Source: Acidobacteriota bacterium (lineage in GTDB: Bacteria > Acidobacteriota > Terriglobia > Acidiferrales > UBA7541). Taken from it: 64,000 nucleotides of DNA. Each line of letters opens with the position of its first letter. Within the stretch, counting starts at the first letter, position 1. A program made the position numbers and the translations under genes. The DNA is taken from contig JAKASX010000004.1 of NCBI GenBank assembly GCA_021818865.1, forward strand, positions 1 through 64,000, given 5' to 3'. Shown here one piece after another: positions 1 through 64,000 of this stretch. Below the pieces are notes generated by a model, which ran no database searches, was not told the origin of the DNA, and was given only the letters and a program-made list of their open reading frames with translations.

Positions 1-1830
1 CATCTGCCGTTAGTTTATAAATTTGCCGCGCTCTGGTCTGGCCAGGAAGGCTCGCTGCTTTTCTGGACCTGGCTGCTTTCGCTTTACGCCTTCCTCGTCA
101 TTTTCCTGAATCGGCGGAAACATCCCGAACTGATGCCTTACGTCGGGATGATCATGGCGGGCGTGGAGTTCTTTTTCCTGCTGCTGAATAACTTCGCGGC
201 GAATCCGTTTTTCATTCTGGGCAGCGTTTCTTCCACCGGCGCGCTGCAGGTGGTTTCGCAATCGAACGGCCGCGGCCTCAATCCGCTGCTGCAATACCCC
301 TCGATGGTGATCCATCCGCCGATGCTTTATCTCGGCTACACCGGGATGACGGTTCCCTTCGCCTTTGCGCTCGGCGCGCTGCTGGCGCGCTATCCCGGCG
401 AGAAATGGATTCACCTCACGCGAGGATGGGTGATGATCGCCTGGCTATTCCTCACCTGCGGGATTCTGCTGGGCGCGCACTGGGCGTATGCCGTGCTTGG
501 GTGGGGCGGCTATTGGGCCTGGGATCCGGTGGAAAACGCCAGCCTGATGCCGTGGCTGACCGGAACCGCCTTTTTGCATTCGGTGATGATGCAGGAAAAG
601 CGCGGCATGCTGCGCGTGTGGAACGTGTGGCTGGTTTTCGCCACGTTTCTGCTCTCGATTCTGGGAACGTTTCTCACGCGTAGTGGCATCGTCAGCTCGG
701 TGCACGCGTTCGCGCAGTCGTCGATCGGCGGCTGGTTCGTCGCGTTCCTGGTGATTCTCGTTCTCGTCTGCTTCTGGGCATACGTGAAAAACCGGGACTA
801 CCTGCGAAGCGACAATCAGCTGGATTCCATCGTTTCCCGCGAGTCGAGCTTCCTGTTCAACAACCTGGTTTTGCTCGCCGCGGCGTTTGCGGTGCTGTGG
901 GGCACGCTCTTTCCGGTGATTTCCGAAGCGGTCGAGGGCAGCAAGATTTCCGTCGGTCCGCCGTTTTTCAACCGCGTCAATTTTCCGATCGCACTGTTTC
1001 TGCTCCTGCTGACTGGCGTCGGGCCGTTGCTGGCGTGGCGGAAAACGTCGCTCGACAGCCTGCGGCGGAATTTCGCCTGGCCACTGGCGGGCGGTTTGCT
1101 GACGGGTGCGGCGGCGTTCGCCGCGGGTTATCGAAAGTTCTACCCGCTCGGCGCGCTCGTTTTGGGCGTGTTCGTTGTGCTCACCGTTGCCAGCGAATTT
1201 TTCCGCGGTGCGCGAGTGATCAGCCGGCATTCGAACATCAATCTGTTCCGGTCGGTGGGCCGGCTGACGATGCGCAACACGCGGCGCTACGGCGGCTACA
1301 TCGTCCACCTGGGAATCGTGTTCGTTTTCATCGGCATCGCCGGAGCGGCGTTCAACCGGGAAAAGAAATTCGATTTGCCGCCGGGCTCGACGGCGAAGAT
1401 CGGTCCCTACACGCTGTATTGCCAGAATTTCGATACCGTCAACGGCCCGAATTACACGGCCGAGCGCGCCACGCTCGAGGTTTTTCAGCACGGCAAGCCG
1501 ACGATGATGCTGTATCCAGAGCGCCGGTTTTTCCCCGACAGCGGCGTGACGGAAACCATGGTGGCAGTTCGCTCCAGCCTGCTCCGCGACCTCTACGTGG
1601 TGTATTCCGGGCCCAACCCGCAGACGAATAAGCCGGTGATCCACGCCTACGTGAATCCGCTGGTGAAGTGGATCTGGCTGGGCGGCTTGGTGGTGCTGCT
1701 CGGCACGCTGCTGGCGCTGGTGCCTTCGCAGGCGCCCGGGCCGAGTCCACCGGGCGTTCCGGTTCGGTCCTCTTCAGGGGCAGCGGCGGAAGTGCCGGCG
1801 GATGCCAGCGTGCTCGAAGGGACCCACTGA
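1..1830 (+). CDS. ccmF: Cytochrome c maturation protein CcmF (5' partial)
   Basis: Inner-membrane subunit of the System I cytochrome c heme lyase, which with CcmH attaches heme to apocytochromes outside the membrane. The frame is open from base 1, so the N-terminus (perhaps 60-70 residues) lies before the window; 609 residues are visible. The tryptophan-rich periplasmic WWD heme-handling motif is seen as WGGYWAWDPVENASLMPWL around visible residues 166-184, followed by many membrane segments. A soluble stretch near residues 455-555 precedes the last helix, as in CcmF. The Ala/Pro/Ser-rich C-terminal tail is not conserved. It heads a tight run ccmF-H-(I)-X-A-B-C-D, each gene touching or nearly touching the next, so one transcript is likely. 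ccmE is expected upstream of the window. The family call is secure. Confidence 0.96.
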   Translation, partial: HLPLVYKFAALWSGQEGSLLFWTWLLSLYAFLVIFLNRRKHPELMPYVGMIMAGVEFFFLLLNNFAANPFFILGSVSSTGALQVVSQSNGRGLNPLLQYPSMVIHPPMLYLGYTGMTVPFAFALGALLARYPGEKWIHLTRGWVMIAWLFLTCGILLGAHWAYAVLGWGGYWAWDPVENASLMPWLTGTAFLHSVMMQEKRGMLRVWNVWLVFATFLLSILGTFLTRSGIVSSVHAFAQSSIGGWFVAFLVILVLVCFWAYVKNRDYLRSDNQLDSIVSRESSFLFNNLVLLAAAFAVLWGTLFPVISEAVEGSKISVGPPFFNRVNFPIALFLLLLTGVGPLLAWRKTSLDSLRRNFAWPLAGGLLTGAAAFAAGYRKFYPLGALVLGVFVVLTVASEFFRGARVISRHSNINLFRSVGRLTMRNTRRYGGYIVHLGIVFVFIGIAGAAFNREKKFDLPPGSTAKIGPYTLYCQNFDTVNGPNYTAERATLEVFQHGKPTMMLYPERRFFPDSGVTETMVAVRSSLLRDLYVVYSGPNPQTNKPVIHAYVNPLVKWIWLGGLVVLLGTLLALVPSQAPGPSPPGVPVRSSSGAAAEVPADASVLEGTH

Positions 1831-1831
1831 G

Positions 1832-2422
1832 GTGCCAAGTGTCGGAGCACGCACGGCACTGCTTGTGATGGGGTTCCTTGCGGCGTTTTGCCTGGCGGCG
1901 ATGGCGCAGAATCCGGCGGGACAGGCGGTTTCGCAGGGGAATATGAGCACCAATGGAGCGGGACAGCCGCTCTCTTCCACGGGGCCTCGCGTGCCTGCGT
2001 CGAATCCCGAAGTCCAGAAAATCGGTCACCAATTGATGTGCATGTGCGGTTGCGACCAGATTCTCATTGAATGCGATCACCAGGGCAGCGATCGCTGCGT
2101 GATGCACGACCAGATGATGGCGGAACTCGAGCAGCGAGTCGCCTCCGGCCAGTCGCCGAGCCTGATTCGGCAGGCTTTCGTGCAGGAATACGGACCGCAA
2201 GTACTCGTGGTGCCTCCGGCTCGTGGTTTCGATTTGACTGCGTGGCTGATGCCGATTGTCGTGGGGTTGCTGGGATTGATGCTGGCGGTTTTCATCGTGC
2301 AGCGCTGGCGCGCGCGCGGCCTGGCGCCGGTTCCGGCAGGCGCGCCACAAGCGGTGAAGGTGAGCGTCCGTCCCGAACACATCGCGCGGGCACGCGCCGA
2401 ATCGGAAAAGGAGGACTACTGA
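1832..2422 (+). CDS. ccmH: Cytochrome c maturation protein CcmH (CxCxC variant)
   Basis: Membrane-anchored thiol protein of the System I heme lyase; it reduces or holds the CxxCH cysteines of apocytochrome c before heme attachment. An N-terminal hydrophobic signal (LLVMGFLAAFCLAAMAQ) is followed by the CcmH core, where the usual LRCxxC is replaced by LMCMCGC, with two more cysteines (ECDHQGSDRC) just after. One membrane segment lies near residues 145-167 (LMPIVVGLLGLMLAVFIV) and a short cytoplasmic tail follows. I prefer the GTG at 1832, which gives a clean signal peptide and has GAAGGG ten bases upstream; an ATG at 1802 in the same frame would overlap ccmF by 29 bases. The stop overlaps the next ATG (TGATG). 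The family is clear; how the extra cysteines work is not known. Confidence 0.9.
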   Translation: MPSVGARTALLVMGFLAAFCLAAMAQNPAGQAVSQGNMSTNGAGQPLSSTGPRVPASNPEVQKIGHQLMCMCGCDQILIECDHQGSDRCVMHDQMMAELEQRVASGQSPSLIRQAFVQEYGPQVLVVPPARGFDLTAWLMPIVVGLLGLMLAVFIVQRWRARGLAPVPAGAPQAVKVSVRPEHIARARAESEKEDY

Positions 2423-2745
2423 TGGGCGCGGCTGTTGCGATTGCCTGCGCCGCGGTCCTGCTGTGCCTTCTGGCATTCGTGTTCCTGATTCGGCCGGCGG
2501 CCGAAGACATGGCTCCGCACCGTTCCCGGCTCGATCAACTGCTCGAGCGCCGCGACGCCATCTACGAAAACCTGCGCGACCTGCGATTCGAGCATCGCGC
2601 GGGAAAATTTTCCGAAGCCGATTACGAAGAGACCCGGGAATCGCTCGAACAGGAAGCGGCCCGGGTGCTCGCAGAGATCGAAACCCTTACCGGAAGCGCA
2701 CCCTCCGTCAAAACGCGGCGGGCGCGCGCAAGCGAGACGAAATGA
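2422..2745 (+). CDS. CcmI-like small membrane protein in ccm operon
   Basis: A 107-residue protein with one N-terminal membrane helix (about residues 4-24, AVAIACAAVLLCLLAFVFLI) followed by a charged, coiled-coil-prone segment. The soluble part carries LRDLRFEHRAGKFSEADY, the pattern found in the membrane-proximal region of CcmI/CycH-type and related cytochrome maturation proteins. It lacks the TPR domain of full CcmI. Its position between ccmH and the downstream operon genes, with one-base (TGATG) and ATGA overlaps on either side, suggests translational coupling. Role inferred: a scaffold or apocytochrome-handling accessory at the membrane. The same RxAGxxSExxY module recurs at the C-terminus of the next protein, hinting at a shared fold or binding partner. 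Confidence 0.7.
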   Translation: MGAAVAIACAAVLLCLLAFVFLIRPAAEDMAPHRSRLDQLLERRDAIYENLRDLRFEHRAGKFSEADYEETRESLEQEAARVLAEIETLTGSAPSVKTRRARASETK

Positions 2746-4004
2746 ACCGTTGTTTGCGGCTTGGCCTGGCATTTTTCGGAACTCTCCTGATCGCTGCCGC
2801 GCCCGCGATGGCCGGTACGGTGAAGGGCGTCGTGACAAACGGCACCACCGGCAAGGTCGCCGCCGATACTCCGGTGATCCTGCTGAAACTCGAAAACGGG
2901 ATGCAGGACGTCGCGCAGACGAAGACCGACGCGCAGGGCCGATTCCACCTCTCGTATCCCACGATCGGCCAGCAGCCGATGTTGCTGCGCGCCGTTTTTC
3001 ACGGCGTGTTCTATCATTCGCCGATTCCGCCCGGATCCACGGACGCGAATATCAACATCAGCGTTTACGATCCGACCACCGATCCCGGCGCGTTCCAGGT
3101 GCTGCACCACATCATCGCGCTCGAGCCGCGCGGGACGAACCTGCTGGTGGGCGAGGAATACGACATTCAAAACAAGAGCAAGCCGCCCAAAACCTTCTAT
3201 CGCGCGAAGGGCAATTTTTCGTTCATGCTTCCGGCCGGCGCGAATCTGGGCCAGGTGGAAGCATGGGATTCCTCGGGCATGCCGGTGGTGCAGGGAACGA
3301 TCGACAAGGGAAACAATCGCTACGCCATCGACTTTCCGTTTCTGCCGGGCGACAACGGCGTGCGTTTCTCGTACGAAGTGAGCTATCCGAGCAGCCAGAC
3401 CACGTTGCAGCTATCGTCGCTCTATTCGGCGGGCGCGGCGATGCTGCTCGTTCCGCCCGCAGTCAATATTTCGGCCAACGGCTTTTCCGCGGCCGGCAGC
3501 GAACATGGGTGGACCGTTTACAGCCGATCGACGGTCGGGGCCGGCGTGCCGCTGACGATTTCGGTTTCCGGCAGCGGACCGCCGCCGGGACAGAACGCGG
3601 ACGCGAGCGGAGGCGATAATTCCGGTGGTCAGGGCGGCGCGCCAACGCCCGTCGCGCAGGCTCTTCCCCCGCGGCTCAACGGATTGAAATGGATTTTGAT
3701 TGCCGGTTTCGGTTCGCTGTTTTTGCTCGGCGCGGCGTTCCTCTGGTGGAAATCGCGGCAGCTTGCTGTTGCGCCCTCCGGCGCTGCGGTTGCCGGTGCG
3801 CCAGCGAGCGCGCCTCCTCCGCCGGTTGCGCCCGCGCCGGCGCAACCTGCCGGCGAGCAGCAATTGCGCCAGAGCGTGGACGAGATCAAGGAAACGCTTT
3901 TCCGGCTGGAACTGCGGCGTCAGGCGGGAACGCTTTCCGAGGAAGAATATCAGGTGCAGCGGCAGCGGATGGAGAAAGCGCTGCGGGATCTGGTGAAAGG
4001 CTGA
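2742..4004 (+). CDS. Exported membrane protein with carboxypeptidase-regulatory-like domain, inside ccm operon
   Basis: A 420-residue protein not among the standard Ccm components. Residues 1-24 form a signal peptide (ending AAPAMAG). Residues ~25-105 look like a carboxypeptidase regulatory-like/transthyretin-type beta domain (GTVKGVVTNGTTGKVAADTPVIL). A second beta-rich region covers ~110-280. Then come a Gly/Asn/Gln-rich linker, one membrane helix near 308-330 (WILIAGFGSLFLLGAAFLWW), a Pro/Ala linker and a short cytoplasmic tail with RLELRRQAGTLSEEEY. That tail resembles the preceding small protein. The ATGA overlap with the upstream gene implies co-translation. It may be a periplasmic sensor or docking protein tied to cytochrome assembly; function is unknown. 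The topology is well supported, the role is not. Confidence 0.75.
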   Translation: MNRCLRLGLAFFGTLLIAAAPAMAGTVKGVVTNGTTGKVAADTPVILLKLENGMQDVAQTKTDAQGRFHLSYPTIGQQPMLLRAVFHGVFYHSPIPPGSTDANINISVYDPTTDPGAFQVLHHIIALEPRGTNLLVGEEYDIQNKSKPPKTFYRAKGNFSFMLPAGANLGQVEAWDSSGMPVVQGTIDKGNNRYAIDFPFLPGDNGVRFSYEVSYPSSQTTLQLSSLYSAGAAMLLVPPAVNISANGFSAAGSEHGWTVYSRSTVGAGVPLTISVSGSGPPPGQNADASGGDNSGGQGGAPTPVAQALPPRLNGLKWILIAGFGSLFLLGAAFLWWKSRQLAVAPSGAAVAGAPASAPPPPVAPAPAQPAGEQQLRQSVDEIKETLFRLELRRQAGTLSEEEYQVQRQRMEKALRDLVKG

Positions 4005-4036
4005 GCCGCCGGGCGCGCCGGGGATAGACGCGCCAA

Positions 4037-4798
4037 ATGCGGCTTTGCGGCGAGAGTGATGGCGACGCCGGCGCCGGCTTTTCGGAAGTTCTGTTGACCG
4101 TGGAACGAAACGCGCAATCCGCGCTCGGAGTCGCGTTCGAGCGCGTCGAGAAAAGGTACGGCGGGCTTTTCGCTCTCCGACGCGTCTCGCTTCGGATTGA
4201 GCCGGGCGAGTTCGTCGCTCTTTTCGGTCCCAACGGTTCGGGGAAAACCACACTGCTGCGCATGGCGGCGCTGCTGGTGCGGCCTTCGGCGGGACGCGTC
4301 TACCACCCCGGCGCGGAAAATCTTTCAAGCGAAGCCGTGCGCCGCCAGATCGGCCTGGTGGGCCATAAAACGCTCGCCTACGACGAACTCTCCGCGCGCG
4401 AAAACCTGATTTTTTTCGCGCGGCTTTACGGCCTGGAAAATCCGGCAGAGCGCGCCGAAGAGGCGCTGAGCGCGGTGGGACTCGGAAAGCGAGCCGGCGA
4501 CGCGGCATCCACGTTTTCCCGCGGCATGCGGCAGCGTCTCGCGATCGCGCGGGCGCTGGTGACCGAGCCGCGACTGCTGCTCTTCGACGAACCGGCGACC
4601 GGACTCGACCGGCAGGGCAGGGAATGGCTCGACGAAACGTTTCAGACGCTGCACCGTTCGGGCGCGACGCTGGTGATCAGCACGCACGATGAAGCGCTTG
4701 CCGCGCTCGCCGGGCGTTCCGTCTGGTTGCAGGGCGGACGAATGATCCGCGACTCGGCGGGAGAGCCCGCGCCGCTCGCGCCGGAGGCGCGTTCATGA
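4037..4798 (+). CDS. ccmA: Heme exporter ATP-binding protein CcmA
   Basis: ATPase of the CcmABCD complex, which drives release of holo-CcmE during cytochrome c maturation. Standard ABC signatures are present: Walker A GPNGSGKTT, a signature of the SRGMRQR type, Walker B LLLFDEP and the switch histidine in STHDE. The 253-residue length is slightly long because the first ~20 residues are unconserved. The ATG at 4037 has no Shine-Dalgarno; TTG at 4094 (GGAAG five bases upstream) or GTG at 4100 are credible alternative starts. The stop codon overlaps the ccmB start (ATGA at 4795), so the two subunits are translationally coupled. ABC membership is certain and the CcmA assignment rests on ccmB and ccmC directly following. 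Confidence 0.93.
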   Translation: MRLCGESDGDAGAGFSEVLLTVERNAQSALGVAFERVEKRYGGLFALRRVSLRIEPGEFVALFGPNGSGKTTLLRMAALLVRPSAGRVYHPGAENLSSEAVRRQIGLVGHKTLAYDELSARENLIFFARLYGLENPAERAEEALSAVGLGKRAGDAASTFSRGMRQRLAIARALVTEPRLLLFDEPATGLDRQGREWLDETFQTLHRSGATLVISTHDEALAALAGRSVWLQGGRMIRDSAGEPAPLAPEARS

Positions 4799-5469
4799 GC
4801 CTGGTACGCTCGGCTTCGACGGTGCTGGCCAAGGAGCTCCGCATCGAGCTGCGCACGCACGATCTGACGAATACGATTTTCTTTTTCGTGTTGATGATTG
4901 CGGGCCTGTTCAGCTTCGCGTTTTCGCCGACCGCGGCGGAAAGCCGGCGAATCCTTCCGGGACTGGTGTGGATGGCGTTTTTCTTTGCCGGGACGCTGAT
5001 GCTGCAACTGTGCTTCGTGCGGGAGCAGACGAACGATACGCTGGCGGCGCTGCGGCTGGCTCCGATTGATCCGTTCGCGATTTTGCTGGGGAAAATTCTG
5101 GCGAATTTCGCGTTTCTCGCCGCCACGGAAATCATTTTCGTGCCGATTTTCAGCGTTTTTTACAACGTCAGCGTCGGCGAGGTGATCGGACGGCTCTTGC
5201 TCGTGCTGTTCTTGGGAACGTTCGGGCTAGCGGTTGTCGGGACGGTGTTTTCGGCGATGGCGGCGCAGGCGCGCATGCGCGAACTGCTGTTGCCGCTCCT
5301 GCTGCTGCCGGTGCTGGCACCGGTGCTGATTGCAGGTGTCGAGGCGACCGGCGAACTGCTCGCCGCGGGACATTCGGTAGGGCAGATGTGGGTTTCGATG
5401 CTGGCCGGGTTCGATGTGATTTTCACGACGGCGACGTGGCTTTTGAGCGGCTACCTGGTGGAAGAATAA
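4795..5469 (+). CDS. ccmB: Heme exporter membrane protein CcmB
   Basis: Integral membrane partner of CcmA in the CcmABCD complex. The 224 residues match the family length (~220). The N-terminus has the expected amphipathic start (TVLAKELRIELRTHD) before six hydrophobic segments: FFFVLMIAGLFSFAF, an Ala/Phe-rich second helix, the FAFLAATEIIFVPIF region, then three C-terminal helices including LLLPLLLLPVLAPVLIAG. The motif FVREQTNDTLAALRLAPID is typical of CcmB cytoplasmic loops. It starts inside the end of ccmA (ATGA) and is followed after about 110 bases by ccmC. The short intergenic stretch before ccmC shows a good Shine-Dalgarno for ccmC but no obvious terminator, so the operon probably continues. 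Confidence 0.93.
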   Translation: MSLVRSASTVLAKELRIELRTHDLTNTIFFFVLMIAGLFSFAFSPTAAESRRILPGLVWMAFFFAGTLMLQLCFVREQTNDTLAALRLAPIDPFAILLGKILANFAFLAATEIIFVPIFSVFYNVSVGEVIGRLLLVLFLGTFGLAVVGTVFSAMAAQARMRELLLPLLLLPVLAPVLIAGVEATGELLAAGHSVGQMWVSMLAGFDVIFTTATWLLSGYLVEE

Positions 5470-5581
5470 AGCGGCCGCAGGTAGCGGACGCTTGCGAAGC
5501 CGGGACTGCGGAGGGCGGCAGCGCCGCGCGGGCTGCGAGCGAGGATTCACACGCGAGAGCGGCTCCGACGGGAGGTGCGGG

Positions 5582-6304
5582 ATGATGTTGGGCAAAGCGG
5601 CATGGAATCTAGCCTGGTGGGCCGTGGCGATTGGGCTCGGGTTCGCCGGCTACGCGATCTTTTTCATCGCGCCGCGCGAGCTGACGATGGGCAGCATCCA
5701 GCGAATTTTCTATTTCCACGCCGCAACGGGCATTTCCGCTTATCTCTGTTTCTTCCTTTCGTTTCTGGCTTCTATCGGTTATCTGGCGAGTCGGCAACCG
5801 CGCTGGGACTGGATGGCCGTTTCGACGGCGGAAGTCGGGCTGGCCTTTGACACCGTGGTTCTGATCACCGGACCCATCTGGGCGAAGCCGGTTTGGGGCA
5901 CGTGGTGGGTCTGGGACGCACGACTCACGCTGGCGTTCATCGTTGAGTTGCTCTACATCGCTTATCTGCTGCTTCGGCGGCTTTCGACGGAGATGGATCG
6001 CCGCGGGATGATTTCCGCCGTCTTTGGGATTTTCGCGTTTCTCGACGTTCCTCTGGCGTATTTCTCGGTGCGGTGGTGGCGCACGGAGCACCCGGGGCCG
6101 GTGATTGCCGGCGGTCCGAATTCGGGACTCGACCCGCGGATGTGGCACGTTTTCGCGTTCACGTGGCTCGCTTTGCTTGCGTTGATGATTTTGATGATTC
6201 GCGATCGCTATCGCCTCGAGGCGATGCGGCAGACGGTCAGCGAGTGGAAAGCGGAAGAAGAACTGGGCGTCGAAATGGCGGAGGGGAAAGAGGTGACCCA
6301 ATGA
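5582..6304 (+). CDS. ccmC: Heme transfer protein CcmC
   Basis: Membrane protein that binds heme in its WWD domain and loads it onto CcmE. The diagnostic motif appears as WGTWWVWDARLT near residues 110-121, with the two flanking histidine-bearing loops (YFHAAT near residue 47 and MWHVF near 199) that provide axial heme ligands in the family. Six membrane helices are visible over 240 residues. The start is ATG 5582 (or 5585), six to nine bases after a strong GGAGG at 5571-5575; the frame opens further upstream but without conserved sequence. The stop overlaps the ccmD-like start (ATGA at 6301). The call is secure because both the motif and the operon context agree. Confidence 0.95.
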   Translation: MMLGKAAWNLAWWAVAIGLGFAGYAIFFIAPRELTMGSIQRIFYFHAATGISAYLCFFLSFLASIGYLASRQPRWDWMAVSTAEVGLAFDTVVLITGPIWAKPVWGTWWVWDARLTLAFIVELLYIAYLLLRRLSTEMDRRGMISAVFGIFAFLDVPLAYFSVRWWRTEHPGPVIAGGPNSGLDPRMWHVFAFTWLALLALMILMIRDRYRLEAMRQTVSEWKAEEELGVEMAEGKEVTQ

Positions 6305-6444
6305 GGAATTTTTGGAGTATTCTAAGTGCATATCTGGCTGCGTGGGCGATTTTCTTCGTTTACTCGGCTACCGTGGGCCGGCGCCTGACTCGGTTGGAAG
6401 AGGAACTCCGCCGTTTGAAAAGCCGCACGGGCCGCGACGAATGA
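6301..6444 (+). CDS. ccmD: CcmD-like small membrane protein
   Basis: A 47-residue protein with one membrane helix (about residues 5-24, WSILSAYLAAWAIFFVYSAT) and a basic/acidic amphipathic C-terminal helix (RRLTRLEEELRRLK). This is the architecture of CcmD, the small subunit that stabilises the CcmA-CcmB-CcmC complex and aids holo-CcmE release. Its ATG overlaps the ccmC stop (ATGA), the classic ccmC-ccmD arrangement. Sequence conservation in this family is low, so the assignment rests mainly on size, topology and position. A 151-base gap to hemH follows. Confidence 0.8.
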   Translation: MRNFWSILSAYLAAWAIFFVYSATVGRRLTRLEEELRRLKSRTGRDE

Positions 6445-6595
6445 ACCTGGGTGCGCGCGCGGCATTTCCAGAGGGAAGGGATCGCTGAAGCTTGTTCGGC
6501 CGGAGCGCCGGGCAAGCGGGTTTGCCGCAAGAACGAGGAGCCGCCGGGCCGGTAATGCGAACGGCGGTGTTTGAAGCCCGGAGCGACAGGAATCC

Positions 6596-7609
6596 ATGGG
6601 TTCGCGAAAGAAAGTCGGGGTGGTTCTGTTTCAACTGGGTGGGCCCGACCGGCTGGATGTCGTGCAGCCGTTTCTCTATAACCTGTTCACCGACCCGGAC
6701 ATCATCAATTTTCCGATGGCGTGGCTGGCGCGCAAGCCGCTGGCCTGGCTGATTTCGACGCTGCGCGCCAAGCACGTGCGCGAGCATTACGCGGCGATTG
6801 GCGGAGGGTCGCCGATCCGCGAGCTGACCGAAGGACAGGCGCTTGCGCTCGCCGACGCGCTCGAGCCGTGGGTCGAGCCGCACGTGGTGATTGCGATGCG
6901 CTACTGGCGCCCTTCGACGATCGAGGCGATTCGCCGCCTGGAGCGCGGCGCGGTTGACGAGCTCGTGCTGTTGCCGCTGTACCCGCAGTATTCGCGCGCG
7001 ACGACGGGATCGAGCTTGCGCGAATGGAATCACCGGTGGCGCCCGGAGCGGTCGATTCCGACGCATCTGGTGGACCGCTTCTATAACCATCCGCTGTATC
7101 TGAGCGCGCTCGTCGAGCGGATCGAGCAGGGCCTGGGGGAATTTCGGCGTCCCGCGGACGTTCACCTGGTATTCAGCGCCCACGGTCTGCCGATGAGCCT
7201 GATCGAGTCGGGCGATCCGTATCAGGGCGAAATCGAAGAGACGGTGCGGCTGCTGCTGAAGCAGGGAGGGTGGACGAACCCTTCGACGCTCTGCTATCAG
7301 AGCCGGCTCGGGCCGCAGAAATGGCTGGAGCCGTCGCTGGTGCAGACCGTCGAGCGGCTGGCCGGCGAAGGCGTGCGGCAGATGCTCGTCGTGCCGATTT
7401 CATTCGTCACCGAACATATCGAGACGCTGTATGAAATCGGGCTCGAAACGCGGGCGATCGCGATGGGCCGCGGCGTGGAGGATTTCGCTGTGATGCACGC
7501 GCTCGACAGCTCGCCGCGATTCATCGCCGCACTCGCCGATCTCGTATTGCAAGCCGTCCATCCCGAAGCTTCCGTCCACGCCGGCGTGGACACGCAAACC
7601 GGCGCGTAG
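6596..7609 (+). CDS. hemH: Ferrochelatase
   Basis: Inserts Fe2+ into a porphyrin at the end of heme synthesis; in Gram-positive-type pathways the enzyme acts on coproporphyrin instead, which I cannot exclude. At 337 residues it has family length. Recognisable motifs are the N-terminal VVLFQLGGPD, the LPLYPQYSRATTGS loop, the catalytic histidine in FSAHGLP (about residue 199) and the metal-pathway glutamate in FVTEHIETL (about residue 269). The start ATG at 6596 follows a modest GACAGGAA. Lying just downstream of ccmABCD on the same strand, it couples heme production with heme use in cytochrome c assembly, though the 151-base gap could hold a separate promoter. Confidence 0.95.
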   Translation: MGSRKKVGVVLFQLGGPDRLDVVQPFLYNLFTDPDIINFPMAWLARKPLAWLISTLRAKHVREHYAAIGGGSPIRELTEGQALALADALEPWVEPHVVIAMRYWRPSTIEAIRRLERGAVDELVLLPLYPQYSRATTGSSLREWNHRWRPERSIPTHLVDRFYNHPLYLSALVERIEQGLGEFRRPADVHLVFSAHGLPMSLIESGDPYQGEIEETVRLLLKQGGWTNPSTLCYQSRLGPQKWLEPSLVQTVERLAGEGVRQMLVVPISFVTEHIETLYEIGLETRAIAMGRGVEDFAVMHALDSSPRFIAALADLVLQAVHPEASVHAGVDTQTGA

Positions 7610-7704
7610 CGCCGATCCCACCAGAATGCGCGGCCGAAGGGTAGGGTTCCGGCGCCGCGATTCGCAGCCTCGACATCAATCTGCCGCTCCGGTACGCTTC
7701 AGCG

Positions 7705-8085
7705 ATGGATATTGACTGGCTACGCCGCTTTTGCCTTTCGCTCCCACACACGACCGAGCAGATCCAGTGGGAAGACGACCTTGTCTTCAAGGTCGGCGGG
7801 AAAATGTATGCGGTGCTGGTGCTGGAACCTGCTCCCGTGTGGCTCTCGCTGAAGTGCGGAACGGAAGAATTCGCCGAACTGATCGAGCGGCAAGGAATTA
7901 TTCCCGCGCCGTACCTGGCGCGAGCGCATTGGATCTCGCTGACCTCGCCGGTGGTCTTGCCGCGCACTGAAATCGAGCGGTTGGTGCGCGGGTCGTACGA
8001 TCTGGTCTTCGCTAAGCTTCCGCGCAAGAAACAGCTTTTGTTGGCGAAGGCGCCGGCAGGAAAACCTCGCAAAGGGAAGGCGTGA
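7705..8085 (+). CDS. MmcQ/YjbR family protein
   Basis: A 126-residue protein of the MmcQ/YjbR fold (double-wing DNA-binding-like, CyaY-like). The N-terminal WLRRFCLSLPHTTEQIQWEDDLVFKV, the central GGKMYAVL strand, and the LKCGTEEFAELIERQG and HWISLTSP segments follow the family pattern closely. The C-terminal 20 residues are Lys-rich. Members are described as putative DNA-binding proteins without an established biochemical role. It stands alone on the plus strand 95 bases after hemH. The family call is good; the cellular role is unknown. Confidence 0.82.
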   Translation: MDIDWLRRFCLSLPHTTEQIQWEDDLVFKVGGKMYAVLVLEPAPVWLSLKCGTEEFAELIERQGIIPAPYLARAHWISLTSPVVLPRTEIERLVRGSYDLVFAKLPRKKQLLLAKAPAGKPRKGKA

Positions 8086-8312
8086 CAAGGGCGCCGACGG
8101 GCTGCCCCCATTGTCCTCGAGGTTAATGCCCCCTTTTCTCCTCTTGAAAATCAGAATTTCCATGATTCGTCCCATTGACGGGAGAAAATTCTGCTGATGT
8201 GGGGCTGCATAATGGGGCGACGGATTTGTTGCGTTCTATGCCGTCCATTCAATGGGAAAACCCGATCTCGTTCGCTTGGAGGCACGTCAGACGCAACCCG
8301 ACGCGCCCTCCC

Positions 8313-8990
8313 TTACGATCCGCGACTTGTTGGAGGCGTCTTTGAGCCATGCGGCTGTGATGCCCGAGCGACCGGCAGATGCCAGCCGTACCGCATGGCG
8401 CCAAGTCGGAGTCCGAAACAGAGAATCGCACCCGCGGTCACGACCGGCACCGACGGAAGGTGCATGACGTGGCCTACCGACACCACGGCTGCTCCCGCAA
8501 GCGCAGCAACTGCGTAGAGATCGGCCCGCAACACGACGGGGATCTCAGTCACCAGGACATCGCGAACCATGCCACCGCCAACTCCAGTCACCATCCCGAG
8601 CAACGCGGCCATCCCTGGGCGAAGCCCGTAAGCCAAGGCTTTCTGCGTGCCGACGACGGCGAACAGCGCCAGACCCGCGGCGTCGAAAACCAATACCGAA
8701 CTCCACACCCGGTCGAGGAGCGGAGTCCAAAAAAATGTCACCAAGCCCGCGAGCACGGAGACTGCGAGATAGCGCCACTCGCGCAAAGCGGCTGGCGGGA
8801 TCGCCCCGATCAGCACGTCACGCGTGATGCCACCGGCATTGCCTACTGCGAACGCCAGCACCAGCACCCCGAACACATCGAGCCGGCGCTTTACGGCTGT
8901 CACGCCGCCGCTAAGCGCAAACACAAAGGTGCCTCCAAGATCGAGCGCGACCAAAAAAGCTCCGGTCGAGATATGCTCGCTCACGATCAT
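8313..8990 (-). CDS. TRIC-type cation channel family (UPF0126) membrane protein
   Basis: A 225-residue, seven-helix membrane protein of the UPF0126 family, the bacterial homologues of trimeric intracellular cation (TRIC) channels. Two homologous triple-helix halves are visible, each with glycine-rich motifs: DLGGTFVFALSGGVTAVKRR...GNAGGITRDVLIG in the first and FAVVGTQKAL...VTGVGGGMVRDVL in the second. I place the start at ATG 8990, preceded by AAGG four bases away, rather than the in-frame GTG at 9011, which would overlap the upstream gene remnant. It lies five bases after the stop of the broken M20 gene on the same strand, so it may be read from that gene's promoter. The C-terminal ~20 residues are unconserved. 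Confidence 0.88.
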   Translation of the reverse strand: MIVSEHISTGAFLVALDLGGTFVFALSGGVTAVKRRLDVFGVLVLAFAVGNAGGITRDVLIGAIPPAALREWRYLAVSVLAGLVTFFWTPLLDRVWSSVLVFDAAGLALFAVVGTQKALAYGLRPGMAALLGMVTGVGGGMVRDVLVTEIPVVLRADLYAVAALAGAAVVSVGHVMHLPSVPVVTAGAILCFGLRLGAMRYGWHLPVARASQPHGSKTPPTSRGS

Positions 8991-8995
8991 GTGCC

Positions 8996-9472
8996 TTAGC
9001 GGAATAGCCACGCTTGAGCGGCAACAACCAACGCTTCCACTCCTGTCTCGAGTGTGGGATGAATTGCCGGCGCAAATTGCGGGCTATGATTCGTAGGGAT
9101 ATCGCTGACCCTTCCGGTCTCTTTGGCTTTCGCGTATATCGCAGGATCGGTGCCGCCGACGAACCAGAATACGGATGGAGCGTGCCATTCAGTGCCGAAT
9201 GACCCGAAATCCTCGCTCGCAGATGTCGGCCTGGTTTCTTGGATCCGGTTGGCACGAAAGTGTGCGCGGAACGCGTCCACCACCCGCTCGGTAGCGCCTA
9301 CGTCGTAGCCGGCGGCGCGCAAACGGTTCGCCGCCAGACCTGCCGTCCGAACCTCCTCCATGGGCAGTTCGGGATGCGCGTGCAGGTCGGTGTAAAGCGT
9401 CTCCAGTTCTGGAAGCAAACCCCGCAAGTTCACAAGGACAGCGTTGGAAGAACTCGTCTTTTCAGCAGTCAT
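8996..9472 (-). pseudogene. M20 family amidohydrolase/peptidase remnant with in-frame internal deletion
   Basis: The 158-residue frame joins the start of an M20 (HipO/aminoacylase-like) amidohydrolase to its end. Residues ~25-58 match the N-terminus (LYTDLHAHPELPMEEVR...AAGYDV). From about residue 60 the frame jumps to the C-terminal part (VVDAFRAHF...TASEDF-like SASEDFGSFG, FWFVGGTDP, NHSPQFAPAIHPTLETGVEAL). About 260-280 residues, including the metal-binding histidine/aspartate/glutamate motifs of the first half and the dimerisation domain, are missing, with no frameshift or stop at the junction near 9289-9300. Family members are ~400-440 residues. It cannot form the two-metal centre, so it is almost surely inactive, but the frame remains open and well started (ATG 9472, GGAAAG upstream). 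Confidence 0.85.
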
Positions 9473-9916
9473 TGGATTGGGTTCTTTCCGTTTGGACAAT
9501 ATGCAACGCTGATTTCGCATTCGCGGGTCGCGTTCCTGGTACGGGAGGAAACGCAACGCAGCATGTTCCTAACCCGGAATGCCATTTTCAGCCCAGGACC
9601 CGGCGGCTAGCATAAGCCCGACCGGCACTGAGATCAACGGACAACTGCTCCGTCTCCCATCTCGCCGCTTCCCTCTGCTCGGGCCTCATCTCTCCGCTCT
9701 ACCGGCTTCGCAGGGCTGCGCTGCGGACCAGCCCATCGGCAAATCGCACAGAACAAAAACCGTGGAAGGGGACGTCTTAAGAGAACCTGGATGCACCGAC
9801 GCGCTGCTCCTTGACTTGGCCGAGGGACGGGAGTAATTTCCTTCTCAATCTCGGGGCGCCACGAAGGCGTCTCTAACTGCCTGCCGTGGCTGACCCTTCC
9901 CGCAAGGAGGCTTCCC
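9473..9916. other. Intergenic region, 444 bases, no gene recognised
   Basis: Between the divergent M20 remnant (minus) and the ABM-domain gene (plus). Short open frames here show no family features. A possible promoter for the downstream gene is TTGACT at 9811-9816 and TAATTT at 9834-9839 with a 17-base spacer; the -10 is a poor match, so this is only a candidate. Confidence 0.4.
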
Positions 9917-10240
9917 GTGGTTTCACGAGTGATCACCTGCACCATCAAACCGTCCCACATGGATGAATTCCGGACCGCTCTCAACGGGGAGTATTTGCCG
10001 CGCATTCAGGCGCTGCCGGGCTTTCTGGAGAACATCGAATCGCTCGACCCGGCGACGGGGAAATATTGCTGCCTGACCGTATGGAAAAGCCCGGCCGACG
10101 TGGCGAATTACGACAGCGGGCTTTTCCGCGAGATCGCCGCGAATCTGGGGCCGATGATGGAAAGCGCGCCGGTGGTCGAAACGCTGCCGGTGGAAAATTC
10201 TTCCGTGCACAGCGTGAAGGCCGGCGTGGCTGCGGCCTAG
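9917..10240 (+). CDS. ABM-type (dimeric alpha-beta barrel) monooxygenase-like protein
   Basis: A 107-residue protein resembling the antibiotic biosynthesis monooxygenase (ABM) ferredoxin-like fold: an opening strand VSRVITCTIKP, a helix covering the DEFRTAL...YLPRIQ region, then a strand-turn ALPGFLENIESLD and VWKSPADVANY. Proteins of this fold include cofactor-free monooxygenases and heme-degrading enzymes as well as many of unknown activity. The start is GTG 9917 with a near-perfect Shine-Dalgarno AAGGAGG at 9904-9910, so strong translation is likely. It sits alone; the downstream gene is convergent. Substrate unknown. Confidence 0.72.
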   Translation: MVSRVITCTIKPSHMDEFRTALNGEYLPRIQALPGFLENIESLDPATGKYCCLTVWKSPADVANYDSGLFREIAANLGPMMESAPVVETLPVENSSVHSVKAGVAAA

Positions 10241-10435
10241 AAAGACAAATACCGCCCCGCCGCGCACCGGATTGGCCCACGAGCGGCCCCGGCGTCGCTC
10301 CGCGGCACTGCGACGCACATCTTCCACACGAACCGGCCCCGTATCCGAACGGCCCGACCGGCCTGCGGCGGAGTCGCCTGGGAGAGCCAAAGGCCACTCT
10401 CCAAAGAGCAAAAGGATTGTGCGTTGGGGCGCCGT

Positions 10436-10975
10436 TTAGAAGGTGGTGGGGGTCTGGCCTTGGGCAATGGCGCGGAGGTAGCCGAGCATCTGAGGGCTGG
10501 TCCAGTCCTGCTCGCCAATCAATTTGCGAACGAATTTTCCCTTGCGGCCGATGATGTAGGTTTCCGGATACATCTTCGTCCCGTAGGAAAGCGGGATTTT
10601 GGCGTTGGCGTCGCGATAGGTGGGAAACGTGATGCGGTGGTCGAGCAGGAATTTGTGATAAGCGGCGGAATCGGTATCCACGCTGACGCCAAGCACCGTG
10701 ACGCCGAGCGGTTGGAGATCGGTGGCCATGCGCTCGAGCGAAGGCGTTTCGGCGACGCAGGGCGGGCACCAGGTGGCCCAGAAATTCAGAACGACGATTT
10801 TCCCTTGCATGTCCGAAAGACGCTGCGGTTGGCCATCCAGGGTGAAGGCGAAATTGGGAGCGGTCTTGCCGGCGATGCCGGGTTGACCGGCGTAGTAGGT
10901 GGGAATGGAGAACGCGACCAAAAGAGCCGCCGCGCCAGCGAGCGCAAGATAAGAGAGAATTCGCCTCTTCCACAT
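10436..10975 (-). CDS. TlpA/ResA-like membrane-anchored thioredoxin
   Basis: A 179-residue thiol-disulfide oxidoreductase acting outside the cytoplasmic membrane. The start ATG at 10975 is followed by an N-terminal anchor (residues ~6-27, ILSYLALAGAAALLVAF). An AhpC/TSA-thioredoxin domain follows: APNFAFTLDGQ, then GKIVVLNFWATWCPPC with the redox WCPPC pair near residues 69-73, the cis-proline region KMYPETYII, and a C-terminal helix. Reducing members of this family (ResA, CcmG) keep apocytochrome c cysteines reduced, and no other CcmG candidate is seen beside the ccm genes, so a link to that operon 4 kb away is plausible but inferred. It is divergent from folE. Confidence 0.88.
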   Translation of the reverse strand: MWKRRILSYLALAGAAALLVAFSIPTYYAGQPGIAGKTAPNFAFTLDGQPQRLSDMQGKIVVLNFWATWCPPCVAETPSLERMATDLQPLGVTVLGVSVDTDSAAYHKFLLDHRITFPTYRDANAKIPLSYGTKMYPETYIIGRKGKFVRKLIGEQDWTSPQMLGYLRAIAQGQTPTTF

Positions 10976-11148
10976 AGCGTCCCTATAATAGTAAGGCAAA
11001 TTCACTGGCGAAGGCGAGCCATGGTTTGCGCTGTGTCCCGGCGGGGATCGGGCCGGAGCCCTCAGTTGCGCTGGCCGGAGACTGGCCTCGCGTCGAAGAC
11101 CTACCAAAGGCGGGACGCCTGTGCCACCGAGGAATTCCTGACGAGGTG

Positions 11149-11778
11149 ATGCCCGTGGCGGATAAGCTGACGGAAAAGGACGAAGCGGCGCACTGCGCGA
11201 CGGCGCCTGCCGGCACGATCGCGCATCTGGTTCGTCAAATGCTTGAAGCGATCGGCGAAGATCCGAATCGCGAGGGGCTGCGGAAAACGCCCGAACGGTT
11301 TGAAAAGGCGCTCTGCTATCTGACGAGCGGATACCGGCAGGACGCGGGAAAGCTGCTCGGCGGGGCGATGTTCCAGGTTTCCTACGATCAGATGGTGGTG
11401 GTGCGCGATATCGAAGTCTATAGCCTGTGCGAGCACCATCTGCTGCCGTTTTTCGGCCGCTGCCACGTGGGCTACATTCCGCGCAAGCGGGTGGTGGGGC
11501 TGAGCAAAGTGGCCCGGCTGGTGAATTTGTACGCGCGGCGGCTGCAATTGCAGGAGCGGTTGACGCGGCAGATCGCCGAAGCGCTGATGGAACAGATCAA
11601 CCCGGAAGGAGTCGGGGTGGTCATGGAAGCCCGGCACCTGTGCATGGTGATGCGGGGGGTGGAAAAGCAGGATTCCCGCGCGGTGACGAGCGCCATGCTG
11701 GGCGCGTTTCGGGAAAACGTCCAGACGCGCGAGGAATTTCTGGCGCTGATTGGCGATGGAGGGCGGCAGCCGCGGTGA
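11149..11778 (+). CDS. folE: GTP cyclohydrolase I
   Basis: Converts GTP to 7,8-dihydroneopterin triphosphate, the first step toward tetrahydrofolate. The ~209-residue protein has the family core: [21 protein letters not shown], the zinc and active-site segment [13 protein letters not shown] (Cys and His ligands), the [18 protein letters not shown] strand and the second zinc cysteine in [10 protein letters not shown]. The frame opens further upstream (11026) but without conserved sequence. ATG 11149 or the GTG at 11155 is the likely start; GTG 11155 is better spaced from the ACGAGG at 11141-11146. No folate neighbours are present. Followed by a CGAAA-rich repeat. Confidence 0.95.
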
Positions 11779-11790
11779 GTTTTGAGAAGG

Positions 11791-11820
11791 GCGAAACTCG
11801 AAAAGCGAAATTCGAGAACC
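11791..11820. repeat. CGAAA-rich intergenic repeat, copy 1
   Basis: Just downstream of folE the sequence GCGAAACTCGAAAAGCGAAA continues as a degenerate run of GCGAAA/CTCGAAA units. The 14-mer at 11791-11804 occurs identically at 46985-46998, also in an intergenic region. Function is unknown; it may be a dispersed intergenic repeat family in this genome. Confidence 0.5.
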
Positions 11821-12004
11821 AAAAAGTCGGGCGCGCTTGAGAGCGGGATTCGGCGGGGATTCGGGCCTGGTTCACGCGGAGAGCGCAGAGGGAAGGCGGG
11901 GATCTCTGAGGCGGCGTGGGACGGGGCCGGCAGGCGAACAGATTGTGAAAGAAATTCCTAGCCCGGAAGCGGGGCTTTTGCTAGAATAGCCGATTGAAAA
12001 AGAG

Positions 12005-12316
12005 ATGAACAGCGAAGGAGCGGACGCGCGACGGCACATGGGATCGAGCAACCGACTCGAAGGGATGAAGGCGACGTTGATTGAGCAATACCGGCAGAGC
12101 GCCAGGGATACGGGCTCGCCGGAAGTTCAAATCGCTTTGCTCAGCGAGCGGATTAACTACCTCACCGAACATCTGCGGTTCCATCGTAAGGATTACGCCT
12201 CGCGCCGAGGGTTGATCATGATGGTCAACAATCGGCGCCGTCTGCTGGATTACTTGAATCGTCGCGCTCCGGAACGGTACCGCGAAATTGTGGAGCGGCT
12301 CAGTCTGCGCAAGTAG
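12005..12316 (+). CDS. rpsO: 30S ribosomal protein S15
   Basis: Primary 16S rRNA-binding protein of the small subunit platform. The conserved core is clear: [36 protein letters not shown] followed by [10 protein letters not shown] and a closing ERLSLRK. S15 is usually 88-89 residues. From ATG 12005 it would be 103, from ATG 12038 92 and from ATG 12065 83; none has ideal Shine-Dalgarno spacing, so the start is uncertain. A possible -10 (TAGAAT, 11982-11987) sits just upstream, which would leave an 11-base leader for the first start and favours one of the later ones. pnp follows, the conserved rpsO-pnp pairing. Confidence 0.95.
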
Positions 12317-12349
12317 TCTCCCGGAATACCGGGAACCAGCCTGCTTTCC

Positions 12350-12368
12350 CCCGGCCGTCGCCGGGTTT
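12350..12368 (+). terminator. GC-rich hairpin between rpsO and pnp
   Basis: CCCGGC (12350-12355) pairs with GCCGGG (12360-12365) around a CGTC loop and is followed by only three T residues. A smaller hairpin, TCCCGG/CCGGGA, lies at 12319-12334. In other bacteria the rpsO-pnp gap carries a partial terminator and RNase-processed hairpins; these two are candidates for that role. Confidence 0.4.
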
Positions 12369-12502
12369 CCCACCACAATCGCTCCGCCCGCTCGTCCACG
12401 GCATTGCTGTGGCTGAAGGCGGCTTTCCGCGCACCCCTCTCTTTTTCCCCGTTCGTCCGGCGTGGGCGGGCAGGGACAGTCTGAACGCAAAAGGAAACGA
12501 TC

Positions 12503-14638
12503 ATGGCGAATGAAGTACGAGTGAATATTGGCGGGCGGGACCTGATTTTGGAAAACGGGCGTGTGGCTCGCCAGGCGGACGGTTCCGTGCTGGCGCGATA
12601 CGGCGATACGGTGGTGCTGGCGACCGCCTGCATGGACCGCAGAGCCACGGAAAAGGATTTTCTGCCACTGACGGTGGATTACCGCGAATACACGTATTCG
12701 GCGGGAAAAATTCCCGGTGGCTTTTTCAAGAGGGAAGGCCGGCCATCCGAGCGCGAAGTGCTGGTGAGCCGGCTGACCGACCGGCCGATCCGGCCGCTGT
12801 TTCCGGAGGGGTGGCGACAGGAGACGCAGATCATCACGATGGTGATGTCGGCCGACAGCGAAAACGATCCCGATGTGATCGGAGTGGTGGGGGCGTCGGC
12901 GGCGCTGGCGGTATCGCCGATTCCGTTCGCCGGACCGATCGGCGCGGTGCGCGTGGGCCTGCTGAACGGCCAACTGGTGGCGAACCCGACGGTGGCGGAG
13001 CAGAAGACGAGCCGGCTGAACATCGTGGTGGCGGGCACGGAGAGCGGGATCGTAATGGTGGAGGCGGGATCGCTGGAGGTTTCCGAGGACACGATCATCG
13101 ACGCGCTGGAATTCGGCCACGCGGAAATCCGCAAGATCGTCGCGGCGATCAACGAACTGGCGGCGAAGGTAGGCGCGAAGAAAGTGGCCGCGCCGGCAGT
13201 TCCGTTCGACGAGGAGCTTTACAAGCGCGTAAAGAATGAATTCGGGGCCCGGCTGGAGGATGCGCTCGACACCTCGAAATATCCCAAGCGCGAAAGCTAC
13301 GTGCTGGTGGATGCGCTGAAGGCGGAATGGACTGGCGGTTTCCCGGAAACGGAGATGGAAAAGCGCAAGCTGGCTGGCAGTGCGTTCGAAGCGCTGCTCG
13401 AGGAGATTTTCCGCGAAGATGTGCTGGTGCGGAGGCAGCGGCCGGACCGGCGCGCGTTCGACCAGGTGCGGCCGATTACCTGCGAAGTGGGCATGCTGCC
13501 GCGAGTGCACGGCTCGGCGCTCTTCACGCGCGGCGAAACGCAGTCGCTGGCGACGGCGACGCTGGGCACGAAGGAAGACATGCAGCGGCTCGACCTGCTG
13601 TTCGAGGAAGAGGCGTTCAAGCGCTTTATGCTGCATTACAATTTCCCGCCGTTCAGCGTGGGCGAAGTGAAACCGTTGCGCGGACCGGGCCGGCGCGAAG
13701 TGGGACACGGCGCACTCGCCGAACGGGCGCTGATGAACCTGCTGCCGGCGGAAGCGGATTTTCCATACGCGATCCGTGTGGTGAGCGACATTCTGGAATC
13801 GAACGGATCGAGCTCGATGGCGACGGTCTGCGGCGGCTCGCTGGCGCTGATGGATGCCGGCGTGCCGGTTCGCTCGGCTTGCGCAGGCATCGCCATGGGA
13901 CTGGTGACCGGAGACGACGGCAAATATTCGATTCTGACGGATATCGCCGGCGCCGAAGACCATTACGGCGACATGGATTTCAAGGTAGCCGGCACGCGCG
14001 AAGGCATCACCGCGCTGCAGATGGACATCAAGGTGACGAATGTGAGCATCGCGATGATGCGCGAAGCGCTCGAACAGGCGCGGCGGGCGAGGCTGCACAT
14101 TCTGGACATTATGCAGAACGCGCTTCCCGAACCGCGGAAGCAGGTTTCTTCCTATGCGCCGCGGCTGATCACGCTGACGATTCCCACCGACAAAATCCGC
14201 GACCTGATCGGGCCGGGCGGGAAGAAAATCCGCTCGATCACCGAATCGACCGGGGCGAAGATCGACGTGCTCGACGACGGAACGGTGCACATCTATTCCG
14301 CCGATTCGGCTTCGGGCGACGCTGCATTCCGGCTGGTGAGCGAAGTGACGGCCGTGCCGGAGATCGGCAAAACGTACCTGGGGAAAGTGGTGCGGCTGGC
14401 CGAATTTGGCGCGTTCGTCGAACTCTTCCCCGGCACCGACGGCCTGCTCCACATCAGCGAAGTGGCCGAGCACCGGATCAAGAACGTTCGCGACGAACTG
14501 AAGGAAGGCGATCAGCTCCTGGTGAAGGTGCTTTCGATCGAAGGCAATCGCATCCGGCTCTCGCGCAAGGCGGTGCTGCGCGAACAGCGGGACAAGCAGC
14601 GCGGTCAGCAACCGGAAGCGGCGCAGCCCTCGGCGTAG
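12503..14638 (+). CDS. pnp: Polynucleotide phosphorylase
   Basis: Phosphorolytic 3'-5' exoribonuclease, a core RNA-decay enzyme. At 711 residues it has full length and the standard order: first RNase PH domain (ATACMDRRATEKDFLPLTVDYRE early on), an all-helical linker, second RNase PH domain with the catalytic region (SSMATVCGGSLALMDAGVP, then GDMDFKVAGT with the metal-binding aspartates), a KH domain around residues 553-610 (IRDLIGPGGKKIRSI) and an S1 domain around 620-695 (GKVVRLAEFGAFVEL). The start ATG is preceded by AAAAGGAAACG. It pairs with rpsO upstream. The stop is followed by a perfect 10-bp hairpin. Confidence 0.98.
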   Translation: MANEVRVNIGGRDLILENGRVARQADGSVLARYGDTVVLATACMDRRATEKDFLPLTVDYREYTYSAGKIPGGFFKREGRPSEREVLVSRLTDRPIRPLFPEGWRQETQIITMVMSADSENDPDVIGVVGASAALAVSPIPFAGPIGAVRVGLLNGQLVANPTVAEQKTSRLNIVVAGTESGIVMVEAGSLEVSEDTIIDALEFGHAEIRKIVAAINELAAKVGAKKVAAPAVPFDEELYKRVKNEFGARLEDALDTSKYPKRESYVLVDALKAEWTGGFPETEMEKRKLAGSAFEALLEEIFREDVLVRRQRPDRRAFDQVRPITCEVGMLPRVHGSALFTRGETQSLATATLGTKEDMQRLDLLFEEEAFKRFMLHYNFPPFSVGEVKPLRGPGRREVGHGALAERALMNLLPAEADFPYAIRVVSDILESNGSSSMATVCGGSLALMDAGVPVRSACAGIAMGLVTGDDGKYSILTDIAGAEDHYGDMDFKVAGTREGITALQMDIKVTNVSIAMMREALEQARRARLHILDIMQNALPEPRKQVSSYAPRLITLTIPTDKIRDLIGPGGKKIRSITESTGAKIDVLDDGTVHIYSADSASGDAAFRLVSEVTAVPEIGKTYLGKVVRLAEFGAFVELFPGTDGLLHISEVAEHRIKNVRDELKEGDQLLVKVLSIEGNRIRLSRKAVLREQRDKQRGQQPEAAQPSA

Positions 14639-15322
14639 CGATTCAAACCCTCCTTTGAACCAAGCGCAGGGGCGCGGCATCGCGCCCCTGCAATCCCCAT
14701 TCTCCTCCCCCTTCTTTCTCGCCTGACGATCTTCCTGCCCGCTTCGCGCCGCGCGACGGCCGTTCAGTGCAGTTTCTGACCACAGTTTCACCCCCGCAAG
14801 GCTGTGCGGCGGCAATGACGCTCTGCGACATCCCCGTCGAGAAGGGGGTGTTCTGAAAGAAACAATAAAAAAGGGTGCGATCGAGACAAGTCGTTCTATT
14901 GGCCGGAGGAGCAAGAGGCCGCCGGGTGTTTGGATCGCAGGCGGAAGAAGACCGGACAAAGTACTGGGAAAGAACGCAAACGGAATGGAGTGAAAAGGGA
15001 ACCGCTTGGCAAATGGAAATTTCGCGAGAAGAAGCCAGGGTTCGCGGGAAGCACGTACCTTATCCGACAAAATCCGGCAAAACGGGCCGAGCTCTTCGTT
15101 GCTACCGATTGCCGCAGAAAGTAAGGTGTGAGCCGACTTCGCGACCCGCGACGGCAGCATCGGTCGTCGTGGCAACTGGCTGCCACGCCGGCAAGCGGGC
15201 CGTTCTTGGGACCCTGGCTAAGTACGTTTGGCGGTTTAACTGACTGCAGGATGAGTGTGCAGGTCGCCGCTCGCCTTCCTGGCGTCAGCGGCGTTTAACA
15301 TAAAAAACTCAAAGGAGACCCC
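14639..15322. other. 684-base intergenic region with structured segments
   Basis: No convincing gene: short frames on both strands lack family features. It holds the 10-bp hairpin after pnp. Toward the next gene there are several stem-loops: CGTGGCA/TGCCACG (15168-15187) and a two-part stem CGCCGC-CGCC/GGCG-GCGGCG (15265-15293) ending 29 bases before the GTG start at 15323. The region may be the 5' leader of the Ig-module lipoprotein gene. I do not recognise a known riboswitch in it. Confidence 0.5.
14666..14691 (+). terminator. Perfect 10-bp hairpin downstream of pnp
   Basis: GCAGGGGCGC (14666-14675) pairs fully with GCGCCCCTGC (14682-14691) around GGCATC. No T-run follows, so it is more likely a Rho-linked or RNA-stabilising 3' structure than a classic intrinsic terminator. 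Confidence 0.5.
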
Positions 15323-17863
15323 GTGCGAAAACTCTCAGCATATCTGGGAGCCGTGACTCTTATAGCAGTGCTTTTCCTTGTGGGATGCGGCGGTTCCAGC
15401 AAGCCTCCCATCACCGTTTCTCTCAGTCCGAGCACGACGCAAAACATCGATCAAGGCCAGAGCGTGAACGTCACGGCCACGCTCACCAACGATACGACCA
15501 ATGCCGGGGTAACCTGGGGCCTGACCGGAGCGGGAACGCTGGCCAATCAGACCTCGACCAGCGCCACTTACGACGCTCCGTCGAGCGTCTCTTCCTCCAC
15601 GTCGGTGACCGTCACGGCCACGTCGGTAGCAAGTGGCACAGCTGACGCACAGGTGAGCATCACCGTTGATCCCGCGCCGCAGGTGACCACCACTAGCCTG
15701 CCCGCTGGCACGGAAGGCACGGCGTATTCGACGACGCTGGGCGCTTCCGGCGGGACCGGGGCATACACCTGGGCTGTTTCGAGCGGATCGTTGCCGAGTT
15801 GGGCGTCGCTGAGCGCTTCCACCGGCGTGATTACGGGGACTCCTAACGCCACCAGCACAACGAATTTCGCGGTGACGGTGACGGATGCCGCCGGGGTGAC
15901 CTCGGCCGCTCAGGCCCTGACGTTGACCATCAACGCACCGCCTCCATTGGCGATTTCGACGACGACTCTGCCGGGCGGAACGGAAGGAACTTCCTATTCG
16001 ACCACTCTGAGCGCGACGGGCGGAATACAGCCGTACACGTGGAGCGTTGCGAGCGGATCGCTGCCGGCGTGGGCGAACCTCAACGCGAGCACAGGTGTAA
16101 TCAGCGGAATGCCGAACGCTTCCGGAACGTCCACGTTTACCGTGAAAGTGACCGATTCCGAGCCGACTCCGGTAAGCATCACGTCAGGATCGCTCAGCAT
16201 CGCGATTGCCGCTGCGCCGGCACTGGCGGTTTCGACCGCGTCACTGCCCACCGGAACCGAGAACACGCCGTACACGACAACGCTGGCGGCGACCGGCGGA
16301 GTGCAGCCGTATACGTGGGCCGTTGCCAGCGGATCGCTGCCTAGCTGGGCGAGCCTCGATACCACCACCGGCGTGATCAGCGGAACGCCCAATGCGACGA
16401 GCACCACTACATTCACCGTCAACGTGACCGACTCGGAAGCGACGCCGGTGACCGCGACCTCGGGTTCGCTCACGCTCACCATCAACGCCCCGAGCGGCAC
16501 AAATGACGCCGAACTCAAAGGCCAATACGCGTTCCTGCTGCAAGGGTTCAACGATTCCACCGGAAACCAATTCGCGGTGGTCGGCAGCTTGACCGCCGAT
16601 GGCAGCGGAAACGTCCAGGGAATGATCGACGAGAACGGTCCCACGGCGTTAACGGCCACCAGCGTCTCGGGCACTTACAGCATCGGTTCCGACAACCGAG
16701 GCACGATTTCGCTCAACATCTCGGGCGGAAGCACGTTGACGCTGGCCGTCGCGGTTGGAACGCTAAACAGCAGCAACATCGCCACGCGGGCGACCATGAT
16801 CGAGTTCGACGATACCACCGGAACGAACGGCAATCGGGGTTCCGGCAACCTCTTCCTCCAGGACAGCACCAAATTCAACCTGGCGAGCATTTCCGGGCCG
16901 TATGCGTTCCAGTTCGTCGGCCAGGAAAACTCGGCGGGAACGCGACAGGTGAATACCGGCGCGTTTTCCGCCGATGGCAACGGCAACATCACCAACGGCG
17001 AGCTGGACTCGAACTCCACCGGGACGGTTTCGAACAGCACCTTCACGGCAACGATTTCGGCGGACGCGAATACAACCAGCTTTGGCCGAGTGACCCTTAC
17101 GTTGGGCGGTGGTCCGACGGGAGCCGAGGTCAGCTACATCGTGGACGGAACCCGAATGCTCTCGATGACCACCGGATCTGAATCCACGTCCGGACTGACC
17201 AGCGGCGAAATCCGGGCACAATCCACAACGTCGTTTTCCACCTCGTCGCTCAACGGGGTCTCGGTTCTTGCCGAGTTTGGGCTGGGATCAACCGCAGGCG
17301 ACGCTTCGGCCACAGTCGGGCTGATCACCTGGAACGGGTCGGGATCGGTCTCGGTCAACCTGCAGCGTAACGACAGCGGAACGACGACGGCCGAGACGGG
17401 AAGCTACACATATACGGTGGCGGCGAATGGCCGCGTGTCCATCGCCACAGGCTCAGGCCACCAGCCCATCCTCTACCTGGTGGGCAGCAACTCGGGCTTC
17501 CTGATGAGCACGGGCGGTTCGACCGATGCCGGGTTCTTCTTCAAGCAGTCCTCGGGGACATTCTCGACCGGCTCCGTTTCCGGCAACTACTTCATCGGAG
17601 TCACCGCGCCGACTGTCATCGGAGCCTCGGTGCTCTCCGGCGTCGGGACTTCCACGGGGAATGGAACCGTAACCAGCACGCTGGATGGAAGTTCCCCGTC
17701 TGGCTTGACGACGGCCCAGAGCTTCACTTCCACACTGACGATTGCGTCGAATGGGAGCGGGACGGACACGCTCGGCGACGTGGTCTTCCTGATTTCCTCA
17801 ACTAAGGCGATCTATATGAACACAACCAACCCTGCGCCCACGATTACCATCGTCCAGCAATAG
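15323..17863 (+). CDS. Large Ig-module surface lipoprotein
   Basis: An 846-residue predicted lipoprotein, Ser/Thr/Gly-rich and poor in charged residues, probably displayed at the cell surface or periplasm. The signal peptide ends in the lipobox FLVGC with acylated Cys22. Residues ~30-116 form a bacterial Ig-like (BIG2-type) domain. Three near-identical putative-Ig (He_PIG) modules follow at about 121-205, 208-297 and 301-390, each with LPxGTExTxY...GxYTWxVxSGSLPxWAxL...TGVIxGxPNA. The C-terminal half (about 397-846) has four ~110-residue repeats starting LKGQYAF, ISGPYAF, LNGVSVL and VSGNYF. The start is GTG 15323 with AAAGGAG upstream. A strong terminator follows, so it is transcribed alone. 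Adhesion or carbohydrate binding is possible; no catalytic residues are seen. Confidence 0.85.
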   Translation: MRKLSAYLGAVTLIAVLFLVGCGGSSKPPITVSLSPSTTQNIDQGQSVNVTATLTNDTTNAGVTWGLTGAGTLANQTSTSATYDAPSSVSSSTSVTVTATSVASGTADAQVSITVDPAPQVTTTSLPAGTEGTAYSTTLGASGGTGAYTWAVSSGSLPSWASLSASTGVITGTPNATSTTNFAVTVTDAAGVTSAAQALTLTINAPPPLAISTTTLPGGTEGTSYSTTLSATGGIQPYTWSVASGSLPAWANLNASTGVISGMPNASGTSTFTVKVTDSEPTPVSITSGSLSIAIAAAPALAVSTASLPTGTENTPYTTTLAATGGVQPYTWAVASGSLPSWASLDTTTGVISGTPNATSTTTFTVNVTDSEATPVTATSGSLTLTINAPSGTNDAELKGQYAFLLQGFNDSTGNQFAVVGSLTADGSGNVQGMIDENGPTALTATSVSGTYSIGSDNRGTISLNISGGSTLTLAVAVGTLNSSNIATRATMIEFDDTTGTNGNRGSGNLFLQDSTKFNLASISGPYAFQFVGQENSAGTRQVNTGAFSADGNGNITNGELDSNSTGTVSNSTFTATISADANTTSFGRVTLTLGGGPTGAEVSYIVDGTRMLSMTTGSESTSGLTSGEIRAQSTTSFSTSSLNGVSVLAEFGLGSTAGDASATVGLITWNGSGSVSVNLQRNDSGTTTAETGSYTYTVAANGRVSIATGSGHQPILYLVGSNSGFLMSTGGSTDAGFFFKQSSGTFSTGSVSGNYFIGVTAPTVIGASVLSGVGTSTGNGTVTSTLDGSSPSGLTTAQSFTSTLTIASNGSGTDTLGDVVFLISSTKAIYMNTTNPAPTITIVQQ
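15683..16492 (+). repeat. Three tandem ~270-bp putative-Ig module repeats within the lipoprotein gene
   Basis: The encoded modules (residues ~121-205, 208-297, 301-390) share the TGVIxGxPNA and GSLPxWAxL signatures. Codons differ between copies, so this is an old in-gene duplication rather than a recent slip. Confidence 0.75.
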
Positions 17864-17884
17864 AGCCAGAGGACGCAACGGGAA

Positions 17885-17921
17885 ACGGCCTTCGTGGAAT
17901 CTCTCCACGGAGGCCGTTTTT
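17885..17921 (+). terminator. Intrinsic terminator after the Ig-module lipoprotein
   Basis: ACGGCCT (17885-17891) and CGTGGA (17893-17898) pair with TCCACG (17904-17909) and AGGCCGT (17911-17917), with one T-G mismatch and an ATCTC loop, followed by five T residues. A textbook Rho-independent terminator 22 bases after the stop. Confidence 0.92.
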
Positions 17922-18113
17922 CTTCTCGGCACTCGCTACGTCGCGCGCAACGCAGGCATGCCGGCAAGTGCAGCCTTCTACCGTCGCCAAATTTCGTCTT
18001 TCGTTCATTGCCAGGGAAATTTCCGAACCTGGCCTCCTTCGTTTGCTGCTTTGGCGGCGGCAAAAAAATCGAAGACGAGGGAAGTTAGGGTTCTGTTCGA
18101 TTCGCTCGCGGTG

Positions 18114-18293
18114 TATACTGTCAAGAGCAGTTCAGAACGACTTTCTGCGGGTGTTACCAAAGTCCGAACGTAAGTACCGCTCCTCCGTCGGCCTCGGAGG
18201 AAGAATCTGACGTTTCGCTCTCCGCATGGAGAGTTTTTCCCGGTGCGCGAACGAGCTCGACCGCGCACCCTCTTTCACCGTCGGGATTTGCCC
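18114..18293 (+). promoter_or_regulatory. Candidate promoter and structured leader ahead of otsA
   Basis: A -10-like TATACT at 18114-18119 (no convincing -35) would start a ~170-base leader. It contains a 7-bp stem TCCTCCG/CGGAGGA (18181-18201) and then a 6-bp stem CTCTCC-GCAT-GGAGAG (18218-18233) directly followed by TTTTT. The second looks like an intrinsic terminator placed before otsA, and its GGAG could pair instead with CTCC of the first stem. This is the shape of an attenuator, but I recognise no known riboswitch. Confidence 0.5.
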
Positions 18294-19772
18294 ATGGCTC
18301 GAGAAAACGCGGACACACTACGCAATTTGATTCGCACGCGACTGCGCGGCCACAAGTTCGTCACCGTGTCGAATCGCGAGCCGTACGTGAGCGAATGGCG
18401 GAACGGTCAGCGCGAATGGAAGCGGCCGGCGAGCGGGATGGTGGTCGCGCTCGATCCGGTGATGCGAGCGACGCGAGGATTGTGGGTCGCGTACGGAAAG
18501 GGGATGGTCGCCGCGCCGGGCAACGGCAAGAGTGAGTTCGTGGACGTTCCGCCGGGAAATCCGAGTTACCGGCTGAAGCGGATCTGGCTGCCGGAAGAAG
18601 AGGAGCAGAACTATTATTCGGGATTTTCCAATTCGGCGCTCTGGCCGCTCTGCCACATCGCATACCGCTTGCCGATCTTCCACGAGAAGCACTGGCACGC
18701 TTACCAGGCGGTGAACGAGCGCTTCGCTCAAGCCGTTGCGGAAGAGGTGGGCGACGAGCCGGCGTTCGTTTTCATTCAGGATTATCATTTCGCGCTGCTG
18801 CCACGGCTGCTCCGAAAGCGCTGCCCGCGCGCCGTGATCGCGCATTTCTGGCACATTCCGTGGCCGGACCCGGAGGTATTTCGCGTCTGCCCGTGGAAGG
18901 AGGAAATCCTGCGCGGTTTGCTCGGCAGCGACCTGCTGGGGTTCCATATCCGTTTCCACCGGAACAATTTCCTCGACACGGTGAATCAGCAGATCGAAGC
19001 GCGGATAGACCGCGAGCGTTCGGCGGTGGTTTACCGGCGCCACCTGACGAAGGTGCGCGCGTTCCCGATCAGCATTGATTTCGATTCGGTGTCCTCGAAC
19101 GCCATGTCGCCGGAAACCGAAGCGCGGATGAACGAGCTGCGCCAGCGATACCGCCTGAGCGACGACGTGATTTTAGGCGTCGGCGCTGACCGGCTCGACT
19201 ATACGAAAGGGCTGCCGGAACGCCTGGCGGGGATCGACCGCTTCCTGGACCGATTCCCCGAATACCGCGGCCGATTCGTTTTCCTGCAGGCGGGCGTGCC
19301 CAGCCGGACGAGCGTGGCCGAATACCACCGGCTCAACGAGGAAGTGAACGCAGCGGTGCGGCGCGTGAACGAAAAATACGGAACGCCGGAATGGCAGCCG
19401 GTGATTTTCGTGCGTGAACACGTGCCGCTCGCCGAGCTGCTGGCGTGGTATCGGCTGGCGCGGTTCGTGCTGGTCAGCTCGCTGCACGACGGAATGAACC
19501 TGGTGGCGAAGGAATTCGTGGCATCGCGCGTGGATGGCGTGGGCGTGCTTCTACTGAGCGAATTCACCGGCGCGGCGCGGGAATTCCGCAACGACGCGCT
19601 GCTGATCAATCCCTACGCCGCCGACGGCATGGCCGAAGCGATTCACCGCGCGGTGACGATGGATTGCGACGAGATGCGTCGGCGCATGGGGCGGATGCGC
19701 GAACAGGTGCGGGAAAACAACGTCTACAAATGGGCGGCGGACATCCTGCGGAAACTGGCGAAGTTCGTGTGA
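18294..19772 (+). CDS. otsA: Trehalose-6-phosphate synthase (GT20)
   Basis: Makes alpha,alpha-trehalose-6-phosphate from a nucleotide-glucose donor and glucose-6-phosphate. The ~492-residue protein has GT20 landmarks: VTVSNREPY at the N-terminus, IQDYHFALLP, FWHIPWPDPE (acceptor pocket), FHIRFHRNNFLDTV, VGADRLDYTKGLPERL (donor phosphate-binding Arg/Lys) and SSLHDGMNLVAKEFV (sugar-binding acidic motif). The N-terminal glycine-rich acceptor loop of E. coli OtsA is not obvious; the region instead reads RPASGMVVALDPVM, as in several bacterial GT20 enzymes. ATG 18294 is preferred; an in-frame GTG at 18243 is possible. The stop overlaps the otsB start (GTGA at 19769), so synthesis and dephosphorylation are coupled. 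Osmotic or desiccation protection is the usual role. Confidence 0.95.
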   Translation: MARENADTLRNLIRTRLRGHKFVTVSNREPYVSEWRNGQREWKRPASGMVVALDPVMRATRGLWVAYGKGMVAAPGNGKSEFVDVPPGNPSYRLKRIWLPEEEEQNYYSGFSNSALWPLCHIAYRLPIFHEKHWHAYQAVNERFAQAVAEEVGDEPAFVFIQDYHFALLPRLLRKRCPRAVIAHFWHIPWPDPEVFRVCPWKEEILRGLLGSDLLGFHIRFHRNNFLDTVNQQIEARIDRERSAVVYRRHLTKVRAFPISIDFDSVSSNAMSPETEARMNELRQRYRLSDDVILGVGADRLDYTKGLPERLAGIDRFLDRFPEYRGRFVFLQAGVPSRTSVAEYHRLNEEVNAAVRRVNEKYGTPEWQPVIFVREHVPLAELLAWYRLARFVLVSSLHDGMNLVAKEFVASRVDGVGVLLLSEFTGAAREFRNDALLINPYAADGMAEAIHRAVTMDCDEMRRRMGRMREQVRENNVYKWAADILRKLAKFV

Positions 19773-20632
19773 ACGCACCGCGGCGGGTGCTCGACCCGCG
19801 CGAAGCCGCCCGGCTGCGCGCGCGGCTCTTGCGCGCGCGCCGCGCGATCCTCCTCTGCGATTTCGATGGAACACTCACTCGCCTGCGGCGCGAGCCGGAC
19901 GCGGTGCGGCTGGGCGCGGGAATGCGGCGGGTGCTCGAAGCGTGGCGCAACGCGGGAGCTGTGGTCGGCTTGGTGAGCGGGCGCGAATTGGCGGACGTGG
20001 AAGCACGCGCGGGCATTTCGGGAATCTGGTACGCGGGCGGGCACGGCTACGACCTGCGCGACCCGCGCGGGCATGTGATTTCGTTTGCCACGGCGCGGGA
20101 TGAGGAGCGAGCCGAGCGCGTGGCGAACTGGTTGGCGGGACGGCTGCGCGGGATCCGGGGAATCAAGGTCGAGGCGAAACGCGCGAGCGTGGCCGTGCAT
20201 TACCGGCAAGCTTCGCCGGCAGCCGCGCGGCGCGCGGAACAAGTGGTGCGGGAAGCGCTGGCGCGGGAGCCGAAGCTGCAGCTGATGCACGGAAAACGCA
20301 TGTGGGAACTCTTGCCGGCGAGGCGCGTGGACAAATGGACGGCGGTGCTGCGCCTGCTCGAGAAGGAACGCGCGCGGAACAGCGATTTCGTCGCCTATTT
20401 GGGCGACGACGTGACCGATGAAACGGTTTTCAGGCGGATGAGGCGAGGAATGACCGTGCGCGTGGGAGGGTGCGAGAAGACCGCGGCGCGGTATCGGGCG
20501 GAAACGATCGGAGAAGTGAAGGAGTTTCTGCGTTGGTGCCTGCGCGAGCGTGAGGGAACGGAAAAGATTGCTCACAGGGCACGCAGAGTGGGGCGGAGGG
20601 CGAGGAACCGTAGAGCCGGCGCGGTCAGGTGA
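19769..20632 (+). CDS. otsB: Trehalose-6-phosphate phosphatase
   Basis: HAD-family phosphatase completing trehalose synthesis. The nucleophile motif LLCDFDGTLTRLRREPD lies near residues 28-44, motif II includes LVSGRELADVE, the cap region has GGHGYDLRDP, and motif IV is seen as AYLGDDVTDETVF with the magnesium-binding aspartates. At 287 residues it is typical. The start is GTG 19769, overlapping the otsA stop by four bases (GTGA), so it is probably translated by re-initiation. The C-terminal ~30 residues are Arg-rich and unconserved. It meets the convergent amidohydrolase gene with an 8-base overlap of stop regions. Confidence 0.94.
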   Translation: MNAPRRVLDPREAARLRARLLRARRAILLCDFDGTLTRLRREPDAVRLGAGMRRVLEAWRNAGAVVGLVSGRELADVEARAGISGIWYAGGHGYDLRDPRGHVISFATARDEERAERVANWLAGRLRGIRGIKVEAKRASVAVHYRQASPAAARRAEQVVREALAREPKLQLMHGKRMWELLPARRVDKWTAVLRLLEKERARNSDFVAYLGDDVTDETVFRRMRRGMTVRVGGCEKTAARYRAETIGEVKEFLRWCLREREGTEKIAHRARRVGRRARNRRAGAVR

Positions 20633-21647
20633 TTGCGAATAGCGCGGCGGCGTTGCGGGATTCGACTTGGGCGACGGCTTCGGCCGAAAGGCCGGACTCG
20701 GAAATGTAGCGCGCGGCGAGCTGGTAGGCTTCGTCAGTCCAATAGGGAAAATCCGAGCCAAAAAGCAGGCGATTCGCGCCGAGCGTCTCGACGGCGCAGC
20801 GAAGCGCGGGAGGATGGGCGTTCACGGTGTCGTACCAGAAGCGGCGCGCGAGTTCGCTTGGAAGCGGAGAATCGTCTGCAAGGAACCAGCGCGATTGATG
20901 ATCGAGCCGGCGCATAAGAAACGGCAAAAATCCGCCCAGGTGCGAAAGGATGATTGACAAACGCGGATAGCGCGTGGGAACGCCGGATTGCATGAGCTGA
21001 AGAGCAACGAGGGCGTCCTCGACGGGCGCGCCAAGGGGCCAGGTGAGGCGCGAATCGGCAATGGCGCTCGAACCGCAGGCCAAGCCCGCGGGATGAACGA
21101 AGAGCACGGCGCCGCGGCGATTGAGTTCCTCGAAAAGTGGATCGAAAGAACGATCGGCGATCGAACGATCGAGCGCCCAGGTGGAAACGGTGATGCCGGC
21201 CATGGCGAGATCGTCGAGGCAACGCGCGGCTTCGGCGAGCGAAGCATCGAGATGCGGCAGCGGCAGACAGCCGAAGGCGAGGAATTTCTGCGGATGGCGC
21301 TGCGTAAGATCGGCGAAAGTGCCGTTGGCGAGGCGTGTGGCGGCGACGGAACGGTCGCGGTCGGGAAAATAGGGCGCTTGCGGCGCGATCGAAAGGATTT
21401 GGTAGTCCACGCCGGCGCGTTCCATGAGCTCGAAACGGGTATCGAGTTCTGTAGAAGTGGCGCCGGCGGCGAAACGCCGCGCGAAATCGGTGCCAACGGC
21501 GGAATTGCCGTAGCGATCGAGCAGATCGAGATATTCGGCGGGGAAACAGTGGGCGTGAACGTCGATGCGCAACGCTGTGCGGCTCCTTTTGGGCCTGGAA
21601 ACAGGGTAGGGGCATTGGGGCCGGGAAAGCAAAGGGAGGATCTCCAA
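20625..21647 (-). CDS. Amidohydrolase-2 (ACMSD-like) family metal-dependent hydrolase
   Basis: A TIM-barrel hydrolase/decarboxylase of the ACMSD-related amidohydrolase family. It has the opening metal motif RIDVHAHCFP, the LMERAGVDYQILS segment, the central metal histidine in LFVHPAG (about residue 182), HLGGFLPF with a second histidine, and the C-terminal FGSDFPYW aspartate. The protein is 340 residues from ATG 21647; the first 25 residues are unconserved, and a TTG at 21572 that places the protein start right at RIDVHAH is an attractive alternative. Family members act on small aromatic or carboxylated substrates; the substrate here is unknown. It stands alone between convergent otsB and the divergent pil operon. 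Confidence 0.85.
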   Translation of the reverse strand: MEILPLLSRPQCPYPVSRPKRSRTALRIDVHAHCFPAEYLDLLDRYGNSAVGTDFARRFAAGATSTELDTRFELMERAGVDYQILSIAPQAPYFPDRDRSVAATRLANGTFADLTQRHPQKFLAFGCLPLPHLDASLAEAARCLDDLAMAGITVSTWALDRSIADRSFDPLFEELNRRGAVLFVHPAGLACGSSAIADSRLTWPLGAPVEDALVALQLMQSGVPTRYPRLSIILSHLGGFLPFLMRRLDHQSRWFLADDSPLPSELARRFWYDTVNAHPPALRCAVETLGANRLLFGSDFPYWTDEAYQLAARYISESGLSAEAVAQVESRNAAALFAIT

Positions 21648-21793
21648 GGGAGAGGCTCGCCGTATATCGGCGAGGACCCGGGCGCAGGCCCTCGCTCAGG
21701 CTCAGCCGCAACCGAAACTAAGGCAACGGTTTGGGGGCGTGCCGCCGGGGAGGCGAGTGGTGGCGCTTCGGGCAACCGCGGATGGGGTGATTT

Positions 21794-21821
21794 CTGTCAT
21801 AATTCCTCTTGATGCTACACT
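21794..21821 (+). promoter_or_regulatory. Candidate sigma70-type promoter for the pilC operon
   Basis: CTGTCA (21794-21799, four of six -35 bases) and TACACT (21816-21821) are separated by 16 bases and lie 37 bases before the pilC ATG. No other good candidate is seen between the divergent amidohydrolase and pilC. Confidence 0.45.
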
Positions 21822-21858
21822 TTCCCTCAAGCTCAGGGGGAGCCTGGCTTAGGAGCGC

Positions 21859-23073
21859 ATGGGCGAGTTTGTCTGCAAAGTAGCCGATCCTACCGGCCGC
21901 GTTTTCCAGCAGGTGGAGACCGCGCAATCGGAAACCGAAGCGCGGAACAAGCTGGCCGACCGCGGCCTGTTCATCTATTGGGTGAAGCGGCGGCAGGCGC
22001 TCAGCTTCGAGGGGATGTTCCAGAAGCGCGAGCGGGCGGTGCGCGGGAACGACTTCCTGATCTTCAACCAGCAGTTCAATACGCTGATCAAGGCCGGATT
22101 GCCGATTCTGAAGGCGCTCGATCTGCTCGCCGAACGCACCGCGGCGCCGCGGCTGCGGCCGATTCTGGCGGACGTCCGGCAGAAGGTGCGGGATGGCGCG
22201 TTGCTCTCGGAAGCCATCGCGGCACAGGGGATTTTTCCGCCGGTATATACAAGTTCGGTGCTCGCGGGAGAAAAAAGCGGGAATCTGGCGGGCGTTCTGG
22301 ACCAATACATCGCTTACCAGAAGATGTCGAGCGGATTGAAGAAGAAACTGACCGGCGTCCTGGTGTATCCGGTGATTCTGGTGATCGTGGCGACAGGGAT
22401 TTTGTCGTATCTGGTGACGTTCGTGATTCCGCGGTTTGCCGAGCTGTACAAGGACATGAACGTGCCGCTGCCGGGGCCGACGACGTTTCTGCTGGAATTC
22501 GTCGGCGGGGTGAAGGCGTATTTGCCGTTCATTCTGGGCGCGATCGTGGTGGGAGGGATCGCGATTTTCGCATGGTCGCGGACTGAGGAAGGGGCGGTGC
22601 AGAAGGACCGGCTGAAACTGAAATTGCCGGCGATCGGCGACGTGTGGGTGAAATTCCAGGTGTCCCAGTTCGCGCGGACGCTTTCGACGCTGCTGGCCGG
22701 AGGGACGCCGCTGGTGGCGGCGCTCGAAACGGCAGGCCAATCGCTGCGCAGCCGGCTGGTGAGCGGGGCGGTGGAAAAGGCGACGCAGCAGGTGAGGGAA
22801 GGACAGCCGCTTTCGACGTGCCTGGGAAAAACGGGAATCATACCCGAGTTGGCGATCGACATGATCCAGGTGGGCGAGGAATCGGGCGCGCTGGCGGCGA
22901 TGCTGGCCAGCGTGGCGGATTTCTTCGACGAAGAAGTGAACGAGAAACTGACGACGTTGATTTCCATTGTGGAACCTACGATTTTGGTGGTCATGGGCGG
23001 TGTGATAGCCTTTATCCTGATCGCGCTCTACCTGCCACTGTTCAGTTTCACCGTGGGAAATATGGGGGGCTGA
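21859..23073 (+). CDS. pilC: PilC/GspF inner-membrane platform protein
   Basis: Polytopic platform of type IV pilus and type II secretion machines, which couples the ATPase to pseudopilin assembly. The 404-residue protein has two T2SSF domains (about residues 68-190 and 270-392), each with the conserved segments FNQQFNTLIKAGLPILKAL and FARTLSTLLAGGTPLVAALE. Membrane segments lie near residues 170-190, 220-240 and at the C-terminus (TILVVMGGVIAFILIALYLPLF). ATG 21859 follows AGGAG by three bases. It is the first gene of a seven-gene operon with pilB eight bases downstream. The order pilC before pilB and the absence of pilT nearby favour a secretion-type pseudopilus over a retractile pilus, though this is not decisive. 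Confidence 0.93.
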   Translation: MGEFVCKVADPTGRVFQQVETAQSETEARNKLADRGLFIYWVKRRQALSFEGMFQKRERAVRGNDFLIFNQQFNTLIKAGLPILKALDLLAERTAAPRLRPILADVRQKVRDGALLSEAIAAQGIFPPVYTSSVLAGEKSGNLAGVLDQYIAYQKMSSGLKKKLTGVLVYPVILVIVATGILSYLVTFVIPRFAELYKDMNVPLPGPTTFLLEFVGGVKAYLPFILGAIVVGGIAIFAWSRTEEGAVQKDRLKLKLPAIGDVWVKFQVSQFARTLSTLLAGGTPLVAALETAGQSLRSRLVSGAVEKATQQVREGQPLSTCLGKTGIIPELAIDMIQVGEESGALAAMLASVADFFDEEVNEKLTTLISIVEPTILVVMGGVIAFILIALYLPLFSFTVGNMGG

Positions 23074-23080
23074 ACCGTTC

Positions 23081-24709
23081 ATGGCGACAAACCGCGACAT
23101 CGTGCGCGAAGGAAGACCCGACGAACGGGAGGAGCGGGAACGCGCGCGGCAATTGGCGGAGCGCTACCGCTGCCCGTTCATCGACCTGAAAGAGCAGCGA
23201 ATCGATCCCGAGCTTTTCCGCAGCATTCCCGCCGAATTGATGTTCCGCTACAGTTTCGTGCCGCTGGAATCGCGGAACGGTTCGCTGGTGGTTGCGGCGG
23301 CCGATCCCAGCCAACTGGTGCAGAGCGACGAACTGTCGCTGCTGCTCGGTTACAAGCTGGTGTTGAAGGTGGCCACCGCTTCGCAGATCAGCGACCTGCT
23401 GAAACGCACCGAGCAGTCGCAGCGCGTGCTGGAACAGGCGACCGAGGGATTCACCACGCTGCAGGTGGTGACGGACGAGGACGCGGACGAAAACATCTCG
23501 ATCGACCGGCTGACCGAGGATACGGCCGTCAATCCGGTGGTGCGGCTGGTGGATACCGTGATTTTCACGGCGCTCGAGCGGCGAGCGAGCGACATCCACA
23601 TCGAAAGCCGCGACAATGAAGTTGCGGTGAAGTATCGCATCGACGGCGTCTTGCAGGAAGCGATGACGCCGCTGGCGCCCGAGTGGCATTCGACGATCAT
23701 CAGCCGCATCAAGGTGATGAGCGAACTCGACATCGCCGAGCGGCGCATCCCGCAGGACGGCCGCTTCCGCGTGCGGTACAAGGGCCGTTTCATCGATTTC
23801 CGCGTTTCGATCATGCCCTCTATCTACGGCGAAGACGCCGTGTTGCGCGTGCTCGACAAGGAAAGCCTGAGCGAAAAATTCCGGAATCTGAATCTGGACG
23901 TGGTGGGATTCATCGACGCGGACCTGAAACGGCTGCGTCGTTACATCCGCGAGCCGTACGGCATGATGCTGGTGACCGGGCCGACCGGCTCGGGGAAAAC
24001 GACGACGCTCTACGCCTGCATCAACGAGATCAAATCGGACGAAGACAAAATCGTCACCATCGAGGACCCCGTCGAATACCAGATCCGCGGCATCACCCAA
24101 ATTCCGGTGAACGAGAAGAAGGGTTTGACGTTCGCGCGCGGGCTGCGGTCGATTCTGCGGCACGATCCGGACAAAATCATGGTGGGCGAAATCCGCGACC
24201 TGGAAACGGCGCAGATCGCGATCGCCGCGGCGCTCACCGGACACCTGGTGTTCACCACCGTGCACGCGAACAACGTCTTCGACGTGATCGGTCGGTTCAT
24301 CAATATGGGCGTCGAGCCGTACAATTTCGTCGCCGCGCTCAACTGTATCTTGGCGCAGCGGCTGCTGCGCGTGATATGCGAGCATTGCAAGAGGGAAGTG
24401 CGGTACACGCGGGAAGAGCTCGAAGCAGGCGGCTTGATCGCCAGCGAGTGGGCCGACCGGCCACTTTACGAGGGCGCCGGGTGCCTGGAGTGCTCCGGCA
24501 CGGGATTCCGCGGCCGCACCGCCATCGCCGAGATCCTGGACCTGACCGACCGCATCCGCGACATGATCATCGGTCGGCGGCCCACCAGTGAAATCAAACA
24601 CGCGGCGCGCGAAGAGGGCATGACGTTCCTGCGGGATTCGGGTATCGAAAAGGTGCGGGAAGGCATCACCACGCTGCGGGAAATCAACAAGGTCACGTTC
24701 ATTGAATAG
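23081..24709 (+). CDS. pilB: PilB/GspE-type assembly ATPase
   Basis: Hexameric ATPase powering pseudopilus or pilus assembly. At 542 residues it has an N-terminal MshEN/N1E-like domain (about residues 25-130, CPFIDLKEQRIDPELFRSIP), the PAS-like N2 domain, Walker A GPTGSGKTTTLYA near residues 302-314, an Asp box, Walker B IMVGEIRDLETAQIA and the His box LVFTTVHANN. The tetracysteine zinc motif CEHC...CLEC seen in GspE and PilB is present around residues 431-470. Its ATG lies eight bases after pilC and its end overlaps the TTG start of pilM by eight bases. Assignment to the secretion/pilus ATPase family is certain; the choice between PilB and GspE is not. Confidence 0.93.
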   Translation: MATNRDIVREGRPDEREERERARQLAERYRCPFIDLKEQRIDPELFRSIPAELMFRYSFVPLESRNGSLVVAAADPSQLVQSDELSLLLGYKLVLKVATASQISDLLKRTEQSQRVLEQATEGFTTLQVVTDEDADENISIDRLTEDTAVNPVVRLVDTVIFTALERRASDIHIESRDNEVAVKYRIDGVLQEAMTPLAPEWHSTIISRIKVMSELDIAERRIPQDGRFRVRYKGRFIDFRVSIMPSIYGEDAVLRVLDKESLSEKFRNLNLDVVGFIDADLKRLRRYIREPYGMMLVTGPTGSGKTTTLYACINEIKSDEDKIVTIEDPVEYQIRGITQIPVNEKKGLTFARGLRSILRHDPDKIMVGEIRDLETAQIAIAAALTGHLVFTTVHANNVFDVIGRFINMGVEPYNFVAALNCILAQRLLRVICEHCKREVRYTREELEAGGLIASEWADRPLYEGAGCLECSGTGFRGRTAIAEILDLTDRIRDMIIGRRPTSEIKHAAREEGMTFLRDSGIEKVREGITTLREINKVTFIE

Positions 24710-25667
24710 CCTCACTGCGCCACGAACCGGGATCTCCGCCGGTCCGCTTCGGCGAATCGGACACTGGCTGAATGCCCGTCCGCATCCCGATCTGGTGATC
24801 CAGATCGCGCCGGAGCGCGTGACGGCGGCGCGATGGGGAGTGAAGCGGCTCGAAGCTTTCGCCGAAGAGCCGCTTGCGCCCGGGGCTCTGCGGCCGTCGG
24901 CGGCGCAGCCGAACCTGAGCGACGCGGAAGCGGTGGGACGCGCGGTCGCGCGCGTGGCCGAAAGGGTGAGCGGAGCGCGCCACGAGGCGGCGTTGATTTT
25001 GCCGGACACGGTGGTGCGAATTTTCTTGCTGGGCTTCGAGAGCTTTCCGCGAAAGGAAGCCGAAGCGGCGCCGCTCCTGCGCTGGCGGCTGCGGAAAAGC
25101 GTGCCGTTTCCCGTGGAAGAAACGGTGCTGTCGTGGAGCGAGCAGGCGGCTTCCGACGGCAGCCCGGAAGTGGTGACGGCGGTGGCGCGGGAATCGGTGG
25201 TGAAGGAATACGAAGCGGCGTTGCGCGGCGCGGGACTGGAACCGGGCGTGGTGATTGGCGAGACGCTGGCGATGCTGCCGCTCGTCGAGGACGGTCCAGC
25301 GGTGCTGCTGGCGCGGCTGGGCAATTTCAGTTTGACGACGGCGATCGCGGACGCGGGACGCCTCGCGCTTTTCCGCTCGAGCGATTTGAGCGCCGAGCCG
25401 GATTCCCAGGCGCTGCTCGATGAAATTTTTCCCGCGGCGGCGTTTTTTCAGGATCGCACGCAGCGAAACATCGAGCGGGTGCGCCTGGCGGGCATGGAAC
25501 GCTACGGCGGGGAATTGCGCGAACGGCTGGAACGAGAGCTGGGCTGCCCGGTTGCGCCGCTGGGCGGCGACGCGGGAGCAAGGGAAGGGCTGCCGGAGGG
25601 CGCGAGCGACCTGCTCGGACGCCAGTGCGCGTCGCTCGTGGGATGGCAGCTGAACCGGGGCGCGTGA
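24702..25667 (+). CDS. pilM: PilM-like actin-fold protein
   Basis: Cytoplasmic actin-like ATPase-fold component that docks on PilN. The 321-residue protein shows VIQIAPERVTAARWG at the start, AALILPDTVVRIFLLGFESFP, LLRWRLRKSVPFPVEE and a GARGAGLEPGVV-like segment in the order known for PilM/GspL-type domains. The start is uncertain: a TTG at 24702 overlapping the pilB end fits operon spacing, but no strong Shine-Dalgarno is seen and a later GTG such as 24795 is possible. The C-terminal ~40 residues are Gly/Glu-rich. Its neighbours pilN and pilO complete the usual M-N-O alignment complex. The call rests on both fold and order. Confidence 0.82.
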   Translation: MNSLTAPRTGISAGPLRRIGHWLNARPHPDLVIQIAPERVTAARWGVKRLEAFAEEPLAPGALRPSAAQPNLSDAEAVGRAVARVAERVSGARHEAALILPDTVVRIFLLGFESFPRKEAEAAPLLRWRLRKSVPFPVEETVLSWSEQAASDGSPEVVTAVARESVVKEYEAALRGAGLEPGVVIGETLAMLPLVEDGPAVLLARLGNFSLTTAIADAGRLALFRSSDLSAEPDSQALLDEIFPAAAFFQDRTQRNIERVRLAGMERYGGELRERLERELGCPVAPLGGDAGAREGLPEGASDLLGRQCASLVGWQLNRGA

Positions 25668-25668
25668 G

Positions 25669-26247
25669 ATGAAGATACGGCTCAACGTCGCCACGCAGCC
25701 GCTCGAAAGCCATCGCCGGTTCGTTGCAGGCGCGGCGGGGCTGGGTTTGGTCGGCCTAGTGGCGCTGGTCGTACTTTCGATGAGCGTCGCGCGGGCGTGG
25801 CGAGAGAATCGCGGCCAGCGGGCGGAAGTCAGTGGCTACCGGAGCCAATTGGCTCAACTCGACGGCCAACGGCAGCAATTGGCGGTGTTTTTCGACTCGC
25901 CGCAGACGAAAACGGTCGTTGATCGAGCGACCTTTCTCAATTCGCTCATCGACCAGCGCAGCTTTCCCTGGACGAAAATTTTCACCGACCTCGAAAAGGT
26001 ACTGCCGACAGGGGTTCGCGTGATGAGCATCGCGCCCGAGATGCGAAATGGTGAGGTGGACGTGAAGCTGGCGGTGGGCGCCACGAACAGTGCCAGCGCG
26101 AACGCGTTTCTGAAGGCGCTGCAGGCCTCGCCTGCGTTTAGCCAGATGCGCGTGAGAGACGAAACGCGGACGCAGGGAACCGACCAGCAGGACCAACTCC
26201 AAATCCAACTGGACGCCGTCTATTCCGGCGCGCCGGAGGGCCCGTGA
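25669..26247 (+). CDS. pilN: PilN-like inner-membrane alignment protein
   Basis: A 192-residue bitopic protein: a short cytoplasmic N-terminus with the PilM-binding motif form IRLNVATQPLE (INLLP-like), one membrane helix around residues 24-43 (GLGLVGLVALVVLSM), a coiled-coil (RGQRAEVSGYRSQLAQLDGQRQQL) and a ferredoxin-like periplasmic domain (FPWTKIFTDLEKVLPTGVRVMSI...). Its ATG is one base after the pilM stop. In type IV pilus systems PilN binds PilM in the cytoplasm and PilO outside. The C-terminal FKALQASPAF-type helix fits PilN domains. The assignment is good because order and topology both match. Confidence 0.85.
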   Translation: MKIRLNVATQPLESHRRFVAGAAGLGLVGLVALVVLSMSVARAWRENRGQRAEVSGYRSQLAQLDGQRQQLAVFFDSPQTKTVVDRATFLNSLIDQRSFPWTKIFTDLEKVLPTGVRVMSIAPEMRNGEVDVKLAVGATNSASANAFLKALQASPAFSQMRVRDETRTQGTDQQDQLQIQLDAVYSGAPEGP

Positions 26248-26792
26248 CGCGGCGTCGAGCACGCTGGAAACTGTGGGTTCAGGTGGCGCTGGCCGTGCTG
26301 CTGACCGCGGACGCGGGACTGGCCATCGTGAAATGGCGCATGAACGTTGCCGCTTCGCAGCAGCAGCTGGAGGAGCAGGCGGTGCGGCTGCGGGCGGAAG
26401 TGGCGGCGATTCGAAACAACCTCAGGCGTGCCGAAGACGTACGACAGAAAATGCCGAAAATCGCCGGCGAATGCGACCACTTCTACAATGAGCAATTGCT
26501 CGGCCCCAAGCAGGGCTACGCCGCGCTGGTGGCGAACCTTGGCGATATCGCCCAGAAAGCGGGGCTCGAAACGAGCGGGTTGCGGTTCACGCAAAAGGGC
26601 GAAAGCCATCACGGCGTGACGCAGGTGGATGCGACCGCCGTAATCGAAGGAAATTACGATTCGCTCGTGCGATTCATCGATGGACTCGAACAGTCTCAGA
26701 ATTTCTACGTGCTCGATAGCTTGCAACTCGCGTCCAGCACGGGTGGGCGGGTGAAGTTGAACATCCGGCTGCACACCTATTTCCGGACCTGA
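26244..26792 (+). CDS. pilO: PilO-like inner-membrane alignment protein
   Basis: A 182-residue protein with one N-terminal membrane segment (about residues 9-26, LWVQVALAVLLTADAGLAI), a long coiled-coil (residues ~35-75) and a small alpha/beta periplasmic domain (LVANLGDIAQKAGLETSGLRF...LVRFIDGLEQSQNFYVLDSLQL), the PilO plan. The start is GTG 26244 overlapping the pilN stop (GTGA). It pairs with PilN to form the alignment subcomplex between the ATPase platform and the outer-membrane exit. The domain ending in FIDGLEQS..FYVLDSLQL is the most recognisable part. Confidence in PilO rather than GspM comes from the preceding pilM-pilN. Confidence 0.82.
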   Translation: MTRRRARWKLWVQVALAVLLTADAGLAIVKWRMNVAASQQQLEEQAVRLRAEVAAIRNNLRRAEDVRQKMPKIAGECDHFYNEQLLGPKQGYAALVANLGDIAQKAGLETSGLRFTQKGESHHGVTQVDATAVIEGNYDSLVRFIDGLEQSQNFYVLDSLQLASSTGGRVKLNIRLHTYFRT

Positions 26793-26795
26793 ACC

Positions 26796-27341
26796 GTGTC
26801 GCGAAGAACCGAAATCGCGCTGTTCGCCGGGCTGCTGGCCATTCTGGCGGTGGTGCTCTACCGCAATTTCCAGCCGGCGGGCGCCGAAGGAGAAGACGGA
26901 CCGCAGGTAATTGCGATTCAGCCGCTCCACGTGCCGAATCCCGAACTCCACCTGGGCCGGATCGAGCGGCTGCGGCAGATGACCTACACCGGAATGCACC
27001 GCAATATTTTCAGCGATACGGCCCTTCCGCCGTCTCCCGCTCTGCAGAAGGCGAAACTTGCGGACGGCCCGGCGGGGCGCGGAGACGCGCGGCCCAGCGG
27101 ACCGCCTCCGCCGCCGCGGCTGGTGGTGCCGCTGACGTTTTACGGCATAGCAGTGGATCCGCGGAGCGGCGGAAAGGTGGCGTTTTTCACGAATGGCGAC
27201 CACGTTTTCATCGCGTCGCAGGGGCAAACGCTCCTGGGCCATTTCCGGCTGCTGCAGATTGGCGATAAGACGGTGACCATCGAGGACACCGGCAGCGGCG
27301 TAACGGCGACGCTCGAAATGACTCCGCCGGTGACACAATGA
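26796..27341 (+). CDS. GspC/PilP-like bitopic protein
   Basis: A 181-residue protein with an N-terminal membrane helix (residues ~7-22, ALFAGLLAILAVVLY), a Pro-rich linker near residues 84-108 and a compact C-terminal beta domain (LTFYGIAVDPRSGGKVAFFTNGDHVFIASQGQTLLGHFRLLQIGDKTVTIED). That domain matches the homology-region fold of GspC and PilP, which links the inner-membrane complex to the outer-membrane secretin. It lies three bases after pilO and its stop overlaps the next start (ATGA). No lipobox is seen, so it is bitopic like GspC rather than a lipoprotein like PilP. Its secretin partner is not in the window. Confidence 0.75.
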   Translation: MSRRTEIALFAGLLAILAVVLYRNFQPAGAEGEDGPQVIAIQPLHVPNPELHLGRIERLRQMTYTGMHRNIFSDTALPPSPALQKAKLADGPAGRGDARPSGPPPPPRLVVPLTFYGIAVDPRSGGKVAFFTNGDHVFIASQGQTLLGHFRLLQIGDKTVTIEDTGSGVTATLEMTPPVTQ

Positions 27342-28153
27342 CGGCGCGGCACGACACCCGAAATGGCAAGCGCGCGCGGAACGGCCGCGCGACGCACGGG
27401 GACTCGGGCTACACGCTGCTGCTCGCGATTTTCCTTGCCGCGGTGATGCTGATCGCGGCTTCCGTCGCCGTGCCGAACCTCATCACGCAGGCGCGGCGGC
27501 AAAAAGAGGAGCTGATGATCTGGCGCGGGCGGCAATACGCTCGCGCGATCGGGCTGTATTACCGCCAGACGGGACATTTTCCGCACAATTTGCGCGAACT
27601 GTACAAGGGCGTGAACGACGTCCATTTCCTGCGCCAGCGCTACAAGGACCCGATGAACGCGCAGGACGGCTCTTGGCGGCTGATTTATCTGGGGCCCGGC
27701 GGGCAGTTGATCGGGAGCCTCTGCTGGCAGACGATGGCCGAATACCAGGCGGCGGAAATGGGCGTGCCGTTGCCGGGAACGAAAGAGCCGCCGGCGTGCG
27801 GACAGCCGCTGAAACCGGTGAAGCAAGGGGATACGGAAGGGATGACGCCGGCGGGTTCTTCGCAGACCTTGAAGCCGCAGGGCGCAATCATCAACGAAGG
27901 GCAGATGATTGGCGGAAATTTGATCGGCGTGGCGAGCAAAGTGAATGCGCCTTCGCTGAAGGTTTACATGGGCGCGAAGAATTACCGGCAATGGGAATTC
28001 ATCTGGAATCCGCTTCAAGGGCAGCAGACGGGCCAACCCGGCACTTCGCCTCTTGGAGGGCCAACGACGCCGCAAACCGGAACGGCGAAATCTCCCTTTG
28101 GTTCGTTGTTCCAGCCGCCGACGCAGCGGCCACAACAGCCGCAGCAACCGTAG
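27338..28153 (+). CDS. Pseudopilin-like protein lacking Glu5
   Basis: A 271-residue protein with a long basic leader (residues 1-23) then the prepilin cleavage context DSG|YTLLLAIFLAAVMLIAASVAVPNL and a single hydrophobic helix, the hallmark of type IV pilins and pseudopilins. The residue at mature position 5 is Leu instead of the conserved Glu, as in some minor (GspK-type) pseudopilins. A pseudopilin-type region follows (EELMIWRGRQYARAIGLYYRQTGHFP), and the C-terminus is Pro/Gln/Thr-rich. It overlaps the preceding stop by ATGA and closes the operon. The matching prepilin peptidase is at 60,668-61,519. It is probably a minor or tip subunit; the major pseudopilin must lie elsewhere. Confidence 0.78.
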   Translation: MTARHDTRNGKRARNGRATHGDSGYTLLLAIFLAAVMLIAASVAVPNLITQARRQKEELMIWRGRQYARAIGLYYRQTGHFPHNLRELYKGVNDVHFLRQRYKDPMNAQDGSWRLIYLGPGGQLIGSLCWQTMAEYQAAEMGVPLPGTKEPPACGQPLKPVKQGDTEGMTPAGSSQTLKPQGAIINEGQMIGGNLIGVASKVNAPSLKVYMGAKNYRQWEFIWNPLQGQQTGQPGTSPLGGPTTPQTGTAKSPFGSLFQPPTQRPQQPQQP

Positions 28154-28302
28154 CCGCCTTAACCACGGAAACAGCCTTGATTGCCAGGAATTCCTGATAT
28201 TCCAGATGAATTGGGCGCTGCCCTTGCACCACGGGAGGGAAATTGCGTCCTCGGGGTGGTCGGGATGAGAGACGACGATCCGCTCGAGGGAACGAACGGA
28301 TT

Positions 28303-29040
28303 TCAGTGAAGGTCAAGCCGCGACGCTTTACCTGCGGGAACGGCCTTTTCCTGGCAACGCGACGCGAGCGGGGCGCACAGCACCTGGACAACGCCTGTGC
28401 GCGGATTGGGCAGCACGCTGCGCTTCATTTCGCGGCGGACCCGAGAGACGTAGCTTCGCGTTTCAGGAAACGGCGGAATGCCGCCGTAGAGCGAGACGCT
28501 CGCCGGTCCCGCGTTGTACGCCGCGAGCGCCAGATTCAAATTGCCGAATTTTGCCAGCATCTGGCGCAAATAGCTCGCACCTCCCTGGATATTTTCCGCG
28601 GGATCGAACGGATGCTGGACGGCGAGCGCGCGAGCGGTCGCCGGCATGAGCTGCATCAAGCCGAGCGCGCCCTTGGCGGAAACGGCGCGCGGATGAAAAT
28701 CGGATTCGGTGCGAATCACGCTGGAAAGAAGCGTTTGGCTCAAGCCGGTTTTTCGCGCGGCGCCGGCGACGAGCGAAGCGTATGGATCGGCCGGGCCGGA
28801 GGAGATTTTGGCTGCGGCGGGAAAATAGTCTTCGGGCTCGAAGCGAAGGACGGCCGAAGCAGGCAGCGTGGCTTCGCCGCCGGGAATTTGCAGAATCACG
28901 AGCGAACCGCGACGCTCGTAGCCAGTGACGTGCAGGCGGCGGCCGTTGCGCAGCACTGCCCAATCCGCGCGCGCGGCCGGCGCGAAGGCCAGCAAGGCGC
29001 CGCAAGCGGCGAGGAGCAGATGCCGGGCAGCTCGAATCAT
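28303..29040 (-). CDS. Lytic transglycosylase (SLT domain), exported
   Basis: Cuts the peptidoglycan glycan strand between MurNAc and GlcNAc. The 245-residue protein has a signal peptide (residues 1-25, ending PAARA), a short beta-barrel-like N-terminal module (WAVLRNGRRLHVTGYERRG...ILQIPGGEATLPASAV) and an SLT domain from about residue 88. That domain has the catalytic glutamate in VIRTESDFHPRAVS (about residue 112), then KGALGLMQLMPATA, NIQGGASYLRQML and LALAAYNAGP. The start at 29040 overlaps the stop of the HAD phosphatase gene on the same strand by four bases, so they are probably co-expressed. Wall remodelling, possibly to make room for the pseudopilus next door, is inference only. Confidence 0.92.
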   Translation of the reverse strand: MIRAARHLLLAACGALLAFAPAARADWAVLRNGRRLHVTGYERRGSLVILQIPGGEATLPASAVLRFEPEDYFPAAAKISSGPADPYASLVAGAARKTGLSQTLLSSVIRTESDFHPRAVSAKGALGLMQLMPATARALAVQHPFDPAENIQGGASYLRQMLAKFGNLNLALAAYNAGPASVSLYGGIPPFPETRSYVSRVRREMKRSVLPNPRTGVVQVLCAPLASRCQEKAVPAGKASRLDLH

Positions 29041-29879
29041 GCGTTCCGCTCCGCCAAAACGTAGCGTTCGATGGCGACGGCCACGCCGCCGTCGTCATTC
29101 GACAGCGTAACCCGCCACCCGTTCGATTTCAACTCCTGGGACGCGTTGGCCATGACGACGGGCAGGCCGGCGACGGCCAGCATGTCGCGGTCGTTCAAAT
29201 TGTCCCCGATGGCGAGGATTTCCTCGCGGCGGATGCCGAGCCGAGCCGCCCAATCGGCCAGCGCGTTGCCTTTCGAACAGCCGCGCTCGATGACGTCGAC
29301 GATGGTGAAATTGCGGCGCTCGTATTCGGCGACGGCGACGGCGAACTTGCGCGCAAAATCGAGCGCGGCAAGCCGCGCGACCAGCCGCCGCATCTCCTCA
29401 ACCGGACCGGTGTACATCACCTGGATGGGATCTTCGGTGAGGCTGGATTCGAGCGGAGAAACTTCGCGCAGGAACGCTCGGTTGCGCTCGAAATAGCCGC
29501 GCCGGCCGGGATCCTCCCAGTCGATCCGCTCGAAAACCACCTGGCCTTCCTGCGGACGATCGAAAACGACCGCGGCGCCGGAGCGGAATTCGGACGTAGC
29601 TTCGAGAACCGTTCGGGCGATATCGCGTGGGAGCAGGCGCCGCGCGAGCGTTTCGCCGTCCGATCCCTTGACGAGCGCTCCGTTATTGACGATCAGCGCG
29701 AGCGGGACGTTGAGCCGCTGGCGTATCTGGAGCGTGAAATCGTACCGGCGGCCCGTGACCAGAACGACGTGGACGCCAGCGGCGACCGCGCGCGCGACGG
29801 CGGCCCGATTGGATTCGGGAATTTCGCTGCGGCTGTCGAGCAGCGTGCCGTCAAGATCGATGGCCACCAGGCGGATCAT
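29037..29879 (-). CDS. HAD-superfamily (Cof-type) phosphatase
   Basis: A ~280-residue hydrolase of the HAD IIB/Cof class. The nucleophile motif VAIDLDGTLLDS is at the N-terminus, motif II is VLVTGRRYD, and the motif III/IV region reads GCSKGNALADWAARLGI followed by EEILAIGDNLNDRDML with metal-binding aspartates. A large C2 cap lies between. Members dephosphorylate sugar phosphates, nucleotides or cofactors, often loosely. I place the start at ATG 29879 (MIRLVAIDLDG); an ATG at 29897 adds six residues. It overlaps the lytic transglycosylase start by four bases and lies only 34 bases from the divergent threonine synthase start. Substrate unknown. Confidence 0.9.
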   Translation of the reverse strand: MIRLVAIDLDGTLLDSRSEIPESNRAAVARAVAAGVHVVLVTGRRYDFTLQIRQRLNVPLALIVNNGALVKGSDGETLARRLLPRDIARTVLEATSEFRSGAAVVFDRPQEGQVVFERIDWEDPGRRGYFERNRAFLREVSPLESSLTEDPIQVMYTGPVEEMRRLVARLAALDFARKFAVAVAEYERRNFTIVDVIERGCSKGNALADWAARLGIRREEILAIGDNLNDRDMLAVAGLPVVMANASQELKSNGWRVTLSNDDGGVAVAIERYVLAERNA

Positions 29880-29913
29880 TCGCGTCCTCTTAATCATGTT
29901 ACATTCTTCTGCT

Positions 29914-31089
29914 ATGACTACGACACTGACGCACCTCGAATGTTCCCGTTGCCAAAAGACCTATTCGGCCGACGAACTGCTCAACCTGTGCACGTGTGGA
30001 GGGCCGCTGCTCGCGCGATATGACCTGGTGCGCGCGGCCAAAACGCTGACACTCGCCGCGGTCGCGGCGCGGCCGGCGACGATGTGGCGCTATGCGGAAT
30101 TGTTGCCGGCGAAAGGCGAACCCGTGAGCCTGGGCGAAGGCATGACGCCTTTGGTGCACGCGCGGGCGCTTGGCGAGCGAATGGGCCTGCGGAAACTTTG
30201 TGTGAAAGACGAGGGGTTGAATCCCACGGGATCTTTCAAGGCGCGCGGACTTTCCGCGGCGGTGACGCGGGCAAAAGAACTCGGAGCGAAAAAGCTCGCC
30301 ACGCCGACGGCGGGAAACGCGGGCGGCGCGCTGGCTGCTTACGCGGCGCGAGCGGGAATGCCTTCGGTCATCGTGATGCCGGCCGATACGCCGGAAGCGA
30401 ACGAAATCGAATGCCGCGCGGCGGGCGCGGAAGTGGTGAAACTCGACGGCCTGATTTCCGATTGCGGGAAGTACGTGGCCGAACGGAAGGATCGCGAGGG
30501 GTGGTATGAAGTGACCACGCTAAAGGAACCCTATCGGATCGAAGGAAAAAAAACGATGGGACTCGAAGTGTGGGAACAGATGGGCGGCGCGCTGCCCGAC
30601 GTGATTATTTATCCGACCGGGGGCGGCGTGGGAATGATCGGGATGTGGAAGGTGTTTGACGAACTCGAAGCGATGGGCCTCATTGGAAGCAAGCGGCCAA
30701 GGATGGTCGCGGTGCAGGCGGCCGGTTGCGCGCCGGTGATACGGGCGTTCGAACAAGGTAAAGAGGATTCGGAATTTTGGCAGAACGCAGCGACGCTCGC
30801 TTCCGGCTTGCGCGTGCCCAAGGCGATCGGTGATTTTCTGATTTTGCGCGCGATTCGGGAAACCGGCGGCACGGCCGTCGCGGCGACGGACGAGGAAATC
30901 ATGGCCGAGGCGAAAGAACTCGCGGCGCGGGAGGGAATTTTCGCGGCGCCGGAGGGCGCGGCCAGCTTGTGCGCCGCGCGGAAACTCGCAAAGCAGGGAT
31001 GGATTCGGCCGGACGAAATGGTGGTCGCGTACAACACCGGCAGCGGCTACAAGTATTTGCCAAGTTGGCGCTCTGCCGTCGGCATCTAG
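29914..31089 (+). CDS. thrC: Threonine synthase
   Basis: PLP enzyme converting O-phosphohomoserine to threonine. The 391-residue protein starts with a zinc-ribbon-like cysteine pair (CSRCQKTY...LNLCTCGG), typical of the bacterial ThrC class with this N-terminal element. It then shows LGEGMTPLVHA, the Schiff-base lysine in NPTGSFKARG (about residue 107), TAGNAGGALAAYAARAG and the phosphate-binding YPTGGGVGMIGMW. ATG 29914 is chosen because the conserved Cys motif begins right after; an in-frame ATG at 29896 is possible. The gene is divergent from the HAD phosphatase with only 34 bases between, so their promoters must overlap or lie in coding sequence. No other threonine genes are nearby. Confidence 0.93.
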   Translation: MTTTLTHLECSRCQKTYSADELLNLCTCGGPLLARYDLVRAAKTLTLAAVAARPATMWRYAELLPAKGEPVSLGEGMTPLVHARALGERMGLRKLCVKDEGLNPTGSFKARGLSAAVTRAKELGAKKLATPTAGNAGGALAAYAARAGMPSVIVMPADTPEANEIECRAAGAEVVKLDGLISDCGKYVAERKDREGWYEVTTLKEPYRIEGKKTMGLEVWEQMGGALPDVIIYPTGGGVGMIGMWKVFDELEAMGLIGSKRPRMVAVQAAGCAPVIRAFEQGKEDSEFWQNAATLASGLRVPKAIGDFLILRAIRETGGTAVAATDEEIMAEAKELAAREGIFAAPEGAASLCAARKLAKQGWIRPDEMVVAYNTGSGYKYLPSWRSAVGI

Positions 31090-31158
31090 GCGCGGGTCCT
31101 GAACCGAGGGCCCGGCGCGCCGGCGACGGAATTGCCCTGTCTCTTGGAAAGGAGCGGG

Positions 31159-32343
31159 ATGACGGAACGGCTCTATTACACGGATTCGTTTTTGCGGGAG
31201 TTCGACGCGCAAGCGATTTCCTGCGAGGCGAGCGGCGAGCGGTTCGAAGTGGTGCTCGACCGGACGGCGTTTTATCCGACTTCGGGCGGGCAGCCGAACG
31301 ACACGGGACGGCTGGCCGACGCCAATGTGGTGGACGTTTTCGAGCGTGCGGACGATCGCACGATTCTGCACGTAACTGATCGGCCGGTGCTTCCCGGCGC
31401 GGTGCATGGTGCCATCGATTGGGAGCGGCGATTCGATCACGTGCAGCAGCATACCGGGCAGCACCTGCTTTCGGCCGCGTTTCTGAAGCTGTTCCGCTTT
31501 CCCACCGTTTCGTTTCATCTGGGACGCGAGATTTCGACGATCGATCTGGATGCGCCGAGCGTGGTGCCGCGTCACATCGAAGAAGCCGAACGGCTGGCCA
31601 ATCAGGTGATTTCCGGGGACCGGGTGATCGCGGTGAGTTTTCGCGAGAAGGAAGATTTGGCGCAGCTAGGCGTGAGGAAACAAGTGGAGCGCGAAGGAAC
31701 GCTGCGGCTCATCGGAATCGAGGGATTCGATATTCAGCCGTGCGGAGGAACGCACGCGGAGCGCACGGGACAGGTCGGCGCGATCCTGGCGCGCAAAATC
31801 GAGCGGCAAAAGCAGCTCTGGCGAGTGGAATTCGTTTGCGGCGGGCGAGCGATCCGCAGCGCGCGCTCGGATTTCGAAACGCTCGGCGCGGCGGCGCGGG
31901 AAATCGGCTGCGGGCCGGCGGAATTGCCGGAAATGGTGAAAAAGCTGATCGAAGAAGGCAAGCGCGCGAATCGCGAGCGGGGACGAACGACGGAGCGCCT
32001 GGCGGAATTCGAGGCGCAGGCGCTTCTCGCACGTGGCGACAAAATCATCATTCACGCATTTGACGAAGGCGATGCGGCGTTTGTTCGGCGCGTGGCGGCG
32101 ACTCTCGCGAAGCAGGCGGGTGTTCGTGCGGTGGTGGCAAGTCGCGCGGCGCGGCATTTCGTTTTTGCGCAAGCGGAGGGTCTGGGCGGCGACGTGAATC
32201 GGCTGCTCCGCGAGATTCTGACTCCCGCTGGCGGCAAGGGCGGGGGAACGAAGGAATTCGCGCAAGGGACAGTGCCCGAAGCGGCGAATGTGGATGAATT
32301 GATGGCACAGGCGCGGGAACGGATGGAACGCGAAGGCGAGTGA
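31159..32343 (+). CDS. Alanyl-tRNA editing (AlaX-like) protein with DHHA1 domain
   Basis: A 394-residue stand-alone homologue of the AlaRS editing and C-terminal parts. The editing domain carries zinc motif HxxxH (HVQQHTGQHLLSAAF, about residues 94-108) and the later CGGTHAERTGQVGA, the ligands AlaX uses to hydrolyse Ser- or Gly-mis-charged tRNA-Ala. The C-terminal part (from about residue 265) resembles DHHA1 (IIHAFDEGDAAFVRRVAATLAKQAGVRAVVA...GGKGGG). ATG 31159 has AAGGAG upstream. It lies 69 bases after thrC on the same strand; a shared transcript is possible but no functional link is evident. A full AlaRS must exist elsewhere. Confidence 0.88.
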   Translation: MTERLYYTDSFLREFDAQAISCEASGERFEVVLDRTAFYPTSGGQPNDTGRLADANVVDVFERADDRTILHVTDRPVLPGAVHGAIDWERRFDHVQQHTGQHLLSAAFLKLFRFPTVSFHLGREISTIDLDAPSVVPRHIEEAERLANQVISGDRVIAVSFREKEDLAQLGVRKQVEREGTLRLIGIEGFDIQPCGGTHAERTGQVGAILARKIERQKQLWRVEFVCGGRAIRSARSDFETLGAAAREIGCGPAELPEMVKKLIEEGKRANRERGRTTERLAEFEAQALLARGDKIIIHAFDEGDAAFVRRVAATLAKQAGVRAVVASRAARHFVFAQAEGLGGDVNRLLREILTPAGGKGGGTKEFAQGTVPEAANVDELMAQARERMEREGE

Positions 32344-32394
32344 CAAGAGGAGGGCCGGGCTCGAAGTTGAGCGCAAAAACGCCCGGAAAAGGGA

Positions 32395-32424
32395 TTGACG
32401 GCTGCGCGAGGAGATGGATATAGT
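32395..32424 (+). promoter_or_regulatory. Sigma70-like promoter before the esterase-like gene
   Basis: TTGACG (32395-32400) and TATAGT (32419-32424) are separated by 18 bases, giving a predicted start near 32431 and a ~53-base leader to the GTG at 32484. The match to consensus is good on both boxes. Confidence 0.6.
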
Positions 32425-32483
32425 GCCCGCGCCTAGATCTGGTTGCGGCTAAGCGCCGATCGCTCCGGTGCGGGAGGGCGGAC

Positions 32484-34181
32484 GTGAAATTCAATCGAAA
32501 CACGATTGCGGCGGCGATGGCCGCCGTTTTTGTTTTAGCGCTCGTGGGATTTGGCGCGGCCCGCGGACCGAGATTTGAGATTTCCTTCCCAGCTTCCGTT
32601 CACGGGCAGCCGATTACCGGCCGCGTGTTTGTGGTGGTCACCGACACGAACAAGCCCGAGCCGATTCTGCAGGCCGGGTCGTGGGAGTTGCGATCTCCGT
32701 TTTTCGGCGCGGACGTGAGCCGGCTGAAACCGGGCGAGGAAGCGGTGATTGACGCGAAAACGCCCGGCTATCCGCTCAAGAGCTTGTCGGATATTCCCGC
32801 GGGCGATTATTACGTGCAGGCGCTCGTCAACGTTTACACCGAATGCCACCGCTCGGATGGCCACACGATCTGGGTGCACATGGATCATTGGGAGGGCCAG
32901 CAGTTCAATCGCTCGCCGGGGAACCTCTACAGCGCGGTGGAGCGGGTGCATCTCGATCCAAAGGCCGGCTACGACGTGAAGCTCTCGCTCGACCACGTGA
33001 TTCCGCCAGTGAAGATGCCTGCCGATACGGAATGGGTGAAACACATCAAGATTCAGAGCGCGATGCTCACGAAATTCTGGGGCCAGCCGATCTATCTGGG
33101 CGCGACGGTGCTCTTGCCGAAAGGCTACGACACGCATCCGAAAGTCTACTATCCGGTGCTGTACGAGCAGGGGCATTTTTCGCTCCGGCCGCCGCTCGGT
33201 TTCCGCACCACGCCGCCGACGCCCGCCGAGCTGAAGCGCGCCGGCTATTGGGGCCGTTATCTGGAGTGGGGATACGATCTTTACAAGAACTGGACCTCGC
33301 CGAATTTTCCGCGGATGATCGTCGTCACGTTCCAGCATCCGACTCCCTATTTCGACGATTCGTACGCGGTGAATTCGGCCAACAACGGGCCATACGGCGA
33401 CGCTATTCTGGATGAGCTGATTCCGTACCTGGAAACGCATTTCCGCATCATTCGCCAGCCGTATGCGCGAGTGCTTTCGGGAGGGTCGACGGGTGGATGG
33501 GAATCACTGGCGCTCGAAGTGTTTCATCCGAAATTTTTCGGCGGAACGTGGACGTTCTTTCCCGATCCCGTGGATTTTCGCCACTACCAAATGGTGAACG
33601 TTTATAAGGACCCGAACGCATTCACCGTGCCCGGCTACAAATGGCTGATTCCGGAACGGCCCTTGCAGCGGACGCCGGAGGGCCAGGTGCTGATCACCGA
33701 GCGCGAAATGAGCGAGATGGAATCGGTTCTGGGATCGCACGGTCGATCGGGTCAGCAACTGGAGATCTGGAACGCGGCGTATGGGCCGGTGGGCTCCGAT
33801 GGATATCCGGAATATCTGTGGAACATGCACACCGGCGTGATCAACCACAGCGTCGCGCTCTACATGCGAGACCACGGCTACGATTTGAGCTACTACCTGA
33901 GAACGCATTGGGCGGAATACGGTAAGGATTGGACGGGGAAGATTCACGTGTGGGTGGGCGACATGGACAGCTACTATCTGAATCTCGCCGTCTACGATTT
34001 GCAGCATGTGCTCGAACGGATGAAAAATCCGCCCGCAAATGCGTATTTCGATTACGGGCGGCCCGAAAAGCCGCATGGATGGCAGCCCATGACGAACGCG
34101 CAATTGCTGCAAATGATGGCGGATTCCATCACGAAGCACGCCCCGTCGGGGGCGAATACGCGGGCGTGGAAATACCGGTGA
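32484..34181 (+). CDS. Exported esterase-like alpha/beta hydrolase
   Basis: A 565-residue predicted exported protein. Residues 1-26 are a signal peptide. Residues ~27-190 form a beta-rich N-terminal domain with no recognised family (GRVFVVVTDTNKPEP...). From ~195 an esterase-like fold appears: GATVLLPKGYD, PVLYEQGHFS, MIVVTFQHPTPYFDDSY and the nucleophile elbow GGSTGGW with Ser335, as in enterochelin-esterase-like (esterase D) proteins. A C-terminal WVGDMDSYYLNLAVYDLQHVLE may supply acid and histidine residues, although the catalytic histidine is not certain. GTG 32484 is preceded by GGGAGG. It is transcribed alone from the promoter at 32395. Substrate unknown. Confidence 0.72.
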   Translation: MKFNRNTIAAAMAAVFVLALVGFGAARGPRFEISFPASVHGQPITGRVFVVVTDTNKPEPILQAGSWELRSPFFGADVSRLKPGEEAVIDAKTPGYPLKSLSDIPAGDYYVQALVNVYTECHRSDGHTIWVHMDHWEGQQFNRSPGNLYSAVERVHLDPKAGYDVKLSLDHVIPPVKMPADTEWVKHIKIQSAMLTKFWGQPIYLGATVLLPKGYDTHPKVYYPVLYEQGHFSLRPPLGFRTTPPTPAELKRAGYWGRYLEWGYDLYKNWTSPNFPRMIVVTFQHPTPYFDDSYAVNSANNGPYGDAILDELIPYLETHFRIIRQPYARVLSGGSTGGWESLALEVFHPKFFGGTWTFFPDPVDFRHYQMVNVYKDPNAFTVPGYKWLIPERPLQRTPEGQVLITEREMSEMESVLGSHGRSGQQLEIWNAAYGPVGSDGYPEYLWNMHTGVINHSVALYMRDHGYDLSYYLRTHWAEYGKDWTGKIHVWVGDMDSYYLNLAVYDLQHVLERMKNPPANAYFDYGRPEKPHGWQPMTNAQLLQMMADSITKHAPSGANTRAWKYR

Positions 34182-34642
34182 AGGCCGGGGCGTGCTGCAA
34201 TTCTGACCGCATCGTGCATAACGAAGAATTAATCTGAAATTCATCAAGAACCGGGGTGCGCGGGCGCCGGGTGAGCTACATTGTAGTGAACCTGTGCGAC
34301 GTGTGCGGCGGCAAGGCTTCCTCCGGTATTCGGAAGATCGGGTAGGGCTGTGTCGCTGCGGGGACACGACTTCGGAGCGGATTCTCGGGGAAACGGCGAA
34401 GACGCCGAGCGCGGCGAGAGGGAAATTGGCGACGACGAAGGCGACGAAAAGCAGCCTATTTGCATCCGAGCATGAGGACCTAAAACCCGGCCCCGTAGAT
34501 TGCGGAACGGATGCTGCGGGTCTGAGAAAGGGGATGAGAGAGTGTGCCGCAGTTCGCGCGGGAGATCCCCGGACGGAAACCATGGCGGGGGCGAGCTTGC
34601 GGCGAGAAACGAGAAAGGGGCAAACCCACACAAGGAGGTGCA
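34182..34642. other. 461-base region between esterase-like and PHP genes
   Basis: No gene recognised. Frames on both strands are open but compositionally random; a minus-strand stretch encoding a hydrophobic run lacks a plausible start. A short inverted repeat CTACA-T-TGTAG is at about 34,273-34,284. A strong AAGGAGG at 34,632-34,638 belongs to the next gene. Confidence 0.45.
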
Positions 34643-35875
34643 GTGCTGAACCGGGCTCAATCGCACGTTCGAAGACAATCAGAAAACACACGCTGGATGA
34701 CGGAATTTCGCATGGCAGTATCCCTTCATAGTCATACGCATCATTCCAAGGAAAGTCTGGGATTTTTTCCGCATTACATCGAGTATCTGCACACGCCGAT
34801 CGTCAGCGAAATGCTGCGCGCTGGCATGAAGCGGTTCGAGAAGAGCAAGAGTAAGGAACTGGATTTCAGTCGCGCCTATTGGACGCCGCCGGTAACTCCT
34901 GGGATGGTGGTGAAATCGGAAAAGAAACAGATCGTAGAGACGCTTGGACTGAACGCGCTGGTTTCGGTTACCGACCACGACACGATCGACGGGCCGCTTT
35001 CATTGCAGCGGGAGCTTGCTTCGGAAGCGGAGGCGCCGGTGTCGGTGGAGTGGACGGTTCCGTTTGCGGACGATACTTTCCATTTGGGAATCCATCATCT
35101 GCCGGCGGAACGCGCTGTGGACATCATGACGGAACTGGCGCGCTACACGAACGAACCGTCAGGGGAACGGCTTGGCGAATTACTGGCGTTGCTGGACGGA
35201 AATCCGGAGACGCTGGTGGTGCTGAACCATCCCTTGCAAAACATTCTGCGGGTGGGGACGGCGGAACATCTGGCGTCGCTGCGGCGGCTGCTCTCGATGT
35301 GCCGGCCGTGGATCCACGCGTTGGAATTCAACGGGATGCGCTCGTGGAAGGAAAACCTCGACGTGCTGCGGATGGCGGAAGACTACGACCTGCCAGTGGT
35401 GGCAGGAGGGGATCGGCACGGCTGCCATGCGAGCACCGTAGTGAACCTGTCGCGCGGAGAGACGTGGGGGGAATTCGTGGAAGGAATCCGCGGCGACCGG
35501 AAAAGCGCGATTCTAACGATGACGGAGTACGAGGAGCCGGCTCCTTTGAGGGAACTGGCGATCGCGTGCGACGTTTTGCGGCACCAACCGCACGGGCCGT
35601 ACGGAAAGAGAAGATTCACCGACCGGATTTTTTACAATCTGGAAGGCTACGGTTGGCATCCGCTCTCCTTTTACTGGGATGGAGGAGACGGGATGCCGAA
35701 ATGGCTTGGACCTGCCGTCACGACGCTTCTGGTGCTGGGAAGCGAGCCGTGCCGAATGGTCATGAGCTGGATCTTCTCGCGACCCGAACAATTCGATCGG
35801 ACTCGGTTGCCGGAGGAGAACCCCGCTTGCGAGAGCGAAAACCGGCAGACGAGTGTGACCGCGGAATCGGAGTGA
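34643..35875 (+). CDS. PHP-domain metal-dependent phosphoesterase-like protein
   Basis: A 410-residue protein of the PHP (polymerase and histidinol phosphatase) superfamily. The first metal motif reads SLHSHTHHSKESLG, the second VSVTDHDTIDG, the third includes LVVLNHPLQN, and DLPVVAGGDRHG closes the set of His/Asp ligands, so the trinuclear site looks complete. The region after ~300 (RELAIACDVLRHQPHGPYGKRRFTDRIFYNLEGYGWHPLSFYW) is not familiar. The start at GTG 34643 has AAGGAGG four bases upstream; ATG 34697 is an alternative. It precedes the glycosyltransferase gene by 122 bases on the same strand. Activity on a phosphorylated sugar or lipid is plausible from context only. Confidence 0.8.
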   Translation: MLNRAQSHVRRQSENTRWMTEFRMAVSLHSHTHHSKESLGFFPHYIEYLHTPIVSEMLRAGMKRFEKSKSKELDFSRAYWTPPVTPGMVVKSEKKQIVETLGLNALVSVTDHDTIDGPLSLQRELASEAEAPVSVEWTVPFADDTFHLGIHHLPAERAVDIMTELARYTNEPSGERLGELLALLDGNPETLVVLNHPLQNILRVGTAEHLASLRRLLSMCRPWIHALEFNGMRSWKENLDVLRMAEDYDLPVVAGGDRHGCHASTVVNLSRGETWGEFVEGIRGDRKSAILTMTEYEEPAPLRELAIACDVLRHQPHGPYGKRRFTDRIFYNLEGYGWHPLSFYWDGGDGMPKWLGPAVTTLLVLGSEPCRMVMSWIFSRPEQFDRTRLPEENPACESENRQTSVTAESE

Positions 35876-35997
35876 ACGAGAAGCTGGCGGGCGCTGCTGT
35901 CGGAGTGCACAGCTTGGCGTGTGCCGAAAATCCACACACGTAAGGTTCGTGCAAGCGACAGTCAGGGCCGAAGAAGGCGTTACGGAGCGAATTCCGG

Positions 35998-37296
35998 ATG
36001 AGGGAGACGACTGCCGTCGCGACATTGGCGAACTGCGGTGACGATCGACCGTTGCGAATCGCACTGTTCACCGAGCGATTCTTGCCGAAAATCGACGGAA
36101 TCACGACACGGTTGCTTCACACCGTGCGGCATTTGCGGCGACAGGGCCAGCAGGTGCTCGTCATCGCGCCGGAAGGCGTGCGGGAATTCGAGGGCACGCC
36201 GGTGCACTCGGTTACGGGATTCCGGTTTCCGCTCTATCCAGACCAGATCGTGGCGATCCCCAGGCCGTCGGTGGGAAGGGTGTTGGCGGAGTTCCAGCCG
36301 GACCTCATTCACACCGTGAATCCAGCATGCCTGGGGATTTCCGCGTTTTATTACAGCTCGTTGTACCAGGTGCCACTGGTGGTTTCCTACCACACGCAAC
36401 TGGGGAAATATTTGCATTACTACGGCATGGGACGGCTGGAAGAATTCATGTGGTGGGGGATCCGAAAGGGATACAACCGGGCGGATTTGACGCTTGCCAC
36501 TTCGTCGGCGATGCAGAAGGAGCTGGAAACGCGGGGAATCCAGCGGGTGGGGCTGTGGCGACGCGCCGTGGACACGGAGGCGTTTCGGCCCGAGCTCGGT
36601 TCGCGCGAAATGCGGGCGCGACTGACCGAAGGACATCCTGAAGACAAATTGCTGCTGTACGTCGGGCGACTGTCGGCTGAAAAAGAGATCGAGCAGTGCC
36701 GTGCAGTGCTCGAGGCGACGCCCGGACTGCGGCTGGCGCTCGTGGGCGACGGGCCGCACCGCGGAAAGCTGCAGGAGTATTTTGCGGGAACGCCCACGCA
36801 TTTCGCCGGATTCTTGAAGGGCGCGGAGCTTTCGGCGGCTTTCGCTTCGGCAGACGTTTTTTTCTTGCCTTCGCGGACGGAGACGCTGGGACTGGTGTTG
36901 CTCGAGGCGATGGCGGCTGGCTGCCCGGTGGTAGCGGCCGCGGCAGGCGGAATTTTGGACGTTGTGCAGGACGGAGTAACCGGTCACCTTTACGAGCCCG
37001 GCGATATGGCGGCCGCGACGTCGGCGATTCGCCGGCTTCTCGAGGATTCGGCGCATCGCGAGCGTGTGCGCAAGAATGGTCTTGAGGAAGCCGAACGGTG
37101 GAGCTGGGCGGAAGCGACGCGAGATTTAGTGATGGCGTACCGGAAAATGATCGCGAGGGAACGGGACCTGCCGCGGGAAATCGCTAGGCGCAGCGATTCC
37201 GGCGCTTCGGAAGAAGCGATCTGCGACGCGCTAAATGTTTCCCGCGCAACGCTGCGGCGGCACGCGCGCGCCACGGCGCAAAACGCGCGCCCGTAA
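35998..37296 (+). CDS. GT4-type glycosyltransferase with HTH-like C-terminal tail
   Basis: A 432-residue GT-B fold enzyme related to SQD2/MgtA-type glycosyltransferases. The N-terminal half has LRIALFTERFLPKIDGITTRLLHTVRHL and LIHTVNPACLGISA, VSYHTQLGKYLHYYG; the C-terminal half has LLYVGRLSAEKEIEQ, LALVGDGP, FFLPSRTETLGLVLLEAMAAGCPVVAA with the catalytic EX7E-type glutamates, and GHLYEPGD. Lipid or protein-linked sugar acceptors are usual for the family. Beyond the end of the GT domain lies SEEAICDALNVSRATLRRHAR, which reads like a helix-turn-helix. The gene follows the PHP gene and meets a convergent radical SAM gene. Donor and acceptor unknown. Confidence 0.88.
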   Translation: MRETTAVATLANCGDDRPLRIALFTERFLPKIDGITTRLLHTVRHLRRQGQQVLVIAPEGVREFEGTPVHSVTGFRFPLYPDQIVAIPRPSVGRVLAEFQPDLIHTVNPACLGISAFYYSSLYQVPLVVSYHTQLGKYLHYYGMGRLEEFMWWGIRKGYNRADLTLATSSAMQKELETRGIQRVGLWRRAVDTEAFRPELGSREMRARLTEGHPEDKLLLYVGRLSAEKEIEQCRAVLEATPGLRLALVGDGPHRGKLQEYFAGTPTHFAGFLKGAELSAAFASADVFFLPSRTETLGLVLLEAMAAGCPVVAAAAGGILDVVQDGVTGHLYEPGDMAAATSAIRRLLEDSAHRERVRKNGLEEAERWSWAEATRDLVMAYRKMIARERDLPREIARRSDSGASEEAICDALNVSRATLRRHARATAQNARP

Positions 37297-37311
37297 AAAC
37301 GTAGCCAAAAA

Positions 37312-38442
37312 TCAATCGATTCGCAGGAACCGCAGGGCCGCTTTGCGGAAAAAACGCCCGCTGGGGGCGTCGTGCGACGGCAGCAAGAGTGCGCTGAGGA
37401 CACGGATGGGAAGCGGCAGCGCAGCCGGCGTTTCCGGGTTCTTGGCTGGAAAGAGCCGAACGAGCGCCTGGCGGGGACTATTCCGAAGTTCGTCGAGAGC
37501 GGCAACGCGCTGCACGCAGAAAATGGTGCAGTAGGGAGTGCAGGATTTCGGCGCTTTCGATTCACGCAAAATATCTTCGCGCGTGTACTGGGCGAGCGGG
37601 ACGGCCGGATAGCCGCGTTGCGCCAGACAGTAGTGCACCAGGCCATTTTCACAGATGTAGAGATGGCGTCCGCCCGCGGTGCAATGCCAGTCGTTGAGTA
37701 ATCCCCGAACGAGATTCGCGCGCCAGGGGTTGTGGCGAGCAAACGAGAAGCGGGATTTGGACAAGCCCTCAATTTGCTCGAGGACGCGGCGGTGCACCGG
37801 GCTCAGTGGCTCAATGCGCCCAGAATCGTCGTGAACGATGCCGGCGGTGCTGATCAGCCCCAATTCTGTGGCGCGGCGCGCAATCGTGAGTGCGTCTTCC
37901 GGACGATCGGTGTGCGCGCCCACAACCGAATGGATGCTCACGGGGAACTCGGCGAATTCAGCGAGCCAACGGAGCTTCTGGTCGAGGACTTTCAGGCTTT
38001 TCTTTGAGGCTTCGTCGGGGAGAACGTTGTCCACGCTTATCTGCATGCGGTCGAGGCCGGCGCGATTGAAGCCGCGGATGCGATCGGGTGTGAGCAGGTA
38101 GCCATTGGTCACGAGGACGGCGATGATGCCGCGCCGGCGAATGGAGCGAATGATCTCGTCGAGCTGGGGATGCAGCAGCGGCTCGCCGCCGGTGAGGGTG
38201 ATGACCGTGGTGCGTAGCGCGGCGAGCAAGTCGATGCGGTGAATGAGTTCGGCCGTCGGAACCGGCTGCGAGAAATTATCGAATTCGTTGCAATACGTGC
38301 AGGCCAGATTACAGCGGCGAGTGACAACGACGTGGGCGAGCACGGGATGAGCGGGGGACTTCAGGGCGAGCGCAACCATCCGAGCTTCGCGGTAGGTGCG
38401 ATGCCAGCGTTTGGCCGTGCGACGCAACGAGAACCTAGGCAT
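37312..38442 (-). CDS. Radical SAM protein with SPASM-like cysteines
   Basis: A 376-residue radical S-adenosylmethionine enzyme. The [4Fe-4S] motif is VTRRCNLACTYCNEF near residues 40-54, followed by TLTGGEPLLHP and LVTNGYLLTP as in MoaA/SPASM-type proteins. A C-terminal set of extra cysteines (HCTAGGRHLYICENGLVHYC ... CTPYCTIFC) resembles an auxiliary cluster-binding domain. The N-terminal ~35 residues are basic and variable. It faces the GT4 gene tail-to-tail and shares strand and near-continuity with the flippase-like gene (61 bases between). Radical SAM enzymes of this shape modify peptides or lipids such as hopanoid precursors; the substrate here is unassigned. Confidence 0.88.
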   Translation of the reverse strand: MPRFSLRRTAKRWHRTYREARMVALALKSPAHPVLAHVVVTRRCNLACTYCNEFDNFSQPVPTAELIHRIDLLAALRTTVITLTGGEPLLHPQLDEIIRSIRRRGIIAVLVTNGYLLTPDRIRGFNRAGLDRMQISVDNVLPDEASKKSLKVLDQKLRWLAEFAEFPVSIHSVVGAHTDRPEDALTIARRATELGLISTAGIVHDDSGRIEPLSPVHRRVLEQIEGLSKSRFSFARHNPWRANLVRGLLNDWHCTAGGRHLYICENGLVHYCLAQRGYPAVPLAQYTREDILRESKAPKSCTPYCTIFCVQRVAALDELRNSPRQALVRLFPAKNPETPAALPLPIRVLSALLLPSHDAPSGRFFRKAALRFLRID

Positions 38443-38503
38443 TCCATTTGCCTCTCGTTTGACGAATATACACCAGCGCCGTCACCTTGCGCAGTTCGCT
38501 GAT

Positions 38504-39577
38504 TCAGTCATTTGCACGGGCCGAAGGCTGGGACTCGCCCCCTTGCGGATCAACCGCGGGAGGGCCGGGCGCCTGGACGACGCTGCGTCCCATGCCCCGC
38601 AGATAGATGAGCATCCCGAGGCCACTCACCAGAATGCCCCAGATCCTCCAGCAGAGCATCGCTTCGGCGCCACCGCGCAGGGCGCTGAGGCGAAACAGCG
38701 CGTGGAAGGCGACTTCGCCCACGCCGAGGCCGCCGGGGGTTGTCGGGAGGCTGTTGACGACCTGTCCGATGGGAACAATCAGGCACAGACGCCATGCGAG
38801 GCTGGCTGGATGAACGACGAGAACGCCAACGGAGATGACGCCGATGATGGCCAGATTTGCCAGAAGCGAAAGAGCGAGGGCGAAAAGCAGCGTGGCCCGG
38901 CGGCCGCGATACGCAACGATGGCCAGGAGGGCTCGCGTGGCCAGACGCCGAAGTGGGCGAAACCGGATCGCTCCGGCGAGGCGGTCGCCCGAAACGCGGG
39001 AGAACAGGGCCACGAAGAAGATCGCGAGCAGACACAAGCAGATGGCGGAATAGGTGAACAGGAGGACTTTCAAAACGTGGACGCTCCAGACGAGTTTGAA
39101 GAAGAACGGAGCGAACAGGAGCGGTAAAAGAATCAGCGAAAATATGCCGATCAGCCGGTCGAAGAGGACGACGGTAGCGACCTCGGCGCGGCGGCCTTCG
39201 TTTTCGCGGGTGGCGTAGAAGAGTTTTGCCACCGTTCCGCCCGCGGCTCCGGGCAGGAAATTGTCGAAGAACAGCTCGACCAGGTTTAGTTTTACGGCCG
39301 CGGGATATGAAAGGTGCAGACCCTGCGGTGGAAAGAGCAGTGAAAGACGCCAGGAAATCAACCCGATATGAAGGAAAATCAGCGCGAGCGCCAGCAGCGT
39401 CAACGGCCAGGCGGCCAGCAGCCGATCGAGATCCCGCAGACGGATAAAGCCGGATTCGGCGAGATACGCGAGCAGGCCCGCGCCGACACCCAAACGAAGC
39501 AGGGCGAACAGAATACGGCGAGCGGAAGACCTGGGCGCGGCGGGTTTTTGGCCGGGCAGGCGGCCGGAAGCACTCAT
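38504..39577 (-). CDS. Lysylphosphatidylglycerol synthase TM-domain (UPF0104) flippase-like protein
   Basis: A 357-residue, roughly eight-helix membrane protein of the LPG synthase transmembrane-domain family (also called UPF0104), whose members flip or transfer lipids such as aminoacyl-phospholipids, glycolipids or hopanoid-linked lipids. Conserved features are LNLVELFFDNFLPGAAGGTVAKLFY, VVLFDRLIGIFSLILLPL and the late SLPTTPGGLGVGEVAFHALF with its PGGLGxGE motif. There is no fused tRNA-dependent synthetase domain, so it is the membrane part alone. It lies upstream of the radical SAM gene on the same strand and downstream of the fused membrane/SpeE-like gene. Substrate not predicted. Confidence 0.88.
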   Translation of the reverse strand: MSASGRLPGQKPAAPRSSARRILFALLRLGVGAGLLAYLAESGFIRLRDLDRLLAAWPLTLLALALIFLHIGLISWRLSLLFPPQGLHLSYPAAVKLNLVELFFDNFLPGAAGGTVAKLFYATRENEGRRAEVATVVLFDRLIGIFSLILLPLLFAPFFFKLVWSVHVLKVLLFTYSAICLCLLAIFFVALFSRVSGDRLAGAIRFRPLRRLATRALLAIVAYRGRRATLLFALALSLLANLAIIGVISVGVLVVHPASLAWRLCLIVPIGQVVNSLPTTPGGLGVGEVAFHALFRLSALRGGAEAMLCWRIWGILVSGLGMLIYLRGMGRSVVQAPGPPAVDPQGGESQPSARAND

Positions 39578-39744
39578 GCGGATTCACTCCCGGTTGGGAC
39601 GGGCCGATGGCGCGTGAAGCTTTCCATGTTTCCGGCTTTCCTCCTCGCGATGCAGGGCCGCGTGAACTGTTCGATGCAAAACATCTCGTTCGCGCTCACT
39701 TTTACAATAAGGCCCAGCGCGGAATTTTGTGAGTGGAGACTGGA

Positions 39745-41922
39745 TTATTTCAGGACGCGGAAGAGGCTGCTGTAATCGTCCGTCCAGAGGTCGTCGGAAG
39801 GGGATGGATGAAGGATTTGGCCGGCGGCTTCGATCTGCTTTTGCGCTTCGAACCCTTGCGGATTTCCCAGCAGAATCCATGTGGCGGCGAAGATGCCGCG
39901 AGGGTGGTCGTCGGGATTCGAGATTTCCACCGCTTCCTTGCCGAGCCGGGCCGCGGCCGCTTCCACGACCGGTTCCAGATTCAGATAGCGATTCGAGATG
40001 TGGACGGCGAGTACGCCGCGCGCTCGAAGATTGCGGAAATAGAGGTGAAACGCCTGGAGCGTCAGCAGATGCACGGGAATCGAATCGCCGGTGAAGGCGT
40101 CGACGGCGAGAACGTCGAAATGGCGCGGAGCGGATTCGCGCTCGAGCGAAAGGCGCGCATCGCCGGGAATGATTTGGATTTTCGCCGCTGAATCGCCGAG
40201 GAAATGAAATTCCGTATGCGCGAGCAGGACGTCCAGTGGATTGATTTCGTAAAAGGTGTAGCGGTCGCCGGGACGCGCGTAGGCGGCGATCGTGCCCGCG
40301 CCAAGGCCAATAATGCCGACGCGCAACGGTTTCGATCCCTCCAGCGCGCGCAGCGTGACGCCGATTCCCGACGGCGGCCCGTAATAGCTGGTTGGCAGGT
40401 CGCGCCTGGAGAGCGCTGTAAATTCCAGGCCGTGATCGATCGTTCCGTTGATCAAAACGCGATAGCGGCTGTCGGCGACCATGGTGGATGGGTCGCTATC
40501 CTTCGAAAAAACCAGTTTGAAACCTCCATCCTGCACCCGCAGCACTCCGTAAAAATTCCGCAGGGAGACGAGCGACTGTTCATCCTGTCGGCGAACCACA
40601 ACTACCAGCGCGACGACGAAAACCGCGACGAGAGCTGCGAGACCCAAGCGCACGAGCGGCGAGCGCGTCTTGCCGACGGGGCTTTTCGGATCGCTCGAAT
40701 GAACCACGTGAACGAGGATCGCGCACAGCCCGAGCGCGACGGCGAGTTCGTAAAAGCCATTGAAGATGCGCGGCGCGACGAGCGCGACGAAAATGGCCCC
40801 AAGCGCTCCGCCCAGCGAAATCAGCGTGTAGAAGAGCGTCAGATGCTCGGCGGAGGGTTTAAACAGTGCGAGTTCGCCGTGGCAAAACATGCAGCAGATG
40901 AACAGGCCGAAACAGAATAGCGGCAGCAAAACGACGAGCGGCAGCCCGGCGTAGGCCGGCGAAAGCGCGTAAGCCATTCCTCCCAGCGCAACCACGAGCA
41001 GGCGCAAAAACAGGCTTCGGTGATACCAGCGGCTGCTTTCGAAGCACAGGATGAAACTAAGCAGATAGAGACCAAGCGGAAGCACCCAGAGAAATGGAAC
41101 CGAAGCGACGTTTTGCGTGATGTGATTCGTGATCGCGAGGAGCAGGGAACTGCCGCAAGCGGCAAGAGAAATCCAGAGCACCTGGAGTTTCCAGCCCGGC
41201 CGCGGCGCCCGTTCAGGAACAGGCAATGGCAACGCCGTTGCGGCGGGGGCGTCCTTTGCTGCAAGGAGGGCGATCCCGGCGCAAAGCGCGGCGAGAGCGA
41301 CGTATGCCACAGACCAGGCGAAGGCCTGGTGGGAACTCGAAATCCAGGGCTCGATGAGCGCGGGATAGGCAACGAGCGCGAGGAACGAGCCGAGGTTCGA
41401 CAGCGCGTAGAGGCGATAGGGGGAACGCGAGGGACGCGAGCGCGCGTACCATGCTTGCAAAAGCGGGCTCGTGGAAGAAAGAAGAAAAAAAGGAAAGCCG
41501 ATCGTCGCGGCGAGCAGCCACAGAATGTAGAGCGATGGATCAACGCTGGGGCCCGGTTGCCACGAGCTTTTGGGCAGAATCGGCAAGCCAAAGACGCTGG
41601 CGGCAAGAAGCACAGCGTGGATGCGGCCCTGGACGCGGCGCGAAAAATGCCCCGCGAGCCAATGCGCGTAGGCGTAGCCGGCAAGCAGAGCGGTTTCGAA
41701 GAAGACCAGGCACACCGCCCAGACTTCCGCCACGCCACCGAACCACGGGAGAATCAGCTTGGCGATGAGCGGCTCGACGGCGAAGAGGAGAAACGCAGCG
41801 ACGAAAATCGTTGCGGCGTAAGCAAATTTCGAATCCCGGACCGTGGGTGGTGCGACGCTGCCGGTGGAGGGTGACTCGGTGCCGGCCGCGGCTTCGGCCA
41901 TGGGATTGAGGCTGCTCGGCAT
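39745..41922 (-). CDS. Fused membrane/spermidine-synthase-like protein
   Basis: A 725-residue protein: about 10-12 membrane helices (residues ~35-430, starting FVAAFLLFAVEPLIAKLIL) of MFS-like appearance, then a soluble Rossmann methyltransferase-fold domain (about 490-725). The latter has RVGIIGLGAGTIAAY for the glycine-rich nucleotide site, YEINPLDVLL and FDVLAVDAFTGDSIPVHLLT, matching spermidine-synthase-like SpeE domains. Whether it makes polyamines or methylates another substrate is unknown. Fusions of this shape are common in Acidobacteria and related phyla. It is divergent from the DUF155 gene (about 110 bases) and precedes the flippase-like gene on the minus strand. Confidence 0.88.
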   Translation of the reverse strand: MPSSLNPMAEAAAGTESPSTGSVAPPTVRDSKFAYAATIFVAAFLLFAVEPLIAKLILPWFGGVAEVWAVCLVFFETALLAGYAYAHWLAGHFSRRVQGRIHAVLLAASVFGLPILPKSSWQPGPSVDPSLYILWLLAATIGFPFFLLSSTSPLLQAWYARSRPSRSPYRLYALSNLGSFLALVAYPALIEPWISSSHQAFAWSVAYVALAALCAGIALLAAKDAPAATALPLPVPERAPRPGWKLQVLWISLAACGSSLLLAITNHITQNVASVPFLWVLPLGLYLLSFILCFESSRWYHRSLFLRLLVVALGGMAYALSPAYAGLPLVVLLPLFCFGLFICCMFCHGELALFKPSAEHLTLFYTLISLGGALGAIFVALVAPRIFNGFYELAVALGLCAILVHVVHSSDPKSPVGKTRSPLVRLGLAALVAVFVVALVVVVRRQDEQSLVSLRNFYGVLRVQDGGFKLVFSKDSDPSTMVADSRYRVLINGTIDHGLEFTALSRRDLPTSYYGPPSGIGVTLRALEGSKPLRVGIIGLGAGTIAAYARPGDRYTFYEINPLDVLLAHTEFHFLGDSAAKIQIIPGDARLSLERESAPRHFDVLAVDAFTGDSIPVHLLTLQAFHLYFRNLRARGVLAVHISNRYLNLEPVVEAAAARLGKEAVEISNPDDHPRGIFAATWILLGNPQGFEAQKQIEAAGQILHPSPSDDLWTDDYSSLFRVLK

Positions 41923-42031
41923 GGGGGTACTTTACTCGCGGCGGTCGCGGAAGGCCAAGCGACTGTTGGCAAGTTGGGGAGAGGGGCTGGCAGCGGGGAC
42001 GTTTTCCGGCAAAATGGTGATAGAAGGGTCT

Positions 42032-43123
42032 ATGCGCGCCAGAGGCTGCTTTCGAATCATCCTGCTCTACGACGTGGCGGAATCCATCAACCTGGAAGAC
42101 GTGCGGGAACGCCTGGGCCCACGGGCGGAAGCAGTGAGTCCGGTGTTTCCGCGCGGCACGCCGCAATACATGCGATTCGAGCGGCCGCCGATTGTCGAGC
42201 GGGGCGACCCGATCGGGCTCGGGAGCGGAGAGCAGGTGAGCAGCTCGATCAAATACTACGGTTTTGCGGCGGTGGTGGTCGAGCTGGAGGCGCCATTCGA
42301 CTGCGAATGGAGCGCGTTGCCTTCGGAGACGCTGCGCTGGATGGACGCGGCGGAACTCGAAAGCAAAACGCGGGAAATGGTGCGAAAACATCTGGAGCAG
42401 GTGGCGCCGGCGATCGTGCGGCCAACCACGCAATGGCTGAAGGAAGACTATTTCGTCGTGGAACTGCACGAGGTGGAAACCGCGCCGGGACAGCAAGCGA
42501 CTGCCACGGAATTGCTGGCCGAGCACGGCGCGGAAATCGTGGAACTGGTGCGCGGGGAGACGACGCCGTTGGCGTCGAGGGCGTCGGAGGAGGTGCTGCA
42601 AGGCAGCCTTTCCTATTATCCGTCGGATATGGTTGTGGTCGGATCGTCGGGCGCGGTGGTGTTCGACCGGTCGGAGGACGCGGCGGCGACGATTCAGGTG
42701 CTCGAATACGCGCGGATGCAGCTCTTGGAATTCCGCTATTACGACGCGCTGATGACGCAGGTGCTTTCCGACCTCTACGCGGCCCTCGAGCGGAAGCGGA
42801 ACGTGCTGCTCTCGCGCTGGACGCTGCCGCGTGAGGCAAAGCGCTTCAACACGTTCCGGCTTGACGTGATGGAACTGACAGAACGGATCGACAATGCCAT
42901 CAAATTCGTGAGCGACGTCTACTACGCTCGCGTCTACGAGCTGGCTGCGCGACGCATGGGCGTCACCGAATACCGGACCATGGTGGACGAAAAATTGCGG
43001 ACGGCGGGCGAGCTTTACGATTTTATGATGGATCAGTTCACCGAAGCGCGGTCGTTCGTGCTCGAATTCGCGATCGTGATTCTGTTCGTGCTGGATATCG
43101 TGCTGCTGCTCAGCGGGAAATAA
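42032..43123 (+). CDS. RMD1/DUF155 family protein
   Basis: A ~363-residue member of DUF155, the family of yeast Rmd1 and mammalian mitochondrial RMND1. The pattern fits: N-terminal beta/alpha region (RGCFRIILLYDVAESINLEDVRERL), YYGFAAVVVELE, the long helical core (EYARMQLLEFRYYDALMTQVLSDLYAALE) and an end segment with one membrane helix (FVLEFAIVILFVLDIVLLLSG). Several starts are possible. I prefer ATG 42032, three bases after GAAGGG; ATG 42014 and an open frame back to 41843 also exist. The bacterial role is unknown; eukaryotic members support mitochondrial translation. A strong terminator follows. Confidence 0.85.
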   Translation: MRARGCFRIILLYDVAESINLEDVRERLGPRAEAVSPVFPRGTPQYMRFERPPIVERGDPIGLGSGEQVSSSIKYYGFAAVVVELEAPFDCEWSALPSETLRWMDAAELESKTREMVRKHLEQVAPAIVRPTTQWLKEDYFVVELHEVETAPGQQATATELLAEHGAEIVELVRGETTPLASRASEEVLQGSLSYYPSDMVVVGSSGAVVFDRSEDAAATIQVLEYARMQLLEFRYYDALMTQVLSDLYAALERKRNVLLSRWTLPREAKRFNTFRLDVMELTERIDNAIKFVSDVYYARVYELAARRMGVTEYRTMVDEKLRTAGELYDFMMDQFTEARSFVLEFAIVILFVLDIVLLLSGK

Positions 43124-43134
43124 CTCGGCAAGTG

Positions 43135-43186
43135 GAGCGGCGCCGCGCGGGGGTGGCTTGTTGGACCGCGCAGCGCCGCTCGTTTT
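43135..43186. terminator. Bidirectional terminator between DUF155 and S9 peptidase genes
   Basis: GAGCGGCGC (43135-43143) pairs with GCGCCGCTC (43173-43181) and GCGCGG (43145-43150) with CCGCGC (43166-43171), with one C-A mismatch; GTTTTGT follows on the plus strand. It sits between convergent genes. Confidence 0.85.
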
Positions 43187-43197
43187 GTCTGCCGAGA

Positions 43198-45372
43198 TCA
43201 GTTGTTTGTCGAGACCTTCTCTCCTTTGATCAACACTTTGACGAAGAAATCGGCCGTGGCCTGATAAGCGCGCATCCACGTCTTCCACATCAGAAACGCG
43301 TGAATTTCATCCGGGAAAACGAGGGTTTCGAACGGCACGTGGTATTGGCGCAGCCGCTCGACCAGATCCACGGACTGATTGAAAGGAACGTTGCGGTCGT
43401 CATCGCCCTGGATGAGCAGCACGGGCGATTTCCACGTGGCGATTGAGGAATCGGGCGACGAATTCCAGGCCAGTTTCATCGCCTGAGCGATATCGGGCGG
43501 GCTGCCTTCGTGGCGGCCGAGCAGGCCGAACCAGTGGGTGAGGAACATGGACCAATCGTGGACGCCGTGCATATCCACGCCCGCCTTGAAAATATCGGAA
43601 TTGCGGGCGAGGCCCATGGCGGTCAGATAGCCACCGTAGCTACCGCCCCACAGGCCGATGCGACTGGGATCCACGTAGGGCAGCGCCTGCAGGTATTTTG
43701 CGGCAGCAACGATGTCCTGATATTCCGAAGCGCCACGCCAGCCCGCATTCGCCGGATGGCGGAACGCGCGGCCGTACATGATGCCGGTGCGGTAGTTGAC
43801 GGAAAAAACGACGAAGCCGAGGCTGACGAGATACTGATTCTCGGCGTAGGCGTAGTGGTAATAATCCATCGGATTAAAGCCGAGCATCATCTGCCGCATC
43901 GGCCCGCCGTGCATGTAGACGAGTGCGGGCGCGTGCTCCACGTTGCCGCGCGGAACGAACAGTTGGCCGTGGAGGGTCAGGCCGTCGAGACTCTTGAAGA
44001 TCACCTGCTTCGGCGTGACGAGATCGGCCGAGGGATAGTGGGCGATGAGCTGGCCAGCAATGATACGACGGCCCTCGGGCGTGATGAGGTAAGGCATCGC
44101 GGGACTGGTGGCCGAAGAACCGAGGCAAAGAGCGTATTTGCCGTCGCCGGTTTCGACGGGGAACCATTCGATCGTCGCGCCCTGCGTCAGCGCCACGGGC
44201 GTCCCGCCAGTGACGCTGACGCGCCAGATGTGCCGGCGGTCCACGTCGTTTTCATTCGAGGAATAGAGCACCGTTTCGCGATTCGGCGCGACGCTGACGT
44301 CCTTGAATTCGTAATCGCCGGTGGTGAGGCGGAGCGGCTCGCCGCCGGAGGCGGGAATCGTGTAGAGATGGTTCCAGCCGTCCGCAGTGCTGTCGAAGAG
44401 AATCCGGTTATCGGCGACCCACTGGAACGATTCGGTTTCGCGCTGGTGCGGAAAAGAATCGTTCATCGCGTCGCCGCTTTGCCAGATGCGCTGGGCCTTA
44501 CCGGTTTCGGGATTGCCCACCCAGATGGACCACGGCTCGGGACGCAGCGGAATGATCGGAACTTTGTTTTCATCGCCGTTGAGCCGAATGAAGGCGATTT
44601 CGCGGCCACCGGACGACCAGCGGGGCATGATGTCGCGATCGAAGCTGGGCTCCATGTAGCGGATGGTGCGATCGCCAAACGTGTAAATGGCGATGAAGCC
44701 GTGATCGCCGCGATCGGACTGGAAGGCGATCGATTGGCTGTCGGGCGACCATCGCGGCTGGGAATTGTTGCCGCGAACGTAGCCTATCGGCTGCGCTGGT
44801 TCGCCGCCGGAAATCGGCGCGACCCAAATCTCGCCGCGCGCGGCCCAGGCGGCCATCTGGCCGTTGGGCGAAATTTCGATATCCTCGCAGCCTTCGTAAC
44901 CGCAGTCCATCGTGCCGAGCAGGCGCGGTTCGCCGCCGCTATCGACGTCTACGGCCCAAACGTCTTGTTGTGGCCGAATGACGAGGCTGTTGGGATCCGC
45001 GACTTCGCCGACGGAATTGGTTTCAGATCCGCGCGCGTAAACGACGGTGCGGCCGTCCGGCGTAAGGCGCAGGCTGGCGATCGGCCGGCCGTCGTCTTCG
45101 GCGTAACGCGTGACCGGCCGCGCGTCGGTGAAATTCGGGCCGTCGGCGACCCAGACGTTGCGCACGCCTTCGATATTGAAGACCCAAGCGATGCGCTCGC
45201 CATGAGCCGCGGCGGTGATTTCGTCGGGAAATGCGAAACTCATGAGCTGCTTGAGCGTGGGATGCTGCGCGAAAGCGGGCACGGCAAGCGCCCCCGCGGC
45301 GAGCAAAACGAGCAACGCTCGCGCCCCGCGGGCGATGCGGGCCACGCTTCGACTGGAAACCACTTCTTTCAT
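43198..45372 (-). CDS. Exported S9 family (prolyl-oligopeptidase-type) peptidase
   Basis: A ~724-residue exported serine peptidase. A signal peptide ends near AVPAFA. A seven-bladed-propeller-like region follows with TolB/WD40-like repeats (ISPNGQMAAWAARGEIW, WSPDSQSIAFQSDRGD, VAPNRETVLYSS). The C-terminal alpha/beta-hydrolase domain has the nucleophile in GLWGGSYGGYLTA, the acid in LIQGDDDRNVPF and the histidine in FPDEIHAFL. I start it at ATG 45372, with GGGAGAGG six bases upstream; an earlier ATG at 45393 lacks one. It sits 90 bases after the CoA-transferase gene on the same strand. Peptide scavenging is the usual role. Confidence 0.9.
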   Translation of the reverse strand: MKEVVSSRSVARIARGARALLVLLAAGALAVPAFAQHPTLKQLMSFAFPDEITAAAHGERIAWVFNIEGVRNVWVADGPNFTDARPVTRYAEDDGRPIASLRLTPDGRTVVYARGSETNSVGEVADPNSLVIRPQQDVWAVDVDSGGEPRLLGTMDCGYEGCEDIEISPNGQMAAWAARGEIWVAPISGGEPAQPIGYVRGNNSQPRWSPDSQSIAFQSDRGDHGFIAIYTFGDRTIRYMEPSFDRDIMPRWSSGGREIAFIRLNGDENKVPIIPLRPEPWSIWVGNPETGKAQRIWQSGDAMNDSFPHQRETESFQWVADNRILFDSTADGWNHLYTIPASGGEPLRLTTGDYEFKDVSVAPNRETVLYSSNENDVDRRHIWRVSVTGGTPVALTQGATIEWFPVETGDGKYALCLGSSATSPAMPYLITPEGRRIIAGQLIAHYPSADLVTPKQVIFKSLDGLTLHGQLFVPRGNVEHAPALVYMHGGPMRQMMLGFNPMDYYHYAYAENQYLVSLGFVVFSVNYRTGIMYGRAFRHPANAGWRGASEYQDIVAAAKYLQALPYVDPSRIGLWGGSYGGYLTAMGLARNSDIFKAGVDMHGVHDWSMFLTHWFGLLGRHEGSPPDIAQAMKLAWNSSPDSSIATWKSPVLLIQGDDDRNVPFNQSVDLVERLRQYHVPFETLVFPDEIHAFLMWKTWMRAYQATADFFVKVLIKGEKVSTNN

Positions 45373-45462
45373 GGGCACCTCTCCCTGTGGCATTGGCTGG
45401 CGAGCCGAATCATACGACGGATAGTGGGGATTGCAAGACGGTTTGACGAGGGAAGTGGCAAA

Positions 45463-46665
45463 TCAGCCGGACGCGGCGCCAGTCGAGATGGCCGATTCGA
45501 TTTCTTCGCTGGAAAGGCCGAGCGAGGCCAAAACCTCGCGGGTATGCTCTCCGAGCGCCGGCGGCGCGAGCCGATAAGAAACGGGCGTCGCGCCGAGTCG
45601 CACGGGATTGGCGATGCTGCGTGCGCGCCCGATGCGCGAATGCTCGATCTCGACCACCAGTCCGCGCGCCCGCGCTTGCGGATCCGCCAAAGCTTCTTCC
45701 ACGGTTTGCACGAGACCTGTGGGAACCTCGGCCTGCCGCAGCCGTTCGAGCCACGCCGCGGCCGGACGCGAGGAAAAAAGCTTTTCGAGTTCGGGAACGA
45801 GCGCGTCGCGATTCGCCACGCGATCGGCGTTCGTTGCGAAGCGCGGATCGCTGCCAAGCGTGTCCTCGATTTCGATCGCGCGGCAGAAGCGAGCCCAGAG
45901 GGCTTCGGTGCCGACGGTAACGACGAAATAGCGCGCGTCGCCCGCGCGAAACACCTGATAAGGAACGATGTTCGGATGCAAGTTGCCCCAGCGGCGCGGA
46001 TGGCTGCCGGCGTTCAGATAGCCGCTCCCAACGTTGGCGAGCCATGCCATCTGCGAATCGAAAAGCGAAACTTCGATGAATTGGCCGCGGCCAGTGCGCC
46101 CACGCGCGACGAGCGCGGCCAGAACGCCCAACCCCGCGTTGTATCCGGTGGTGACGTCGGCGATGGCAATTGGGTAGCGCATCGGCTCGCCCGAGGGTTC
46201 GCCGGTGATGCTCATCGTGCCCGCTTCGGCTTGGGCGATCAGATCATAGCCGGGACGTTCGGCGCGCGGACCGCTCCAGCCGTAGCCGGTGACGGAAGCG
46301 TAGATGAGGCGTGGATGGCGGGCGGAAAGCGACTCGAAATCCAGGCCGCGGCGCTCGAGCGAATCGCGGCGCGGAAGGTTGGTGAGGAAAACGTCGGCGG
46401 TCGCGATGAGCCGGTGAAGCAATTCGAGCCCGCTCGGATGATTGATATCGAGCGCAACCGAGCGCTTGTTGCGATTGTTCGAAAGGAAATAGGCCGATTC
46501 CGAGCCGGCAAAGGGAGGGCCCCAGCCTCGGGCCTGGTCGCCCGTGCCGGGCCGTTCGACTTTGATGACGTCAGCGCCGAAATCGCCCAGCAGCATGGCG
46601 CACCACGGACCCGCCATTGCCTCGGTCATGTCAATCACGCGAACGCCTTCGAGCGCGGAATTCAT
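45463..46665 (-). CDS. CaiB/BaiF-type CoA-transferase (class III)
   Basis: A 400-residue class III CoA-transferase, which moves CoA between carboxylic acids through an enzyme-bound anhydride. The family's opening ALEGVRVIDMTEAMAGPWCAMLLGDFGADVIKVERPGTGD, the NRNKRSVALDI, RPGYDLIAQAEAG and the catalytic aspartate in IEVSLFDSQMAWL (about residue 176) are all present, as is HPNIVPYQVFR. ATG 46665 is chosen; a frame from 46713 adds 16 unconserved residues. The specific CoA donor and acceptor cannot be read from sequence. It precedes the S9 peptidase by 90 bases and is divergent from the M16 gene across a ~480-base gap. Confidence 0.92.
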   Translation of the reverse strand: MNSALEGVRVIDMTEAMAGPWCAMLLGDFGADVIKVERPGTGDQARGWGPPFAGSESAYFLSNNRNKRSVALDINHPSGLELLHRLIATADVFLTNLPRRDSLERRGLDFESLSARHPRLIYASVTGYGWSGPRAERPGYDLIAQAEAGTMSITGEPSGEPMRYPIAIADVTTGYNAGLGVLAALVARGRTGRGQFIEVSLFDSQMAWLANVGSGYLNAGSHPRRWGNLHPNIVPYQVFRAGDARYFVVTVGTEALWARFCRAIEIEDTLGSDPRFATNADRVANRDALVPELEKLFSSRPAAAWLERLRQAEVPTGLVQTVEEALADPQARARGLVVEIEHSRIGRARSIANPVRLGATPVSYRLAPPALGEHTREVLASLGLSSEEIESAISTGAASG

Positions 46666-47144
46666 AAGGCGGCGATTGTACCGTGATTCCGGCGAGGGCG
46701 TCCTGAAATCCAAATGTTATTGCGATTGCCGTGACGAGGTGAGACAGGTCGGCAGCACGCCATGGGGAGTGCGCGAGGCGTTTTGCCCTGCATCTTGTTT
46801 CCGTGCAGACGGTCAAGTGCGGCTCGGACGCGCCGCTAACGCATCGGAGAAACGGACTGCGCTTGTGAGCCACTGGCTTGCGGCGTGGAACGAATAGCTT
46901 CGAGCCGTGCATGTAAGGGAAACCGCTGGGCCGCGGGGTCCTCTTGGCGTGCCCTGCGGAAAATAGAGAAGCAAAACGCGAAAAGCGAAACTCGAAAATC
47001 CCAAGGCTGGATGCGAACGGCCAAATGCGCCGCGCTCGGAGCGAGGCCTGCGCTGCGGATGCGCGCGCTTGACCGTTAGCCGGGGTTCGGCGAGCATCAA
47101 GGGTAGCTGTGCATGAGATCTTCAGGAAAGAGGGAACGGTGGCG
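46666..47144. other. 479-base intergenic region, includes CGAAA repeat copy 2
   Basis: Divergent region between the CoA-transferase (minus) and M16 peptidase (plus). No gene is supported; a short plus-strand frame has no family features. It contains the repeat at 46,978-46,998 and, nearer the M16 gene, an AAAGAGGG Shine-Dalgarno. TTGACC near 47,070 has no partner -10 at proper spacing. Confidence 0.45.
46978..46998. repeat. CGAAA-rich intergenic repeat, copy 2
   Basis: GCGAAAAGCGAAACTCGAAA and the following A form the same unit pattern as the element after folE; the 14-mer 46985-46998 is identical to 11791-11804. Both copies lie outside genes. Confidence 0.5.
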
Positions 47145-49874
47145 ATGCGCGAGACTTCGGGGCAGCGGGGAACGATGTGGAACGGACTGAAAACGGCGGT
47201 GATTTTGCTAGCGGTCGTGGCTCTGGGGTGCATGAATGGCCAGGCGGCGCCGGCGCGAAACGGCGGCGTTGACGTGAAGATGGAAGAAGGCGGCAGCGTC
47301 TTGCGCGCGACGCTCGGAAACGGGCTGCGCGTGGTGGTGGTGCGCGACACCTTGGCGCCCGTGGTCACGACCGTGGTGAATTACCAGGTGGGATCGAATG
47401 AAGCGCCCGCGGGATTCCCCGGCATGGCGCACGCGCAGGAACACATGATGTTTCGCGGGAGCCCGGGATTGACCGCGAACCAACTGGCCGATATTTCCGC
47501 GGCGATGGGCGGCGAATTCAACGCGGATACGCAGCAGACCATCACCCAATATTTCTTCACCGTGCCTTCGGAAGACGTGGACGTGGCCTTGCACATGGAA
47601 GCGCTACGGATGCGCGGAGTGAACGACAGCCAGAAGGAATGGAACCAGGAGCGCGGGGCGATCGAGCAGGAAGTGGCGCAGGATCTTTCGAATCCGGAAT
47701 ACGTTTTTTACACGCAATTGCTCGAAACGATGTTCAAGGGCACTCCCTACGCGCACGACGCGCTGGGAACTCGGCCCTCGTTCAACGCAACCACTGCCGC
47801 AATGCTGCAGAAGTTCCACAGCGAGTGGTACGCGCCGAACAACGCGATTCTGGTCGTGGCCGGGGACGTCGAGCCGAAAGCGGTGCTCGCGCAGGTGGAG
47901 CAGTTGTTTGGAAGCATCCCATCGAAAAAGTTGCCGGAACGGCCGGCGATTCATCTCGAGCCGGTCGAATCGCGCTCGATCGCTTCGACCACCGATCTGC
48001 CGTACGGGCTGGCGGTTGTCTCGTTCCGGATGCCCGGCTACGGCAGCCCGGATTACGCAGCGGCGGAAGTGCTTTCCGATGTTTTGAGCAGCCAGCGCGG
48101 AAGTTTGTACGCGCTGGTTCCCGAAGGCAAGGCGCTGTTTTCCGGTTTCGCGATCGAGCCTTTGCCGGGTGCCGGACTGGGCTATGCGATCGCGGCGTTT
48201 CCCAAGGGAGCCGATAGCGCCCAACTGGTTCAGGAAATCGACGGGATTTTGCGCGACGACGTCAAAAACGGTTTGCCGGCCGATCTGGTTGCGGCAGCGA
48301 AGCGGCGCGAAGCGGCCGAAGCGGAATTCCGGCGGAATTCGATCGGCGGGCTGGCGATGGCCTGGTCGGACGCGCTGGCGATCGAGGGGATCTCCTCGCC
48401 GCAAGAGGATGTCGACGCGATCGAGAAAGTGACCCCGGAGGACGTGAACCGCGTGGCGCGGGAATATTTGACGTTCGGCCACGCCATCACTGCGGTGCTG
48501 ACGCCGCAGCCTTCCGGGAAGCCGATTTCGAGCCACGGATTCGGCGGCGCGGAATCCTTTGCTCCAAGCCACCCGACGGCAACTCCGCTGCCGGTGTGGG
48601 CGGAAAAGGGGCTCGCACGGCTGACGGTTCCTCCCTCCACGCTGCATCCGGTGGTTTCGATTCTGCCGAACGGTCTGAAGCTGATCGTGCAGCCGGAAAC
48701 GGTGAGCAATACGGTGAGCGTTTACGGCGATGTGCGCAACACGCCGGAACTCGAAACGCCGGCGCACCAGGAAGGCGTGAACAGCGTACTCGGTCAGCTC
48801 TTTTCGTTTGGGACGACCACGCTCGATCGCGTGGAGTACCAGAAGGCGCTCGACGACATCGCTGCGGACGAATCGGCTGGAACTTCGTTTTCGCTTTCGG
48901 TGCTGACGAGCCACTTCGATCGGGGCGTACAGCTCCTCGCCGACAACGTGCTGCACCCGGCCCTGCCGGCGCAGGCGTTCAAGCTGGTGCAGCGGCAGAC
49001 GGCGATGGCGATTGCCGGACAACTGGAAAGCCCCGATTACCTGACGGGGCGTGCGGTGGACGCGGCGCTTTTCCCGAAGGGCGACCCAACGCTGCGCGAG
49101 CCGACGCCGCAATCGGCGATGTCGCTCACGCTGGGCGACGTGCGCGATTACTATCAGCGCGTCTTCCGGCCGGACCTGACGACGATCGTGGTGATCGGCG
49201 ACGTGACGCCGGAAACGGCGCGCGCGACGATTGAAAAATACTTCGGAACGTGGACCTCAACGGGGCCAAAACCGCAGACGGTGCTGCCCGCCGTGCCTCC
49301 AAACAAGGCTTCGAGCACGACCGTGCCGGACAAGAGCCGCGTGCAGGATCAGGTGACGCTGGCGGAAACGCTGCCGATGAACCGCTTCAATCCTGATTAT
49401 TACGCGCTCGAACTCGGCGACCACGTGCTTGGCGGCGGATTCTACGCCACGCGGCTCTATCAGGACCTGCGCGAAAAACGGGGATTGGTCTACTACGTGG
49501 GTGTTTCGCTCGATGCCCGGCGCACGCGCGCCATCTATTCGGTGGATTACGCCTGCGATCCGCCGAATGTATCGAAAGCGCGCAGGATCGTGATGCGCGA
49601 TTTGCGGCAGATGCAAACAGCTCCGGTGACGCCGGTGGAATTACGGCGAGCGAAAGCGATGCTGCTGCGCGAAATTCCGCTCAGCGAATCGAGCACCGGG
49701 CGCATCGCGGGAGGATTCCTGGCGCGTGCGGAAATCGGTTTGCCCCTCGATGAGCCGGTCCGCGCGGCGCACCGGTACCTGGTGCTGACGGCGGCGCAAG
49801 TGCGGGCAGCGTTCGCCAAATGGATTCAGACGGAGCGGTTCAGCCAGGTGGTCGAGGGTCCGAACCCGCAATAG
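47145..49874 (+). CDS. M16 family zinc peptidase, double-length, exported
   Basis: A ~909-residue insulinase-family protease with both halves on one chain. The N-terminal half has the inverted zinc motif HxxEH (AHAQEHMMF, about residues 98-106) and the third ligand region ERGAIEQEV about 75 residues later. The C-terminal half (from ~500) keeps the fold without the zinc motif and has the R/Y-type [17 protein letters not shown] clamp. An N-terminal export signal ([15 protein letters not shown]) has a weak lipobox-like LGC. Starts at GTG 47109, GTG 47139 or ATG 47145 are possible; ATG 47145 suits the AAAGAGGG upstream. It likely degrades peptides in the periplasm. Stand-alone and unregulated in what I can see. 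Confidence 0.92.
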
Positions 49875-49943
49875 TCCGGCCGGACGCCGGGAAACAGGCG
49901 AGGCTGACGGTCGCGCCTGCATGGCGCCGATACCGGTCCGAAC

Positions 49944-51005
49944 CTATTGCTGCGCGGGCGGAATCACCACGGTGACTGGCTGCTGCAGCACGAAATCGAG
50001 CAACGTCTCCGAAGGCACCTTGACCTGTTGGCCGCGCGTAGCCAGTTGTGCCGCCGAACCGGCGCCGGCGCCAGCCGCCGCTCCAATGGCCGCACCTTTT
50101 CCACCGCCGGCGATCGCTCCGATCACCGCGCCAATCGCGGCGCCCGCGCCCACTTTCGTTGCGGTGTCCTTGCCGCGAGATTTTCCCTTTGCCGTGTAGG
50201 AGTTGCTCACCAGCCGGTAGTCCTGTCCGGCGAAAACCATCTTCACCAATTGCAGTTCGAGTTCGCTCGTGCCGGTCATCCGGCCGGCGGTTTTCGCGAC
50301 GGCCAGCCGCACGGTGACATCGGCGCCGGCGGGAACGACCGTTTCGCCTTCGACGATGATCGGCTTATCGAGCGAGGCGCGAAACGCCTGGCCGGCCTGA
50401 TTCTTCGAGGAATCAATCGAATCAATAATGCGTACCGCCAGATGCGACCCGGCGGGAATCGTGACCTGGGTGGGTTGCGGTGCGGGTGGGGGCTCGGTTG
50501 TAGGCGCGGGCTCGGTTGGCGGCTCGGCGGTCGCGGTCTGCTCAGCCGGCTGCTGGGCGGGCTGGGATTCGGCGGTTTGCGCTTGCGTGGGAGCTGGCGC
50601 GACTCGCCGCGGGAGACGGGCTTTGCGCGCGGGCTTTGCCGGCGCCGGGGTTTCGGCGGGTTGCGCGGCGGCGGCCTGCTGGGGCTGCGGCAGAGGACCG
50701 GCGACGGCGATGCGATCCTCGACGCTCGTAACGCCTTTGGCCGCTTTGGCGAGCATTTCCGCGTGCTGCTTCATCTGCTCCGAGGAAACTTCTCCTGCGA
50801 GCATCACCTGACCCTTGGTCACCACCACTTGCAGGTTCGTGGACTTCAGGTTTGGATCAGCATAGTAGCTGGATTCGATCGCGCTTTTGATAGCGCTGTC
50901 GTCGGGCGTTTTCGAACAGGCCGAGACGAGAACGCCGCCGAGAAGCGCGAACAGAAGTGCGGACAGCGCGGCTCGGTGCGAAAAAATCTTCGCTTTGGCT
51001 TTCAT
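49944..51005 (-). CDS. BON-domain lipoprotein with glycine-zipper
   Basis: A 353-residue lipoprotein: lipobox LVSAC after a hydrophobic signal, then a BON (phospholipid-binding) domain at residues ~33-82 ([38 protein letters not shown]). Next is a long Pro/Ala/Gln/Thr-rich linker (~85-170), a compact beta domain with [17 protein letters not shown] and [13 protein letters not shown] (about 175-270), and a glycine-zipper helix ([31 protein letters not shown]). ATG 51005 has GAAGAGG upstream. BON plus glycine-zipper suggests an envelope-stress or outer-membrane integrity role, inferred only. The M16 gene upstream is convergent. Confidence 0.82.
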
Positions 51006-51428
51006 GGAATCCTCTTCCCCGCGACGCGTACGGATACGCGTCACTCGTCTTTGCTGTGACAGCGGCAATCGAAATGCCAAAGCGACGGTGCGGCTGGCGC
51101 GCTCATTCGCGTGGAACAGTAGGAGATAGCTGGGAATACCGGGCTAAGTTCGCTTGGGGGAATAGCCGCTGCGCTATTTCACTCGGCCGGTGGGGCATTG
51201 CGGCCAGCCCCTGTTCTTGTGGCAAGGCGCGCCCGCGCAAAAGCGGCCTGTGAGGCGCGGGAAATGAGGCAATGGGCAGGACTTGGTGGGTTTGAAGGTT
51301 CCCGCAGGCTACGGAAAGCGACGTGCAAGACGGAATGCAGAGGTCGGAACGCGCCTTCCAGCAGGCGATGGGGACGGTGCGCGCGGGGATCGCGATAAAT
51401 GGATCGCGAGACTCTCCAGGAGGTGAAA
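51006..51428. other. 423-base region, no gene recognised
   Basis: Upstream of the BON lipoprotein (minus) and the small basic protein (plus). Open frames exist but look random. A GATAAAT (51,393-51,399) could be part of a promoter for the small gene; no -35 partner was found. Confidence 0.4.
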
Positions 51429-51644
51429 ATGGCCCGCCATGGGAATGAGAAACTGACGGCTGCCGCCATCAGGATTGGCAGCGCGGTAGGGAAGGCCAAG
51501 CGGCGCGCGCGCAACATCGCGCGAGACGCTCGATGGGCGCAGGGAGAGCTGCGGCACGAGCTTCTCGATTTGACGAGAACAGCCGACCGCCTGGCGCGTG
51601 ACCTCAAGAAGGCCAACAAGCGGCTTCGCCGAGCCCTTGCGTAG
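51429..51644 (+). CDS. Small basic helical protein, unknown
   Basis: A 71-residue protein, about one-third Lys/Arg, predicted all-helical (EKLTAAAIRIGSAVGKAKRRARNIARDARWAQGELRHELLDLTRTADRLARDLKKANKRLRRA). I start it at ATG 51429, five bases after AGGAGG at 51418-51423, a much better start than the upstream ATG at 51399. The excellent Shine-Dalgarno and Ala/Lys/Arg pattern argue that it is real. It resembles nucleoid- or RNA-binding small proteins in composition only; no family is recognised. It stands alone. Confidence 0.6.
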   Translation: MARHGNEKLTAAAIRIGSAVGKAKRRARNIARDARWAQGELRHELLDLTRTADRLARDLKKANKRLRRALA

Positions 51645-51815
51645 CTGCCGCGACAAGGCACCGCTACGTCGCCTCAACCGCGAAACACTGAACGCAATCC
51701 CGATTCTTCGGCCGAGGTGATGGTCCGGGCGATCGTTTTTGATCGGCCTCCGTTACGGGTCCACCTTTTCAGCGAATACGTAGGTGGTCCGGAAATCCGC
51801 CGGAGATCGTACTCA

Positions 51816-52328
51816 TCACTGGCCGTTGTTTCCCGCTGTTGTGTGCACTTTTTCGGTGGATATGTAGTTCACTTGGACGCCGGGGATCAGGCTCATCGCC
51901 CGCACTTGGTTGCCATTGTCCACAATCACACCAGCCAGCGCCGGCTGCTCGCTTCCGCTTAGCGTTGCGGTGAACGTACAGTCGAAATTGATCGTCGTCT
52001 GGCCTTCGTATGTTGCGGGGCCGGTTGTGGTGATCAAAGTGCCGCCAATCACCTCCCACTCATTTATGGTCACTTTTCCGTCTCTGGCAACGGTAAGCGT
52101 GCCGTTGGTGGATGCGTTTCCCACAGGAAAGCCGAGGGCATTGCCTGCATAGGTGTACCCGGTGCCAGTGTAACCGTACGTGCCGATTGCTCCACAACTT
52201 GCTCCGGGGCCCGCAAGTGCGGCGGCGCGAGTCGGTCCCGGGCGAAGTGCAGCGAAAAGAATCGCCGCTGCGCCAGCAAGCAGAAGCCCAACGATGGATG
52301 GCCCTAGACGCGGTAGTCTCTTGTTCAT
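51816..52328 (-). CDS. Small secreted beta-rich protein, unknown
   Basis: A 170-residue exported protein. Residues ~8-27 form a signal-like helix (RLGPSIVGLLLAGAAAILFAAL) ending in an Ala-rich stretch. The rest is Gly/Thr-rich with alternating strands: GTYGYTGTGYTYAGNALGF, STNGTLTVARDGKVTINEWEVIGGT and TINFDCTFTATLSG; two cysteines (ASCG and FDCTF) may pair outside the cell. ATG 52328 is preceded by AGGAGAAGAAAC. No family was recognised, though the pattern resembles short secreted proteins seen in Acidobacteria as an informal impression. It is alone; the upstream 416 bases hold no recognised gene. Confidence 0.6.
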   Translation of the reverse strand: MNKRLPRLGPSIVGLLLAGAAAILFAALRPGPTRAAALAGPGASCGAIGTYGYTGTGYTYAGNALGFPVGNASTNGTLTVARDGKVTINEWEVIGGTLITTTGPATYEGQTTINFDCTFTATLSGSEQPALAGVIVDNGNQVRAMSLIPGVQVNYISTEKVHTTAGNNGQ

Positions 52329-52744
52329 GTTTCTTCTCCTGGCTGAGTGTTCACATTCCAATTCGCCATGGATCGTGGAAATGAGGGTCCTTCGGAAGCC
52401 TGCCGATGGCTGATGTCGGGCCAGTGGGGGGCGCGACATCCTCACCCGGTTCCTCGGTTCAACGCTCACAGCATCCGGAAGGCGCCAAAGGCAGCGGGTT
52501 CTTTACGAAACACAATGCACGCGCGGGGCCGTGGGGACCGGCCTCGGCAGTTCGGTAAGGCGAACCTTCTCAGGAAGTTAGAAAGGCTGAAGTGGTCGCA
52601 CGAAAACTTGCATCGCAAATCTTGGTGCGTAGTGTGACAGAGTCTTCAAACGTGGGTTGGAGAACTTCGAATCAAGACAGGGAAGGAGTGCCGTGCAGCC
52701 AGTACATTCTGTTACCCATGTCTCCTGGCTGGACACGAAAGGAA
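52329..52744. other. 416-base region without a supported gene
   Basis: Between the small secreted protein and tRNA-Ala, both on minus. Several short open frames are present without conserved features. No promoter stands out. Confidence 0.4.
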
Positions 52745-52820
52745 TGGTGGACCGCATGGGATTCGAACCCACGGCCTCATCGTTGCGAACGATGCGCTCT
52801 CCCAGCTGAGCTAGCGGCCC
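52745..52820 (-). tRNA. tRNA-Ala (CGC)
   Basis: A full 76-base tRNA on the minus strand. The acceptor stem GGGCCGC pairs with GCGGTCC (one G-T wobble), the D arm is GCTC/GAGC, the anticodon stem CATCG/CGATG holds loop TTCGCAA giving anticodon CGC (alanine, reading GCG). The T arm has GTGGG and TTCGAAT, and the CCA end is encoded. It lies 36 bases after the S41 protease stop. Confidence 0.97.
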
Positions 52821-52856
52821 ACGAAAAAAGATTGTAAGCGGAGCGGGCGGTGGCGT

Positions 52857-54491
52857 CTAGCGGTTCACCACTGCCTGATTGGCGGCGCGCTCGGCGAGGA
52901 TTTGCCGCACGTGCGCGTAGAGCGCCTGGGCCTGGGGAATCAGCGCGATCGCCTTTCCCAGCTGCGCGTCGTGGTCGAGATCCACCTGGTAGCCGGCGTC
53001 CTGGCCGAAAACCGACGTGAAGATTTCTCGCTTGATCTTCCACTTGATCCAGTCGAGATTCTGCTGAATATCCTGCGGCGTGTAGGCGATGTGCTGCCGC
53101 GTGAGGAAATGCTCGAAATCGTTCAGAACGCTCCGATCCACGGTGAAATCGCGCGCGATCGTGGGCCGCTTGCCCAGGTAATAGCGGGTGAAATCGCCAA
53201 CGCCGATTTCCAGAGGAACGTCGGGGAAGCGGGGGAAGAACACGCCATCCTGGATGAGCGTGTCCTGAAACGCGTCGCGCTTCGGTTTGGGTACCACGAC
53301 GTCCGGGGTGATTCCGCCGCCGCCGTAGACGGTGCGGCCACCGTCGGTGAGATACGCCTTGCGCTTTGGCGCGGGCTGGGGATCGAAGCGGTACTGCCAA
53401 TAGGAAATGTGAGCGTAGGGGCGCTGAATCAGCCGGCCGCTGGGCGTGTAGTAGCGCGCGGTGGTGAGCGCCAGGCCGGTGCCGTAGCTGAGCGGCGTGA
53501 CCGTTTGCACCAAACCTTTGCCGAAGGTGGTTGTGCCCGCGATGAGGGCGCGATCGTGATCTTGCAGCGCGCCGCTGACGATTTCCGAAGCGGAAGCCGT
53601 TCCACCGTTGACGAGGACGACGATCGGCACGTGGTCGCCGCCATTTCCGTGCAGGGCGTAGTAGCGGCGCTCGGGCGAGGATCGGCCGTGGTGGCTGACG
53701 ATCAGCTGGCCCTTGCTCAGAAGCATGTCGCCCACTTGGACGGCTTGATTCAGCAAGCCGCCGGGATTGCCGCGCAGGTCCAGAATTAGGCCCTTGAGTT
53801 TCGGCGCGTCGAGAGCTTTCATTGCCTGGCGAAGCTCATCGGCGGTTTCCTCGTTTTCAAACGTGGAGATGTGAATGTAGCCGATGCCGGGCCGAATCAT
53901 CGTGTAATAATCCACCGCGGGGTGGTGGATTTCGGCGCGCGTGACGGTGAATTCGAGCGGCTTATCCCAGCCCTCCCGCGCCACGGTGATATGCACGATC
54001 GTGTTGCGCGGGCCCATCAGGAGATTCGCCACCTGACTTGTGGTCAATCCCTTGCAAGGCTTGTCGTCAACTTTCACGATGACGTCGCCCGGACGGATTC
54101 CCGCCTTGAACGCCGGCGAGCCGGGGAAGGGCGAAATGACCACGGTGCGGCCGCTTTCCGGGGCGATTTGCATACCGACGCCAAAATACCGGCCGTTCTG
54201 ATCCTGCCGCATCAGGTCGAACGCTTTGCGCGTGAAGAAGGTGGAGTGGGGATCGAGGACTTCGAGCATGCCGGGGATAGCGCCGTTGTAGATGGCGCTG
54301 TTCACGTTCACAGGCTTGGCGTAATCGTGATTGACGATCGCCAGCACCTGCGTGAAGGTCTGGACGGACTGCTCCATGCCGTCGCCGGCCGTCGCCGTGG
54401 CGCGTACGGAGGGCCCGTAGAAACCGCCGAGGATTGCCGCAACGCCGATAATGCCGACAAGTACCAGAATGCCCTTTATGCCCCGAGCCAT
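52857..54491 (-). CDS. S41 family C-terminal processing peptidase
   Basis: A 544-residue exported protease of the CtpA/Prc type. It has a signal/anchor helix (residues ~7-25), an N-terminal helical domain, a PDZ domain (about residues 85-175: VGMQIAPESGRTVVISPFPGSPAFKAGIRPGD) and the S41 core. The Ser of NGGTASASEIV and the Lys of GTTTFGKGLVQT, about 25 residues apart, form the catalytic dyad, as in CtpA. A long C-terminal region (from ~400) is mainly helical. The likely role is regulated processing or degradation of envelope proteins. An extended -10 promoter TGCTATACT lies upstream. It is divergent from tatB. Confidence 0.92.
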   Translation of the reverse strand: MARGIKGILVLVGIIGVAAILGGFYGPSVRATATAGDGMEQSVQTFTQVLAIVNHDYAKPVNVNSAIYNGAIPGMLEVLDPHSTFFTRKAFDLMRQDQNGRYFGVGMQIAPESGRTVVISPFPGSPAFKAGIRPGDVIVKVDDKPCKGLTTSQVANLLMGPRNTIVHITVAREGWDKPLEFTVTRAEIHHPAVDYYTMIRPGIGYIHISTFENEETADELRQAMKALDAPKLKGLILDLRGNPGGLLNQAVQVGDMLLSKGQLIVSHHGRSSPERRYYALHGNGGDHVPIVVLVNGGTASASEIVSGALQDHDRALIAGTTTFGKGLVQTVTPLSYGTGLALTTARYYTPSGRLIQRPYAHISYWQYRFDPQPAPKRKAYLTDGGRTVYGGGGITPDVVVPKPKRDAFQDTLIQDGVFFPRFPDVPLEIGVGDFTRYYLGKRPTIARDFTVDRSVLNDFEHFLTRQHIAYTPQDIQQNLDWIKWKIKREIFTSVFGQDAGYQVDLDHDAQLGKAIALIPQAQALYAHVRQILAERAANQAVVNR

Positions 54492-54520
54492 AGGTCCGAT
54501 CTATCTCCTTGTCTTTTGCC

Positions 54521-54529
54521 AGTATAGCA
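54521..54529 (-). promoter_or_regulatory. Extended -10 promoter for the S41 protease gene
   Basis: On the minus strand TGCTATACT (54,529 to 54,521) forms an extended -10, 30 bases before the ATG at 54,491. No clear -35 accompanies it, as is usual for extended -10 promoters. Confidence 0.45.
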
Positions 54530-54538
54530 TAGGCAGGT

Positions 54539-54567
54539 TTGACACCCATTCGGCGCTTTTTTATCAT
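54539..54567 (+). promoter_or_regulatory. Strong sigma70 promoter for tatB-tatC
   Basis: A perfect -35 TTGACA (54,539-54,544), a 17-base spacer, and -10 TATCAT (54,562-54,567, five of six). It predicts a start near 54,574, 23 bases before the tatB ATG. It is the best consensus promoter in the window. Confidence 0.8.
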
Positions 54568-54596
54568 TCGAATTAGGGTGCGCGGCGGGCGACTCG

Positions 54597-55097
54597 ATGC
54601 TAAGCATTCCCCACCTGATCATCATTTTCCTAGTGGCGCTGATCTTTTTGGGGCCTGAAAAACTGCCCGAAGTGGCGCGGACGCTTTCCAAGGCGATGCT
54701 CGAGATCAATCGCGTCACCGGCAACTTGAAGGATACGTTCCAGCAGGAGATGAATCAGCTCGAACGCGAATTGAGCGAGAAACGCGAAGCCGAAGCACTC
54801 CCGGCGACCACCCCTGCCTCCGCGGAGCCGGAAACGCACTCCGAATCGGCGGCGGATACCCAGGCAGAGCCCGAGCAGGCCCGCGAGGCGCTTTCTGCCG
54901 GCCACGCTGCATCCGGCGAGGCATCTTCCGCCGAATCGCTCGCCACAGAGTCGCACGCCGGCGAAGCGCCCGTAGCCTCCGCACACGGTCCCAGAAAGCC
55001 CATGCAGCCTGAGCCCACGCCCGCTTCCATCGAAGAACCGGATGGCGCCGGCGACAAATCCGGAAACCCCGCCGATGACCACCCCTCCGCAGCCTGA
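54597..55097 (+). CDS. tatB: Sec-independent translocase protein TatB/TatA type
   Basis: A 166-residue Tat component, forming with TatC the receptor for folded twin-arginine substrates. The single membrane helix at residues 4-18 (IPHLIIIFLVALIFLG) is followed by the GPEKLPE hinge and an amphipathic helix (VARTLSKAMLEINRVTGNLKDTF), the TatA/B plan. The tail (~60-166) is a long Ala/Glu/Pro/Ser-rich acidic segment, longer than in typical TatA and more like TatB. The Glu in GPEKLPE is compatible with TatB. The end overlaps the tatC start by 23 bases. No tatA is visible here. Its own strong promoter is just upstream. Confidence 0.9.
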   Translation: MLSIPHLIIIFLVALIFLGPEKLPEVARTLSKAMLEINRVTGNLKDTFQQEMNQLERELSEKREAEALPATTPASAEPETHSESAADTQAEPEQAREALSAGHAASGEASSAESLATESHAGEAPVASAHGPRKPMQPEPTPASIEEPDGAGDKSGNPADDHPSAA

Positions 55098-55887
55098 ATC
55101 GCGGCCCGGAACCACCCCCAAGGAAGAACCGGGCGGCCGGATGTCGTTTTTTGAGCACCTGAGCGAACTGCGTAAGCGATTGGTGTATTCGCTGATTGCC
55201 ATCGGCGTGGGCGCGATGGTCGGCTTCACCGTCGCCGAAAAAATGCTGGACTTGATCTCGCTGCCGATGGTCCACGCCTTGCGGGCCGAGCACGTCGCCG
55301 ACAAGCTGATTTACACCAGCCCGACAGGCGTGGTCGGGCTGATCATTCACCTGGGTTTTTATTTGGGGCTGGTGATCGCGTCGCCTTTCGTTTTCTATCA
55401 GATCTGGCTGTTCGTCGCGCCGGGGCTTTACAAGCACGAGCGGCGCGCGGTGGTAACGTTCGTCGTATCGTCGGTGGGGCTGTTTCTGGCGGGAATCGCC
55501 TTCGGCTATTTCGTCCTGCTCCCGCCGGTGCTGGAATTTTTGATCGGTTTTCAGGGCCCCTTCCGTCCTTTGATCAGCATCAACGAATATTTCGATTTGA
55601 CGCTGTTTCTGCTGGTCGGCCTGGGAGTGGTTTTCGAATTGCCGGTGCTGATTTTCTTCCTGTCGCTGATCGGCGTGGCGACGCCGCGATTCCTCTGGAA
55701 GAACATGCGCTACGCGATTCTGCTGATTACGATCGTGGCGGCGATCGTGACGCCCACGCCTGGCGCGACGACGATGTTGATCTTCATGGCGCCGATGATT
55801 TTGCTGTATCTGGCGGGAATCGGCGTAAGCTACCTGGTGGTGCGCAGCAAGCGGCGTGCGGCGATGGCTTCGACGGAGGTCCACTGA
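55075..55887 (+). CDS. tatC: Sec-independent translocase protein TatC
   Basis: Six-helix Tat receptor that recognises twin-arginine signal peptides. At about 270 residues it has the conserved N-terminal FFEHLSELRKRLVYS, the loop VADKLIYTSPTGVVGLIIHLG, FFYLPIVASPFVFYQIWLFVAPGLYKHERR-like sequence and VFELPVLIFFLSLIGVATPRFL with its conserved glutamate. ATG 55075 overlaps the tatB end; a frame from 55042 would add an unconserved 11 residues. The arginine-binding residues cannot be resolved further without alignment. It is followed within one base by the M28/cyclotransferase gene. The call is certain. Confidence 0.95.
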   Translation: MTTPPQPESRPGTTPKEEPGGRMSFFEHLSELRKRLVYSLIAIGVGAMVGFTVAEKMLDLISLPMVHALRAEHVADKLIYTSPTGVVGLIIHLGFYLGLVIASPFVFYQIWLFVAPGLYKHERRAVVTFVVSSVGLFLAGIAFGYFVLLPPVLEFLIGFQGPFRPLISINEYFDLTLFLLVGLGVVFELPVLIFFLSLIGVATPRFLWKNMRYAILLITIVAAIVTPTPGATTMLIFMAPMILLYLAGIGVSYLVVRSKRRAAMASTEVH

Positions 55888-55888
55888 A

Positions 55889-56926
55889 ATGGCGATTTGG
55901 CGCAACGCTCGATGCCCGGGCAGTTCCGGGCCACGAAAGGGACGGTTGGCGCTCTGTGCGCTGATCCTCGGCGCGGCCGCGCTCGCCGGCTGCTCGGGAG
56001 CGGCCTCGAGCGTGGCTGACGCCCGCCAAACCCCCGCGCCCCAGGCCGCGCCGCCCGCCTCGCAGACGGGAGGATTCAACGGCACGCGCGCGTGGGGCTA
56101 TCTCAAGACGATCGTGGATTTCGGTCCGCGTCCGCCCGATACGCCAAACATCCGGCGCGAGCAAGCCTATCTGGTCAAGCAATTGCAATCGTTTGGCTGC
56201 GCGGTGAGCCAGGACCATTTCCATGCGCAAACGGATTTGGGCAATCTGGCGATGGACAATATCGTCGCGAAAATTCCCGGCCAGAGTCCCGATATCGTGC
56301 TGCTGCTGTCGCACTACGATACGCTGCGCCTGGCGGGTTTCGTCGGCGCCGACGACGGGGGCTCGTCCACCGCGCTCCTGCTCGAAGTGGCCCACGATAT
56401 GTGCGGGAAACCGAGCCCGCTGACGGTTTGGATCGCCTTTGTGGACGGCGAGGAAGATCAGACGAATTTCGCCAATCAGCAGCAGGCGCAGACCATCTGG
56501 AGCGACAACAACGCTGAATTCGGGAGCCGCGAGCTGGCCGCGCGAATGGAAAATTCCGGCGAGCTGAAGAACGTGAAGGCGGTGCTCCTCGCCGATATGA
56601 TCGGCGATGCGAACCTGGACATCACGCGCGACTCGAATTCCACTCCCTGGCTCGAGGATCTGATTTGGTCCACTGCGAAACGCCTTGGCTATAGCCAGTA
56701 TTTTCTTTCCACGTCGATGTCGGTTGACGACGACCACATGCCGTTCATCCGCAAGGGCGTCGCCGCCGCCGACGTGATCGATTTCGATTATCCTTATTGG
56801 CACACGGCCGAAGACACGCTCGATAAATGCAGTCCGCACTCGCTCGCCGTCGTCGGCCACGTGTTTCTCGCGACGATCCAGGCGCTCGACAAGAAATTCG
56901 CCCCACCAAAAAAGCGGAAATCCTAG
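55889..56926 (+). CDS. M28 peptidase / glutaminyl-peptide cyclotransferase-like lipoprotein
   Basis: A 345-residue lipoprotein (lipobox LAGC, about residue 34) with an M28/glutaminyl-cyclase fold. Zinc-site motifs are LLLSHYDT (His), GADDGGSSTALLLEVA (Asp), DGEED (Glu) and the later DDDHMPFIRKGV with WHTAEDTLDKCS. The segment FGPRPPDTPNIRREQAYLVKQL is typical of QC-like M28 proteins. It is one base after tatC and likely in its operon. It may be an aminopeptidase or a cyclotransferase forming N-terminal pyroglutamate on exported proteins; the sequence cannot decide. The single-zinc QC form keeps three of the M28 ligands, which fits what is seen. Confidence 0.8.
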   Translation: MAIWRNARCPGSSGPRKGRLALCALILGAAALAGCSGAASSVADARQTPAPQAAPPASQTGGFNGTRAWGYLKTIVDFGPRPPDTPNIRREQAYLVKQLQSFGCAVSQDHFHAQTDLGNLAMDNIVAKIPGQSPDIVLLLSHYDTLRLAGFVGADDGGSSTALLLEVAHDMCGKPSPLTVWIAFVDGEEDQTNFANQQQAQTIWSDNNAEFGSRELAARMENSGELKNVKAVLLADMIGDANLDITRDSNSTPWLEDLIWSTAKRLGYSQYFLSTSMSVDDDHMPFIRKGVAAADVIDFDYPYWHTAEDTLDKCSPHSLAVVGHVFLATIQALDKKFAPPKKRKS

Positions 56927-56974
56927 GCTCATCGGAAGCGGGAACGCCAAGCGCGGCCGGCAAGCCCCTGGCGA

Positions 56975-58627
56975 TCATTCGATGAAGCGGACCGGCCCGT
57001 TGTCCGCCGCCAGCGAATGGCGGGCGAATAGCCCGTCGTCGGGATAGGGGAAGTCGGCGCGGTAGTGGTTGCCGCGGCTTTCGCGGCGAGCGAGCGCGCT
57101 GCGCGCCACCACGCGGGCGAGCGTCCACAGGTTGTAAATTTCCCACTGGCGCCGCGCGTCCGATTGCGGCCGCTCAAGGGCCATCGCGTCGAGTTCCTTT
57201 ACGGCACGCGTCAGATCGCGTCCTTCGCGCAAAATTCCCGCGTTCCCGGAAAGAATCCTCCGAATCTCAACCAGCGCCGGTTCCAGGGAACTACCCATCG
57301 TGCGAGCCGCCAGTGAGGGCGAAGGGTCATTCGCCATGCGCCCCGGTTTGGGGGAGTCCCTCTTGGCAGGCACGGCGGATTTCGCTGTGCGGCCGGGAGA
57401 ACACCGCTTCGTCGGCGCGGCGTCGGCCAGCATGGCTTTGGCGGCGCGCGCGCCAAAGACGAGCCCTTCCAGCAGGGAATTGCCCGGCAGGCGGCTGGCT
57501 CCGTGCACGCCGGTCGCCGCCGTTTCGCCGGCAGCGTACAAGCCGGCCAGCGTGGTTCTTCCCTCGATATCGGTTTTCAATCCGCCAATCGAAAAGTGCG
57601 CCGCGGGACGCACGGGAACCATATCGGTGGTGATGTCGATGCCGTAATCCATGCACTTCGAAAAGATGCGTGGGAAGCGGCGCTTCAGGTGCTCCGCGTC
57701 GAGGCCGGTGAGGTCCAAATAGACATAAGAACTTTCGGTCCGCTTCATTTCTGACGTGATAGCGCGGGCGAGCGCGTCGCGCGGCGTCAGTTCCGCGCAT
57801 TCGTGATAATGCGGCAGAAACCGCTCGAGCAGTGCGTTCCGCAACACCGCGCCTTCGCCGCAGAGCGCGTCGGAAAGCGGAATCGGCGGCGCGTTTTTCG
57901 CTGCAAGCGCGGTGGGATGGAATTCGATGAATTCCATGTCGGCAAGCGCGGCGCCCGCCCGAAAACCGATGGCCATGCCGTCGCCGGTGGCGGAGGCGGG
58001 ATTTGTGGTTTCCTGATACAGCTGGCCGAGTCCGCCGGTGGCCAGCAACAACGCGCGCGCCTCAACCTCAACCACGCGGCCGGAGCCTTCGTCGAGAAAC
58101 CTGAGCCCGGTGACGCGGGGGTTCGCGCCGGACGAGCTGGTTTCGAGTTCGATCGTGAAGGAATTGGGCCGCAGCTCGACGCGGTCGAGCGTGCGAACCC
58201 GGCCGAGCAGCGTGCGGGCGATTTCCCCTCCGGTGGAATCGGCTTGCGAAGCGGGCGCGCGGGAACGGCCGTGCGGAGCGTCGCGCGCCGGAGCAACATG
58301 ATTGGCGCCGCGAGCGATTTGCGCCCCCCACGCCGCGAGTTCAGCGAGGCGGCCCGATCCCTCTTCGACGAGCACGCGAACGGCGGCGGGATTCGCGAGG
58401 CCGGCGCCGGCGCGGAGGGTCTCCTGTTCGTGGAGGCGGATTTCGTCCTCGTCGCCGAGCGCGGCGGAGATGCCGCGGTGCGCCGATGCGGTCGCCGTTT
58501 CCGCAAGAGAGCCCTTCGCGAGAAGCAGCACCCTGCCACCGGAGGCGAGTTCGATCGCGGCGCGCAGGCCAGCTACGCCGGCTCCAATAACGGCGTAGTC
58601 CGCGCGAATTCGCTCTGATTCCCGCAT
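56975..58627 (-). CDS. nadB: L-aspartate oxidase
   Basis: FAD enzyme oxidising aspartate to iminoaspartate, the first step of de novo NAD synthesis. The 550-residue protein has the dinucleotide motif VIGAGVAGLRAAIELA, the TATASAHRGISAALGDEDE segment, HPTAL-type FIEFHPTAL, RPAAHFSIGGLKTDIEGRTTLAGLYAAGE and GANRLPGNSLLEG-type GASRLPGNSLLEG. Catalytic residues of the NadB type are compatible with this, but succinate dehydrogenase/fumarate reductase flavoproteins are related; the lack of an attachment His in the HRG context argues for NadB. An extra Pro/Ser/Arg-rich stretch (about residues 398-435) separates the FAD-binding region from the C-terminal helical domain. nadA and nadC are not here. 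Confidence 0.9.
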   Translation of the reverse strand: MRESERIRADYAVIGAGVAGLRAAIELASGGRVLLLAKGSLAETATASAHRGISAALGDEDEIRLHEQETLRAGAGLANPAAVRVLVEEGSGRLAELAAWGAQIARGANHVAPARDAPHGRSRAPASQADSTGGEIARTLLGRVRTLDRVELRPNSFTIELETSSSGANPRVTGLRFLDEGSGRVVEVEARALLLATGGLGQLYQETTNPASATGDGMAIGFRAGAALADMEFIEFHPTALAAKNAPPIPLSDALCGEGAVLRNALLERFLPHYHECAELTPRDALARAITSEMKRTESSYVYLDLTGLDAEHLKRRFPRIFSKCMDYGIDITTDMVPVRPAAHFSIGGLKTDIEGRTTLAGLYAAGETAATGVHGASRLPGNSLLEGLVFGARAAKAMLADAAPTKRCSPGRTAKSAVPAKRDSPKPGRMANDPSPSLAARTMGSSLEPALVEIRRILSGNAGILREGRDLTRAVKELDAMALERPQSDARRQWEIYNLWTLARVVARSALARRESRGNHYRADFPYPDDGLFARHSLAADNGPVRFIE

Positions 58628-58718
58628 GGGGAAGGTTCTTCCGAAGGCGTGCGTCTATGGTATCACGAAGGTGCGATAGGGAAGCCGGGGCAATGAGTAT
58701 GGTAGAGTTTTCGCTTCA

Positions 58719-59849
58719 ATGAATCGCATCGTCATTCGTTCGTCGGAAGGCGAATATCCGGTGCTCTGCGGACGCGGGCTGGTGGGACGCGCGGGATGGC
58801 TGGCGCGCCAATTGCCGGAGGATCGCACCGGCGTGTTCCTGTTGACTTCTCCTCGCGTGTGGCGCGCGTGCGGCCGAACGCTTTCGCGCGCGCTCGCGCC
58901 GGCGCAAACCCGGCGAATTCTCTTTGACGATCGGGAGACGGCGAAAGAGCTGCGAACGGTCGAGCGAATCGCACGGGAACTCGTGAGGAACGGTGCCGAT
59001 CGCGGCGCGGTGATCGTCGCGGCCGGCGGCGGGGTGGTGGGCGACGTGGCCGGATTCGCCGCGTCGGCCTACATGCGCGGCGTGCGGCTGGTTCACGTGC
59101 CAACAACTCTGGTGGCCCAGGTGGATAGCTCGATCGGCGGGAAAACCGGCGTGAACCTGAAGGAAGGGAAAAACCTGGTGGGCGCATTCTATCCGCCGGA
59201 GCTCGTCGTTGCCGATCCCGATCTGCTCTCGACTCTCGATCCCCGCCAATACCGCTCGGGACTCTACGAGGTGGTGAAATACGCGATGATCGCTGATCCG
59301 CTGCTTTTCGATGTGCTCGAGCGCACGATCGAACGCCTCATCCGGCGAGACGACGGCGTGCTCGATTGGGTGGTTGCCCGGTGCGCGCGCATCAAGGGCG
59401 AAATCGTCGGCCGCGACGAGCGCGAATCGGGCGAGCGCCAGGCGCTCAACTTCGGGCATACGATCGGCCACGCCATCGAAGCCGCGGTCGGCTACCGCGG
59501 CATTCTCCACGGGGAAGCGGTTGGCTGGGGCATGCTCGGCGTGGCGGAGATTTCCCGGGAAATGGGCCGTTTGCGCACCGAAGACGCCGGGCGCATCGGA
59601 CGGCTGGTCGTGCGGCTGGGCGCGCTGCCGAAACTCCCGGCTCCCGGCGCGATTGCGAAGCGCCTGGGGTCGGACAAAAAGGCGCGCGCGGGCCGCGTGC
59701 ACTGGGTCCTCGCGCGAAGGGTCGGCGAGGTGGAAATCAACGCCGACGTGCCGGACGAACTTGTGCGGGAAACGCTTGGCCGGTTGGGCCGGATGCCAAA
59801 GGATTTGGCCGCAGGCGCGGCAAAGGCGCCGCGGCGGGAAATTTCCTGA
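58719..59849 (+). CDS. aroB: 3-dehydroquinate synthase
   Basis: Second enzyme of the shikimate pathway. The 376-residue protein carries the NAD-binding GGGVVGDVAGFAASAYMRG with the following PTTLVAQVDSSIGGKTGVN loop, zinc ligands in GLYEVVKYAMI (Glu), NFGHTIGHAIE (His) and ILHGEAVGWGM (His). The length is normal. It is divergent from nadB (about 90 bases) and 17 bases before menG on the same strand. A weak TATGGT about 25 bases before the ATG may be its -10. The call is secure. Confidence 0.96.
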   Translation: MNRIVIRSSEGEYPVLCGRGLVGRAGWLARQLPEDRTGVFLLTSPRVWRACGRTLSRALAPAQTRRILFDDRETAKELRTVERIARELVRNGADRGAVIVAAGGGVVGDVAGFAASAYMRGVRLVHVPTTLVAQVDSSIGGKTGVNLKEGKNLVGAFYPPELVVADPDLLSTLDPRQYRSGLYEVVKYAMIADPLLFDVLERTIERLIRRDDGVLDWVVARCARIKGEIVGRDERESGERQALNFGHTIGHAIEAAVGYRGILHGEAVGWGMLGVAEISREMGRLRTEDAGRIGRLVVRLGALPKLPAPGAIAKRLGSDKKARAGRVHWVLARRVGEVEINADVPDELVRETLGRLGRMPKDLAAGAAKAPRREIS

Positions 59850-59865
59850 TGCGCCGGACGCGGCG

Positions 59866-60651
59866 ATGAACTCCGGCGCGAGATCGCCGGTGACGGGCAC
59901 GCGGCCCGAAGGAACGCGCGACGAGGCCGAAGCCGCGCGCCGCGTGCAGGACCTCTTCGGCCGCATCGCTCCTCGCTACGATTTCCTCAACCACCTGCTT
60001 TCGTTTTCGTTCGATCGCGCCTGGCGCCGGCGCACCGCGCGGATGGTGGCTCCGCGGCTGCGGCCCGGCGCGCGCGTGCTGGACGTTTGCTGCGGAACGG
60101 GGGACCTGGCATTCGCGATTGAGCGGGAAGCGCGGCGCGACTCTCGCGACGCCAGAATCTGGGGTGGGGATTTCGTGCACGCGATGCTCGAACGCGCCCG
60201 CGGCAAAGCCGCGCGCATTGCGAGCGGCGTGCAATTTCTGGGCGTGGATGCGCTGCGCCTGCCGTTCGCCGACGCGACGTTCGATCTGGTCGCCGTCGCT
60301 TTCGGATTCCGGAATCTGGCGAGCTACGCCGTGGGAATCGACGAGTTTCGCCGCGTTCTGCGGCCCGGAGGGCAAGTGGCGATTTTGGAATTTTCCGAGC
60401 CGCCAGGACCCGTTTTCGGCCGGCTTTACCGTTTCTATTTCCGCAAAATCCTGCCGATCCTTGGCGGACTGATCTCCGGCAGCCGCCAGGCTTACGGCTA
60501 TTTGCCGGCTTCGGTGGCGCGTTTTCCTTCGCCCGAGGATTTGGCGGAACGGCTGCACGCGGCCGGCTTCGCGAGCGTTCGTCTCGAGCGGTGGATGGGT
60601 GGAATCGTGGTGCTCCATCTGGCCGAACGCGCCGCGGACGAGCGCGGCTGA
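59866..60651 (+). CDS. menG: Demethylmenaquinone methyltransferase (MenG/UbiE)
   Basis: SAM-dependent C-methyltransferase that completes menaquinone (or ubiquinone) synthesis. The 261-residue protein has VQDLFGRIAPRYDFLNHLLSF, motif I VLDVCCGTGDLAFAI, and the family signatures VAILEFSEP and YFRKILPILGGLISGSRQAYGYLPASV. The menaquinone role is preferred because Acidobacteria use menaquinone, an inference from the presumed host. ATG 59866 lies 17 bases after aroB, likely co-transcribed. The N-terminal ~20 residues are unconserved. It ends 17 bases before the convergent prepilin peptidase. Confidence 0.95.
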   Translation: MNSGARSPVTGTRPEGTRDEAEAARRVQDLFGRIAPRYDFLNHLLSFSFDRAWRRRTARMVAPRLRPGARVLDVCCGTGDLAFAIEREARRDSRDARIWGGDFVHAMLERARGKAARIASGVQFLGVDALRLPFADATFDLVAVAFGFRNLASYAVGIDEFRRVLRPGGQVAILEFSEPPGPVFGRLYRFYFRKILPILGGLISGSRQAYGYLPASVARFPSPEDLAERLHAAGFASVRLERWMGGIVVLHLAERAADERG

Positions 60652-60667
60652 GCAAAACGCCGTGCCT

Positions 60668-61519
60668 TTAGTGGCCGAGGCCCGAAACCGTTAGATACCA
60701 GTGCACCAGAGGACTGCCGAGGAAAATCAGGAAAATCCCGGCGATGCCGAGAAAGCTGCCGAACGGCAGTTCGTAATCGCGGCCTTTGCCGAATCCCCAA
60801 ACGGCGATCGCGCCGACCACGCTTCCGAGAATCGATCCGAGCATCAGCATGGCGATCGCGCGGCGCACGCCCAGAAACGCGCCGGCCATCAACATCATTT
60901 TCACGTCGCCCAGTCCCATGCCCTCGCGCCCGCGCAGCCGAAAATAACCTTCGGCGAATAGCCACAGCAATCCGCCCGCGACGAGCGCGCCCAGCGCGGC
61001 ATCAGCCAGCGCAATGGCCCATCCCGGCGCGGCCAGGTTCATCCGGCCATCCAGAATCCACTGTGCGAATCCGTCGCTCGCTGGCAGAAACGGGCTGAAC
61101 GCCAGACCCGCCGCAAGGCCGAAATAGTTCACTCGGTTCGGCAGAATGCGCTCGTGGAAATCGGTGAAAATCAGCACCAGGAGCAAAGAGCAAAAGAGCG
61201 CCCATTTCGCGCCGGCGAGCGTGACGCCGAATTGGTGGTAGCAAGCGACGAACATCACTCCGGTAAGCAGTTCGACCGCGGGATAGAGCAGGGAAATGCG
61301 ATTGCGGCAGGCTCGGCAGCGGCCGCCGAGCATCAAGTAACTGACGACGGGGATATTGTCGCGTGCGCGAATGGGCGTGCCGCACTGCGGGCAGCGGGAG
61401 CGCGGCGTCACCACCGATTCATGCTGCGGCAGCCGGTAGATGCAGACGTTCAAGAAGCTGCCGATCACCAGGCCGAATAGGAACGCGAAAAGAGAAATCA
61501 CCGCTTGACTCTGCCACAA
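60668..61519 (-). CDS. pilD: Prepilin peptidase
   Basis: Inner-membrane aspartic protease and N-methyltransferase that cleaves prepilin/pseudopilin leaders. The 283-residue protein has an N-terminal FGLVIGSFLNVCIYRLP, a zinc ribbon CPQCGTPI...GGRCRACRNRIS, and the catalytic aspartates in FTDFHERILP and GLGDVKMMLMAG, all in the order of the A24 family. Eight membrane segments are expected. It is the enzyme needed by the pseudopilin gene at 27.3-28.2 kb, 33 kb away. It is a single gene on the minus strand, convergent with menG. Confidence 0.95.
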   Translation of the reverse strand: MWQSQAVISLFAFLFGLVIGSFLNVCIYRLPQHESVVTPRSRCPQCGTPIRARDNIPVVSYLMLGGRCRACRNRISLLYPAVELLTGVMFVACYHQFGVTLAGAKWALFCSLLLVLIFTDFHERILPNRVNYFGLAAGLAFSPFLPASDGFAQWILDGRMNLAAPGWAIALADAALGALVAGGLLWLFAEGYFRLRGREGMGLGDVKMMLMAGAFLGVRRAIAMLMLGSILGSVVGAIAVWGFGKGRDYELPFGSFLGIAGIFLIFLGSPLVHWYLTVSGLGH

Positions 61520-61700
61520 GCCGCCGCGGGCCTCAAGCGAGGCCGAGAGACGAGTTTCCTGGGCGGCCGACGTGGTGGCACACGGACGCTCGTGCCGCTC
61601 CGGAACAGGTGACCGGGGATGTCTTCGGTGCTATCTGTGAATCGGCATTCCGTGGTGCGCTACAATCGTTCCCTGATTCCGTCAAAGAAGGAAACCGTGA

Positions 61701-62279
61701 ATGCTGGCAACCGAAGTGAAATCGGGAATGGCGGTGCGCGTCGAGGGGCGCGCGTGCAAAGTGGTGGAAGCGGAAATCAAGATGCGGGCCGGGCAGATCA
61801 ATAATCTGGTGAAATTCCGCCTGCGCGACCTCGATACCGGCCGTTTGAGCGAACTGCACGTGCGGCCCGAGGAGAGATTCGAGGAACTCGATCTCGACCG
61901 CCATACGATGGAGTTTCTCTACTCCCAGGGCGATACGTACACCTTCATGCGTCCTGATACGTTCGAACAGATCGACCTGACGGGTGACGATGTGGGTCCC
62001 GGTCGCGCGTTCTTGCAGGAAGGCATGTCCCTGCCCGTGGAATTTTTCGAAGGGCGGCCGGTGAGCATCGCGTTCCCGCCCACGGTGGAATTGCGCGTCG
62101 AGCAAACTGCGCCCGCCGTGCATTCGCAACAAGACAGCACGTGGAAGGAAGCCACGCTGGAAAACGGCGTGGTGGTGAAAGTGCCGCTTTTCATTGATGA
62201 AGGCGAAACGGTGCGCGTCGAAACAGAAACCGGGCGCTACATCGAGCGCGTTCGCGCCGAGCGCAAGCGCGGCGCTTGA
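61701..62279 (+). CDS. efp: Elongation factor P with unusual loop tip
   Basis: Relieves ribosome stalling at polyproline stretches. The 192-residue protein has all three EF-P domains: an N-terminal KOW-like domain (MLATEVKSGMAVRVEGRACKVVEAE), a central OB domain (FLYSQGDTYTFMRPDTFEQIDL) and a C-terminal OB domain (ENGVVVKVPLFIDEGETVRVETETGRYIERV). The loop that normally reads PGKGGA or PGRGGA, with the modified Lys/Arg at its tip, reads AGQINN here with Gln32 at the tip. The domain-III KGDT-type loop is also replaced. ATG 61701 has AAGAAGG upstream and TACAAT (61,661-61,666) could be its -10. No modification enzyme gene is adjacent. The family call is sure. Confidence 0.94.
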   Translation: MLATEVKSGMAVRVEGRACKVVEAEIKMRAGQINNLVKFRLRDLDTGRLSELHVRPEERFEELDLDRHTMEFLYSQGDTYTFMRPDTFEQIDLTGDDVGPGRAFLQEGMSLPVEFFEGRPVSIAFPPTVELRVEQTAPAVHSQQDSTWKEATLENGVVVKVPLFIDEGETVRVETETGRYIERVRAERKRGA

Positions 62280-62530
62280 GTTCCGGCGGATTCTCGCCAT
62301 GCCGCGGTTGCCGTAATTCGAAATTCATTCTCGTTTGACAATTGCAAAACCCCGCATGTGTAGATCTCGCTGTTGTGTAGGGCCGGGCAAACGGGGTACA
62401 CCCTCGGGCCGGGCGCGGCGGCCTTGCCCGCGGTCGCGGTGCCGCGGCTGACCCTCCCTTCAGCGAACTGGCCTTCAGCGAACGGACTTGCAGGCGCAGG
62501 AATTTCGCGTTATATGGCAAGAGGAAGCCA

Positions 62531-63643
62531 ATGAACTGGGGTACACCTCCCTGGACGGTTGATTTCCGGCCCGAGCCGAGGCCGCTGCCTGCGTCGGCGG
62601 ATTTTGCGGTGATTGGCGGCGGCTTTTCCGGTTTGGCCGCGGCGGCATGGCTGCGGAAAATCGCTCCAGACAAGACCGTGGTCCTGCTCGAAGCCTCGCA
62701 CGTCGGTTCCGGCGCCAGTGGGCGCACCGGCGGTTTGGCGCTTTCGGACGTGGCCGTTGGGCCGCTCGAAGGAACCGAAGACGTGCTCGATACTTATCGC
62801 GAGACGCTCGCGGAACTCGGTGTCGCGAGCGAGCTGGCCTTCGAGGGAGTCTACGAAATCGGGCGCGCCGTCGGCCTGCGCGATTCGCCTATCGTTTGGG
62901 AGGACTCCGGCACGCTTCGCGTAGTCCATGAAGTGCCCGGCGGAACGGTGGACGCGGGCAAAGTGGTGAGCGGACTCGCGCGCGCCGCCGCTGGCCTGGG
63001 CGCTGCGATTTTCGAGAATACGCGAGTCGAGAACGTGGAATTCGGCTCGCCCCACGCGCTCCAAACTTCGGCGGGAACGCTCTGCGCCGGGAGGCTGTTC
63101 CTCGCGACGAACGCGCAATCGGCAGCGCTTTCCGGCCTGTCGGAAACTTCGCAGGCGAAATTCACGCTGGCGCTCATGACCGAGCCGCTCGCACCCCGCG
63201 CCCTGGAATCCCTGGGCCTAGGCTCAGGGAAGGCGTTCTATACGGCCGATTTGCCGTATCTGTGGGGAAGGCCGATGCCCGATGGCTCGGTGATGTTTGG
63301 CAGCGGTCTGGTGGATCTGGGCAGCGACGCCGAACTGGCCGCGCTCGATATCGCCCAAGGCGTAGCTGCGGGCCTGTTCACCAGCCTCGAATGGCGCGTG
63401 CGCGGGCTGCATCCGGCGCTCGGGAAAGTGCAATTCTCCCATCGCTGGGGCGGTCCGATCCGCTTCGGCCAATCGTGGCAGCTCTTTTTCGATTGGCATC
63501 CGCGCTCGCACGAGGCGCTCGTCCTCAATGGCCTCGGCGGTGACGGCGTGAGCTTTTCGGTTTACCTGGGGCGATGGGCGGCGGAAACGCTGGCCGCCGG
63601 GCGAGAGCTCCCGTCCTGGGGCAAAATCGCGGAAACGGACTGA
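62531..63643 (+). CDS. FAD-dependent oxidoreductase (DAO family)
   Basis: A 370-residue flavoprotein of the D-amino-acid-oxidase-like (glycine oxidase/GlpD-related) family. The N-terminal Rossmann motif VIGGGFSGLAAAAWLRK and a second-sheet VVLLEASHVGSGASGRTGG are plain, with later DGSVMFGSGLVDLGS and GLHPALGKVQFSHRWGG regions and a C-terminal GLGGDGVSFSVYLGRW. Members oxidise amines or amino acids, often secondary amines. The start at 62531 follows AAGAGGAAG. It stands alone, ahead of the guanine-deaminase-like gene on the opposite strand. Substrate cannot be named. Confidence 0.88.
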   Translation: MNWGTPPWTVDFRPEPRPLPASADFAVIGGGFSGLAAAAWLRKIAPDKTVVLLEASHVGSGASGRTGGLALSDVAVGPLEGTEDVLDTYRETLAELGVASELAFEGVYEIGRAVGLRDSPIVWEDSGTLRVVHEVPGGTVDAGKVVSGLARAAAGLGAAIFENTRVENVEFGSPHALQTSAGTLCAGRLFLATNAQSAALSGLSETSQAKFTLALMTEPLAPRALESLGLGSGKAFYTADLPYLWGRPMPDGSVMFGSGLVDLGSDAELAALDIAQGVAAGLFTSLEWRVRGLHPALGKVQFSHRWGGPIRFGQSWQLFFDWHPRSHEALVLNGLGGDGVSFSVYLGRWAAETLAAGRELPSWGKIAETD

Positions 63644-63660
63644 GGGGAAGTCCTTCGCGC

Positions 63661-64000
63661 TCAGTAAGGAATTTTGTCCGCCGATTCCTGCCACGCTCGC
63701 ATGGCGCGAATGGCTTCCGGGCGCAGCCTCTGAATCATCGGCACGCGGCGCCGCGAGCGCGGCAATCGCAATTGCCTGAGGATCAGCGAATCGTCAAAAC
63801 CCGCCCTGGAGGCATCTTCAGCCGAAGCGGCGAAATACACGCGCTCGATCCTCGCCCAGTAGATCGCGGCAAGGCACATCGGACACGGCTCGCAACTGGC
63901 GTAAAGCGCACACCCCGAAAGTTGGAACGTGCCCAGCGCGCGGCAAGCCTCGCGAATGGCGACGATTTCAGCGTGCGCGGTAGGATCGTTCGTCAGCGTC
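63661..64000 (-). CDS. Guanine deaminase-like nucleobase deaminase (5' partial)
   Basis: Zinc-dependent deaminase of the CDA fold; the gene runs off the window end, so only the last ~112 residues are visible. The frame continues past the ATG at 63879 through SCEPCPMCLAAIYWA (the PCxxC zinc motif) and HAE (TAHAEIVAIREA) near the window edge. The HAE glutamate is the proton shuttle. The C-terminal FDDSLILRQLRLP...RRVPMIQRLR...SADKIPY is typical of GuaD-type guanine deaminases rather than tRNA adenosine deaminase TadA. Guanine to xanthine conversion is likely. It is convergent with the FAD oxidoreductase. Confidence 0.88.
   Translation of the reverse strand, partial: TLTNDPTAHAEIVAIREACRALGTFQLSGCALYASCEPCPMCLAAIYWARIERVYFAASAEDASRAGFDDSLILRQLRLPRSRRRVPMIQRLRPEAIRAMRAWQESADKIPY

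Follow-up and report, generated by a model that had tools for sequence, protein, structure and literature searches.

On the standard account, elongation factor P (EF-P) combines one residue at the tip of a loop with an enzyme that extends it. The locus considered here, at positions 61,701–62,279 on the plus strand of the window (the whole 64,000-nucleotide stretch of Acidobacteriota DNA that was analyzed), was put forward in a preliminary description as an EF-P lacking Lys or Arg at this tip, which raises the question of whether the protein is the housekeeping EF-P of its bacterium or a paralogue, and of whether it could work unmodified. We favor, as a call that is about evenly balanced, the view that the gene, termed efp2, encodes an unmodified extended-loop factor (EF-P2) of a distinct Acidobacteriota subfamily, which would work beside the main EF-P. 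The observation itself was confirmed and its interpretation was partly supported.

The reading frame of efp2 is open throughout its 192 codons, and its assignment is based on the ORF, Pfam matches, alignment and tree. The product belongs to the EF-P superfamily, as evidenced by three domains in order, each exceeding its Pfam cut-off: the KOW-like domain I (EFP_N, PF08207; residues 3–59, 61,707–61,877; 35.8 bits, cut-off 23), the OB domain II (EFP, PF01132; residues 69–121, 61,905–62,063; 67.1 bits, cut-off 27) and domain III (Elong-fact-P_C, PF09285; residues 129–183, 62,085–62,249; 70.4 bits, cut-off 25), all on the plus strand. With 175.9 bits it falls below the cut-off of the canonical EF-P equivalog TIGR00038 (185.8), while passing that of the broader PRK00529 (174.5 bits, cut-off 161). 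Ordinary EF-Ps are its nearest solved relatives by sequence, and two models of EfpL (YeiP) gave 110 and 95 bits with cut-offs of 216 and 264, the latter being TIGR02178 (95.3 bits, cut-off 264.05). The predicted structure, built from 22 sequences, has a mean pLDDT of 89, with a weaker loop region (blocks of 82 and 79). In Foldseek, the 20 top-ranked PDB matches all represent EF-P or EfpL (entries or models), and the top TM-score among the listed matches was 0.77, to the EfpL structure 8s8u. Pairwise rmsd to most EF-Ps was high (5–9 Å), which was taken as an effect of domain orientation.

The family is a faster-evolving and divergent one with a patchy distribution, as might be expected if efp2 were a decaying duplicate without function. 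This is scarcely credible, however, given dN/dS values of 0.07–0.25 over the ten pairs among five congeneric copies, and the 16 invariant and 23 nearly invariant columns retained across 22 divergent members. The dN/dS values show that efp2 is under purifying selection and is a real gene. The minus-strand ORF that overlaps it is conserved less, at 67, 44 and 35% vs 92, 69 and 61% for the plus strand in the three genomes with a match.

A search for a second efp, which the preliminary description had proposed, found a single EF-P match in the genome from which the window comes (G000; 95% complete, 165 contigs), but two in each of four congeners, one 69–92% and the other 34–38% identical to the window protein, with two different models in agreement. 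The single match would fit a species in which EF-P2 has taken over from the main EF-P and serves as the sole copy, a reading that we regard as very unlikely since all four congeners carry both genes. These include the nearest relative (G003), whose paralogue is 92% identical to the window protein and whose main efp (L062, 4019–4576) is flanked by a purB-like ORF and folD-coaE-like ORFs, all named by eye. The coaE-like match in G000, at 13,776–14,108 and from a search that scored 40 of 232 candidates, reaches the last base of contig C97 (14,108 nucleotides long), and the best match to the purB-like protein is 32%. Because a whole segment, rather than one gene, appears to be absent, the main efp is probably missing from this metagenome-assembled genome (MAG) through an assembly gap. 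By comparison of the sequences, the efp2 product is a paralogue, separate from the housekeeping EF-P, an option that the preliminary description had raised and that the congeners support, as does a clade of the paralogue's own in the trees described below.

Searches of named genomes with peptide patterns located relatives of the paralogue at 26 loci (of which L113, a weak partial match, was not used), all in Acidobacteriota MAGs with titles including Terriglobia, Terriglobales, Bryobacterales and Candidatus Sulfotelmatobacter. When a profile built from ten paralogues was run on the class Terriglobia, 387 of 399 genomes gave a match, and by eye the paralogue was counted in 59 of the 399, at 212.7 bits or more, the next score being 184.0. 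At least two EF-P matches were present in 56 of these 59 genomes, with one in each of G000, G196 and G211. Reading of the loops revealed a third, EfpL-type copy in three of the 59 (G132, G215 and G337). Among the 340 genomes without the paralogue, 122 have at least two EF-P matches (by eye, including a few fragments), and all eight of those read were of the EfpL type. Mutual exclusion between the paralogue and EfpL is thus suggestive, with counts uncorrected for kinship, and was kept out of the evidence. Beyond the class, a 22-row profile run on 149 genomes of the phylum added two paralogue-like sequences, in G518 and G500, the remaining loops read in that search being of the main type. One of these two sequences, from other classes, is Gln-tipped (L191 in G500, GVAQMAG) and one Lys-tipped (L187 in G518, GGGKLGG), and each is accompanied by a second EF-P match in its own genome.

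The alignment comprised 161 sequences: 74 distinct paralogues, 82 main-type sequences including E. coli EF-P, three EfpLs, and two frame-broken pieces of L112 that were excluded from the groups and the tree; L123 and L154 were assigned to the paralogue group by hand. A quick tree used a random main-type subsample of 28 plus E. coli out of 84 (a number that includes L123 and L154), and a careful tree, with both loops removed, one of 22 plus E. coli out of 82. On the careful tree a single branch, supported at 100/100 and present in 100% of 200 bootstrap trees, separates all 74 paralogues from the rest. The main-type and EfpL rows fall outside this clade, and the three EfpL rows, which have long branches, do not form one clade. 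The efp2 product does not group with EfpL; it shares with the paralogue subfamily the clade, an extra loop residue, the lack of Pro at position −2 from the tip, and a domain-III loop of the H/R-x-Q type.

The loop tip had been read as AGQINN with Gln32 at its apex, and the translation, the family alignment and the model all bear this out. In the model, strands lie at residues 17–27 and 36–43, and the β3-β4 loop therefore has eight residues (28–35, MRAGQINN; 61,782–61,805, plus strand), one more than in EF-P, with G31-Q32 mid-loop. The tip sequence is A30-G31-Q32-I33-N34-N35, and the tip codon, CAG, occupies 61,794–61,796 (plus strand). Counted over 159 sequences, the stretch bounded by the conserved Gly16 and Gly47 columns measures 31 residues in all 74 paralogues, 30 in all 82 main-type proteins and 32 in the three EfpLs. 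Pairwise alignment can slip by one, because the paralogue loop has an extra residue; an off-by-one reading that makes a Lys or Arg the tip ('GAGQAGG' aligned with 'GKGQAF') was rejected, the Gln32 column itself holding Lys or Arg in 60 relatives. Lys38, which had been named as a possible alternative, is in strand β4, away from the tip position, and alignment with EF-P, EfpL and Acidobacteriota EF-Ps keeps Gln32 at the tip.

At the Gln32 column, the 74 paralogues divide into 58 with Lys, 14 with Gln and two with Arg, all five paralogues of the window's genus having Gln, whereas the 82 main-type proteins have Asn (75), Lys (5) or Arg (2), and the three EfpLs Arg. The residue at −2 is Pro in none of the paralogues vs 81 of the 82 main-type sequences. 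The efp2 product, with its Gln-tipped loop of eight residues, has neither the canonical seven-residue loop with a Lys or Arg tip nor the EfpL-type loop, two residues longer than that of EF-P, with an unmodified Arg tip (PTARG). Within the aligned subfamily, which is mostly Lys-tipped, Gln is a derived or alternating state. By the same alignment, the subfamily-wide extra loop residue, the missing −2 Pro and the rewritten loop that would meet the E-site codon are more distinctive than the Gln tip.

The absence of Lys or Arg at the tip is real in this protein, but is not peculiar to it. The main EF-P of the four congeners is itself Asn-tipped, and the Asn tip of Acidobacteriota main-type sequences sits in a TPGN loop; with Asn in 75 of 82, the housekeeping EF-P of the phylum mostly also lacks a modifiable residue. 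Like EF-P2, this Asn-tipped protein occurs in the same genomes without Lys or Arg at the tip. It differs in its seven-residue loop, its −2 Pro and its GAT/KAT-type domain-III loop, and is 31–38% identical to the window protein among the relatives searched. The Gln tip, though present, likewise loses its standing as an oddity, since natural Gln and Asn tips are in print (PMC6544042; PMC11611912): natural tips listed in the latter source are Asn, Gln, Met, Ser and Gly, and in the former's survey of 1166 EF-Ps, Asn tips always came with a −2 Pro and Gln and Met tips never did. The Gln tip alone is thus already known, and some EF-P2 proteins may be among the published sequences.

Whether the tip is modified bears directly on the favored reading. 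A lysine-modified EF-P would pair a Lys tip with its enzyme, while here the tip is Gln, and EpmA was found above the cut-off in none of 15 genomes, ten of them from the window's order; the best matches to the EpmA model (122–247 bits) lie in frames of 511–622 aa, which is the size of lysyl-tRNA synthetase. EarP was likewise found in none of the 15, a weaker result because it relies on a Pfam model for which no control genome gave a match. The Arg-type EF-P that EarP rhamnosylates also lacks the −2 Pro, as described in PMC6544042. EF-P2 differs from it in that Arg tips occur in two of the 74 paralogues and EarP was found in none of the genomes searched.

The preponderance of Lys is the best evidence for the opposite view of the tip, as a modification site. 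Lys-type EF-P2 could then be modified by an unknown enzyme, with the Gln clade having lost the modification and become a weaker or different factor. A candidate might be sought in a deoxyhypusine-synthase-like (DHS-like) gene (PF01916), a type suggested in PMC6544042 as an EF-P modifier and present in 386 of the 399 Terriglobia genomes, G000 included. It occurs, however, irrespective of whether the paralogue is there and of which tip it has; being nearly class-wide, it says nothing about the paralogue and was set aside as an explanation. The −2 Pro that the same source ties to Lys-type modification is absent throughout the subfamily, and the changes at the tip are repeated on the trees rather than amounting to a single loss. 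On the careful tree the tip state requires at least seven changes overall and five between Gln and not-Gln, and on the quick tree the Gln rows need at least three even if the well-supported branches alone are counted, with L150 (Gln) nested in a Lys clade and L103 likewise. An obligate modification of Lys is hard to reconcile with such flipping among Lys, Gln and Arg, and this repeated exchange is the best sequence evidence against the tip as an obligate modification site. We consider modification of the Lys type by such an enzyme unlikely, and the best reading of the sequences is that EF-P2 lacks modification. The DHS-like matches fall at two very different score levels.

The surroundings of the gene are consistent with the earlier remark that no modification enzyme is adjacent, as none of the known EF-P modification enzymes was recognized among neighbors named by eye. 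According to the ORF lists, all five genomes of the genus have a divergently oriented prepilin-peptidase-like ORF (60,668–61,519, minus strand, in the window) next to efp2 and a FAD-dependent-oxidoreductase-like ORF (62,531–63,643, plus strand, in the window) downstream of it; both were named by eye and are placed outside the system. No neighbor is widely conserved over 73 distinct loci with five ORFs on each side, the top family occurring at nine. Co-location with a modification enzyme was rejected, no neighbor family being common to many of the loci, and an SDR-like neighbor (4/73) was considered as a candidate for YmfI, itself an SDR, and dismissed as too rare and too distant. The context of efp2 is not conserved and so gives no clue to its job. 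In a few Terriglobia, a nicotinate phosphoribosyltransferase-like and nicotinamidase-like pair (by eye) directly precedes efp2 on the same strand, each member being near efp2 at six of the 73 loci (examples L082, L085, L126, L131 and L140).

The second departure from EF-P is in domain III, where loop I, residues 141–149 (62,121–62,147, plus strand), has the sequence HSQQDSTWK where EF-P has the GDT motif; alignment upholds the earlier claim that a KGDT-type loop had been replaced. In E. coli EF-P, as described in PMC11611912, the equivalent loop G144-G148, with D145 and T146, touches bases 1 and 2 of the E-site codon. No GDT-type motif is present in the efp2 product and no GDT among the paralogues, in which position 141 (window numbering) is His in 64 and Arg in 10 of 74, position 143 Gln in 63 and position 145 Asp in 71. 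The string QQD occurs in at least 44 of the 74, the loop being mostly H-x-Q-Q-D.

Taken with its tip, this loop invites comparison with known systems. EF-P2 resembles the canonical EF-P (TIGR00038/PRK00529) in its three domains, length and predicted fold, and differs in its score below the TIGR00038 cut-off, longer loop, lost −2 Pro, Gln tip and missing GDT-type motif. To EfpL (YeiP; TIGR02178) it is alike as a second EF-P beside a main one, in its extended loop, in having no known tip modification and, for the efp2 model, in the best TM-score among the listed PDB matches. PMC11611912 describes EfpL as having an unmodified Arg tip on an extended loop, records it from Acidobacteria too and treats the loop extension as the feature that sets EfpL apart from every other EF-P. 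The extension is of two residues in EfpL but one in EF-P2, EfpL has Arg in a PTARG loop where EF-P2 has Gln or Lys, EF-P2 forms a clade apart from the EfpL rows, and all three Acidobacteriota EfpLs aligned retain a domain-III motif of the G-[DN]-T or G-A-S type. Identity of the efp2 product with EfpL is ruled out by its TIGR02178 score, loop and tree position. The best reading is that EF-P2 is convergent with EfpL and would act on a subset of stalls.

In the mechanism that we propose, EF-P2 would, like EF-P, enter the ribosome between the P and E sites at a stalled peptidyl-tRNA-Pro. Its longer loop could carry the tip side chain far enough for modification to be dispensable, as has been proposed for EfpL, and the rewritten domain-III loop may read other E-site codons, or the same ones less strictly. 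EF-P2 and the main EF-P would thereby divide XP(P)X stalls between them. A more far-reaching version is tentative and in our judgment somewhat doubtful: EF-P2 would be an independent second modification-free EF-P, its one extra loop residue making the tip interchangeable among Lys, Gln and Arg and its E-site reader rewritten, which shares the work with an unmodified Asn-tipped main EF-P, so that proline motifs are translated without any EF-P tip modification. As the tip and E-site-reader loops both depart from EF-P throughout the subfamily, and the gene is present so patchily among Terriglobia, EF-P2 might instead act away from proline stalls in another ribosome-linked or regulatory job (e.g., initiation, non-proline stalls or competition with the main EF-P). 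The retention of three domains and a predicted tRNA-like fold, however, and the fact that EfpL keeps its proline function despite a changed loop, as reported in PMC11611912, make this a rather improbable alternative.

EF-P2 is a further extended-loop subfamily and, if it works, would offer a natural Lys, Gln and Arg series on one scaffold, testing the contribution of the tip side chain and bearing on whether loop length substitutes for modification. No description of a distinct Acidobacteriota EF-P paralogue whose loop is longer by one residue was found in the open-licence papers searched. There is also a problem of annotation, in that curated models would give EF-P2 the plain name of elongation factor P, and where the assembly is incomplete, as in this MAG, it could be mistaken for the sole EF-P copy. 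A similar observation concerns the Acidobacteriota EfpLs, in which the PTARG loop was present in all 11 read (L177, L179 and L216–L224): these score around 113–137 bits, below the TIGR02178 cut-off, and that model would therefore not name them EfpL.
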